A DNA stretch of 40,868 nucleotides from Burkholderiales bacterium (GTDB taxonomy: Bacteria > Pseudomonadota > Gammaproteobacteria > Burkholderiales > Burkholderiaceae_C): positions 1 through 40,868 of the forward strand of contig JAFLDE010000028.1 in assembly GCA_017302655.1 (NCBI GenBank), written 5' to 3'. Under the pieces are notes generated by a model. That model had not been told where the DNA came from. It was given only the letters and a program-made list of their open reading frames with translations, and ran no database searches. Each line of letters opens with the position of its first letter. Position 1 is the first letter of the stretch. A program made the position numbers and the translations under genes. Of this stretch, positions 1 through 40,868 are shown one piece after another.

Positions 1-231
1 ATGAGCCGGCGCGGCAACTGCCACGACAACGCGGTGGCCGAGAGCTTCTTCCAACTGCTCAAGCGCGAGCGCGTGCGCCGGCAGATCTATGCGACGCGCG
101 AAGACGCCAAGTCCGACGTCTTCAACTACATCGAGATGTTCTACAACCCGACACGGCGACACTCGAACAACGACGGGCTATCCCCAGCGGCGTTCGAGCA
201 GCGCCATTCCCAGGGGCTCACGGGTGTCTAG
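1..231 (+). CDS. IS3-family transposase (OrfB), C-terminal part only
   Basis: This is the last 76 residues of an rve/DDE integrase-type transposase. The stretch DNAVAESFFQLLKRE carries the final catalytic Glu of the DDE triad, with the Lys seven residues later that is usual for IS3-family OrfB. It ends with the typical FYNPTRRHSNNDGLSPAAFE tail. The first ATG of the window is internal to the protein, and the N-terminal part lies outside. The IS should end about 18 bp past the stop codon, near position 249 (the sequence there reads GGCGATTCA). Directly beyond that, an unrelated TPR reading frame begins in mid-protein, so this element has truncated that gene. Family assignment is confident; the exact IS name cannot be given. 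Confidence 0.9.
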   Translation: MSRRGNCHDNAVAESFFQLLKRERVRRQIYATREDAKSDVFNYIEMFYNPTRRHSNNDGLSPAAFEQRHSQGLTGV

Positions 232-249
232 GAAACCCGGGGCGATTCA
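232..249 (+). mobile_element. Probable right end of the IS3-family element
   Basis: The stretch after the transposase stop (AAACCCGGGGCGATTCA) looks like the terminal repeat of many IS3-family elements, which commonly end in CA. In-frame TPR-protein sequence (TLGPNINNPS) resumes just after it, which fixes the edge to within a few bases. The left end is outside the window, so neither the matching inverted repeat nor the target duplication can be checked. Confidence 0.5.
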
Positions 250-621
250 CGCTGGGCCCGAACATCAACAACCCGTCGCGCGGGCCGGAGCGCGAGATCC
301 GCCGCTATGTGGCGCTCGCCCAGCAGGCGGCCGCCGCTTCGCCGGGGGCGGCATCGCCGCTGGAGCGGGCGCTGATCCAGGCCATGGCGGTGCGCTACGG
401 CCGCGCCGAGGCGCAGGCGCAGAAGCTCTACGAGGCGCAGGGCAGCGCGATGTGCACGAGCCGCAAGAGCGATCGAAAGGTCGACCCGCAGGAGCTGGCC
501 TATGCGGCGGCCATGCGCGATGTGCTGCAGCAGTTCCCCGCGGACCCGGACGCCGTCGCCCTGTATGCCGACGCGGTGATGAGCACCCTGCCCTGGGACT
601 GGTGGGACAGGCAGACCGGGT

Positions 622-647
622 AGGGCCTGCTAACGCTACGGGAAGCC
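622..647 (+). repeat. Left terminal inverted repeat of element 1
   Basis: This 26-bp arm is perfectly complementary to 865-890. Its first bases, with the preceding T, form the TAG stop codon that interrupts the TPR frame. Confidence 0.9.
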
Positions 648-864
648 GCGCGAACGGGTCTGGCCGGTCGCCAGCCTAGGCGCCGGCGTGAAGGTGGATG
701 CGCATCCACCGAACGGCGGCAACAACGGATGACGGCCGGCCAGACCCGTTCCCTTCGGGTTGCCACCAGACAAGGGCGCCCACTTCGTTGCGAAGCTCGC
801 TGGGGCCCGCAGCCCCAGCTTCCCTTCGCGCCTCGTTGGCGCCCTTTCTGGATGGCAACGCGCT

Positions 865-890
865 GGCTTCCCGTAGCGTTAGCAGGCCCT
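865..890 (-). repeat. Right terminal inverted repeat of element 1
   Basis: This is the exact reverse complement of 622-647. It ends in GCAGGCCCT, directly before TPR sequence resumes. Confidence 0.9.
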
Positions 891-1142
891 CGCCGAACGG
901 CGAGGTGGGCGAGGTGATGACCCGCCTGGCGGCCACCAGCCGCCAGCACCCGCAGCACACCGGCGCCCTGCACTTCTATGTGCACGTGGCCGAGCATTCG
1001 CCCGACCCGCGCCAGGCCGAGCCGGCCGCCGACGCGCTGGCCACGGTGGCGCCGGAGTCGCCGCACCTGGTGCACATGGGCAGCCATATCTACAAGCAGC
1101 TTGGCCGCTTTGCCGACGGCAGCCGCGCCAACGAGCAGGCCT

Positions 1143-1169
1143 AGGGAAGCGCTGAACCGGTCCCTGTGG
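1143..1169 (+). repeat. Left terminal inverted repeat of element 2
   Basis: This 27-bp arm is perfectly complementary to 1391-1417. It differs in sequence from the terminal repeat of element 1 apart from the leading AGGG. Confidence 0.9.
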
Positions 1170-1390
1170 AGCGCGTTTGCGAGAGAACCGGCCGGCTCGT
1201 AGACGGCGCGCGAAGGTCGGACTCGCCGTCCGACTGCCGAGCGCGCCAACGACCGAGCAGGCCGGTTATTTCGCAAACCCTTCGGGCCATCGACTTTTCG
1301 GGCGATGGCCGGCGTTGCGAACCTTGCCCAGGCGCGAGCCTGGGCGGCGGCTCGCGCCTTGGCCAGTCATCCCGAAAAGTCGCGGCGCGC

Positions 1391-1417
1391 CCACAGGGAC
1401 CGGTTCAGCGCTTCCCT
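1391..1417 (-). repeat. Right terminal inverted repeat of element 2
   Basis: This is the exact reverse complement of 1143-1169. TPR coding sequence (LTVQKRF) resumes at its end. Confidence 0.9.
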
Positions 1418-2342
1418 GACCGTGCAGAAGCGCTTCGACGCCCTGCTGCAGGCGCAGGGCGTGGAGCGCAGCGGCCGCTGGGACGGCCACCACCTGCACT
1501 TCCTCTGGTACGCGGCGCTGATGGAGGGGCGCAGCAGCCTGTCGCTGCAGACGGCGCGCGACTACGCGCAGCGCTTCGGCAAGGCCAGCGGCAGCGCGGG
1601 CGCCTACGCGCAGCTGCTGCCCTGGGTCAGCCTGGTGCGCCTGCAGCGCTGGGACGCGGTGCTGGCCGAGCCGGTGCCAGCCGCGCCGGCGGGGCCCGGC
1701 CAGGGCGCGGAGCTGCTGCAGGTCTATGTGGCCCACGCGCGCGGCCTGGCGCAGCTGCATACCGGCCAGCTGGCGCTGGCCAAGGCCGAACTCGCCACCG
1801 TGGAGCGCCTGCAGCCCCTGCTCAAGGACGCCACGCTCTGGGGCGAGAAGAAGCCGCCCAAGATGGCGACGCTGCTGCAGACCAGCTTGGCCGGCGCCAT
1901 CGCCCGCGCCGAGGGGCGGCACGAGGCCGCGATCGCGCTGCTGCGCCAAGCCGCCGATCTCGACGACGAACTCGGCAACGACCCGCCGATGCTTGGCGGC
2001 GGCGCCCGCCTGACGCTGGCCGGCGCACTGCTCGCCGCTGGCCAGCTGGACGAGGCCGAGCGCGAGATCCAGGAAGCGCAGCGCCTGAACGGCCCCAGCA
2101 CCTGGGTGCACCTGGCGCTGGCGCAGCTGGCCGAGCGGCGCGGTGCGCAGGACGAGGGCAGCCGGCAGGTGGCGCTGGCGAAGGCGGCGTGGCGGGCGGC
2201 GGATGGGGCGGAGCTGCCGAGGCTGTAGCGCGGGGCGAAAGGGCAGGGCGCCTGCTCTGCCTTCAGCAGCAGTTCGGGCCGTTCAGGCAGCTCTCGCGTG
2301 GAGGACCGCGACGCCCGCCGCCGCGTAGGGAGTGGCGTGCCC

Positions 2343-3077
2343 TCACAGGGCGTAGCTCAGGCTCACGTCCAGGTTGGTTTCGGCGCTCGGGTCGGTGCTG
2401 CTGAACGGGTAACCGCGCTCGTAGCTGGCGCGCACCTTCACACCCAGATGCTCACTGATCCGGGTGTGAAGGCTGCTCTCCAGGGTGCGGTAACGCTCCC
2501 CACGGCTTTGTTCGTGTGCGAACTCCAGGCGCCACTCGACGCCGGGGCGGAGCTTCCAACGCGCCTGCGCGGCGATGGTGCCCAGGCCCTCACGCGCCGT
2601 GGCGCCGCCCTCGACGCGCGCCACGCGGTAGCCGGCGCCTGCCTCCAGGGTCAAAAGCAGGGGTTCGACGGGCCGAAAGCGTCCGCCGAAGCCAGCGCGC
2701 AAGGCCTTGGCCTGCACGTAATAGCCACTGGCGTTGCGCCGCCAGCGTGGGGACACGTAGCCGAACAGTGCCTGGTCCTGAAGGTCGTGGCGGTACTTAA
2801 GGCGCAGGTCGTAGCGATCGCGGTCGAGTTCGGCCTGGTTGCCGGGGATCTTCACGTACTCGCGGTCCAGGTCGAACTCCAGGCTCAATTCGCTGCGCTG
2901 GTGGCGCCGGCTGAGGTCGGCGCTGGCCGTGTAGCGGCGGGTCTTGGACTCCGAATCGCTGAGCTGCAGGCCCAGCGCGAGGTCGCCGGTCCAAGCCTGG
3001 ACTGGCGTGGCTGCCTCGGCATGGGCCGCGAGATGGGCCGCGCCGACCCAGCACAGGAGCAGGGTTCTGGTGATCAT
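2343..3077 (-). CDS. DUF481-like outer-membrane protein
   Basis: This 244-residue protein starts at MITRTLLLCWVGAAHLAAHAEA, a clear Sec signal peptide with an Ala-x-Ala-like cleavage site. The mature part is made of alternating amphipathic strands such as YDLRLKYRHDL, FGYVSPRWRRN and VEWRLEFAHEQSRG, and it ends in an aromatic/hydrophobic strand (DVSLSYAL). This is the pattern of the salt-induced outer-membrane protein family (YdiY/DUF481). The frame is open 71 codons further upstream, but that extension lacks protein character and would run into the divergent neighbour. It is divergent from the L,D-transpeptidase gene with 79 bp between starts, so the promoters share a short region. Its function is unknown; a role in envelope stress is only a guess. 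Confidence 0.75.
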   Translation of the reverse strand: MITRTLLLCWVGAAHLAAHAEAATPVQAWTGDLALGLQLSDSESKTRRYTASADLSRRHQRSELSLEFDLDREYVKIPGNQAELDRDRYDLRLKYRHDLQDQALFGYVSPRWRRNASGYYVQAKALRAGFGGRFRPVEPLLLTLEAGAGYRVARVEGGATAREGLGTIAAQARWKLRPGVEWRLEFAHEQSRGERYRTLESSLHTRISEHLGVKVRASYERGYPFSSTDPSAETNLDVSLSYAL

Positions 3078-3156
3078 GGGCGCATAGCGTAGCGGCCGCA
3101 AAAATGGGGTGCTAGCCTGCCGGGGCCATCCACGCTCCACGAGTCTTCGCCACACC

Positions 3157-4233
3157 ATGAAGCCCGATGCCTTGCCCGTTTGGCGCCGTCGTCTGTTCCT
3201 GACGGCGGGCGCCGCCACCCTGGCCGGCGTCGCGGCCGACAGCGCCGCCACCCCGGTGTGGGGCGCACGCGAGTCCAGCCCGGCCGACACCCTGCCCGAG
3301 GCCCTCCAACCGGGGCAGTGGATCTGGTTGGCGGCCGAGACCGGCGGAGGGCCTTTGCTGATGCTGGTCAGCCTGACCGAGCAGCGCGCCTACCTGTACC
3401 GCAACGGGGTGCGGGTGGCCATCAGCACGGTGAGCACCGGCAAGCCGGGTCACGAAACCCCGACCGGGGTCTTCACCGTGCTGCAAAAGGACAAGAACCA
3501 CCACAGCAGCCTCTACAACAACGCGCCCATGCCCTACCAGCAGCGCCTGACCTGGGACGGCGTGGCCCTGCACGCGGGCGGGCTGCCGGGCTACCCTGAG
3601 TCGCATGGCTGCGTGCACCTGCCGAGCGAATTCGCGCGGCGCTTGTTCGCGATCACCCATCTCGGCATGACGGTGGTGGTGGCGCGGCAGGGGGTGTCGC
3701 CGACCAGCGCCGTGCACCCCGGGCCGCTGGCGCCGGTGCGCAGCGATGGCAGTGCCCCCCTGGACCCCCCGCGCCTGAGCGAGGGCGAGGCCTGGCGCTG
3801 GACCCCTGAGGCGGCGCCCGGCGACGGCCCGCTGGCTCTGGTGCTCAGCCTGAGCGACCTGCGCCTGGTGGTGCTGCGCCAGGGGCTGGAGATCGGCCGC
3901 AGCCGCATCGTGCTTCGCCAGGGGGCGCCGGCTCCCGGCTGGGGCACCCACGCCTACGTGATGGGCGAGGGCACGCTGCCCGGAGAGGTGGCCGGCTACC
4001 CGGTAGGACAGGCTCCTGCCTGGTTCGGCCTCGCCCTACCTGGACAGGAGGCGGAGGCCGGTCAGCCGCTGGACCGCACGGCGCTGGAGCGGGTCTCGCT
4101 GCCGTCCGGCTTTCTGGCGGCCTTGCTGCCCGGCTTGCGGCCCGGCAGCGTGCTGGTCGTGACCGATCAGGCGATCCTGCCCAGCACCACGGGGCCGGCG
4201 CGGCGACTGATCGACGACCTGCCTCCGCACTGA
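3157..4233 (+). CDS. L,D-transpeptidase (YkuD domain), Tat-type signal, with degenerate second domain
   Basis: This 358-residue protein should cross-link peptidoglycan or attach proteins to it in the periplasm. The start at MKPDALP places a twin-arginine signal (WRRRLFLTAGAAT) at residues 9-25. The YkuD domain follows at about residues 50-185: a substrate-strand region (VSTGKPGHETPTGVFTV), the conserved His in VALHAG, and the catalytic SHGCVHLP with its nucleophilic Cys. Residues of about 210-350 repeat the same strand order: PLALVLSLSDLRLVVLRQG mirrors PLLMLVSLTEQRAYLYRNG, and VSLPSGFLAALL..GSVLVVTDQ mirrors VHLPSEFARRLF..GMTVVVARQ. The second copy has lost the SHGC motif. It therefore looks like an internal duplication with a catalytically dead half, perhaps for binding or stability. 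Confidence 0.9.
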   Translation: MKPDALPVWRRRLFLTAGAATLAGVAADSAATPVWGARESSPADTLPEALQPGQWIWLAAETGGGPLLMLVSLTEQRAYLYRNGVRVAISTVSTGKPGHETPTGVFTVLQKDKNHHSSLYNNAPMPYQQRLTWDGVALHAGGLPGYPESHGCVHLPSEFARRLFAITHLGMTVVVARQGVSPTSAVHPGPLAPVRSDGSAPLDPPRLSEGEAWRWTPEAAPGDGPLALVLSLSDLRLVVLRQGLEIGRSRIVLRQGAPAPGWGTHAYVMGEGTLPGEVAGYPVGQAPAWFGLALPGQEAEAGQPLDRTALERVSLPSGFLAALLPGLRPGSVLVVTDQAILPSTTGPARRLIDDLPPH

Positions 4234-4566
4234 AGCGGCAAACCCGGCCCGCGGTCGCGCGGCCCCGCCGCAGCCCCGGCATCCGCTGAAGCCCGCCAGC
4301 CCGGCCCGCACCCGGATGAGACGCCCTGCCTGCAGGGCCGTGGCCGATGTCGGAATCCTTCAAGACCCGCGCGGGCCGCGAGGTCAGGATGCCGCCATGA
4401 ACCGGCTTGCGTCAGCCCCCATCCCGTCGAAGGGCACCGCCGCCCGCGCGCCTGGGGGCGCCGGGCTGGCGCTGGGCTCAGCCCGTGCCCTGCCCGTTGA
4501 TCGCCTGGAGGCCGGGCGCCGCTTCACCTTCGTTCAGCCCTGTCTTCTTACACCACGCGGAACCCC
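4234..4566. other. 333-bp stretch without a convincing gene
   Basis: This lies between the L,D-transpeptidase and the small beta-barrel gene. Open frames exist (for example from 4407), but they have no protein character and run through the start of the next gene in another frame. It holds GC-rich short palindromes such as CCCTGCCTGCAGGG near 4325, none followed by a T-tract. It presumably carries the promoter of the downstream gene, which I cannot place. Confidence 0.5.
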
Positions 4567-5157
4567 ATGAAGAACCTCGATCCCCTGTTGTCCACGCGCT
4601 CGCTCGCCATGGCTTGGATGCTGACGGCGGTCAGCGGCCACGCAGCTGCCGCCGAGCCAGCGAGCTGGCGATGGAGTGCCGATCTCTCCTGGGGACGTAT
4701 CGATCGCCCGTGCCCGGCACTTGGGCGCTGCAGCCCGGTCGAGCTCTCTGGGCGCCTGCGCCTGGCGCATGCGCTGAGCCCGCATTGGGCGTTGGAGCTC
4801 GGCAGCTTGGCAGTGGACGGCGAGTGGGGCCTGGCGACTGCAGCGGCCAAGGTCTCGGGGGCCGGGGTGGCGCTGGTGGGCTCGCTGCCCGTCGCGGCGG
4901 ACTGGTCGCTGCTTGGGCGGGCCGGCGTGGCGAGTTTGCGTGGCAGCTACCGGCCCGAAGCTTGGAAGCCAGCCAGCACGCAAGCGCGCAAGACCGGGCC
5001 CTGGTTCGGGGGCGGCCTGCGCTGGCAGCTGTCACCACGCTGGCATGTGGAGGCACACGCCGACTGGGCGCGGGCGAATCTGCGCCTGGGGGCGGGCGCC
5101 GAAGCGAGCGCGCACACGGTGCGCTGGGTGGGCGTGGGCGGCGGCCTGAGTTTCTGA
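4567..5157 (+). CDS. Small outer-membrane beta-barrel protein
   Basis: This 196-residue protein begins with a charged N-terminus and a hydrophobic segment (SLAMAWMLTAVSGHAAAAEP) that fits a signal peptide cleaved near Ala-30. The remainder alternates amphipathic strands rich in W, G and A (WRWSADLSWGRI, LSGRLRLAHAL, WALELGSLAVDGEW, VEAHADWARANLRLG). It closes with WVGVGGGLSF, a C-terminal Phe strand of the type recognised by BamA. The size suits an eight-stranded OmpA/OmpX-like barrel. Two cysteines (PCPALGRCSP) early in the mature part could form a disulfide. The GGDEF gene follows tail-to-tail 13 bp away. The specific function is unknown. Confidence 0.7.
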   Translation: MKNLDPLLSTRSLAMAWMLTAVSGHAAAAEPASWRWSADLSWGRIDRPCPALGRCSPVELSGRLRLAHALSPHWALELGSLAVDGEWGLATAAAKVSGAGVALVGSLPVAADWSLLGRAGVASLRGSYRPEAWKPASTQARKTGPWFGGGLRWQLSPRWHVEAHADWARANLRLGAGAEASAHTVRWVGVGGGLSF

Positions 5158-5170
5158 GCCTGGGCCGGCG

Positions 5171-6412
5171 TCAAGCGGGCTGTGCCTGCGGCTCGCCGTC
5201 GGCTGACAGGTTCTCGTGCGCGAGGCTGCGGTTGCGGCCACTGCGTTTGGCGGCGTAGAGGGCCTCGTCGGCGCGCTTGAGGGTGCTCCGCCAGTCTTCG
5301 GCCGCCGGGCGGAACCGCGCGCAGCCGACGCTGACGGTGATGAGCAGCTCGCCCAGCGGCGTCTGCTCGACGCGGCGGCGCAGGCGTTCGGCGATGGCCG
5401 GTGCGTGTGCGGCGGCCTCGGCGGGGATGAGCAGCAGAAACTCTTCACCGCCGATGCGAAAGCGGCCGTCGTAGTCGCGCAGTTCGTCGGCCACCAGCTG
5501 CGTGACGTGGCAGATCGCGCGGTCGCCGATCTCGTGCCCATGGTGGTCGTTGATGCGCTTGAAGTGATCGATGTCGAACAGGATGAGCGCGAAGGGTTGC
5601 TGCAGGCGCCGGGCGCGCGCCTGCTCGGGCGTCATGCTCTGCTCCAGGCTGCGGCGGTTGCGCCAGCCGGTCATCGCGTCGCGCTCAGCCAGCGCGCGCA
5701 GCTGCCGCGCCTGACCGACGATGACGACGAACGCGCAGCCCATGCCGCTGAGCAGGATGAAGAACAGCAGGGCCAGCTGGCCTGAGGTCTGGAGGAAATT
5801 GCTGCCCATCAGCGTCAGTTCCTGGGCCTGGCCGCTGAGCACGAGCACGAGGCGCAGTGCGTGCTGCAGCACGTTGAACAGCTGCAGGGCGGCCAGCGGC
5901 ACGAACTCGGAGCGCCAGCCGAAGCCGGGGCTGCGCCACATGGTCCAGAGCATGGCGAGGTTGATCGCCATGAGCGAGGGCCACAGCAGCATCAGCCGGT
6001 GCTCCACGCTCTGGCGCATCCAGGGCAAGCCATGTGCGGAAAACACCAGCAGCGCCAGCACACCGAGCAGTGGCCAGCCTGGCCGCAGGCCCAGGTAGCG
6101 GCGCAGCCCCACGAGCAGCGAGGCATACGCGGCCACCAGCAGGGTGTTGATGAACGCCGGTGCCAGCCAGTAGGGGGGCTTGCCACCAAAGAGCAGCAGG
6201 GCCAGGGCACTGTTGGCGAAGAACAGGCCCCCCGCGAACGCCCAGTCGCGCAGGCAGCGCTGTTCGGCATGGGCCAGGTACAGCGCGAGAAAGCTGGCGG
6301 CCATGATGGCCGCAGCCAGGCAAATGGTTGCCGACAGCGTGAAGGCGTCCAAGGCCTGCTCCCTGCACCGCGCTGGGGCGGTTCTTTTCTGGTTGTGGTT
6401 GCGGCGCAGCAT
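5171..6412 (-). CDS. Membrane-bound diguanylate cyclase (GGDEF domain)
   Basis: This makes the second messenger c-di-GMP from two GTP. From the ATG at 6412 it is 413 residues. About seven hydrophobic helices fill residues 20-225 (for example TLSATICLAAAIMAASFLALYLA and LALLFFILLSGMGCAFVVIVG). The GGDEF domain follows from about residue 245: DAMTGWRNRRSL, FDIDHFKRINDHHGHEIGD, then GGEEF at about 321-325. An RxxD inhibitory site (RDYD) sits five residues before GGEEF, so product feedback is likely. The start is uncertain. A GTG at 6424 is in frame, and a TTG at 6352 (LDAFTLS) has the better ribosome-binding site (GGGAG six bases upstream). The membrane part resembles no named sensor domain that I can identify. 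Confidence 0.9.
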   Translation of the reverse strand: MLRRNHNQKRTAPARCREQALDAFTLSATICLAAAIMAASFLALYLAHAEQRCLRDWAFAGGLFFANSALALLLFGGKPPYWLAPAFINTLLVAAYASLLVGLRRYLGLRPGWPLLGVLALLVFSAHGLPWMRQSVEHRLMLLWPSLMAINLAMLWTMWRSPGFGWRSEFVPLAALQLFNVLQHALRLVLVLSGQAQELTLMGSNFLQTSGQLALLFFILLSGMGCAFVVIVGQARQLRALAERDAMTGWRNRRSLEQSMTPEQARARRLQQPFALILFDIDHFKRINDHHGHEIGDRAICHVTQLVADELRDYDGRFRIGGEEFLLLIPAEAAAHAPAIAERLRRRVEQTPLGELLITVSVGCARFRPAAEDWRSTLKRADEALYAAKRSGRNRSLAHENLSADGEPQAQPA

Positions 6413-6527
6413 GCCACAACGCACCAGCGGGTCGGCGCTCTTTCCCCTTCATGCGGACCCGGGTCTTCACCCTGGTGGCGAAGACCGGAAGCTCAGCTGG
6501 GTGGCAGAGGCTTCCTGGTGATCCGGC

Positions 6528-7358
6528 TCAGCGGGCTTCCAGAAAGCGCCGGCGGTAGCTGGCCGGCAGGTCTTGCAGAGGCAGTAGCAGTGGGAAGTCG
6601 GCGCAGCGGAAGTCGGCGTCCCAGGCCGGGGCGCCGAGGATGCGGGCGTTGGCGTTCAGGTAGGCGCGCAGCAGAGGCGGGGCAGCCGGCGGCTCCACCA
6701 GCGCCGAGCGCGGGGCGAGGGCCGGGTGCAAGGGCAGGCGAGGGCGCACGCGCCATTCGATGCCGGCCATCTGCGTCTCGGCCAGGCGGTTCCACAGGGC
6801 CCAGGCGGCGCTGCCGCCGTCCAGCGCGGGCACGCTGGCGCTGCCGAGGAGGAGGTCCAGGCCGAGCTGCTGCATGCGCTGGGCGATGGCGCCCCACATC
6901 ATGAGCATGGCGGCGCCGCGGCGGTGCTCGGGGGCCACGCAGGCGCGGCCCAGTTCGCCGATGCGGTTGCGGTGGCTGCGCAGGCGGGTGAGGTCGAAGG
7001 CCGTCTCGGCGTAGAAGCCGCCCACGCGCAGGGCGGCCGAGGCGCCAAGGAGGCGGTAGCAAGCCACCACAGGGCCGGGGGCGCCGTCTTCCGTTTGCTC
7101 TCGCACCAGCAGGTGCTCGCAGTGGGGGTCGAACTCGTCGGCATCCAAGCCATACGGGGTGCCGGCCGGCGGGCTCAGGCGGGCACCCAGCTCCAGGGCG
7201 AAGACACGAAAGCGCAGGCGCTGGGCTTCACGCACCTCGGACGCATCGCGGGCCCAATCGCAGCGCAGGCGGGGTGCGGCGTCTCGCGCGGCAGGCGCCG
7301 GGAGGGAGGGCAGGTGCAGGGCCGACGCGTTCATGGCAGGCAGAAGAAGGGCTGTCAT
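6528..7358 (-). CDS. OlsB-like N-acyltransferase (GNAT fold)
   Basis: This 276-residue protein resembles the Acetyltransf_5 group (ornithine-lipid and acyl-homoserine-type N-acyltransferases). Markers are LRFRVFALELGAR near residues 48-60, the DEFDPHCEHLLVRE segment, VVACYRLL, the RIGELGRACVAPEHRRGAAM motif for the acyl/CoA moiety, and a long C-terminal region with LNANARILGAPAWDADFRCADFPLLL. In this family the enzyme moves a 3-hydroxyacyl chain from ACP to an amine such as ornithine. The OlsA acyltransferase that would complete ornithine-lipid synthesis is not in the window, so the substrate is unproven. The first ATG is used; another in-frame ATG lies at 7334. It sits 60 bp downstream of ppx on the same strand. 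Confidence 0.8.
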   Translation of the reverse strand: MTALLLPAMNASALHLPSLPAPAARDAAPRLRCDWARDASEVREAQRLRFRVFALELGARLSPPAGTPYGLDADEFDPHCEHLLVREQTEDGAPGPVVACYRLLGASAALRVGGFYAETAFDLTRLRSHRNRIGELGRACVAPEHRRGAAMLMMWGAIAQRMQQLGLDLLLGSASVPALDGGSAAWALWNRLAETQMAGIEWRVRPRLPLHPALAPRSALVEPPAAPPLLRAYLNANARILGAPAWDADFRCADFPLLLPLQDLPASYRRRFLEAR

Positions 7359-7418
7359 GAGCCGCCATGGTGTCGCGAGCGTGTGGCGCGGCGGTGACCG
7401 CGCGATGACGTTTCGGTG

Positions 7419-8942
7419 TCAGGCCTGGATCTGCAGGTCGATGAGACCGAGCTTGGACCAGGCCTTGGCTTCTTCGCCGAGCAGGTAGAGCGCCTGCGGG
7501 TGCGTGGCCGCCCAGCCGGGCACCATGCGCACGGTGACGCGCCGGCCTTCGCGGCGCACGGCCATCCGGTCTTCCTGGATGGCCTCGCGGGCGTGGCACT
7601 TCACCAGCGCCAGGCGCAGGGCGAGCAGCTGCCAGAGCAGGCTTTCGTCGCGCAACTCGGCTTCGAGCTTGCGCAGGCCGCCGCGTTGGCCCAGGGCGAG
7701 GTGGCCCATGCGGCGCAGCTGGTCCTGGCTGAAGCCAGGCGCGTCGAGGTGGGTGATCAGGTAGTGGCTGTGGCGGTGATGGTCGTGGTGCGAGACAGCC
7801 TGGCCAATTTCGTGCAGGGCGGCGGCCCAGCCGAGTTCGAGCTGGTGCTCGATGTCGGCCTTGCGGTCGAGTTCGCGGTGCAGGCGCTGGGCCAGGCTGC
7901 GCACGCGGCCGGCCTGGGCGCGGTCCACGCCGAAGCGTTGCTGCAAGGCCAGCACGGTGGGTTCGCGCAGGTCCTCGCTGTCTTGCTGCTCGTGCAATTT
8001 CAGCCGTTCGGCGAGGTCGAACACGAGGCCCTGACGCAGCGCGCCCTTGGCGGGCTTGAGGCGCTCGATGTCGAAGAGGCTGAGCAGGGTGTAGAGGATG
8101 GCGAGGCCGCCGGCCACGACCTTCTTGCGGTCGTCCTTCAGGCCGGGGAGTTGCAGCTGGTCGACGTGGCCGGCGCGGATGCAGGCTTCCATGCACCAGC
8201 GCAGGCCGGCGGCGTTGATGCTGCCGTCTTTCGAGAGGCCGGCCGATTCGGCGATCTGCGCCAGCGCGCCCACCGTGCCGCTGGCGCCCAGGGCCTCGCT
8301 CCAGGCAGGCTCGCAGCGGCCGCGGGCGAAGAGCGTGAGCGCTTCTTCGAGCTCGGCGGCGGCCACGATCTGCGCCTGGCGGAAGGCCTCGGCCGTGAGC
8401 TTGCCGTCGGCGAAACAGCGCAGGGTGAGGCCGACGCTGCCGATGGCGAAGCTTTCGGCGCGCAGCGGCTGGGCGCCGTGGCCGAGGATGAGCTCGGTGC
8501 TGCGCCCGCCGATGTCGATGACCAGCTGCGTGGCGCTGCTGGGTTGCAGGCGCGAGACGCCGGCGTAGATGAGACGTGCTTCCTCGCGGCCGGCAATCAC
8601 CTCCACCGGATGCCCGAGTGCACCATGGGCTCGTGCCAGGAAGGCGTCGCGGTTGCGGGCCTCGCGCAGGGTCTGCGTGGCCACGGCGCGCACGCGCTCA
8701 GGGGCGAAACCCTGCAGCTCGGCGCCGAAGCGACGCAGGCAGTCGAAGGCGCGCTGCATGGCGGCTTCGGTGAGGTGGTTTTGAGCGTCGAGCCCCGCGC
8801 CCAAGCGGATCGGCTCCTTCCAGTACGCCAGGCTTTCGTAGCGGCCCTGACGCAGGCGGGCGATTTCGAGGCGGAAGCTGTTGGAGCCGAGATCGATGGC
8901 GGCCAGGGCGTCGGCGCCCCAGCGGTGTTGTTGTGCAGACAT
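7419..8942 (-). CDS. ppx: Exopolyphosphatase / Ppx-GppA phosphatase
   Basis: This degrades inorganic polyphosphate or pppGpp. The 507-residue protein has the sugar-kinase/actin-fold signature twice: AAIDLGSNSFRLEIARL near the N-terminus and VIDIGGRSTELILG around residue 145. It also shows the ATQTLREARN segment with a polyphosphate-binding Arg. The C-terminal half (about 310-507) is an HD-type helical domain including HEIGQAVSHHDHHRHSHYLI. Two ATGs are nine bases apart (8951 and 8942). The second is preferred because GAGA lies nine bases before it. It is divergent from the ZIP transporter with 50 bp between starts. Confidence 0.92.
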   Translation of the reverse strand: MSAQQHRWGADALAAIDLGSNSFRLEIARLRQGRYESLAYWKEPIRLGAGLDAQNHLTEAAMQRAFDCLRRFGAELQGFAPERVRAVATQTLREARNRDAFLARAHGALGHPVEVIAGREEARLIYAGVSRLQPSSATQLVIDIGGRSTELILGHGAQPLRAESFAIGSVGLTLRCFADGKLTAEAFRQAQIVAAAELEEALTLFARGRCEPAWSEALGASGTVGALAQIAESAGLSKDGSINAAGLRWCMEACIRAGHVDQLQLPGLKDDRKKVVAGGLAILYTLLSLFDIERLKPAKGALRQGLVFDLAERLKLHEQQDSEDLREPTVLALQQRFGVDRAQAGRVRSLAQRLHRELDRKADIEHQLELGWAAALHEIGQAVSHHDHHRHSHYLITHLDAPGFSQDQLRRMGHLALGQRGGLRKLEAELRDESLLWQLLALRLALVKCHAREAIQEDRMAVRREGRRVTVRMVPGWAATHPQALYLLGEEAKAWSKLGLIDLQIQA

Positions 8943-8950
8943 GGACGGCA

Positions 8951-8984
8951 TTCTCAGCTGCGAGAATGACGATTACGTCTTCTC
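8951..8984. promoter_or_regulatory. Candidate operator: three TTCTC/GAGAA half-sites between ppx and the ZIP gene
   Basis: TTCTC at 8951-8955, GAGAA at 8962-8966 and TTCTC at 8980-8984 form two overlapping inverted repeats: TTCTC-6-GAGAA, and GAGAATGACG against CGTCTTCTC with one bulge. They occupy most of the 50-bp divergent region. No known regulator box is matched, and a Zur site is not evident. Confidence 0.3.
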
Positions 8985-8992
8985 AATAAGTC

Positions 8993-9766
8993 ATGACCCT
9001 GCTCTCGATCGTGCTGGCCACCTTGGCCGGCGGCCTGCTGTCGGTGGGCATCTCGGCCCTGCTTTCACAGGCCCTGCTGGGACGCCTGGTCCAACACCTG
9101 GTGAGCCTGTCGGCCGGCGTGCTGCTGGGAGCTTCCCTGCTGCATGTGCTGCCCGAAGCGTTCGAGAGCCAGGCCGGCAGCCACGAGCTCTTCCTGTGCC
9201 TGCTCGGCGGCCTCATGTTCTTCTTCTTGCTGGAGAAGGTGGAGCTGTACCGGCACAGCCACCACCACGAGGGCGATGGGCACCACCACCATCACCACTA
9301 CGACGCCGAGCAGGCAGGGCGGGGCGGCTACGCGGTGTTGATTGGCGACAGCATCCACAACTTTTGCGATGGGGTGCTGATCGCGGCTGCCTTTCTGGCG
9401 GACCCCATTCTGGGCTGGCTGACCGCTGCAGCCGTGGTGCTGCACGAGATTCCGCAGGAGGTGGGCGACTACCTGGTGCTGCTCAATGCCGGCTTCAGCC
9501 GCGCGCGGGCGTTGGCGTTCAATGCGTTGTCCGGTTTGGCGGCCGTTGTGGGTGGGGTGCTGGGCTACTTCCTGTTCACGCCCTTCGAGGGGCTGCTGCC
9601 CTACCTGATGGTGGTGGCGTCCTCGAGCTTCATCTATGTCGCGGTGGCCGACCTCATTCCTCAGATGCAGCGCCGGCTGCCCTGGCGCGAGACGCTGATG
9701 CAGGTGGGCTGGATTGGCGGCGGCCTGCTGCTGATGGCGCTGGCTTCGCTCGGTCATTCGCACTGA
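8993..9766 (+). CDS. ZIP-family metal transporter
   Basis: This imports zinc or a related divalent metal across the inner membrane. The 257-residue protein has about eight helices. A His-rich cytoplasmic loop at residues 95-110 (HSHHHEGDGHHHHHHYD) follows helix 3. The binuclear metal-site motifs are present in helix 4 (IGDSIHNFCDGVLI) and helix 5 (VLHEIPQEVGDYLVLL). The closest style is the ZupT/GufA-type bacterial ZIPs. The start at ATG 8993 follows a short AT-richer stretch (CTCAATAAGTC). The substrate is inferred from the family only; iron, manganese or cobalt are possible. Confidence 0.9.
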   Translation: MTLLSIVLATLAGGLLSVGISALLSQALLGRLVQHLVSLSAGVLLGASLLHVLPEAFESQAGSHELFLCLLGGLMFFFLLEKVELYRHSHHHEGDGHHHHHHYDAEQAGRGGYAVLIGDSIHNFCDGVLIAAAFLADPILGWLTAAAVVLHEIPQEVGDYLVLLNAGFSRARALAFNALSGLAAVVGGVLGYFLFTPFEGLLPYLMVVASSSFIYVAVADLIPQMQRRLPWRETLMQVGWIGGGLLLMALASLGHSH

Positions 9767-10015
9767 CGGCGCGAGCCGGAGGCGGGCGCGCGGCATGCGC
9801 GTAAGTCACGAGCGGTTCGCACCGGTTACGTGCCTAGCATCCCGCCCCATGTCTTCCTTGGGGGCGTCGAGGAGGGCGTCCACCTGTTCTTGCAAGCCCT
9901 TGTCCTGTCAAGAATGACAACGTTGACAGCCGGCTTGAAGGATGGGTGACGGTTAGACGCCATCGTGCCGGCAGGTCGCCGTTTGGTTACTGTCGATTTC
10001 AGCAAAGAGCCCGCC

Positions 10016-11332
10016 ATGTCTTCATTGAACCCCGCCCCCTTGCCTGCCGCACGGCGCAGCCCCTGGACCTGGGTGCCCACCGCCTATCTGGCCGAGGGCA
10101 TCCCGTTCGCTTTGGTCATCTGGGTGGCCGGCACCATGTTCAAGGACATGGGCCACAGCGACAGCGAGATCACGCTGGCCACGGCCAGCATCGGCATTGC
10201 CTGGTCGCTCAAGCCGTTCTGGGCAGCCTTTCTGGACATGTACCGCACCAAGAAATTCTTCGTGCTGGCCATGGAAGGCTTGATGGCGCTGCTGCTGTGC
10301 GGCATTGCCGTGGCGCTGCCTCTGCCGAACTACTTCCAGATCACCATTGCCGTGCTGTGGGTGATGGCCTTCGCTTCCGCGACGCAGGATATCTGCGTGG
10401 ATGGGGTTTACATCACCAGCCTGGATGAGAAGGGGCAGGCGCGGTTCATCGGCGTGCAAGGGGTGTTCTGGAACGTGGGTCGGCTGTTCTGCACGGCCGT
10501 GGTGGTGTGGTTCGCGGGCACGCTGAAGGAGGATTACCGGCTCGACCCCGCCGAAGCCTGGCGCTGGGCGATGGTGCTGGCCGCCGCCACCTTGGCGCTG
10601 CTGGCGCTCTATCACTGGCGCTTCCTGCCCACCGGTGGCGTGGGACGCAAGCCCGCGCATGCGCGCGAGGTGGCGCAGACCTTCTGGGCGGCGGTGGTCG
10701 ACTTCTTCAAGAAGGAAAGCATCTGGGGGATGCTGCTGTTCGTCTTCCTGTACCGCAGCTCAGAAGGACTGCTGCTGGTGGAAGGACCGCTGTTCCTTCA
10801 GGCCTTGCCCGAGCAGGGGGGCATCGGCCTGAGCCTGAAGGAGAAGGGCTTGATTGACGGCACCGTCAGCACAGCGGTCAGCTTGGCCGGGGGCTTGCTG
10901 GGCGGGGCCTTTCTGGCCAAGTACGGATTGAACCGGCGCACCCTGATCTTCATGGCGCTTTGCCTGAACATTCCGCACCTGAGCTTCGTGGTGCTGTCGC
11001 AGATGGCAGGGCCGGGGGAGCAGGTGTCGCTGTGGACCGTGGCCACGCTGGTGACGCTGGAGAAGTTCGGCTACAGCTTCGGCATGGTGGCCAACATGCT
11101 GTACATGATGCAGCAGATCTCCCCGGGCAAGTTCCACATGACGCACTACGCTTTCGCGAACTCGATCATGAACCTGACCTTGGTGCCGACGCAGATGGTC
11201 TCGGGGCCGCTGGCCGACCATGTGGGCTACCAGATCTACTTCATCATCGTCATGTTTGCTGCCATTCCCTCAGTGCTGGCGGCAGTCATCGCCCCCTTCC
11301 CACGCCGGCCGGGCGAATCGACCGCCGAATAA
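10016..11332 (+). CDS. AmpG-like MFS permease
   Basis: This 438-residue protein has 12 or more predicted helices. It opens with WVPTAYLAEGIPFALVIWVAGTMF and has the signature loops DMGHSDSEITLATASIGIAWSLKPFWAAFLDMYRTKKFF and ASATQDICVDGVYITSLDEKGQARFIGVQGVFWNVGR. This matches the AmpG/PAT branch, whose characterised members import anhydromuropeptides for cell-wall recycling. Whether this one does is inference, since the branch also contains permeases of unknown substrate. The ATG at 10016 is chosen because AAAGAG lies shortly before it. Upstream frame extensions lack sense. The 249-bp gap before it has a TTGACA (9923-9928) and the small inverted repeat TGTCA-4-TGACA (9906-9919), with no good -10 box at the right distance. 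Confidence 0.85.
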   Translation: MSSLNPAPLPAARRSPWTWVPTAYLAEGIPFALVIWVAGTMFKDMGHSDSEITLATASIGIAWSLKPFWAAFLDMYRTKKFFVLAMEGLMALLLCGIAVALPLPNYFQITIAVLWVMAFASATQDICVDGVYITSLDEKGQARFIGVQGVFWNVGRLFCTAVVVWFAGTLKEDYRLDPAEAWRWAMVLAAATLALLALYHWRFLPTGGVGRKPAHAREVAQTFWAAVVDFFKKESIWGMLLFVFLYRSSEGLLLVEGPLFLQALPEQGGIGLSLKEKGLIDGTVSTAVSLAGGLLGGAFLAKYGLNRRTLIFMALCLNIPHLSFVVLSQMAGPGEQVSLWTVATLVTLEKFGYSFGMVANMLYMMQQISPGKFHMTHYAFANSIMNLTLVPTQMVSGPLADHVGYQIYFIIVMFAAIPSVLAAVIAPFPRRPGESTAE

Positions 11333-11364
11333 AAAAGCCCCGCAGCCTGGAGGCTGCGGGGCTT
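11332..11364 (-). terminator. Intrinsic terminator between the AmpG-like and PEP-CTERM genes
   Basis: A perfect 13-bp stem, AAGCCCCGCAGCC (11335-11347) with GGCTGCGGGGCTT (11352-11364), has a 4-base loop. On the minus strand it is followed by six T residues, so it ends the PEP-CTERM transcript. On the plus strand it lies just after the permease stop and lacks a T-tract, so it may act weakly there. Confidence 0.85.
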
Positions 11365-11393
11365 CATCAAAGGAGAGCGATGTGGACGCTGGC

Positions 11394-12041
11394 TCAGGCG
11401 GCCTTGCGGCGGCGAGCCACCACGCCCAGCACGCCCAGGCCCAGGGCCAGCATGGCGTAGGTGCCGGGTTCGGGGATCGCTTGCACGGTGAGGATGGTCA
11501 GCGTGCCGGATTCCCAGCGGCCGTCCCAATCGCCCACGAAGTCATTGAAGGCCTCGAAGAACTCCATGCGCAGCTGGCCGTCGGCGTCCACGGCGAAGTC
11601 AAAGCCGAGGCCGACCAGATCGACGATGCCGTCGCTGCTGAAGCTCATCGTGCCGGGGCCGTCTTCGCCGGCGCCAGGGCGCAGATTGACGAAGCTCGCA
11701 GCGGAGCTGCCGAAACTGACGCCAATCTCGGACAGCCAGCTCGGATCGTCCGCAAACAAGGTCACGTCCCAGCCGATGCCCACCACGCGAGCATTCGCGC
11801 CGATGTTCATCGTCCTCACTTCGTTCATGGCGTTCCCAATGGCTTCGTAGCTCAGGATGCCGCTCACATCGAACAGGAATTGCGTCGTCGCGTTCGGACC
11901 CACAGCGATTTGCGCGCTGCGCTGACCGGTCAGCGCGCTGCCGCCGGTTGGAGAGCTCTTGGCGTGGGCAAGGAAAGGCAGGCACAGGGCCGCCGCGGCA
12001 GCCAGTTTGGCCAGACCGCTGAAAAGCGAGAAAGCGTTCAT
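11394..12041 (-). CDS. PEP-CTERM sorting-domain protein
   Basis: This 215-residue exported protein begins MNAFSLFSGLAKLAAAAALCLPFLAHA, a signal peptide. It ends IPEPGTYAMLALGLGVLGVVARRRKAA, which is the PEP motif, a transmembrane helix and an Arg-rich tail recognised and cleaved by an exosortase (EpsH). The middle region (about 30-185) has no family I recognise. It is Gly/Asp/Phe-rich, as in many secreted beta-sandwich PEP-CTERM proteins. The start is set by GAGG eight bases upstream. No exosortase is in the window, so it must act in trans. The likely fate is the outer surface or extracellular polymer. Confidence 0.9.
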   Translation of the reverse strand: MNAFSLFSGLAKLAAAAALCLPFLAHAKSSPTGGSALTGQRSAQIAVGPNATTQFLFDVSGILSYEAIGNAMNEVRTMNIGANARVVGIGWDVTLFADDPSWLSEIGVSFGSSAASFVNLRPGAGEDGPGTMSFSSDGIVDLVGLGFDFAVDADGQLRMEFFEAFNDFVGDWDGRWESGTLTILTVQAIPEPGTYAMLALGLGVLGVVARRRKAA

Positions 12042-12213
12042 CGAAGGGACCTCTCTAGATGGAAGAAGCGGAAGAGCGACTCGGCAAGACCGACTCAGCA
12101 ATGCCTGACGCGAGTTTGCTGTGACGAATGACCGAATCGTGTCGGGGTTGTGCGCAGAACCCCTGGACCGCGGGGGCGGGCAAACCCTGGGGCATGGCGA
12201 ATGAGGCCGCGGT

Positions 12214-13173
12214 TCAGCGAACCGGTGGCTTCTCCAGCCAGACTTCCAGCCCCTGTGCATTCAATTCCAGGTCCACTTCCAGCAGTCGGGCGATCTCCGC
12301 CTTGGCCATCGAGCATCCATGAGCGCGCAGGCTGTCGGCATAAACAGTCAGCAGGTCGCGCTTGATGCGTTCATGGCGCTCGGCCTGCGCGGCGCGGGCG
12401 ACCTCGACCATGCGATCCACCAGTTCGACGAGCAGCGCGGCCAGCCGCGGCACCTCGCGCACCCGGCCGAAGTGCGTCAGGTACATGCACTGCGGTCGCG
12501 GCTCCAGCAGGCGCGCCAGGCTGGCTTTCAGCGCCTCGGGGTCGAACTGCACCGGGGTGCTCGTGGGCAGGGCCCAGGGGCGACCGTCGACGTCGAACTC
12601 GCGGTACGAGAGGCCGAAGGTGTCGCCGGTGAACCAGCCTTGGCTGACCGGGTCCCAGATGCAGTGGTGGTGTCGGGCATGGCCGGGGGTGTCGATGAGG
12701 CGCAGCTCGCGGGTGCCCAGCTTCAGCAACATGCCGTCTTCGCTGGCGCGGGCACGGGCGGCGGCCACCGGCACCAGCTGGCCATAGTCGCGGGCCATGA
12801 CCTCCGGGCCGTAAACGGCAGTCGCGCCAGCCCAGAGCTGCGAGGGATCCACCATGTGCCGCAAACCCCGCGGGTGGCAGATCAAGGTGGCGGCGGGCAA
12901 CTCCTGCATGAGCAGCCCGACACCACCCGCATGGTCCAGGTGCACATGGGTGGGAATCACGTAGTCCACCGCTTCGGGCGCCAGGCCCAGGGCCTCCAAG
13001 GTGGCCAGCAGCCTGGGGACGGCAAAGTTGGTGCCCGAGTCGATGAAGGCGGCACGGCCTGCGTCCACCAGCAGGTAGGCGGCGTCGAAGCGGGGGCGGC
13101 CGAAGCCGGTGTCGATCTGGAACACGCCATGGCCCAGGTCTTCGCTGTAGTCGGGAAGAATGCGATCGTTCAT
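12214..13173 (-). CDS. MBL-fold metallo-hydrolase
   Basis: This 319-residue protein has the metallo-beta-lactamase fold signature THVHLDHAGG at about residues 73-82, where His and Asp bind two metal ions. Further family residues follow in LIDTPGHARHHHCIWD, WFTGDTFG and YLTHFGRVRE. There is no signal peptide, so it is cytoplasmic. The layout fits a hydrolase or glyoxalase II-like subgroup; the substrate is unknown. The C-terminal 70 residues are helical (VELVDRMVEVARAAQAERHERIKRDLL). The ATG at 13173 is chosen over the upstream in-frame extension, which would overlap the divergent def gene. The two starts are 17 bp apart. Confidence 0.85.
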   Translation of the reverse strand: MNDRILPDYSEDLGHGVFQIDTGFGRPRFDAAYLLVDAGRAAFIDSGTNFAVPRLLATLEALGLAPEAVDYVIPTHVHLDHAGGVGLLMQELPAATLICHPRGLRHMVDPSQLWAGATAVYGPEVMARDYGQLVPVAAARARASEDGMLLKLGTRELRLIDTPGHARHHHCIWDPVSQGWFTGDTFGLSYREFDVDGRPWALPTSTPVQFDPEALKASLARLLEPRPQCMYLTHFGRVREVPRLAALLVELVDRMVEVARAAQAERHERIKRDLLTVYADSLRAHGCSMAKAEIARLLEVDLELNAQGLEVWLEKPPVR

Positions 13174-13190
13174 CCGAGGAACCATAGCCG

Positions 13191-13727
13191 ATGGCCGTAC
13201 TGCCCATCCTGAAAATGGGTGACCCACGCTTGTTGCGCGTCGCCCAGCCTGTCACTGAGTTCAACACGCCCGAGCTGCACCAACTGGTGCAGGACCTGCG
13301 CGACACCATGGCCGCCGCCAACGGGGCCGGACTGGCTGCGCCACAGATCGGGGTCGATTTGCGCGTGGTGCTGTTCGGCTTCCAGCGCAACGAGCGCTAC
13401 CCGGAGGCGCCGCCGGTGCCCGAGACCTTGCTGATCAACCCGGTCATCGAGGTGCTTGGAAGCGACCTGGAAGAGGGCTGGGAAGGATGTCTGTCGGTGC
13501 CCGGGCTGCGCGGCGTGGTCGCGCGACCGCGCCGCATCCGCTACCGGGGCCAAGACCTGCAAGGGCGAACGCTGGCACGCGAGGCCGAGGGCTTTCACGC
13601 CCGGGTGGTGCAGCACGAGTGCGACCACCTGGACGGTGTGCTCTACCCGATGCGGGTGACCGACTTTCGACGTTTCGGTTTCACCGAGGTGCTGTTCCCA
13701 GGCCTGGATGCCGGCGCTGACGACTGA
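13191..13727 (+). CDS. def: Peptide deformylase
   Basis: This removes the formyl group from the N-terminal Met of new proteins. All three family motifs are present in the 178 residues: [10 protein letters not shown] (motif 1), EGCLSVP (motif 2, metal-binding Cys) and QHECDHLDG (motif 3, HExxH). The usual fmt neighbour is absent, so this is probably a second or stand-alone deformylase. It is divergent from the MBL-fold gene with 17 bp between starts, so the two promoters must overlap the opposing coding regions. Confidence 0.95.
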
Positions 13728-13824
13728 GCCTCGACGCTGACAACCGAACCCAGGTCTGCCGCGTTGTGCGTCGACCTGCGTCCATGCAGGCCGGAGACGC
13801 GACTTGGACCACCCCTCCCTTCCC

Positions 13825-15747
13825 ATGCCCCTGCGCCGCTGGTTCGGCGTGCAATTGCTCTTGCTTCTGGGGACCTTCTTGCTGAGCCTTCCGGCGCTGG
13901 CGAACGATTTGGGCGACCGCGCCGACCGCTACGACCGTGACCCCCCCACCCGCGTGGCGCGGGTGGCTGAACTGCAGGGTCAGGTGCTCTGGTACGACGC
14001 CGAAGAGCGCCAATGGCAGCCTCTGCTGCGGAACCAAACGCTCGCCGAGGGGGATCGGGTGCGGGTGGGCCCCGAAGGTCGGCTGGGGCTGCGCATCGGC
14101 GCCCACGGGCTCTGGCTGGACGAACGCGGCGAGCTGGAAATCCGCCGGCTCGACGAGGCGCGCATCGACCTCGACCTGGAGCAAGGCGCGCTGGCGCTTC
14201 GCTGGCTGACTCGTGAGGTTGCCCAAGACGCGCTGGTGCGCACCCGCGAAGGCCGCTTCTCCTTCGAGCGGGCCGGGGCTTACCGCATTGACCAGCTGCG
14301 GCAGGCCAGCCGGGCACAGACCTACGAAGGGCGGCTGCGTTTCGATCACCGTGGCGCTGACGACGCGCCGGTGCTGCTGGAGGCCCCCGAGCAGGTGGAG
14401 CTGTGGTGGGAGGCCGGTCCGCGTGCGGAGCGCAGCCGCATGCTGCGCCACGACGCCTTCGGCGACTGGCTCAGCGCGAGCCTGGGCTTCGGTCGCGGCG
14501 AGTCCTTCGCGTGGCGCGACCGGCCGGCCTACCGCTATGTGTCGCCCGAACTGAACGGTGCCGAGGAACTCGACGCGTATGGGCGCTGGGAGACCAGCAG
14601 CGAGTTCGGCCCGCTCTGGTTCCCGCTGCGCGTGTCGGTGGACTGGGTGCCGTTCCGCCAAGGCCGTTGGATCTGGGCACGCCACTGGGGCTGGACCTGG
14701 GTGGACGACCATCCCTGGGGCTACGCCACCAGCCACTACGGCCGCTGGGTGCACTGGCGTGGCCGGTGGTGCTGGGCGCCGGGCAGCGTGGTGGTGCCGC
14801 GCCCGGTCTTCGCGCCGGCTCTGGTGGCCTGGGTGGGTCATGGTGGTGGCGTCCAGGTGGGGGTGCAGATCGGAGGCCGGCATGCACCGCCTGTGGCCTG
14901 GGTGCCGCTCGCGCCCTATGAAAGCTACCGCCCCTGGTACCGCCACAGCCCGGGCTACTTGCGGCGCATCGACCCCGATCCCCACACCGTTCGCCGTCCC
15001 ACGGCGCCCAGCGGCTGGGTGGGGCACAACCGTGCCGTGCCGGGTGCCCTGAGCACCTTCAGCGCCGAGGCGGGGCCTTCGCGGCGTGCCATGCCGGTGC
15101 GCGTGGAAGGGGCTGCGGTCGGTTCTGCTCAGGCCTGGGTGCCGCTGCCTCAAGCACCCACCCGTCAGTGGATGCGTGAAGCCGGTCGCGAGCCGCAGCC
15201 CGTGGTCGGCGAAGCGGGTCCGTCGCGCGGCAACCTGCCCCTGCGTTCGCCGCCAGAGGCGCCTCGTGATGCGGCGCCGGCCGCGCCTGCCGTGGTCCAA
15301 CCGGCGCCGATGCCACCTGCTCCTCAGAGCCAGGAGCCGCGCCGGGAGGTTCTGCCATGGCGAGGTGAGCGTGCGGACCGAGCCGAGCGAAACGATCGAG
15401 AGGATCGCATCGAACGCTCGGCCGACGAGCCCCGCCGCGTGCCTGCGCCGGTCTGGCGCAGTGACCGCGTGGAGCCTCGCTCGGAACCACGCCCCGAGCC
15501 CCGCCAGGACCGCACGGAGGACGCCCGCCCCGTGCCATGGCGTGCCCCATCGTTCGATCCCCCGCAGGGCCAGCCACGCGACGGTGCCCGCATGCCCGAG
15601 CCGCCGGTCCGTCGCATCGAGGTGCCGCGTGCTGAACCGCGAGCCGAGTCGCGTGCTGAATCGCGTCCGCCGGTGCAGCGCACCGAGCCCCCGCGTCGGT
15701 CGGGGCGCGACGATGAGGCCGGCCCGCGCCGCCACGAGGCACGTTGA
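13825..15747 (+). CDS. DUF6600 / FecR-type exported protein with disordered, charged tail
   Basis: From the ATG at 13825 this is 640 residues (a TTG at 13804 adds seven). It has a signal peptide (RRWFGVQLLLLLGTFLLSLPALA). A FecR-like beta region follows at about 45-130 (VARVAELQGQVLW, LAEGDRVRVGPEGRLGLRIG). A Trp/Tyr/Gly-rich part at about 240-390 (YGRWETSSEFGPLWFP, GRWIWARHWGWTWVDDHPWGYATSHYGRW) matches the DUF6600 style. From about residue 400 it is low-complexity, rich in R, E, P and A, with imperfect repeats near the end (RAEPRAESRAESRP). It is probably periplasmic or surface-linked. It overlaps nothing, and its stop touches the stop of the next, opposite-strand gene. Confidence 0.75.
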   Translation: MPLRRWFGVQLLLLLGTFLLSLPALANDLGDRADRYDRDPPTRVARVAELQGQVLWYDAEERQWQPLLRNQTLAEGDRVRVGPEGRLGLRIGAHGLWLDERGELEIRRLDEARIDLDLEQGALALRWLTREVAQDALVRTREGRFSFERAGAYRIDQLRQASRAQTYEGRLRFDHRGADDAPVLLEAPEQVELWWEAGPRAERSRMLRHDAFGDWLSASLGFGRGESFAWRDRPAYRYVSPELNGAEELDAYGRWETSSEFGPLWFPLRVSVDWVPFRQGRWIWARHWGWTWVDDHPWGYATSHYGRWVHWRGRWCWAPGSVVVPRPVFAPALVAWVGHGGGVQVGVQIGGRHAPPVAWVPLAPYESYRPWYRHSPGYLRRIDPDPHTVRRPTAPSGWVGHNRAVPGALSTFSAEAGPSRRAMPVRVEGAAVGSAQAWVPLPQAPTRQWMREAGREPQPVVGEAGPSRGNLPLRSPPEAPRDAAPAAPAVVQPAPMPPAPQSQEPRREVLPWRGERADRAERNDREDRIERSADEPRRVPAPVWRSDRVEPRSEPRPEPRQDRTEDARPVPWRAPSFDPPQGQPRDGARMPEPPVRRIEVPRAEPRAESRAESRPPVQRTEPPRRSGRDDEAGPRRHEAR

Positions 15748-16386
15748 TCAGAGCATGCGCTTGAGCACCGGCCAGACCGTGTCCAGCATCAGCGGGTGCG
15801 CCTTGGCCAGCGGGTGGATGCGGTCCGGCTGAAACCAACTCTCAGCGTCGGGCCGTGTGGCGAAGGCGGCGAGCAGGAAAGGCACCACAGGTACGCGCTC
15901 GGCGCTGGCCACTTCTTCGAACAGGGCCGCGAACTGGCGCCCGTAGCTGGCGCCGTAGTTCGGGGGCAGCTGCATGCCCACGAGCAGCGGGCGGGTGCCG
16001 GCGGCCTTGCCGGCTCTGACCATGGCGACCAGGTTCTCCCGGGTGTGCGCCAGCGGCATGCCGCGCAAGGCATCGTTGCCGCCCAGTTCGATGATCAGGT
16101 GCGAGGGGCGGTGCATGCTGAGCAAGGGAGCCAGACGCGTCCGCCCCCCCGCGGTGGTGTCGCCACTGATGCTGGCGTTCACCACGCCATAGCGCAGTCC
16201 CTGGGCTTGAAGGCGCTGCTCCAAGAGCGCCACCCAGCCGCTGCCCCGCGCAATGCCGTACTCCGCCGACAGGCTGTCGCCGACCACCAGCACGGTGCCG
16301 CGGGTGGACGCCGCCCAAGCCCCTGCGGAAGCGAGCCCGAACAGGGCGCCGCTACATTGCGCGACAAAGCGACGTCGAGAAAGCAT
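15748..16386 (-). CDS. SGNH-hydrolase, arylesterase (TesA-like)
   Basis: This 212-residue periplasmic esterase or lysophospholipase has the SGNH blocks GDSLS (block I, nucleophile Ser), SGDTTAGG (block II), GGNDALRG (block III) and DRIHP (block V, Asp/His). The N-terminus LSRRRFVAQCSGALFGLASAGAWA carries a Tat-like SRRRF motif and a hydrophobic core. Its start codon shares the palindrome CATG (16384-16387) with the start of the divergent ABC ATPase gene. That pairing resembles the tesA-ybbA arrangement of E. coli. Its stop abuts the stop of the DUF6600 gene (TGATCA, 15745-15750). Longer in-frame starts exist (up to 16467), but they add non-signal sequence. Confidence 0.88.
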   Translation of the reverse strand: MLSRRRFVAQCSGALFGLASAGAWAASTRGTVLVVGDSLSAEYGIARGSGWVALLEQRLQAQGLRYGVVNASISGDTTAGGRTRLAPLLSMHRPSHLIIELGGNDALRGMPLAHTRENLVAMVRAGKAAGTRPLLVGMQLPPNYGASYGRQFAALFEEVASAERVPVVPFLLAAFATRPDAESWFQPDRIHPLAKAHPLMLDTVWPVLKRML

Positions 16387-17119
16387 GTCCGAACCCAAGC
16401 AAGCCATTGTTGAAGTGCGTGAACTGAGCAAAACCGTGCGCGATGCCGGCGGTGACGCATTGACCATTCTGCACAGCCTGTCTTTTCAGCTGTTTCCCAG
16501 GGAATCGGTGGCCATCGTCGGCGCGTCGGGTTCGGGCAAGAGCACCTTGCTGGGCTTGCTTGCGGGGCTGGACACACCGAGCACGGGCCACGTGCTCATC
16601 GAAGGGCAGGACTTGTTTGCACGCGATGAAGACGGCCGCGCGGCACTGCGCGGCGCGCGCATCGGCTTCGTGTTCCAGAGTTTTCAGCTCTTGCCCAATC
16701 TGACCGCGCTCGAGAATGTCATGCTGCCCTTGGAGCTGCGCGGCGACCCACAGGCCAAAGCCAGGGCCACGCGCATGCTGCAGCGCGTGGGTCTGGGCGA
16801 GCGCCTGCAACACCGCCCACGCGTGCTCAGCGGCGGCGAGCAACAGCGCGTGGCGCTGGCGCGCGCCTTCGTGGTGGAGCCTGCCCTGCTGCTGGCCGAT
16901 GAACCGACGGGCAGCCTCGACCACGCGACCGGCGCACAGGTGATGGCGCTGATGGACGAGTTGAATCGTGAGTCGGGCACCACCCTCGTGCTCGTGACCC
17001 ACGACGAGCGCCTGGCCGCCCGCTGCCAGCGGCAACTCCGTATCGAGGCCGGCCGGCTCAGTGAAGTGGCCGAGGGCGCCTCGCCCGTTGCGCCAGACGG
17101 CGCCGCCGTTCCAGCTTGA
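16385..17119 (+). CDS. ABC transporter ATP-binding protein (YbbA/LolD type)
   Basis: This 244-residue ATPase has all nucleotide-binding motifs: Walker A GASGSGKST, Q-loop VFQSFQLLPNL, signature LSGGEQQR, Walker B LLLADEPTGSLD and H-loop VTHD. Family members energise MacB/FtsX-type permeases that extrude lipids, lipoproteins or peptides from the inner membrane. The expected permease (YbbP) does not follow: the next gene is on the other strand and overlaps its 3' end by 62 bp. The ATPase therefore works with a permease encoded elsewhere. GAGAAAGC precedes the ATG, which supports the start. Confidence 0.9.
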   Translation: MSEPKQAIVEVRELSKTVRDAGGDALTILHSLSFQLFPRESVAIVGASGSGKSTLLGLLAGLDTPSTGHVLIEGQDLFARDEDGRAALRGARIGFVFQSFQLLPNLTALENVMLPLELRGDPQAKARATRMLQRVGLGERLQHRPRVLSGGEQQRVALARAFVVEPALLLADEPTGSLDHATGAQVMALMDELNRESGTTLVLVTHDERLAARCQRQLRIEAGRLSEVAEGASPVAPDGAAVPA

Positions 17120-17630
17120 TCACGACCGTCCAGGCGTAGAAAACCACCGCGTAGGCGGCTACGCCCAGTACCAGGGCGGCCAGGGGCATGCCCACCAGCC
17201 AGGTCGGTCCCATCGCCTGCAACCAGGCCCAGAACGCGGGTACCCAGGTGGCAGGCGAGGTCCATTCCAGCGCCAGTGCGGCCGGTGCCTGGCTCACATC
17301 GCCGGATGGGATCACCAGCCCGCCCAGCCAGAAGGCCAGGCCCCAGATCGGCACCAAGGTGAAGGGGTTGGTCAGCCAGGTGGCTGCGACTGCCGCGGCG
17401 ACGTTGCACCGCAAGGCCACTGCGCACACGGCGCCCAGCAGCATCTGGATCGGCAAGGGAACGACGCCGACGCCCAAGCCGATCGCCACGCCCAGCGCCA
17501 CCTTGCGCCGGTGGGCCACCCACAGCCAGGGGCGCGGCTGCAGATACCGGCCAAGCCAACCCAGGCCCTGGATGCGGACCAGTTCGTCGGGCTTGGGAAG
17601 CCAGCGGCGGGCGAGTTTGGCGGCAGGCAC
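17058..17630 (-). CDS. DUF2062 membrane protein
   Basis: This 190-residue protein has three or four hydrophobic helices (VALGVAIGLGVGVVPLPIQMLLGAVCAVAL, LVPIWGLAFWLGGLVI, LVGMPLAALVLGVAAYAVVFYAWTVVI). Its TWLTNPFTLVPIW segment matches the conserved TNPFT core of DUF2062. The N-terminus is amphipathic and basic, and the C-terminus is Arg-rich (KLERRRRLAQRARRPRP). The start is a GTG at 17630. Its 3' end overlaps the ATPase gene by 62 bp in antisense. It lies downstream of the ppiC terminator, so it probably has its own promoter or lives on read-through. Its function is unknown. Confidence 0.8.
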   Translation of the reverse strand: MPAAKLARRWLPKPDELVRIQGLGWLGRYLQPRPWLWVAHRRKVALGVAIGLGVGVVPLPIQMLLGAVCAVALRCNVAAAVAATWLTNPFTLVPIWGLAFWLGGLVIPSGDVSQAPAALALEWTSPATWVPAFWAWLQAMGPTWLVGMPLAALVLGVAAYAVVFYAWTVVIKLERRRRLAQRARRPRPLH

Positions 17631-17631
17631 G

Positions 17632-17661
17632 AAAAAGGCCGCTTGCTTTCGCTCGCGGCCT
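17632..17661 (-). terminator. Intrinsic terminator of the msrB-yciB-bolA-ppiC run
   Basis: On the minus strand, AGGCCGC and GCGGCCT (17661-17655 and 17642-17636) form a 7-bp stem followed by TTTTT. It lies 17 bp past the ppiC stop and directly before the DUF2062 start. Confidence 0.8.
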
Positions 17662-17678
17662 GTGGGCTCAGTGACGGA

Positions 17679-18458
17679 TCACTGGAACTTGTAGTCGGTC
17701 TTGGCGCCTTCACGCAGCTTCTGCTGGAACTCGGCCCAGCGAACTTGCTTGATGCGCTCCATCACCTGGGCCTTGACCTGATCGAACGGAGGGAAGGTCG
17801 CCTCACGAACGTCATCCAGTCGAATGACGTGGAAGCCAAACTGCGTCTTCACCGGCGTCTCGGTCAATTCGCCCTTCTTCAGCGCCACCATGGCACGGCT
17901 GAACTCGGGCACGTAGCCGTTGGCATTGGCCCAATCCAGGTCGCCACCGCGGGCGGCCGAGCCCGGATCCTTGCTCTTGGCGGCCAGGTCCTCAAACTTC
18001 GCGCCGAGCTTGAGGTCGGCAATGATCTTCTTCGCTTCTTCCTCGGTCTCCACGAGGATGTGGCGGGCACGGTATTCCTGGCCGCCTTGCTGGGCCTTCA
18101 CCGCGTCGTATTCCTTCTGCGCGTCGGCGTCCGACACTGGGTTCTGCTTGAAGTAGCCGGACTGCAACTCACGGATCAGGATGGCCTGGCGGGCCAGTTC
18201 CATCTGGTTCAGGAAGTCCTTGCTGGCCGGGATGCCGCGGCGCTGGGCTTCCTGCATCAGGATCTCGCGGTGCACGACCTCGTCCTTGACCTGCTTTTCC
18301 ATTTCGGGCGAGCGCTGCTGGCCGTTCTTGGTGATCTGCTGGATCATGGTTTCCACGCGGCTCAGCGGCACGGGCTTGCCGTTGACGGTGGCGACGTTCT
18401 GCGCTTGCGCGCCGGCAACGGCCGCCATCAGGGCGGCGGCGATCAGGGTGGATTTCAT
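17679..18458 (-). CDS. Periplasmic peptidyl-prolyl isomerase (PpiC/parvulin type)
   Basis: This 259-residue chaperone speeds proline isomerisation in secreted proteins. A signal peptide (MKSTLIAAALMAAVAGAQAQ) is followed by a SurA-like N-terminal helical part (VATVNGKPVPLSRVETMIQQI, EVVHREILMQEAQRRGI). The rotamase domain lies at about 140-235: RARHILVETEEEAKKIIADL, GGDLDWANANGYVPEFSRAMVAL, VKTQFGFHVIRLDD. It is the last gene of the minus-strand run msrB-yciB-bolA and has a terminator just behind it. The ATG at 18458 is chosen because the signal peptide starts there. Confidence 0.92.
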   Translation of the reverse strand: MKSTLIAAALMAAVAGAQAQNVATVNGKPVPLSRVETMIQQITKNGQQRSPEMEKQVKDEVVHREILMQEAQRRGIPASKDFLNQMELARQAILIRELQSGYFKQNPVSDADAQKEYDAVKAQQGGQEYRARHILVETEEEAKKIIADLKLGAKFEDLAAKSKDPGSAARGGDLDWANANGYVPEFSRAMVALKKGELTETPVKTQFGFHVIRLDDVREATFPPFDQVKAQVMERIKQVRWAEFQQKLREGAKTDYKFQ

Positions 18459-18519
18459 CGGGGAGAGGACTGACGAGGGGAGGGTCAAACGGCGCACCAC
18501 GCCAAGCGGTGCACGACTT

Positions 18520-18786
18520 TCAAACTTCTTCGGGCGCCCTGGCGTCGATGCTCAGGGCATGCACCCCGGCAGCGGCCAAGGGCCCGAGGGCATCATAGAT
18601 GAGGCGGTGGCGGGCCACCCGGTTGCGACCGGCGAACTGTGCGCTGACCAGCAGCAGCCGGTAGTGGCCGCCTTCCCGCGCGCCGGCATGGCCGGAGTGC
18701 AGGTGCGAGTCGTCCTGCCATTGCAGATGCTGCGGTTGCAGCACCTGCAATCGTTGGCTCAGGGTGTCGAGGTCGGCGCGAACCAC
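18520..18786 (-). CDS. bolA: BolA-family protein
   Basis: This 88-residue protein has the compact BolA fold, with LDTLSQRLQVLQPQHLQWQDDSHLHSGHAGAREGGHYRLLLVSAQFAGRNRVARHRLIYDAL across most of its length. The HSGH and RVARHRLIY segments hold the conserved His and basic residues. In characterised members BolA binds [2Fe-2S] with monothiol glutaredoxins, or DNA. It starts at a GTG eight bases after the yciB stop. It lies between yciB and ppiC, an order I know from Burkholderiales genomes. Confidence 0.92.
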   Translation of the reverse strand: MVRADLDTLSQRLQVLQPQHLQWQDDSHLHSGHAGAREGGHYRLLLVSAQFAGRNRVARHRLIYDALGPLAAAGVHALSIDARAPEEV

Positions 18787-18793
18787 GTCCGAA

Positions 18794-19435
18794 TCAGGGC
18801 TTGCCGTCGCCCTGGGCTTCGTCGGCCGGCGGCAGGTGCCGGTTCATGTAGAAGCCCTGGCCGACGATGAAGACCAGCATCAGCGCGGTGGTGCCGAAGA
18901 CCTTGAAGTTGGTCCAGGTCGAGGTGCTGAAGCTGTAGGCCACCCACAGGTTGAGCACGCCCATGGCCGCGAAGAAGCCGACCCACATCCAGTTCATGCG
19001 CTTCCAGGCGAACTCGGGCAGCGGTACGTCCTTGAGCATGGCCTTCAGCGCGTTCTTGCCCCAAAAGGCCTCGGCGGCCCAAAAGCCCAGGGCCATCGCC
19101 CAGTAAAGCGCGGTCGGCTTCCACTTGATGAAGGTCTCGCTGTGGAAATACACGGTGGCCGCACCCAGCACCACCACGAGGGCCAGGCTGACCCAGAGGA
19201 TGGCGTCGACCTTCTGCTTCGTGGCCTTCAGATACAGGACCTGCAAGAGCGTGGCGAGCATGACCACCACGGTGGCCAGCAGCACCGGCGCCTCTTCGCT
19301 GCCGATGACGCCCCCCGAGACCATGAATCCCAGTTGGCTGGTGGCGAAGGCGGCCGCCCATTCGCGGTTCGACTCGGCGTACTTGAACATGCCGAAGAAC
19401 AGCGCCAACGGCAGAAAGTCGAGCAGGATCTTCAA
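18794..19435 (-). CDS. yciB: Inner-membrane septation protein A (YciB/IspA family)
   Basis: This 213-residue, five- or six-helix inner-membrane protein belongs to the family linked to cell-envelope synthesis and septation. The start is a TTG at 19435, giving M-KILLDFLPLALFFGMFKYAE, which is the conserved N-terminus of the family. The ATG further upstream (19534) would extend into msrB and lacks family sequence. Later markers are ATVYFHSETFIKWKPT, FWAAEAFWGKNALKAML and WVAYSFSTSTWTNFKVFGTTALML. It begins 19 bp after msrB and leads into bolA with 7 bp between. The TTG may keep expression low. Confidence 0.93.
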   Translation of the reverse strand: MKILLDFLPLALFFGMFKYAESNREWAAAFATSQLGFMVSGGVIGSEEAPVLLATVVVMLATLLQVLYLKATKQKVDAILWVSLALVVVLGAATVYFHSETFIKWKPTALYWAMALGFWAAEAFWGKNALKAMLKDVPLPEFAWKRMNWMWVGFFAAMGVLNLWVAYSFSTSTWTNFKVFGTTALMLVFIVGQGFYMNRHLPPADEAQGDGKP

Positions 19436-19454
19436 GGGACAGGCAGGCGGGTCT

Positions 19455-19853
19455 TCAACGGGGCGCGAAGTGTAGGGCGGCCGAGTTGATGCAGAAGCGC
19501 TCTCCGGTGGGCTCCGGGCCATCCGGGAAAACATGGCCCAGATGGCTGCCGCAGCGCTTGCAGCGCACCTCCACGCGGACCATGCCGTGGCTCAGGTCGC
19601 GCACCCGCTCCACCAACTCGGCGTCCGCCGCTTCGCTGTAGCTGGGCCAACCGCAGCCGGCATCGAATTTGGTTTCCGACTGGAAGAGCAGGGCGCCGCA
19701 GCCTACGCAGTGGTAGTCGCCGGAGTGCCAGTGGTCCCAGTAGCGGCCGGTGAAGGCGCGCTCGGTCGCGGCATGGCGGGTCACTTCGTATTCGAGTGGT
19801 TCCAGTTGCTCGCGCCACTCGGCGTCGGTCTTTTGGATGGGGTAATTGCTCAT
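19455..19853 (-). CDS. msrB: Peptide-methionine (R)-S-oxide reductase
   Basis: This repairs oxidised methionine (R form) in proteins. The 132-residue protein has two Zn-binding CxxC pairs (HCVGCG and CKRCGSH), the substrate segment [11 protein letters not shown] and the active-site RFCINSAAL with the catalytic Cys. GHVFPDGP is the usual linker. There is no signal peptide, so it is cytoplasmic. The start at [13 protein letters not shown] agrees with family N-termini. It heads the minus-strand run with yciB, bolA and ppiC, divergent from the fatty-acid operon with 92 bp between starts. Confidence 0.95.
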
Positions 19854-19945
19854 GCCTCGCATCATGCCTTCGCGGGTCTTTCCCAGGATGGCCAGGGGCC
19901 GGGTGGCCCAGTTTGGCCGGGGCGGCCACCTAAGATCAAAGCGCC

Positions 19946-21553
19946 ATGATGATGCTTCCCCTGGACCTCGCAAGCCTGCTCCGCCACGCCGCACGGGAAC
20001 ACGGCGACACCGCCGTGGTCAGCCTTGGCCCCAACGGGCAGGTCTCGCGTGGCAACTGGCGGGGCCTGGAGCGCCGCGCACGTCTTTGGGGGCAAGTCTG
20101 GGAACGCTTGGGCTTGCGTCCGGGCAGCGTGGTCGCCTTCCTGGGTTGGCATACCCATGGCCTGCTGGAAGCCGTGCTGGGCACGGCTGCTGGCGGCATG
20201 ACGGCGTTGACGCTGAATCCGCGCCAGTTTCCCGAATTGCTCATCTATGCCGTCAACCGCGCGGAGGCACAGGCCTTGGTGTTCGATGCGCAGATGGCGC
20301 CGCTCGTCGAGGCCATGCAATTGCAACTCGGCAGCGTGGGCCATTACATCCAGTTCGGCGGGCCGGAGGCGCTGCCCGACAGTGGCTTCGGCCCGACCTT
20401 GATGGACGCCGACTCGCTGCTGGGCTTCGACGATCCGGACTGGCATTGGCCCGAGGTGGACGAAAACCGAGCCGCCTTGATCAGCTTCACCGCGGCCAAC
20501 AGCGGTTGGCCGCGAGGTGTGGCCACTAGCCATCGTGCGGCGGTGTTGCAGGCTTTCTCGGCCGCCTTGCCCGATGCCTACGGTCTGTCGCGGACCGATG
20601 TGCTGATGCCCTTGCTGCCGGTCTCGCACAGCGGAGGCTGGGCCTTGTGCCTGTGCGCCGCTCTCACAGGTGCCCAGCTGGTGCTGGTGCCGCCGGGGCT
20701 GGATGCCTCCGTGTTGGCCGCCACCATGCGTGAGCAAGGCGTCACGATGGCCGCCGGGCCGCCCAGTTTGTGGCTGGAGTTGCTCGATCATCTGGATCAG
20801 GCTGGCGATCACCCGGCTTCGCTTCGTCGCGCCGCGGTGGGCGCTGCAGCGTTTCCGCCGGCCTTGCTCAAGCGCCTGCGTGCGTGGTCTGGCGTGGAGG
20901 TGGTCCATACCTGGGGCATGAGCGAGGTGGCGCCGCCGGCCCTGGTGGCGCGTGGCGAACTCTTGCGTCCGGATGCTGACGGCCGTTTGCCGCAAGGCAG
21001 GCCGGTGTTCGGTGTGGAATTGGCCCTGGTCGGCGACGACGGCCGGCCCCTGCCGCGCGATGGCATTGCCGAAGGCCAACTGCTGGTGCGCGGGCCTTGG
21101 GTTCTCGAGCGCTATCTGGGAGAGGCGGAGTCCCCGCTGGTTCAGATTCCGGATGTGCCGGGCCAATGGTTGCCCACGGGAGACATTGCCCGCATCGCAC
21201 CCGATAGCACCGTCACCCTGACGGATCGACGCAAAGACCTCATCCGTTGCGGTGGTGAGTGGATCAGTGCCCAGCTGTTGGAGCGCATCGCGCTCTTGCA
21301 CCCTGGCGTGGCGGAGGCCGCCGTGATCGCTCAGGCCGATGAGGCGCAAGGCGAGCGGCCGCTGCTCGTGGTGGTGGCACGCGCTGGCGAACCCAGCCCC
21401 AGCGCCGAAGAGTTGCTCGCGCTCTATGAAAAGCGCGTGTCCGACTGGCAAGCCCCAAGCGCCGCGCTGACGTTCCCCGAACTTCCCAAGCTGTCCAACG
21501 GCGAGGTCGACAAGCGCGAATTGCGCGGCCTCGTCGAAACCCTTTTGGATTGA
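19946..21553 (+). CDS. Acyl-CoA synthetase-like AMP-binding protein with altered catalytic motifs
   Basis: This 535-residue ANL-superfamily protein heads a beta-oxidation operon. The fold is clear: [10 protein letters not shown] (A5-like), GEGQ-type sheet [21 protein letters not shown] (A7) and [15 protein letters not shown] (A8). Two catalytic motifs are eroded. The ATP-binding A3 motif, normally TSGTTGxPKG, reads [10 protein letters not shown] at about residues 179-188. The A10 lysine of PKTxxGKxxK is replaced by Glu in [10 protein letters not shown] near the C-terminus. In known enzymes these bind phosphate and catalyse adenylation. The protein may thus be slow, specialised or non-catalytic. 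Three ATGs in a row begin the gene; the first is used. Confidence 0.85.
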
Positions 21554-21566
21554 ACCCCTACCCACC

Positions 21567-23588
21567 ATGCTGAACGAACGCATCGAGCAGGGCGTGGCCT
21601 TGCTCACCATGGACAACCCGCCGGTCAACGGCCTATCGCTGGCCTTGCGTCAGGCCCTGTGGGAAGCGATCGAGCGGCTCGAGCAGGACGGCTCGGTACG
21701 CGCCATCGTCATCCAGGGCTCCGAGCGCGCCTTCAGTGGTGGCGCCGACATCCGCGAGTTCGGTCAGCCCAGCGCGCTGGCCGAGCCCAACCTGCCGCAG
21801 CTCACCCAGCGCATCGAGGCCTGCACCAAGCCGGTGGTCGCGGCGGTGGGCCAGTTGGCGCTGGGCGGTGGCCTGGAGCTGGCCCTGGCCTGCCACCACC
21901 GCGTGGTGGCTGACAGCGCCAGCCTGGGCCTTCCCGAAGTGGCCATCGGCCTGCTACCGGGAGCCGGCGGTACGCAGCGCCTGCCGCGCGCCGTCGGTCT
22001 GGCCACGGCCTTGCAAATGATCACCAGCGGCACGCCCATGAAAGCGGCCAAGCTGGCCGCGCTGCCGGGTCAGGCGCTCATCGCCCGCTGCGTGCCGGCT
22101 GCCGAGTTGGTTGAACAGGCCCTGGAGTTCGCGCGCGGCACCATGGATTGCCCCAAGCTCTCCGAACGCAGCGTGGCACCCGACGATGCGCTGCTGAATG
22201 CCGCCCGCGCGAAGGCAGCGGCATTGGCCTACCCGGCGCCGCTGGCCTGCGTGGAAGCGGTAGCTGCCAGCACCGACCGTCCGTTCGCCGAGGGTTTGAA
22301 GGCCGAGCGAGCCGGCTTCGAGCGCCTGATGGCGACACCTGAGGGCCGCGCGCTGCGCCACGCCTTCTTCGCAGAACGCGCGGCTGGCAAGGTGCCCGGC
22401 GTGGCAGCCGACACCGCAACGCGTGCCATCCGGCGTGTCGCCGTCATCGGCGCCGGCACCATGGGCAGCGGCATCGCCACGGCTTGCCTGATGGCGGGAT
22501 TGAGCGTGGACCTGATCGAGCCCCAGCCCGAGCAACTGGAGCGCGGACTCAAGGCCATCGACAAGCACCTTGGCGCCCAGGTCGACAAGGGCCGCCTGTC
22601 CGAAGACAAGGCGGCCAAGCTGCGCAGCCAACTGCGCGCCAGCCTGGAGGACGCGGCCTTGGCCGAGGCCGATCTGGTCATCGAGGCGGTGTACGAGGAC
22701 CTCGCGCTCAAGCAGCGCATCTTCCAGCGCATGGACGCGCTGTGCCGCCCGGGCTGCATCCTGGCCAGCAACACCAGCACCCTGGACCTGAACGCCATCG
22801 CCAGCGCCACCGCACGGCCGCAGGAGGTCGTCGGGCTGCACTTCTTCAGCCCGGCTGCGGTGATGAAGCTGCTCGAGGTGGTGCGCGGGTCGGCCACCAG
22901 CCCCGAGGTGCTGGCCAGCAGCCTGGCGTTCGGCAAGCGCATCGGCAAGGTCTGCGTGGTGGCCGGCGTGTGCGACGGCTTCATCGGCAACCGCATGATC
23001 GAGCGCTACTTCGAGCAGGCGCTGTTCCTGCTGGATGAAGGCGCGAGCCCGCAGCAGGTGGACGCTGCCATCGAGGCCTGGGGCTTCGCGATGGGGCCCT
23101 TCCGCATGATCGACATGGCGGGCAACGACGTGAGCTGGCGCATTCGCCAGGAGCGCGCCAAGGCCGGCACCCTGCGGCGCGCGCAGCCGCTGGCCGACGC
23201 CCTGTGCGAGGCCGGCCGCTACGGCCAGAAGAGCGGCGCCGGCTGGTACGACTACCCGGGCGGCACGCGCCTGGGCGTGCCCTCGGGCAAGGTGGAAGCG
23301 CTGATCGCCTCGCACCGCTCGCGCCTGGGGCGTGTGGTGCGTGTCGTGGACGACCAGGAGATCTGCGACCGCCTGCTGCTCGCCCTGGGCCTGGAGGGCG
23401 AGCGCCTGCTGGCCGAGGGCATCGCGCTGCGTGCCTCGGACATCGACCTTGTCTACCTGCATGGCTACGGTTTTCCGCGCTGGAAGGGCGGCCCGATGTT
23501 TGAGCTTATGCAGCGCGACCCGGCCGAGCGCGCCGCGCTGCAGGCGCGCTTCGCCGCCACGCCTCACGAGCCCGGCGGCTTCTGGTGA
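21567..23588 (+). CDS. Fused enoyl-CoA hydratase / 3-hydroxyacyl-CoA dehydrogenase (FadB/FadJ type)
   Basis: This carries out steps two and three of beta-oxidation. The 673-residue protein has, in order, a crotonase domain (about 1-190), an NAD-binding domain (about 285-465) and a dehydrogenase C-terminal domain (about 470-660). Crotonase markers are [11 protein letters not shown] (oxyanion hole), [16 protein letters not shown] and [22 protein letters not shown], which carry both catalytic Glu positions. The NAD-binding domain has [22 protein letters not shown] and [18 protein letters not shown] with the catalytic His. The C-terminal domain has [11 protein letters not shown] and [12 protein letters not shown]. 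It starts 13 bp after the synthetase gene and ends in TGATG, shared with the next start. Confidence 0.95.
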
Positions 23589-25330
23589 TGCGCGCGCTGC
23601 TCGATTTCCTGCTGTTTGACTGGCTGAAGGCCGAGACCCTGTGCGCGAGGCCTCGTCATGCGGGCCAGTCGCGCGAGGACTATGCGCAGATGCTCGACGC
23701 TTGCGAGCGCGTGGCGCGCGAGGTCTGGCAGAGCGCCAACCGGGCGTGCGATACCGACGAGCCCAAGGTCGATGCCGACGGCAAGGTGCAGCTACCCGCC
23801 AGCACCGCGCGAGCCGTGCGCGCCTACTTCGACACCGGCCTGCACACCGCAGGGCTGGACGCCGAACACGGCGGCCTGCAGCTGCCCTGCATGGTCGAGA
23901 TGGCCGGCAATGCCTTCTTCAGCAAGGCCAGCCCAGGCTGCATGGGCTACCCGATGCTCAGCGTGGCCAACACCGGCTTGCTGCTGGCGCATGGCACGCC
24001 GGCGCAGATCGAGGCCTTCGCGAGACCGCAGATCGAAGGTCGCTGGCTCGGCACCATGTGCCTGAGCGAGCCGGCCATCGGCTCCTCGCTGGGTGACCTG
24101 ACGACGCGGGCCGAGGCGGATGGTGGGGACGCCCTGGGCGCGCGCTACCGGCTCAAGGGCAGCAAGATGTGGATCAGCGCCGGCGAGCACGAACTGGCCG
24201 AGAACATCGTGCACCTGGTGCTGGCCAAGGTGCCGCGCGAAGACGGCTCGCTGCCCGAGGGCAGCGCAGGCATCTCGCTGTTCATCGTGCCCAAGTTCCG
24301 GCCGGACGGCACACGCAACGGCGTCAGCCTCGTGGGGCTCAACCACAAGCTGGGTTGGCGGGGCACCAGCAACTGCCTGCTGAACTTCGGGGAGTCGGAC
24401 GCCGCCTTGGGCTGGCGCGTCGGCGCCGAGGGCCAGGGCCTGGCACAGATGTTCCACATGATGAACGAGGCGCGCATCGGGGTGGGTCTGGGCGCGGCCA
24501 TGCTGGCCATGGCCGGCTACGAGGTCTCGCGCGCCTACGCCGCCGAGCGCGTGCAGGGCCGTGCGCCCGGGCGGCGCGGCGGCCCGCAGCAGCCGCTCAA
24601 TGCCCATGCCGACGTGCGCCGCATGCTGCTGCAGCAGAAGGCCGTGGCCGAGGGCGCTCTGGCGCTGAACCTGTTCTGCGCGCGACTGGTGGACGAGCAG
24701 CGCTCAAGCGGCCCGGACGCCGAGCAGGCGGCGCAACTGTTGGCCCTGCTCATCCCGGTGGCCAAGAGCTGGCCCAGCCAGTGGGGTCTGGAGGCCAACA
24801 GCCAGGCCATCCAGGTGCTGGGCGGCGCGGGCTACACGCGCGACTGGCCGGTCGAACAGTTCTGGCGCGACCAGCGCCTGAACATGATCCACGAGGGCAC
24901 GCATGGCATCCAGGGCTTGGACCTGCTGCTGCGCAAGGCCAGTCAGCCTGCGCTGGTGCAGGCCTTTGCGCAGCGCGTGAACGCCACCGTGCAGGCGGCG
25001 CTCGCGGAACCAGATCTGGCCGAATGGGCCAACCAGCTGGCCGGTGCCCTCGCACTGGTGGGGAAAGCCTTGAAGTCCGCCTGGGCCAGTGGTGACCCGG
25101 CGCAGGCCGCGCTGCACGCCACGCCGGTGCTTCAGGGCTTTGGCCATCTGGTGCTGGCTTGGATCTGGTTGGACTTGCACGTTGCCGCCCGCGGCCATGC
25201 CCTGGAGCCTGGACTGCGCGCAGCTTGTGCCTACTTCTTTGCCTACGAGTTGCCGCTGGTGCAGGCCTGGTTGCAGCCGGTGCTCGCGCAGCAGCGCCTG
25301 CTGGCCGAGGTGGACGAGGCCGCGCTGTGA
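23588..25330 (+). CDS. Acyl-CoA dehydrogenase (FadE5/DmdC-like large type)
   Basis: This FAD enzyme makes the trans-2 double bond in acyl-CoA, the first oxidative step. At 580 residues it is the long form with an extra C-terminal helical domain. Markers are MCLSEPAIGSSLGDLTTRA (flavin/substrate), YRLKGSKMWISAGEHELAENIVHLVLAKVP, HKLGWRGTSNCLLNFGE and a FAD-binding ANSQAIQVLGGAGYTRDWPVEQFWRDQR segment. NMIHEGTHGIQGLDLLLRK carries the catalytic Glu in this subgroup. Its ATG overlaps the preceding stop (TGATG), so the two are translationally coupled. A GTG one codon upstream is possible. Confidence 0.93.
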   Translation: MRALLDFLLFDWLKAETLCARPRHAGQSREDYAQMLDACERVAREVWQSANRACDTDEPKVDADGKVQLPASTARAVRAYFDTGLHTAGLDAEHGGLQLPCMVEMAGNAFFSKASPGCMGYPMLSVANTGLLLAHGTPAQIEAFARPQIEGRWLGTMCLSEPAIGSSLGDLTTRAEADGGDALGARYRLKGSKMWISAGEHELAENIVHLVLAKVPREDGSLPEGSAGISLFIVPKFRPDGTRNGVSLVGLNHKLGWRGTSNCLLNFGESDAALGWRVGAEGQGLAQMFHMMNEARIGVGLGAAMLAMAGYEVSRAYAAERVQGRAPGRRGGPQQPLNAHADVRRMLLQQKAVAEGALALNLFCARLVDEQRSSGPDAEQAAQLLALLIPVAKSWPSQWGLEANSQAIQVLGGAGYTRDWPVEQFWRDQRLNMIHEGTHGIQGLDLLLRKASQPALVQAFAQRVNATVQAALAEPDLAEWANQLAGALALVGKALKSAWASGDPAQAALHATPVLQGFGHLVLAWIWLDLHVAARGHALEPGLRAACAYFFAYELPLVQAWLQPVLAQQRLLAEVDEAAL

Positions 25331-25773
25331 TCTGGTGCTGTGAAGCGTTTGCCGAGCTGGGCGTGGCGCGCCTCTATGCGCTGCTTCGCCTGCGCGCCGA
25401 GGTGTTCGTGGTCGAGCAGCGCTGCTTCTACGTCGACGCGGACGGCCTGGACCCGCAGTGTCTGCACCTGTCTGCTTGGCAAAACGACGCACCGCAGGCC
25501 TATGCGCGCCTGGTGCCGCCGGGTGTGAAGGCCGAGCGCCCTTGCATCGGGCGCGTGCTCACCGCGCCGTCGGCGCGCGGCACGGGTTTGGGCCACGAGT
25601 TGGCGCGCCGTGCCGTGCAGGCTTGCGAGGCACAGTGGCCCGGGCAAGGCATCACCCTGTACGCGCAGGCCCATCTGCGCGGCTACTACGAGCGCCACGG
25701 CTTCCAGGCCGTGGGCGATGTGTTCGACGAAGACGGCATTCCGCACCTGCGGATGGACAAGGACGCAGCATGA
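25327..25773 (+). CDS. ElaA-type GNAT acetyltransferase
   Basis: This 148-residue protein matches the ElaA group of GNAT proteins in length and layout: LYALLRLRAEVFVVEQRCFYVDADGLDPQCLHL at the N-terminus, CIGRVLTAPSARGTGLGHELARRAV (acetyl-CoA-binding R/Q-x-x-G-x-G/A) near residue 80, and LYAQAHLRGYYERHGFQAVGDVFDEDGIPHLRM at the end. It starts at a GTG that overlaps the acyl-CoA dehydrogenase stop (GTGA), and its stop overlaps the next start (ATGA). Coupling on both sides argues for expression in step with the beta-oxidation enzymes. Its substrate is unknown. Confidence 0.88.
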   Translation: MIWCCEAFAELGVARLYALLRLRAEVFVVEQRCFYVDADGLDPQCLHLSAWQNDAPQAYARLVPPGVKAERPCIGRVLTAPSARGTGLGHELARRAVQACEAQWPGQGITLYAQAHLRGYYERHGFQAVGDVFDEDGIPHLRMDKDAA

Positions 25774-26663
25774 GCATGGATTTCAAGGGCAAGACCGCGG
25801 TCATCACCGGTGCCGGCAGCGGCTTCGGCCTGGCACTGGCGCGGCTGTGCGCGCAGGAGGGCATGAACCTGGTGCTGGCCGATGTGCAGGCCGACGCCTT
25901 GGACCGCGCGAACCAGGAGTTCGCGGGGGTGCCGCATCTGTCGCAGCGCCTGGACGTGAGCAGTGGCGCCGAGATGGCCACGCTGGCTGCCGCCGTGCAG
26001 CAACGCTTCGGCGCCCCGCACCTGGTGTTCAACAACGCAGGGGTGGCCTTCGGTGGCTTGCTGTGGGAGGCCAGCGAGGCGGACTGGGACTGGGTGATGG
26101 GGGTCAATCTGCGCGGCGTCGTGCATGGGGTGCGCCTGTTTACGCCCATGATGCTGGCCGCCGCCAAGGCCGACCCGCTCTACCGCGGCCACATCGTCAA
26201 CACCGCCAGCATGGCCGGGGTGTTGAATCCGCCGCTATCAGGCCCGTATAACGTCAGCAAACATGCGGTGGTCTCGCTCAGCGAGACCCTGCACCACGAC
26301 TTGGCGCTGGTCACCGAGCAAGTGCACTGCTCGGTGCTCTGCCCCTACTACGTGCCCACGGGCATTGCCGACAGCCATCGCAATCGCGACCCCGGCACGA
26401 TGACCCGCGCCACCGCCAGCCAGCGCGTCAGCCATGCGATGGCGCAGAAGGCTGTGTCGTCCGGCAAGCTGAGCGCCGAGGACATCGCGGCCATGGTGCT
26501 GGCTTCCGTGCGCGAGCAGCGCTTCTGGATCTTCAGCCACCCGCACGCGTTGGAGGGCCTGCTGCGCAACGCCGAAGACCAGGTGAGAGGGCTCAATCCG
26601 GCCGACCCGTTCGCGGCCATGCCGGAGCTGAATGCACAGATTCGCGGGGCGCTGCGCGCCTGA
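25770..26663 (+). CDS. Short-chain dehydrogenase/reductase
   Basis: This NAD(P)-dependent oxidoreductase of 297 residues has the classical SDR features: TGAGSGFG near residue 13 for cofactor binding, an acidic Asp after strand 2 (LVLADVQ) that favours NAD, NNAGVAFGG, and the Ser-Tyr-Lys catalytic set in NTASMAGVLNPPLSGPYNVSKHAVV. The C-terminal 60 residues (ILSAEDIAAMVL-like helix, FWIFSHPHALEG) are longer than in minimal SDRs. It is the last gene of the five-gene operon and starts within the ElaA stop codon. It may act on a hydroxyacyl or alcohol intermediate; the substrate is not shown by the sequence. Confidence 0.92.
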   Translation: MSMDFKGKTAVITGAGSGFGLALARLCAQEGMNLVLADVQADALDRANQEFAGVPHLSQRLDVSSGAEMATLAAAVQQRFGAPHLVFNNAGVAFGGLLWEASEADWDWVMGVNLRGVVHGVRLFTPMMLAAAKADPLYRGHIVNTASMAGVLNPPLSGPYNVSKHAVVSLSETLHHDLALVTEQVHCSVLCPYYVPTGIADSHRNRDPGTMTRATASQRVSHAMAQKAVSSGKLSAEDIAAMVLASVREQRFWIFSHPHALEGLLRNAEDQVRGLNPADPFAAMPELNAQIRGALRA

Positions 26664-26687
26664 CCGGCAGCGCGGGTGCTGCGCCGA

Positions 26688-27422
26688 TTAGCCCGGCAAG
26701 CGCCGGCGGGCACCCAGCAGCGCCAGGCCCAGCCCCATCAGCACGAAGGCCCCGGGCTCGGGAACCTCGACGGTGCGCGTGAAGAAGCCATAGCCGTTCT
26801 CCGTGCATTGGCTGGCGCTGTCGAACGGGCAGGTGGTTGCAGGAAAAGTGACGGCCGTCAGCGAGTTGCCTTCTGCGTCCAGGCCCGACACGTCCAGCCA
26901 CACCACCGAACGGTAGAACTCGTAACTGCCTGCGGCGACCGGCCCATGCGAGGGCACAAAGGTGCCAAACAGGTAGCTTTGTGAGGCGCCCGGGCCCAGT
27001 TCATAGGGCAGGCTGAAGGGACTACCGGAGAAATTGAACTGGTAAGGTGGCCCGTCGGTGCAGGAGGTGGTAAAGCTGCCGCTGCAGCCAAAACCGATGT
27101 TGAGCGAAAACTCGGTGTAGCTCGCAAATGGTCGCAGCTCGTCCTGCTGCGTATTCGGGTTGAACCACCAGGCATGGGTCGGCAGATTCGCGGCGTTCAA
27201 GCCACCGAGGGGCAGGGAGTTGTCGACGATGAAGCTCTCGGTTGGATCGGTGTTTGCGAAGGTCAGCCAGACGTCAATGGGATCGTTCGGGCCGACGACG
27301 CCTGTGGGCTGGTTGAAGCTCAGTGTCAAGGCCGACCACGAAACCTGGGCTTGCGCAGCGAGGGTGCTGGCCCCCAGGGCGACGACCAGGGCCCATGTGC
27401 GGGCGAGGGGGGCGAAACGCAT
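26688..27422 (-). CDS. PEP-CTERM sorting-domain protein (second copy type)
   Basis: This 244-residue exported protein has a signal peptide (MRFAPLARTWALVVALGASTLAAQAQ) and the C-terminal signal VPEPGAFVLMGLGLALLGARRRLPG, that is, the PEP motif, a helix and the RRR tail cut by exosortase. The central part is rich in Pro, Phe, Ser and Thr, with DVWLTFANTDPTESFIVDNSLP, and contains four Cys (GCSGSFTTSC and CPFDSASQC) that may form disulfides. It is unrelated in its middle to the PEP-CTERM protein at 11394-12041. It converges with the SDR gene, 24 bp apart, with no obvious terminator between. Confidence 0.9.
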   Translation of the reverse strand: MRFAPLARTWALVVALGASTLAAQAQVSWSALTLSFNQPTGVVGPNDPIDVWLTFANTDPTESFIVDNSLPLGGLNAANLPTHAWWFNPNTQQDELRPFASYTEFSLNIGFGCSGSFTTSCTDGPPYQFNFSGSPFSLPYELGPGASQSYLFGTFVPSHGPVAAGSYEFYRSVVWLDVSGLDAEGNSLTAVTFPATTCPFDSASQCTENGYGFFTRTVEVPEPGAFVLMGLGLALLGARRRLPG

Positions 27423-27506
27423 GGCAGGGACTCCTTCCGATGATGGCCTCATTCTGGCCAGCCGATGTGGTTGCCGGCAAGCGCGCAGGGGACAAGCGCA
27501 CCCCCC

Positions 27507-28145
27507 TCAGACAAGGGCTTTGACCCGCATCAACCAGTCATGCCGGTCGCCCAGCCCATTCAGCCCGCCGTTGATGGCCCGTGTGACGCGGTGCAGGCTG
27601 TCCTGGTCGGCGAGCAGGTTGCAGCCCTTTCGATCCCATTCGGCGGCGGCCACCTGGAGGCACCATTCGCTCGCGGCCACGGCATCCGGGTCGCGCTCGA
27701 AGTCAGGGGCCAAGGGCTGCAGTAAACGAAGCGCCTGCGTGCTCTGGTGGTAGGCCTCGCGCCCGGTCAGTTGCAACAGGCCGCGCCCACGGTAGCGAAA
27801 GCCGTCGCCCGGTTCCACATTGCCCATGCGACCCCCGTAGACGCTATTGGCTAACTTCTCGGGTTGGTTGGCGTAGTCCGCGGGATCCAGCGGGCCTAGC
27901 GGCGCAAAGCGCTTGGGCCAGACCTGCGGCAGGCGCTTGGCGCTGTAGTTCAGGTTCTCCACCAGCAGGGTCAGCGCGCCGCTTTCATGCAGCACCTGGG
28001 CGAGGAAGTGGGCGATGCGAAGACGGTTGGCACTGATGCCGTAGCGGTCCAGCACCGGTTGGCCGGCGGCGGCCGCAGCCCGGTAGCTGGAACGCGCGTT
28101 GGGCGCCAACTGCACGAGCGCGGCCAGGTCAAGTCGAATGGCCAT
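27507..28145 (-). CDS. GH19-type chitinase/lysozyme-like hydrolase
   Basis: This 212-residue protein resembles glycoside hydrolase family 19 endolysins and chitinases. It shows IAHFLAQVLHESGALTLLVENLNYSAKRL with the catalytic Glu in HES, PEKLANSVYGGRMGNVEPGDGFRYRGRGLLQLTGREAYHQ, and TRAINGGLNGLGDRHDWL at the C-terminus. It has no signal peptide and no membrane segment. Such proteins are often phage endolysins or cell-wall hydrolases released by other routes, but no phage gene lies nearby. It starts at ATG 28145, and 83 bp separate its stop from the PEP-CTERM start. Confidence 0.85.
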   Translation of the reverse strand: MAIRLDLAALVQLAPNARSSYRAAAAAGQPVLDRYGISANRLRIAHFLAQVLHESGALTLLVENLNYSAKRLPQVWPKRFAPLGPLDPADYANQPEKLANSVYGGRMGNVEPGDGFRYRGRGLLQLTGREAYHQSTQALRLLQPLAPDFERDPDAVAASEWCLQVAAAEWDRKGCNLLADQDSLHRVTRAINGGLNGLGDRHDWLMRVKALV

Positions 28146-28227
28146 GGCGAGGCGTCTCCCTGGTGTGTTCTCCAGGCGAACTGCACCAGCTAAGTGCGCA
28201 AGGCGCCTCCCCAATCCAGCTGAAGCC

Positions 28228-28737
28228 TCAGGCCTGCGCCTTCTTCAGCGCAAAGCCCAGCAAGGTGCCGACCTGGCGCAGGTACTCCACATGGTCGGGC
28301 GTCCAGTCCAGGATGTCGGTGGTGTTCTCGCAGCAGAACAAGCCCCAGGGCTGACCGCCGATGTTGATGCCGACGTCAATCAGCGAATAGATGCCGAGCG
28401 GGCCGAAGTAGATTTCGGTGAAGCAGTCGGTTGTCGGGTGGTTGCGCGCATCCGCAGCGACGATGAAGTTGTCCTTGCGCATCGCGTCGAAGTACGGGCC
28501 GAAGTCCTCTTCCTTCAACACCGTGCCTGCACTCCAGGCCGCGTCCGTGCGGTCGTACAGCTTCAGGCATTGGATGCTGTCCCGCAGCAGCGGGTTGGGA
28601 TATATCCAGAGGCTGGCGCGGGTGCTGCCCATTTCCTCGGCCAAGGCTTGCGTCAGCGCTTCGTAGAAGGCGTCGGCCTTCATGCTGCCGTCCATCACTT
28701 GCTTGGAAAGGGCCATCACGCGGGCTTTGTCGAACAT
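28228..28737 (-). CDS. GAF-domain protein
   Basis: This 169-residue cytoplasmic protein is made of one GAF domain: ALTQALAEEMGSTRASLWIYP, LKLYDRTDAAWSAGTVLKEEDFGPYFDAMRKDNFIVAADARNHP, YSLIDVGINIGGQPWGLFCCENT and a closing helix DHVEYLRQVGTLLGFALKKAQA. It carries no output domain, so it is probably a ligand sensor acting by protein contact. The CENTT segment places a Cys pair (FCCENT) near the pocket. It is divergent from tex, with 108 bp between starts. Confidence 0.85.
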   Translation of the reverse strand: MFDKARVMALSKQVMDGSMKADAFYEALTQALAEEMGSTRASLWIYPNPLLRDSIQCLKLYDRTDAAWSAGTVLKEEDFGPYFDAMRKDNFIVAADARNHPTTDCFTEIYFGPLGIYSLIDVGINIGGQPWGLFCCENTTDILDWTPDHVEYLRQVGTLLGFALKKAQA

Positions 28738-28795
28738 GCGGGGACTCCAGGGTTGAGGGGATGCGTGCAGCGTAACCAAGCCCGCAAAGATCGGC

Positions 28796-28809
28796 AGAAT
28801 CGCGCCCTT
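28796..28809 (+). promoter_or_regulatory. Candidate -10/start region of tex
   Basis: AGAATCGCGCCCTT, preceded by C (CAGAAT as a weak -10), lies 37-50 bases upstream of the tex start. The identical 14-mer is found at the candidate thrS promoter (34619-34632). No good -35 box is seen. Confidence 0.35.
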
Positions 28810-28845
28810 TCGCGTTTTCCCCAGGGTTCGCCTGGGCTCTTGCTT

Positions 28846-31197
28846 GTGGATCGAGTTGTTGCGCAGATTGCCGCCGAGCTGAACATTCGGCCTGCACGGG
28901 TAGCGGCCGCCGTGAACCTGCTGGATGAAGGGGCCACGGTGCCCTTCATCGCCCGGTATCGCAAGGAGGTGACCGACGGTTTGGACGACGTGCAGTTGCG
29001 CGAGCTTGAGGCGCGTTTGACCTATCTGCGCGAACTGGAGCAGCGGCGTGCCGCCGTCATTGAGGCGGTCGAGGCGCAGGGCAAGCTGACGCCGGCGCTG
29101 CGGGCAGCCTTTGAAGCCGCACCGACCAAGCAGGAGTTGGAGGACCTGTACGCGCCCTACAAGCTCAAGCGCCGCACCAAGGGCCAAATCGCCCGCGAGG
29201 CGGGCCTGGCGCCCTTGGCCGAGCGCTTGTTCGCCGACTCCCTGCTGGACCCGAGCGCCGAAGCACAGGCCTTTCTGAACGCAGAAGCCGGCTTCGGCGA
29301 CGTACCGGCCGTGCTGGACGGTGTGCGCGACCTGCTCTCGGAGAGCTGGGCCGAGGACGCCGTGCTGGTGGGGCGCCTGCGTGACTGGTTGTGGGCCGAA
29401 GGTCTGCTGGCGAGCCAGCGCGTGGCCGACAAACCCGAGACCGACCCCGAAGTGGCCAAGTTCCGCGACTACTTCGCGTACCACGAACCCATCGCGCGCG
29501 TGCCCAGCCACCGCGCGCTGGCGGTGTTCCGTGGGCGCGCGGCGGGCATCCTGGACGCCAAGCTGCGCCTGGACGAGGAGCTCGTGCCGGGCAAGCCCAG
29601 CATGGCGGAGATGCGTATCGCCTCGCACCTGCGCTGGTCCAACCAGAACCGCCCCGGCGATGCGCTGATCCGCAAGACCGTGGCCTGGACCTGGAAGGTC
29701 AAGTTGTCCATGAGCCTGGAGCGCGACCTGTTCAGCCGCCTGCGCGAGGCGGCCGAGTCCACGGCCATCAAGGTGTTTGCCGAGAACCTGCGTGACCTGC
29801 TGCTGGCTGCGCCGGCCGGGCGCAAGGTGGTGATGGGGCTGGATCCGGGCATTCGCACCGGCGTCAAGGTGGCTGTGGTGGCCGACACCGGCAAGGTGCT
29901 GGCCACCGACACCGTCTACCCGCACGAGCCGCGCCGCGACTGGGACGGCGCCCTGCACAGCTTGGCTCGCCTGTGCGCCCAGCATGGCGTGAACCTGATC
30001 GCCATCGGCAACGGCACCGCCAGCCGCGAGACCGACCGGCTCGCGGCCGATCTCATCAAGCGCCTCTCCCAGCTGGCGCCCAACATCAGGCTGCAGAAGG
30101 TCGTGGTCAGCGAGGCCGGTGCTTCGGTGTATTCGGCCTCCGAGGCGGCGAGCAAGGAGTTGCCCGACCTGGATGTGAGCCTGCGCGGCGCGGTGTCCAT
30201 CGCTCGGCGGCTGCAGGATCCGTTGGCGGAGCTGGTGAAGATCGATCCGAAGAGCATCGGCGTGGGTCAGTACCAGCATGACGTGAACCAGAGCGAGCTG
30301 GCGCGCAGCCTGGATGCGGTGGTGGAGGACTGCGTGAACGGTGTGGGCGTGGACCTGAATACCGCGTCCAGCGCGCTGCTCTCCAGGGTGTCCGGTCTCA
30401 GCCAGAGCCTGGCCGGCGCCATCGTGCGGCACCGCGACCAGCACGGCCCCTTTGCCAGTCGCCAGCAGTTGCTGGACGTGAACGGTCTAGGCCCGCGCAC
30501 CTTCGAGCTGGCGGCCGGCTTCCTGCGTGTGCCCGGCGGCAGCAATCCGCTCGATGCCAGCGGCGTGCACCCTGAGACCTACCCGGTGGTGGAGCGCCTG
30601 CTCGCACAGTTGCGCAGCTCCATCCACGAGGTGATGGGCCGTGCCGATGTGTTGCGCCGCGTGCGCCCCGACACCCTGGCGGACGAACGCTTCGGTGCCA
30701 TCACCGTGAAGGACGTGCTCCTGGAGCTGGAGAAGCCCGGCCGCGACCCTCGCCCGGACTTCAAGGTGGCGCGGTTCAGCGAGGGGGTGGAGGACATCAA
30801 GGACCTGCAGCCCGGCATGGTGCTCGAAGGCACGGTGAGCAACGTCGCTCAATTCGGCGCCTTCGTTGACCTCGGCGTGCACCAGGATGGATTGATCCAC
30901 GTCAGTCAGCTCAGCCACAAATTCGTGAATGACGCGCGGGAGGTGGTGAAGACCGGTGACATCGTGCGCGTCAAGGTGTTGGAGGTCGACCTGCAGCGCC
31001 AGCGCATCTCGCTGACCATGAAGCTCGACACCCAATCCGTTCGCAGCGCGGCGAGGCAGGGCACCGGTCAGGAGCGTGGCGCCACGCCACGCCGAAATGG
31101 ATCTGGGCCGGGCATGGCGCCGTCCTCCAGCTCGCCCTCGGCCCCGGTCGGCGGGGCCATGGCCGCGGCTTTCGCCCGGCTCAAGAGCGGAGCCTGA
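28846..31197 (+). CDS. tex: Tex family transcription accessory protein (S1 RNA-binding)
   Basis: This 783-residue nucleic-acid-binding protein is the full length usual for Tex. In order it has an N-terminal helical region (IAAELNIRPARVAAAVNLLDEGATVPFIARYRKEVTDGLDD), a YqgF/RNase-H-like domain (VVMGLDPGIRTGVKVAVVADTGKVLATDTVYPHEP, about residue 325), helix-hairpin-helix motifs (VGVDLNTASSALLSRVSGLSQSLAGAIV and FASRQQLLDVNGLGPRTFELAAGFLRV), and a C-terminal S1 domain (GMVLEGTVSNVAQFGAFVDLGVHQDGLIHVSQLS). A Ser/Pro-rich tail follows. The start is placed at the GTG at 28846, which gives the family N-terminus; the long upstream frame is not conserved protein. Confidence 0.95.
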   Translation: MDRVVAQIAAELNIRPARVAAAVNLLDEGATVPFIARYRKEVTDGLDDVQLRELEARLTYLRELEQRRAAVIEAVEAQGKLTPALRAAFEAAPTKQELEDLYAPYKLKRRTKGQIAREAGLAPLAERLFADSLLDPSAEAQAFLNAEAGFGDVPAVLDGVRDLLSESWAEDAVLVGRLRDWLWAEGLLASQRVADKPETDPEVAKFRDYFAYHEPIARVPSHRALAVFRGRAAGILDAKLRLDEELVPGKPSMAEMRIASHLRWSNQNRPGDALIRKTVAWTWKVKLSMSLERDLFSRLREAAESTAIKVFAENLRDLLLAAPAGRKVVMGLDPGIRTGVKVAVVADTGKVLATDTVYPHEPRRDWDGALHSLARLCAQHGVNLIAIGNGTASRETDRLAADLIKRLSQLAPNIRLQKVVVSEAGASVYSASEAASKELPDLDVSLRGAVSIARRLQDPLAELVKIDPKSIGVGQYQHDVNQSELARSLDAVVEDCVNGVGVDLNTASSALLSRVSGLSQSLAGAIVRHRDQHGPFASRQQLLDVNGLGPRTFELAAGFLRVPGGSNPLDASGVHPETYPVVERLLAQLRSSIHEVMGRADVLRRVRPDTLADERFGAITVKDVLLELEKPGRDPRPDFKVARFSEGVEDIKDLQPGMVLEGTVSNVAQFGAFVDLGVHQDGLIHVSQLSHKFVNDAREVVKTGDIVRVKVLEVDLQRQRISLTMKLDTQSVRSAARQGTGQERGATPRRNGSGPGMAPSSSSPSAPVGGAMAAAFARLKSGA

Positions 31198-31215
31198 CCT
31201 TCGTCAGGCGGGTGT

Positions 31216-31239
31216 GCGGGCGGCGAACATGCCGCCCGC
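31216..31239 (+). terminator. Stem-loop after tex, possible terminator
   Basis: GCGGGCGGC (31216-31224) pairs perfectly with GCCGCCCGC (31231-31239) around the loop GAACAT, 19 bases after the tex stop. No T-tract follows, so function as an intrinsic terminator is uncertain. Confidence 0.4.
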
Positions 31240-31330
31240 GGCGCACCAGCCTCAATTCGCGGCCTCAAAGGCGCTTGCCGTCGCATGGTGCAAGACACCG
31301 CAGCGCCCGGCCCCTAGCGTGCGCACCTTG

Positions 31331-33556
31331 ATGTCCCCTCTGGAGACCCCCTTGAAGCTCAACCTGAAGCGCAACCCGTTGGCGCTGGCCGTCCTTGTCC
31401 TGGCAAGCAGCGCGCAGGCCCAGCAAGAAGTCGAATCCCAGCAAAGCCAAACGGCACAGCCCGGCCAGCAACTGGAGCGTGTGGAAGTGCGTGGCCGTCG
31501 CTCCAACGACACCGAGCTGCGCCGCCGCGCGCCGGTGGCCAAGCAGATCTATGGCCGCGAGGAGCTCGACAAGTACGGCGACACGCAGCTCTCCGACGTG
31601 CTCAAGCGCCTGCCCGGCATCAACGTGCAGGGCGGTGGCCTGCGCATGCGGGGCCTCGGTGGCGCCTTCACCCAGCTCTTGGTCAATGGCGAACCGGCGC
31701 CGCCCGGGTTCAACCTGGAACAGGTCAGCCCCTCGCAGGTCGAGCGCGTGGAGGTGAGCAAAGCGCCCACCGCCGACCAGAGCGCGCAAGCCATTGCCGG
31801 CACGGTCAACATCATCCTGAAGGACGCGCCGCGCGTGGTGCAAAAGGACCTGCGCATGGGTCTTTCGTACAACGACGACAAGCCGGTGTTCAACGGTGGC
31901 TTCACCTATGGCGATCGCAAGGGGGGTCTGGGCTTCGTGCTGCCGGTGCAGGTCTGGCAATGGCGGCTTCGCAATGAAACCAGCGGTGTGCGCCTGGGCA
32001 AGGACGCGCAATTGCAGACTCAGCGTTTGCAGACCGAAGGCTTTGACAGTCCCTACGGCTACGGCGGCAACGTGGCACCCCGGCTCAACATCAAGCTGGG
32101 CGACGACGAAACGCTGACCCTGCAAGGCTTCCTGGTGCAGAACAACTTTCGCAACCGGGGCGAGACCGATACCACGGTCCTCTCGGGCAGCCTGCCCACC
32201 AGCGTGGACGATCGCTTCACCAACCGGGGCCAGTTCAGCGCTTGGCGCGTCAGCGTTCAGTACAACAACCGCCTGGACGACGACCGCCTCGTGGAGCTGC
32301 GAGCCAACGTTGGTGGGGGCGGTGCGGAGTTCGACACCCGCTTCAACGGGCTGGGCGGCGCAAGGCCCATCGAGCGCCTGACCACTGGCAAGAACGACCA
32401 GGACCAGTCGCGCATCTCGGGCAAGTACTCGCACATCCTGGACGAGTCGCACACCGTGACTGTCGGTGCGGAAATGGACCGGCTGAACCGGCTCGAGCAG
32501 CGCCGGACGTTGGAGAACGGCGTCGAGCTGCTGCCCGGCATCGAGGGCCTGCCCTTCGACGTGAAGGGCACGCGCACCGCGATCTACGCGCAGGACGAGT
32601 GGGAGATCAACCCGCAGTGGTCGGCCTACTTCGGCGTGCGCAACGAGCGCGTGCGTTCGGTGAGCAGCGGCGTCTCGGGTGATTTCACCGCGCGGTCGAG
32701 CGTCACCACGCCCCTGCTGCACCTGAACTACAAGTTCGACCCCAAGGGCCGCGACCTGATTCGCGCCAGTCTCACGCGCTCCTACAAGCTGCCCAATGTC
32801 GAGCAGTTCATCGCGCGTCCGACCATCAACACCAATTATCCGAGCACCGGGCCCAACACCCAGACGGCGCCCGACCGCATCGGCAACCCGCTGCTCAAGC
32901 CGGAACTGGCGACCGGTCTGGACATCGCCTGGGAGAACTACCTGAAGGCGGGTGGCTTGGTCTCGGTGGGCGTCTTCCACCGCCGCATCAGCGGCCTGGT
33001 GCGCAACACCCTGGCGCTGGAAACGGTGTCCTGGGCCACGGTGCCGCGCTGGGTCAGCAAGCCGATCAACCTCGACCGGGCCAGCACCTCCGGACTGGAA
33101 CTGGAGGTCAAGGGCCGCGCTGGCGAGTTGTTCCCTTCGCTGTTCGACCCCAGCCTGGGCCTGAACCTGCGCGCTGCGCTGTCCGCCTACCGCTCGCGCA
33201 TCGACGGCATTCCCGGCCCCGACAACCGACTGGACGGCCAGCAACCCTGGAGCGCCAACCTGGGCCTGGACTACCGCATGAAGAGCCTGCCCGTGGGCTT
33301 CGGCGGCAGCCTGGCGTTCACGCCGAGCTTCGAGGTGCAGCAAACCGCCATCTCACGCCTGGACACAGGGCGCGCCCGCACCATCGACCTCTACGCCATG
33401 TGGAACATCAGCCGCACCGACACTGTGCGCCTGAGCGCCAACAACTTCCAGGCCGTGGACGCGCGCAGCAACACCCTGTTCAACAATGGCGACTTCAGCT
33501 GGACCGAGCGCCGGCCCAAGAGTTGGTATTCGATCAATTGGGAGCACAAGTTCTAA
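31331..33556 (+). CDS. TonB-dependent outer-membrane receptor
   Basis: This imports a siderophore, cobalamin, sugar or similar ligand across the outer membrane with energy from TonB. The 741-residue protein has a signal peptide (KLNLKRNPLALAVLVLASSAQA). A plug domain at about 45-165 follows (VAKQIYGREELDKYGDTQLSDVLKRLPGINV, LRMRGLGGAFTQLLVNGE, VERVEVSKAPTADQSAQAIAGTVNIIL), then a 22-strand barrel ending in SWYSINWEHKF with C-terminal Phe. There is no N-terminal signalling domain. The ATG at 31331 is listed, but the TTG at 31352 has GGAG six bases upstream and starts exactly at the signal peptide, so it may be the true start. The ligand cannot be told from the sequence. Confidence 0.92.
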   Translation: MSPLETPLKLNLKRNPLALAVLVLASSAQAQQEVESQQSQTAQPGQQLERVEVRGRRSNDTELRRRAPVAKQIYGREELDKYGDTQLSDVLKRLPGINVQGGGLRMRGLGGAFTQLLVNGEPAPPGFNLEQVSPSQVERVEVSKAPTADQSAQAIAGTVNIILKDAPRVVQKDLRMGLSYNDDKPVFNGGFTYGDRKGGLGFVLPVQVWQWRLRNETSGVRLGKDAQLQTQRLQTEGFDSPYGYGGNVAPRLNIKLGDDETLTLQGFLVQNNFRNRGETDTTVLSGSLPTSVDDRFTNRGQFSAWRVSVQYNNRLDDDRLVELRANVGGGGAEFDTRFNGLGGARPIERLTTGKNDQDQSRISGKYSHILDESHTVTVGAEMDRLNRLEQRRTLENGVELLPGIEGLPFDVKGTRTAIYAQDEWEINPQWSAYFGVRNERVRSVSSGVSGDFTARSSVTTPLLHLNYKFDPKGRDLIRASLTRSYKLPNVEQFIARPTINTNYPSTGPNTQTAPDRIGNPLLKPELATGLDIAWENYLKAGGLVSVGVFHRRISGLVRNTLALETVSWATVPRWVSKPINLDRASTSGLELEVKGRAGELFPSLFDPSLGLNLRAALSAYRSRIDGIPGPDNRLDGQQPWSANLGLDYRMKSLPVGFGGSLAFTPSFEVQQTAISRLDTGRARTIDLYAMWNISRTDTVRLSANNFQAVDARSNTLFNNGDFSWTERRPKSWYSINWEHKF

Positions 33557-34620
33557 GCATCCATGCCGGGCCCGCAGCGCGGGCCCGTTTGATGGAGCGC
33601 GGCCTGCGGCCCGAGGACATCGGGCTGATTCCCGCCGCCGCTGGGGGACCCAAGGGCCTGGTACTCAGCCACCTGGACCGCCTGCTGTTCGGCGGATGGC
33701 TGCAGGGGGACTCGCCCTTGCACTTGGTCGGCGCCAGCATCGGTGCGTGGCGAATGACCACGGCCTGTCTTCCCGGTGATGCGGTGGCGAACTTCGCCAG
33801 TCTGGCCGAGGCCTACATCACTCAGCAATACGACCCGGAACCGGGCGAGAAGAAGTTGCGCGCCGCACCGGTCAGCGCGAAATTCGAGGGCATCCTTGCG
33901 GGTCAGTTCAAGGGCCGGGAGCCCGAAGTGCTGGCCCATTCACGCCACCGCCTGCACATCGTCGCCTCGCGCGGCAAGGGGCCTTTGCTGGCCCGCGAGG
34001 GCCGGCTGCGTACGCCGCTGGGCTACCTGGGTGCCTACGCGGCCAACCTGCTGCACAGGCCCTGGCTGGGCCATTGGATGGAGCGTGTGGTGTTCTCGGA
34101 CCCGCGGCAAGGCTTGCCTTTGGCGCTGAACGATTTCGCCACCCATCAGGCGCGACTGAGCCCGACCAATCTCCGCCCTGCGCTGCTGGCCAGTTGCTCG
34201 ATCCCGTTCTGGCTGGCCGCGCAGCAGGATTTGCCTGAGGCGCCGCGCGGTGCGTATTGGGACGGCGGCATCACCGACTACCACTTGCACCTGGACTACC
34301 GCGCGTTGATGGGCACGGGGGCACCCCTGGTGCTGTACCCGCACTTCCAGCGCGAGGTCGTTCCGGGTTGGCTCGACAAGGCGCTGAAGCGGCGACACCG
34401 GCCCAGCCCCTTCCTGGACAACCTGGTGCTGCTGGTGCCGCGCCTGGAGTGGATTCAAAGCCTGCCTGGGGGGAAGTTGCCCGACCGCAAGGACTTCATC
34501 CAACTGCCACCGGCAGAGCGGATGCAACGCTGGCGCGTGGCGGTTGCCGAAAGCGAGCGCTTGGCCGAATCCTTTCTGGTGCAGGCCGCGCGCGACAGCT
34601 TGCAGCCGTTGCCCCTTTAG
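33538..34620 (+). CDS. Patatin-like phospholipase
   Basis: This lipid acyl hydrolase of the patatin group is about 360 residues from the TTG at 33538, or 342 from the ATG at 33592. It has IPAAAGGPKGLVLSHLDRLLFG (oxyanion-hole glycines), the nucleophile elbow GASIG, and the catalytic Asp motif DGGITDYH. The TTG start, which overlaps the receptor gene by 19 bases, is preferred because it includes IHAGPAARARLMERGLRPEDIG, and I recall an HAG-x-x-A-x-A-R segment at the N-terminus of this subgroup. A hairpin (33568-33586) falls inside that segment. There is no signal peptide. The substrate is not known. Confidence 0.8.
   Translation: MGAQVLSIHAGPAARARLMERGLRPEDIGLIPAAAGGPKGLVLSHLDRLLFGGWLQGDSPLHLVGASIGAWRMTTACLPGDAVANFASLAEAYITQQYDPEPGEKKLRAAPVSAKFEGILAGQFKGREPEVLAHSRHRLHIVASRGKGPLLAREGRLRTPLGYLGAYAANLLHRPWLGHWMERVVFSDPRQGLPLALNDFATHQARLSPTNLRPALLASCSIPFWLAAQQDLPEAPRGAYWDGGITDYHLHLDYRALMGTGAPLVLYPHFQREVVPGWLDKALKRRHRPSPFLDNLVLLVPRLEWIQSLPGGKLPDRKDFIQLPPAERMQRWRVAVAESERLAESFLVQAARDSLQPLPL
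33568..33586 (+). terminator. GC-rich hairpin after the TonB receptor, possibly within patatin coding sequence
   Basis: GGGCCCGC pairs perfectly with GCGGGCCC around a 3-base loop, followed by GTTT. It stands 12 bases after the receptor stop and could slow or end that transcript. If the patatin gene starts at the TTG, it is also coding sequence (GPAARA). Confidence 0.4.
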
Positions 34621-34623
34621 AAT
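34618..34623 (+). promoter_or_regulatory. Candidate -10 box for the thrS leader
   Basis: TAGAAT overlaps the patatin stop codon. The following CGCGCCCTT is the same as upstream of tex. A -35 box is weak (GACAGC at 34594-34599 with an 18-base spacer). A start near 34630 would give a leader of about 160 bases before thrS, enough for the attenuator. Confidence 0.45.
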
Positions 34624-34667
34624 CGCGCCCTTCCCAACGAACAAGAGCGAGAAAGGCAGTAACGGTT

Positions 34668-34730
34668 ATGACACCGCGGACTAGCACCCTTTACTTACGG
34701 CGCCGCCCCGCCGCGTGGTGCAGCGCCTGA
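34668..34730 (+). CDS. Threonine-codon leader peptide upstream of thrS
   Basis: This 20-codon ORF reads MTPRTSTLYLRRRPAAWCSA. Three of its first seven codons are Thr (ACA, ACT, ACC), and ACA, ACT and TTA are unusual choices in this GC-rich DNA. AAAGG (34652-34656) stands 11 bases before the ATG. The stop lies 20 bases before a terminator hairpin. In a leader of this kind the ribosome stalls at Thr codons when charged tRNA-Thr is scarce. Here that would cover the 5' arm of a protector hairpin and let an antiterminator form. The peptide itself probably has no function after translation. This is inferred from sequence only. Confidence 0.7.
   Translation: MTPRTSTLYLRRRPAAWCSA
34672..34720 (+). 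promoter_or_regulatory. Protector hairpin (segments 1:2) of the thrS attenuator
   Basis: CACCGCGG (34672-34679) can pair with CCGC and GGTG in 34711-34720, with a 2-base bulge. The 5' arm overlaps the Thr codons. The 3' arm is the same segment that can pair instead with the terminator arm (34710-34716 with 34752-34758). Confidence 0.55.
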
Positions 34731-34750
34731 GTCTTCCAGCCTTCCTCCAG

Positions 34751-34780
34751 AACGCGGCTTCACGGCCGCGTTTTCTTTTT
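34751..34780 (+). terminator. Attenuator terminator upstream of thrS
   Basis: AACGCGGC (34751-34758) pairs perfectly with GCCGCGTT (34765-34772) around the loop TTCACG, followed by TTTTCTTTTT. It lies only 13 bases before the thrS start, so transcripts must read through it to make ThrRS. Its 5' arm can pair instead with GCCGCGT (34710-34716) as an antiterminator. Confidence 0.8.
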
Positions 34781-34793
34781 CCGAGAGCACCCC

Positions 34794-36701
34794 ATGATTT
34801 CCATTCAGCTCCCCGACGGTTCGAAGCGCCCCTTTGACGCGCCCGTCACGGTCGGCCAGGTGGCCGCCAGCATTGGCGCCGGTTTGGCCAAGGCCGCTTT
34901 GGGCGGCAAGGTGGACGGCAGGTTGGTCGATCTGTCCCACCTGATCGAACAGGATTCGCAACTCTCCATCATCACCGACAAGGACGCGGACGGCCTGGAA
35001 CTGATTCGCCATAGCACGGCCCACCTCCTGGCCTATGCGGTCAAGGAGCTGTTTCCGGATGCTCAGGTGACCATCGGCCCGGTCATCGAGAACGGCTTCT
35101 ACTACGACTTCTCGTACAAGCGCGCATTCACGCCTGAGGACTTGCAGGCCATCGAGGCCAAGATGCAGGAACTCGCGAAGAAGGACGAGAAGGTCGAGCG
35201 CCGCGTGCTGCCGCGCAACGAGGCCATTGCCCACTTCAAGGCGATGGGAGAGGCCTACAAGGCCGAGATCATTGGCTCGATTCCCGCCGGCGAGGACGTC
35301 AGCCTCTACCGCGAAGGCGCTTTCGAGGACCTGTGCCGTGGCCCGCACGTGCCTTCGACAGGCAAGCTCAAGCACTTCAAGCTGATGAAGGTGGCCGGTG
35401 CCTACTGGCGTGGCGACCACCGCAACGAAATGCTGCAGCGTGTGTACGGCACGGCTTGGGCCAGCAAGGACGACCTGCAGGCCTACCTGACGCGGCTCGA
35501 GGAGGCGGAGAAGCGCGACCACCGCCGACTGGGCAAGGAGTTGGACCTGTTCCACCTCGACGAGCACAGCCCCGGCACGGTGTTCTGGCATCCCAAGGGC
35601 TGGACGCTGTGGCAGGAGGTCGAGCAGTACATGCGCCGCGTGTATCGCGACAACGGCTACCAGGAGGTCAAGGGTCCGCAGATCGTCGATCGCGTGCTCT
35701 GGGAGAAGAGCGGCCACTGGGAAAAGTATCGCGAGGCGATGTTCACGACGGAGAGCGAGAAGCGCGAGTACGCGCTCAAGCCCATGAACTGTCCCGGCCA
35801 CATCCTGATCTTCAAGCAAGGCGTGAAGAGCTACCGCGACCTGCCGTTGCGTTACGGGGAGTTCGGCCAATGCCATCGCAATGAGCCGACGGGCGGCCTG
35901 CACGGCATCATGCGCGTGCGTGCCTTCACGCAGGATGACGGGCATATCTTCTGCACCGAGGATCAGATCCTGCCCGAGTGCATCGCCTACACGGCGCTGC
36001 TGCAGAAGGTTTACGAGGACTTCGGCTTCAAGGACATCCTCTACAAGGTGGCGACGCGTCCTGCGGCGCGCATCGGCTCCGAAGAAATCTGGGACAAGGC
36101 CGAGCATGCGCTGATCGAATCCTTGCGAGCCAGTGGATGCGATTACGTGATCGCCCCCGGCGACGGTGCCTTCTACGGCCCGAAGATTGAGTACACGCTG
36201 AAGGACGCCCTGGGCCGCGAGTGGCAGTGCGGCACCATGCAGGTCGACTTCAGCATGGCCGAGCGACTGGGCGCCGAATACGTGGCCGAGGACAGCAGCC
36301 ACCGCCCGCCGGTGATGCTGCACCGCGCCATCGTGGGCAGCCTGGAGCGATTCATCGGCATCCTCATCGAGCAGCACGCCGGCGCGCTGCCAGCTTGGCT
36401 GGCTCCGACCCAGGTGGCGGTGCTCTCCATCAGCGAGCACCAGGCCGAATACGCGCAGGAAGTGGCAAAAATGCTGCGGAAACAAGGAGTTAGGGCGGAG
36501 GCGGACGTTCGCGGGGACAAGATCACCTATAAAATCCGCGCCCATTCCCTGCAGAAGCTGCCTTACATCTGCGTCGTTGGTGACAAGGAAAGAGAGCAGC
36601 ACAGCGTGGCAGTGCGCGCCCGCGGCAACCGGGATCTGGGTGTGATGACGGTCAGCGACTTCGCCTCGAAGATCGCGGCCGACATCGACGCCAAGGTCTG
36701 A
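34794..36701 (+). CDS. thrS: Threonyl-tRNA synthetase
   Basis: This charges tRNA-Thr. At 635 residues it is full length with all domains: TGS ([27 protein letters not shown]), the editing domain with the HxxxH metal/editing motif ([11 protein letters not shown], and further on the second editing Cys/His in CRGPHV), the class II catalytic core with MNCPGH (Zn-binding Cys), [34 protein letters not shown] and [24 protein letters not shown], and the anticodon-binding domain from about 530 ([23 protein letters not shown]). Expression is probably set by the Thr leader and terminator just upstream. infC follows after 48 bp. Confidence 0.97.
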
Positions 36702-36738
36702 GGGCACCCGGCGCGCATTGCCTTTTTCTAGGACGAAC

Positions 36739-36743
36739 AAGGA
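36739..36743 (+). promoter_or_regulatory. Ribosome-binding site that fixes the ATC start of infC
   Basis: AAGGA stands six bases before the ATC at 36750. No ATG, GTG or TTG at a suitable distance would give the conserved IF3 N-terminus, so this site decides the unusual start. Confidence 0.8.
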
Positions 36744-36749
36744 ACCACC

Positions 36750-37301
36750 ATCGCTACTTTTCTCGACCGTCGCCAGCCCAATGTCGAACGCAAGCACCGG
36801 CTGAACCGCGAGATCACCGTCCCTGAAGTGCGCCTCAATGGCGTGGAGAACGAGCCGCTGGGCATCGTCTCCATCATGGAAGCGCTGCGTCTGGCCGGTG
36901 AGGCCGACGTGGATCTGGTCGAGATTGCCGCCACCGCCAGCCCGCCGGTCTGCCGGCTGATGGACTACGGCAAGTTCAAGTACCAGGAACAGAAGAAGGC
37001 CGCCGAAGCCAAGAGCAAGCAGAAGGTCATCTTGGTCAAGGAAGTGAAGTTCCGACCGGGCACCGACGACGCCGACTACAACGTGAAGATGCGCAATCTG
37101 CGCCGCTTCATCGCGGAAGACGGCGACAAGGGCAAGGTCACGCTGCGCTACCGCGGCCGTGAGATCACGCACCAGGACATTGGCCTGCGCTTGCTGGAGA
37201 AGATTCGCGACGAGTTGGCCGATGTGGCGGTGGTGGAGCACATGCCGAAGTTGGAAGGACGCCAGATGATCATGATCCTGGCGCCGAAGAAGAAGTCGTA
37301 A
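36750..37301 (+). CDS. infC: Translation initiation factor IF-3, starting at ATC
   Basis: IF-3 binds the 30S subunit and rejects wrong start codons. From the ATC at 36750 the protein is 183 residues and begins (M)[30 protein letters not shown], the family N-terminus. The later ATG-like start at 36828 would cut off that conserved part. The C-terminal domain includes [30 protein letters not shown] and [26 protein letters not shown] rare start codon is the known basis of IF-3 self-control in E. coli (AUU there): when IF-3 is plentiful it discriminates against its own message. The gene lies between thrS and rpmI. Confidence 0.95.
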
Positions 37302-37426
37302 GCAAGCGATTGAGAAATTCGGCGGGGTCGCTTTGGTCAGCGATCTCACCGACACAAGCCGAGCAGGCCATCAAGTGCTGGGATCACCCCAGCCGCCCAG
37401 CCCGGCAATTCAAAGAAGGAGCAGCA

Positions 37427-37630
37427 ATGCCCAAGATGAAGACCAAGAGCAGCGCGAAGAAGCGTTTTCGCGTGCGTCCGGGTGGCACCGTCAAGCGCGG
37501 TCAAGCGTTCAAGCGCCACATCCTGACCAAGAAGACCACGAAGAACAAGCGCCACCTCCGTGGCGCTGCGAACGTGCATGAGACCAACATGGGCCACATC
37601 GCTGCGATGCTGCCCAGCGCTGGTCTGTAA
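37427..37630 (+). CDS. rpmI: 50S ribosomal protein L35
   Basis: This 67-residue, very basic ribosomal protein ([46 protein letters not shown]) ends [15 protein letters not shown] lies five bases before the ATG. The 125-bp gap from infC has small palindromes (TCGCT/AGCGA near 37327-37341, CTGGG/CCCAG near 37378-37392). These could belong to an L20-type autoregulatory leader as known in other bacteria, but I cannot show that. Confidence 0.97.
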
Positions 37631-37654
37631 TCCAAAAGAACAAGGAGAACTCAC

Positions 37655-38011
37655 ATGCCTCGCGTCAAACGTGGTGTAACCGCTCGCGCCCGTCACAAGA
37701 AGGTCCTGGCCCTGGCCAAGGGTTTCCGCGGCCGTCGTAAGAACGTCTTCCGCATCGCCAAGCAGGCGGTGATGAAGGCGGGTCAGTACGCCTACCGTGA
37801 CCGTCGTGCCAAGAAGCGCGTCTTCCGTCAGCTCTGGATCGCCCGTATCAATGCCGCCTCGCGTGGCTTGGGTCTGACCTACAGCAAGTTCGTGGCCGGC
37901 CTGAAGAAGGCGCAGATCGACATCGACCGCAAGGTCCTGGCCGATCTGGCGGTCCACGATCCGGCCGGCTTTGCCGCCATCTTTGCGAAGGTCAAGGCCG
38001 CGCTGGCGTAA
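37655..38011 (+). CDS. rplT: 50S ribosomal protein L20
   Basis: This 118-residue protein binds 23S rRNA early in 50S assembly. It begins [70 protein letters not shown], the hallmark of L20. AAGGAG lies seven bases before the ATG. It starts 24 bp after rpmI, in the same transcript. L20 represses rpmI-rplT translation in characterised species. A terminator-like hairpin follows before pheS. Confidence 0.97.
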
Positions 38012-38022
38012 TCGCCCTCAGC

Positions 38023-38040
38023 CCCCGGGCCTGCCCGGGG
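38023..38040 (+). terminator. First hairpin between rplT and pheS
   Basis: CCCCGGG (38023-38029) and CCCGGGG (38034-38040) form a 7-bp stem with the loop CCTG. No T-tract follows directly, so it may be a pause site or a processing stem ahead of the stronger hairpin. Confidence 0.5.
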
Positions 38041-38051
38041 ACGCCTTAGCG

Positions 38052-38089
38052 AAGGCCGATCACCCCACGGTGCTCGGCCTTCCTTTTTT
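38052..38089 (+). terminator. Terminator-like hairpin between rplT and pheS
   Basis: AAGGCCGA (38052-38059) pairs with TCGGCCTT (38074-38081), extended inside by CACC/GGTG, and is followed by CC and six T. It lies 20 bases before the pheS start. Either it ends most of the ribosomal-protein transcript or it acts as an attenuator for pheST. No leader ORF with Phe codons is found in the 98-bp gap. Confidence 0.8.
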
Positions 38090-38109
38090 CTGCGTAGTTT
38101 CCGAGTCGC

Positions 38110-39153
38110 ATGTCTGCTTTGCTTGAACTGATCGAAGAGGCGCGAAGCGCCTTTGCAGGCGCTGCCACACCGGCCCAGCTGGAGGACGCGAAAGCGCGCT
38201 TCCTGGGCAAGAGCGGCCGCGTCACCGAGTTGATGAAGGGCCTGGCCGCGCTTCCCGTCGAGGAAAAGAAGTCCCGCGGTGCTGAGATCAATCAAGCCAA
38301 GCAGCAGATCGAGAGCCTGCTCAGCGGACGCCGCACCCAGCTCGCCGAGGCCGAACTCGAGGCCCAGCTGAAGGCCGAGGCGCTGGACGTGACCCTGCCC
38401 GGTCGCGCTCGCGGCCCCGGCGGCCTGCACCCGGTGACGCGCACCATCGAGCGCATCGAGGCGATCTTTGCCTCGATGGGCTTTGACGTCGCCGACGGCC
38501 CGGAGATCGAGTCCGACTGGATGAACTTCACGGCGCTGAACAACCCGGCCAACCACCCGGCGCGCTCGATGCAGGACACCTTCTACGTCGACCTCAAGGA
38601 CGCGGACGGCATGCCCTACTGCCTGCGCACGCACACCAGCCCGATGCAGGTGCGTTACGCCCGCGCCCACGCGGCCCAGCATGCAGGCGCCGAGGACATG
38701 CCCGAGATCCGTGTGATCGCGCCGGGCCGCACCTACCGCGTCGACAGTGACGCCACCCACTCGCCGATGTTCCACCAGTGCGAGGGCCTGTGGATCGGCG
38801 AGGCAGTGAGTTTCCGGGACCTGAAGAGCGTCTTCACCGAGTTCTGCAAGCGCTTCTTCGAGACCGATCAGCTCGAACTGCGCTTCCGCCCCAGCTACTT
38901 CCCGTTCACCGAGCCGTCGGCCGAGATCGACATCGCCTTTGCCGACGGCCCGCTCAAAGGCCGCTGGCTGGAAGTGGCCGGCTCCGGCCAGGTGCACCCG
39001 ACCGTGGTGCGCAATTTCGGGCTCGACCCCGAGAAGTACATCGGCTTTGCCTTCGGCATGGGGCCTGACCGCCTGACCATGCTGCGCTATGGCGTCAACG
39101 ACCTGCGCCAGTTCTTCGAGGGCGATCTGCGCTTCCTCGCCCAGTTCAATTGA
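38110..39153 (+). CDS. pheS: Phenylalanyl-tRNA synthetase alpha subunit
   Basis: This is the catalytic subunit of the alpha2-beta2 enzyme that charges tRNA-Phe. The 347-residue protein has an N-terminal coiled coil (residues 1-90, [48 protein letters not shown]). Class II motifs follow: motif 1 around [25 protein letters not shown], motif 2 with HTSPMQVR and [29 protein letters not shown], and motif 3 with [25 protein letters not shown]. PheT follows after 9 bp. Confidence 0.97.
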
Positions 39154-39162
39154 TCGAGCGCC

Positions 39163-40868
39163 ATGCAATTTCCTGAATCCTGGCTGCGGTCCTTCTGCAA
39201 CCCGCCGCTGAACACCCAAGAACTCGCTGACCTGCTGACCCTCTCGGGCTTCGAAGTTGAGGAGCTGCGTCCGGTGGCGCCGCCCTTCAGCGGCGTCGTG
39301 GTTGCCGAGATCGTGGAGGCCGCCCAGCACCCCGACGCGGACCGCCTGCGCGTCTGCAAGGTCAATGCCGGCGGTACGGAGCTGCTGCAGATCGTTTGTG
39401 GCGCGCCGAACGCGCGTGTGGGCATCAAGGTGCCGCTGGCCACGGTGGGTGCCGAGCTGCCCCCTGGCGAGGATGGCAAGGCCTTCAAGATCAAGGTTGG
39501 CAAGCTGCGTGGCGTGGAGAGCTTCGGCATGCTGTGCTCGGCGCGCGAACTGGGCTTGTCGACCGATCACGGCGGCCTGCTGGAGCTCGACGCGAGCGCG
39601 ACAGTCGGCAAGAACATCCGTGAGCAGCTGCAGCTGGACGACATGCTGTTCACGCTCAAGCTCACGCCGAACTTGGGCCACGCGGCCTCGGTCCTTGGCG
39701 TGGCGCGCGAAGTCAGCGCGTTGACCGGTGCGCTGCTGACGCTGCCGGCTATGTCGCCGGTGCAGCCGAGCATTGACCAGCGCTTGCCGGTCAGCGTCGA
39801 CGCGGTCGACCTCTGCGGCCGGTTCGCTGGACGCGTGGTGCGCGGTGTGAACCCCAAGGCCCCGACGCCGCGTTGGATGGTTGAGCGCTTGGCCGCCTGC
39901 GGTCAACGCCCGGTGTCCAGCCTGGTCGACATCTCGAACTACGTGATGTTCGAGCTGGGCCGCCCGTCGCACATGTTCGACCTGGACAAGATCCACGGTG
40001 GCCTGCAGGTGCGCTGGGGCCGGGCGGGTGAGCAGCTCAAACTGCTCAATGGCAACACCATCACGGTCGATGAGACGGTCGGTGTGATCGCCGACCAGCA
40101 AGCGCTCGAGTCCCTCGCCGGCATCATGGGCGGCGACGCCACCGCCGTCGGCGACGGCACGCAGAACATCTACATCGAGGCGGCGTTCTGGTGGCCCGAG
40201 GCCATCCAGGGCCGCGCGCGGCGCTACAACTTCAGCACCGACGCCGGCTACCGCTTCGAGCGCGGCGTGGACCCGGCGACGATCCCGCAGCACATCGAGC
40301 GCATCACGCAGCTGGTCTTGGAGATCTGCGGCGGGCAGGCCGGCCCGCTCGACGACCAGGTGCTGCGCTTGCCCGAGCGCCAGCCGGTGCGGCTGCGCGT
40401 GGCTCGCGCCGCCAAGGTCCTGGGCATTCCGGTCACGCAGGCCGAATGCGAGCTGGTCTTCCAGCGTCTGGGCTTTGCCTTCACCGCGGCCGAGGGCGTC
40501 CTGACCGTCACCCCGCCCAGCCACCGCCACGACATCGAGATCGAGGAAGACCTGATCGAGGAGGTCATCCGCGTGCTGGGCCTGCACCGTCTCACCGACG
40601 GTGCGCCGGTCGGTCCTGTCGTGCCTCGCGTGCTGCCCGAGGTGCAGCGGCCGCTCAGCCGCCTGCGCCGCCAGCTGGCCCAGGCTGGCTACCAGGAGAC
40701 GATCAACTTCAGCTTCGTGGAGGAGCGCTGGGAGCGCGAATTGGCCGGCAACGCCGATCCGATCCGCGTGCTCAACCCGATCGCTGCGCCGCTGGCTGTG
40801 ATGCGCTCGTCGTTGATGGGCAGCCTCATCGACATCCTCAAGCACAACCTGGCGCGCCGCCAGACTCG
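39163..40868 (+). CDS. pheT: Phenylalanyl-tRNA synthetase beta subunit (3' end outside window)
   Basis: This is the partner of PheS and carries tRNA binding and editing. It is open to the end of the window, with about 568 codons present of the usual 800. It starts [35 protein letters not shown]. The EMAP-like tRNA-binding domain follows at about 38-150 ([69 protein letters not shown]). Then come the B3/B4 editing domain ([20 protein letters not shown]), B5 and the start of the core ([39 protein letters not shown]). Only 9 bp separate it from pheS. ihfA usually follows in proteobacteria, but that lies outside. Confidence 0.96.

Follow-up and report, generated by a model that had tools for sequence, protein, structure and literature searches.

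The two elements and their host gene

The window analysed here is the whole 40,868-nucleotide stretch (positions 1 to 40,868, forward strand) of contig JAFLDE010000028.1, which belongs to the assembly GCA_017302655.1 of a Burkholderiales bacterium. Positions 1-231 hold a C-terminal fragment of an IS3-family transposase, directly upstream of a reading frame that is broken by two elements with a palindromic layout (Table 1), and this transposase piece may have removed the start of the host gene. When the pieces of that gene were searched separately, the 3' piece was found to encode tetratricopeptide repeats, and the two upstream pieces gave no family match.

Table 1 Features of the host gene and the two elements, in window coordinates (R1, covariance model described below)
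Feature	Position	Strand	Sequence or remark	Basis
Host reading frame, start putative, broken by both elements	240..2228	+		reading frames
Element 1, 269 bp	622..890	.	AGGG..CCCT; terminal repeat type GGGCCTGYTAACRCTA	inverted repeat search, fold, R1 (238.9 bits)
Element 1, left terminal inverted repeat/terminal stem	622..647	+		inverted repeat search
Element 1, arm A	652..751	+		fold, repeat search
Element 1, arm A internal-loop motif halves	676-683, 719-727		CTAGGCGC (676-683), GCAACAACG (719-727)	
Element 1, junction hairpin between arms	751..759	+	CCCTTCGGG	sequence
Element 1, arm B, limits approximate	758..862	+		fold
Element 1, arm B inverted motif	786-791, 828-835		CGTTGC (786-791), GCGCCTCG (828-835)	
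Element 1, right terminal inverted repeat	865..890	-		inverted repeat search
Element 2, 275 bp	1143..1417	.	AGGG..CCCT; terminal repeat type GGGAAGCGCTGAACMRGTCC	fold, repeat search, R1
Element 2, left terminal inverted repeat	1143..1169	+	27/27 complementary	
Element 2, junction hairpin	1278..1286	+	CCCTTCGGG	sequence
Element 2, downstream arm tip with conserved internal-loop motif	1313..1361	+	CGTTGC (1313-1318), GCGCCTTG (1354-1361)	
Element 2, right terminal inverted repeat	1391..1417	-		inverted repeat search

Two elements of about 270 bp had originally been predicted at 621-890 and 1142-1417, and both are present with slightly refined limits. Their outermost bases had been read as TAGGG..CCCT, the usual form in the family being GGG..CCC or AGGG..CCCT. 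The perfect terminal repeats of 26-27 bp that had been proposed hold for element 2, for which the inverted repeat search returned 1143-1169/1391-1417 (27 nt, 100%); in element 1, the search returned a longer, imperfect pair (617-647/865-895, 31 nt, 94%). Immediately interior to the terminal repeats lies GCGCG, and an identical 9-mer separates the arms of both elements, each as described in the original prediction.

Folding predicts the two expected hairpin arms in each element. With RNA parameters, element 1 reaches -203.1 kcal/mol (z -16.2) and element 2 reaches -206.9 kcal/mol (z -14.5), values equalled by none of 200 shuffles in either case, and DNA parameters give z scores of -15.0 and -13.3, respectively. 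The order of parts is shared, consisting of a terminal stem, an arm, a tiny CCC..GGG hairpin formed by CCCTTCGGG, and a second arm, and R1 scores element 2 best on the minus strand when element 1 is on the plus strand. Besides these two, all R1 matches over the window have E values of 0.32 or worse. Elements 1 and 2 are diverged members of one family.

Copies and distribution

Within the genome that contains the window, BLAST finds 28 matches to element 1 and 20 to element 2, partial and self-matches counted; full-length relatives of element 1 there are 76-81% identical to it, and element 2 has one 90% identical full-length relative elsewhere. Two other genomes of the same genus (G003 and G004) carry many full-length relatives.

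The covariance model R1 was derived from alignment A1, which comprises 40 full-length copies aligned with MAFFT, namely 38 of the 45 oriented copies together with L105 and L115. It omits near-duplicates (L004, L008, L067), longer copies (L022, L023) and shortened ones (L070, L088), and also L090. Alignments built on a model are biased towards structure, which A1 is not; the elements on which R1 was trained themselves hold the loop motif described below. A covariance search had been proposed as a check, and it returned many copies from related and distant genomes. Of 399 genomes sampled from the order, 145, or about one third, gave R1 matches at E 0.001 or better with strict filters and at most four candidates scored per genome; they represent 71 of 159 genera. 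The corresponding count for the phylum is 64 of 398 genomes (the window's own genome included in both surveys). The same order accounts for 13 of these 64, the rest of the class for 16, and other classes for 35.

Among the loci listed by a motif-pattern scan of named genomes and by a scan of viral contigs, 85 were scored with R1, all of them chosen by motif, and 82 match; L220, L234 (labelled Staskawiczbacteria) and L320 gave no R1 match. Among the matches listed are records from Pseudomonas, Stutzerimonas, Delftia, Acidovorax, Achromobacter and Herbaspirillum, as well as Novosphingobium, Lysobacter and Thioalkalivibrio. Scan loci also come from metagenome-assembled genomes labelled Acidobacteriota, Elusimicrobia and Spartobacteria, the contigs of which may be misbinned. 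For the copies on plasmids of Azotobacter, P. aeruginosa and Halomonas, the gene table, which is incomplete, lists no overlapping feature, and a Variovorax plasmid has one copy at a site where its record lists no genes. Plasmid searches with three other element queries gave one match or none, and a phage search with an element query found none. Two elements with GGCTCATATCTTAT ends (L317 and L318) lie on one IMG/VR contig, IMGVR_UViG_3300022695_000189, so the elements may be borne by phages or proviruses.

The elements are thus short and multicopy, as is usual for miniature inverted-repeat transposable elements (MITEs), judging from the copies in the window's own genome and from the R1 survey. 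Their median length is 266 bp, with 119 of 129 collected elements between 259 and 275 bp, and, judged from the palindromic layout, they have no coding capacity.

Shortened, lengthened and unusual forms are also found. Coreless hairpins of 46-48 bp that consist of the ends only occur at L125 (389-435), L126, L127 and L143, in genomes that also hold full elements. At L129, L139, L140 and L141, approximately 80 extra palindromic bases sit at the tip of arm B, as if hairpins had been inserted into hairpin loops, and some of these copies are without arm A. One-armed forms exist, and one genome (G569) contains four copies of an element in which one arm is complete and keeps the motif and the other is reduced to a stub. 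Given the one-armed and end-only forms, one of them in four copies, a second full arm appears to be dispensable.

Pairing maintained through sequence change

The claim that stem pairing is held by paired substitutions is borne out by A1. In this alignment, 93.1% of the pair cells are standard pairs, a share that drops to 36-44% if the partners are displaced against each other by one to three columns, and both sides have changed in 84 of 98 pairs, amounting to 785 two-sided cells across the 40 copies. None of 500 shuffles reached any of five covariation measures. Pairing is high in every large helix, the share of paired cells being 92.6% for the terminal stem, 89-98% for the arm A helices, and 94-96% for arm B.

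The share of changed pairs that are two-sided depends on distance. Between copies at least 97% identical it is 0/13, and it then rises through 13/98, 66/171, 589/1293 and 1091/1922 to 10060/14068 with increasing divergence, counts that refer to pairs of copies and are therefore not independent. The rise suggests that young copies decay on one side, and that lasting lineages are re-paired. At 88-97% identity, two-sided changes amount to 2/70 in arm B, 33/93 in arm A and 35/81 in the outer stem, and the low share in arm B speaks against a uniform upkeep of pairing. Most runs of two-sided changes (64 of 70) are single pairs, few longer tracts being expected at such distances.

A strand test based on mismatched cells was also considered as a sign of constraint at the DNA level. 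G.T cells outnumber A.C cells by 157 to 80 in A1, with 59 of the G.T cells from pairs 50-119 and 174-221; the counts are 291 and 176 on one strand and 267 and 193 on the other in a wide set of 122 elements, and 314 and 156 in 79 rows of alignment A3. This argument was dropped, given that the layout of the element is its own reverse complement and the test consequently fails to discriminate between RNA and DNA.

A conserved core with mirrored loops

The terminal stem, arm A, CCCnnnGGG and arm B together make up the core, which has the form of a four-way junction. Conservation was measured across 38 loci from further genomes of the order and the phylum, drawn from 43 that had not been chosen by motif (a further 56 motif-chosen loci were aligned too and left uncounted). 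At a median pairwise identity of 0.49, 44 positions are at least 85% conserved, and they are the outermost end bases, the CCCnnnGGG junction and an internal-loop motif. The 9-mer shared by the two window elements represents a general feature, its CCC and GGG being 97-100% conserved and its three loop bases variable in the 38 loci.

At the tip of arm A, the two sides of the loop motif read CnAGGCG and GCAACnnnG, and the tip of arm B carries the reverse complement. Conserved bases that are predicted to be unpaired include A56 (.95), G58 (.89), C59 (.95), A100 (.95), A101 (1.0), T167 (.97), C210 (.95) and T211 (1.0), and mean column identity is 0.65 for unpaired and 0.61 for paired positions of the 38 loci. 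Among 54 elements not chosen by motif, each half of the strict motif is found in 37-43 and all four halves in 24, compared with two to three per half and none with all four in shuffles. Because of the inverted motif symmetry of the two arms, each strand reads alike, and for most elements R1 gives a match on either strand. The loop motif is a candidate recognition site for a cell factor.

Exchangeable ends and insertion sites

Several end types are terminal inverted repeats of insertion sequences that encode DUF4096 proteins (IS5 family, IS427-like), which makes the elements look like non-autonomous transposable elements. In G034, an 825-bp insertion sequence located where a contig ends carries the GGGCCTGTTAACACTA end, with identity over 17 bp, and an insertion sequence in G020 has the same end with two mismatches at each end. 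The insertion sequence of G034 encodes DUF4096 and DDE domains in two frames and has about 17 bp of end in common with the elements, after which the two diverge. The outer 17 bp of the left end of element 1 differ at two positions from AGGGCCTGTTAACACTA, an insertion sequence end in G034. Insertion sequences in G238 have ends GAGCGTGTTATGAACTT and GAGCCTGTTTACGATCTT, resembling element ends elsewhere. Sharing of ends with an autonomous insertion sequence, a MITE feature, is thus found for the types of G034, G020 and G238.

The search for such partners covered 15 element-bearing genomes, seven of which have a DUF4096 protein. Among 22 DUF4096 loci listed, three have element-like ends (all in G238), three have other ends, and the remainder have no convincing ends; matching ends were found in none of the other six genomes with DUF4096 matches. 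Close relatives of the L092 transposase were sought in nine genomes and found in two; G003, G004, G012 and the genome that contains the window, all of which bear elements, gave none.

One core can be found with different ends. In such swaps, the cores are 89-90% identical and the ends 51-53%, once within a single genome (L048/L076), and the converse also occurs, with ends 98% identical around a core of 56% identity. As judged by alignment, the swapped part is roughly the outer 22 bp, and the inner terminal stem stays, so the outer 20 bp or so appear to be exchangeable. Many different end types are combined with the junction and tip motifs. Three of them, GGGCCTG.., GGGAAGC.. and GGGTCTG.., coexist in the genome that contains the window (G000, loci L001 and L036), the end types of which include GGGAAGCGCTGA.. 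and GGGTCTGTTGACC...

That the family is mobile, as the original prediction held, is supported at the one site where a copy was tested, which also provides the insertion polymorphism typical of MITEs. In G489, an element lies between two same-strand reading frames, and it is absent between the same flanks in all 24 congeners, the flanks being at most 31 bp apart. Base by base, the empty site reads CTAG in 12 of 23 congeners, TTAG in seven, and neither in four. In the filled copy, the element is preceded by GT and followed by TA, and the GCG after it is missing; with the flanks altered in this way, no duplication can be read at this site. A search of six genomes of the genus for an empty site of the window's host gene returned, apart from the window, no more than three fragments of 36-47 bp, a search of plasmids returned nothing, and the Azotobacter and P. 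aeruginosa plasmids gave no clean empty site.

The flanks have a pattern of their own. In 206 flanks of 103 elements, the adjoining base is A in 172, the second base is T in 131, and the third is a pyrimidine in 186, giving Y-T-A outside the left end and its mirror image outside the right, a pattern that favours YTAR or CTAG. TA is present on both sides of 35 of the 103 elements; neither window copy has TA on its right flank. Exact flank repeats of 2 bp occur in 37 and of 3 bp in 15 of the 103, none of them has an exact repeat of 5 bp (3 of 129 if boundaries are shifted by 3), and 47 of 129 have no flank repeat of 2 bp or more. CTAG is duplicated in five of 26 elements with other end types.

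Interpretation

The elements probably form a very large superfamily of non-autonomous DNA transposons, about 265 bp long, with plug-in ends, a selected folded core, and mobilisation in trans. A resident IS transposase would move them through their borrowed ends, and the core would be active as nucleic acid in folded form, most probably as a hairpin or cruciform that arises when the DNA is single-stranded. A factor common to many bacteria may bind the core at its two loops and thereby aid spread, and foldback templating could let both ends change together upon the adoption of a new transposase. We lean to DNA over RNA, since pairing decays in copies at single sites and is upheld in the lineage that spreads.

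For the fuller account, the chances seem evenly balanced. It describes an ancient folded parasite of about 265 bp in Pseudomonadota and some other phyla, with a four-way-junction core, ends taken from resident DDE transposases, and mirrored loops read by a shared cell factor; the same balance applies to the part of it that turns the plan of an ordinary MITE around, with the core conserved and the ends replaceable. As a rule, it is the ends that define a non-autonomous element, whereas here the ends are exchangeable and the shape of the interior is conserved across classes. The family would thus constitute a natural covariation experiment on what structure does in a mobile element, predict that the two mirrored internal loops are read by one common factor, and explain why genomes and plasmids contain 265-bp stretches with no annotation.

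A role as structured RNA is possible and, on the present evidence, unlikely. Here the elements would spread as MITEs and keep their fold since transcripts of either strand act as RNA, be it as mRNA stabiliser, processing site, decoy or terminator. The RNA folds are very stable, the same layout on both strands means that either direction of insertion yields the same RNA, and CCUUCGGG could form a UUCG tetraloop. The copy in G489 lies between two same-strand frames, and another extends into the end of a cobalamin riboswitch match; effects of MITEs on mRNA are described in PMC10969869 and PMC3733652. Against this, no Rfam match lies over an element in the loci tested, the one-sided changes of young copies suggest selection on the spreading lineage and not on a job at a particular site, and both window copies reside in a broken gene.

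Neutral upkeep of palindromes, by which foldback template switching (quasipalindrome correction) would restore pairing with no selection on structure, is a distinctly doubtful explanation. Such correction has been reported in E. coli and yeast; it would yield double changes from one Watson-Crick pair to another and ends that change jointly, and, if slow, it would give the same trend with age. However, it would erase the mismatched loop bases, which are 89-100% conserved at both tips at a median identity of 0.49. The complete lack of two-sided changes in the youngest pairs, the predominance of single pairs over tracts (few longer ones being expected), and the narrow spread of lengths near 266 also count against it. 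Quasipalindrome correction may help ends and stems to change together, but it fails to explain the conserved mismatches.

It is very unlikely that the elements are ordinary MITEs, that is, internal-deletion remnants of several IS5-family insertion sequences, with a core of residual IS sequence and end types unrelated by descent. Some ends do match IS5-family insertion sequences and the lengths fall in the MITE range, but the insertion sequence of G034 diverges after about 17 bp of end, no arms are present inside the few insertion sequences read (G034, G020), unrelated ends are found on one homologous core, and the junction and tip motifs occur together with many end types. Unrelated chance palindromes, for which it speaks only that the two window elements differ in sequence, are refuted by the many homologous copies and the covariation, and their probability is negligible.

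Relation to known elements

The layout had been thought to match no named family. Rfam 15 gave six matches in positions 1-3000 of the window, all below gathering scores, and two matches in 20 element loci, none of which covers an element; one is a cobalamin riboswitch, which at L175 (1360-1522) overlaps by 22 bases the left edge of an element starting at 1501. Searches of open-access papers, a body that excludes preprints and most subscription papers, returned no description of the layout or of the end sequences.

Integron attC sites conserve structure over sequence and have extrahelical bases. The elements resemble them in keeping structure over sequence, and differ in having long terminal inverted repeats and many insertion sites; the attC pattern RYYYAAC..GTTRRRY occurs in 0 of 122 elements, with 1.6 expected in shuffles. 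REP/REPIN sequences and their RAYT transposases (PMC3733652) offer a parallel in inverted hairpins, some stem mismatches and non-autonomy; the elements have long terminal inverted repeats in common with DDE insertion sequences. The REP/REPIN tags, counted anywhere in the interior, are not enriched: of 122 interiors, 20 contain GTAG (62 for shuffles) and 81 contain CGTC (84 for shuffles). Repeated stem-loops have also been catalogued in Pseudomonas, Bordetella and others by Cozzuto et al. 2008 (PMC2267715). For those genera, the published table holds no intergenic family near 265 bp; by description, Pae-2 (287 bp) and Ppu-3 (251 bp) are of similar size but located inside coding sequences, and Pae-1 is a double hairpin of 84 bp.

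Most of the MITE features tested are found in the elements. As published accounts describe them, MITEs such as Correia/NEMIS, ERIC, RUP and YPAL are likewise small and non-coding, with terminal inverted repeats, stem-loops and often a flanking TA. Bacterial MITEs are known mostly from single genera or small groups of related genera, and each has one end type. In contrast, the elements combine one core with many end types, extend through the phylum and beyond, and have a four-way junction and mirrored loops.

The end types in G034, G020 and G238 are common to the elements and the IS427 group of the IS5 family. The IS427-like insertion sequences found here measure 810-874 bp and are assigned by DUF4096, frames and size, as distinct from an ISfinder comparison. 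Published members of the group are 832-865 bp long, have two reading frames, and in most cases duplicate 2 bp (PMC3281130), and 2-bp duplications for the group also appear in PMC4133298. Unlike them, the elements are non-coding, and only the outer ends are common to both.

The nearest published look-alikes in size and behaviour are the TIMEs, Tn3-derived miniature elements (PMC4133298), which are compared here by their published length, ends, duplication and folds. TIMEs have a near-constant length of 262 bp, a less conserved core with short conserved stretches, and similar folds; they encode no transposase, and their movement has been captured with a trap plasmid (PMC4133298). They differ in their 38-bp Tn3-type ends, their target duplication of 5-6 bp, and their usual presence as single copies (PMC4133298). 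The ends listed for the elements match those of the IS5 type or other ends, and their exact 5-bp flank repeats are absent or rare, as given above. Published Mfold energies of TIMEs are about -70 to -115 kcal/mol, against folding energies of -138 to -211 kcal/mol for 28 elements.
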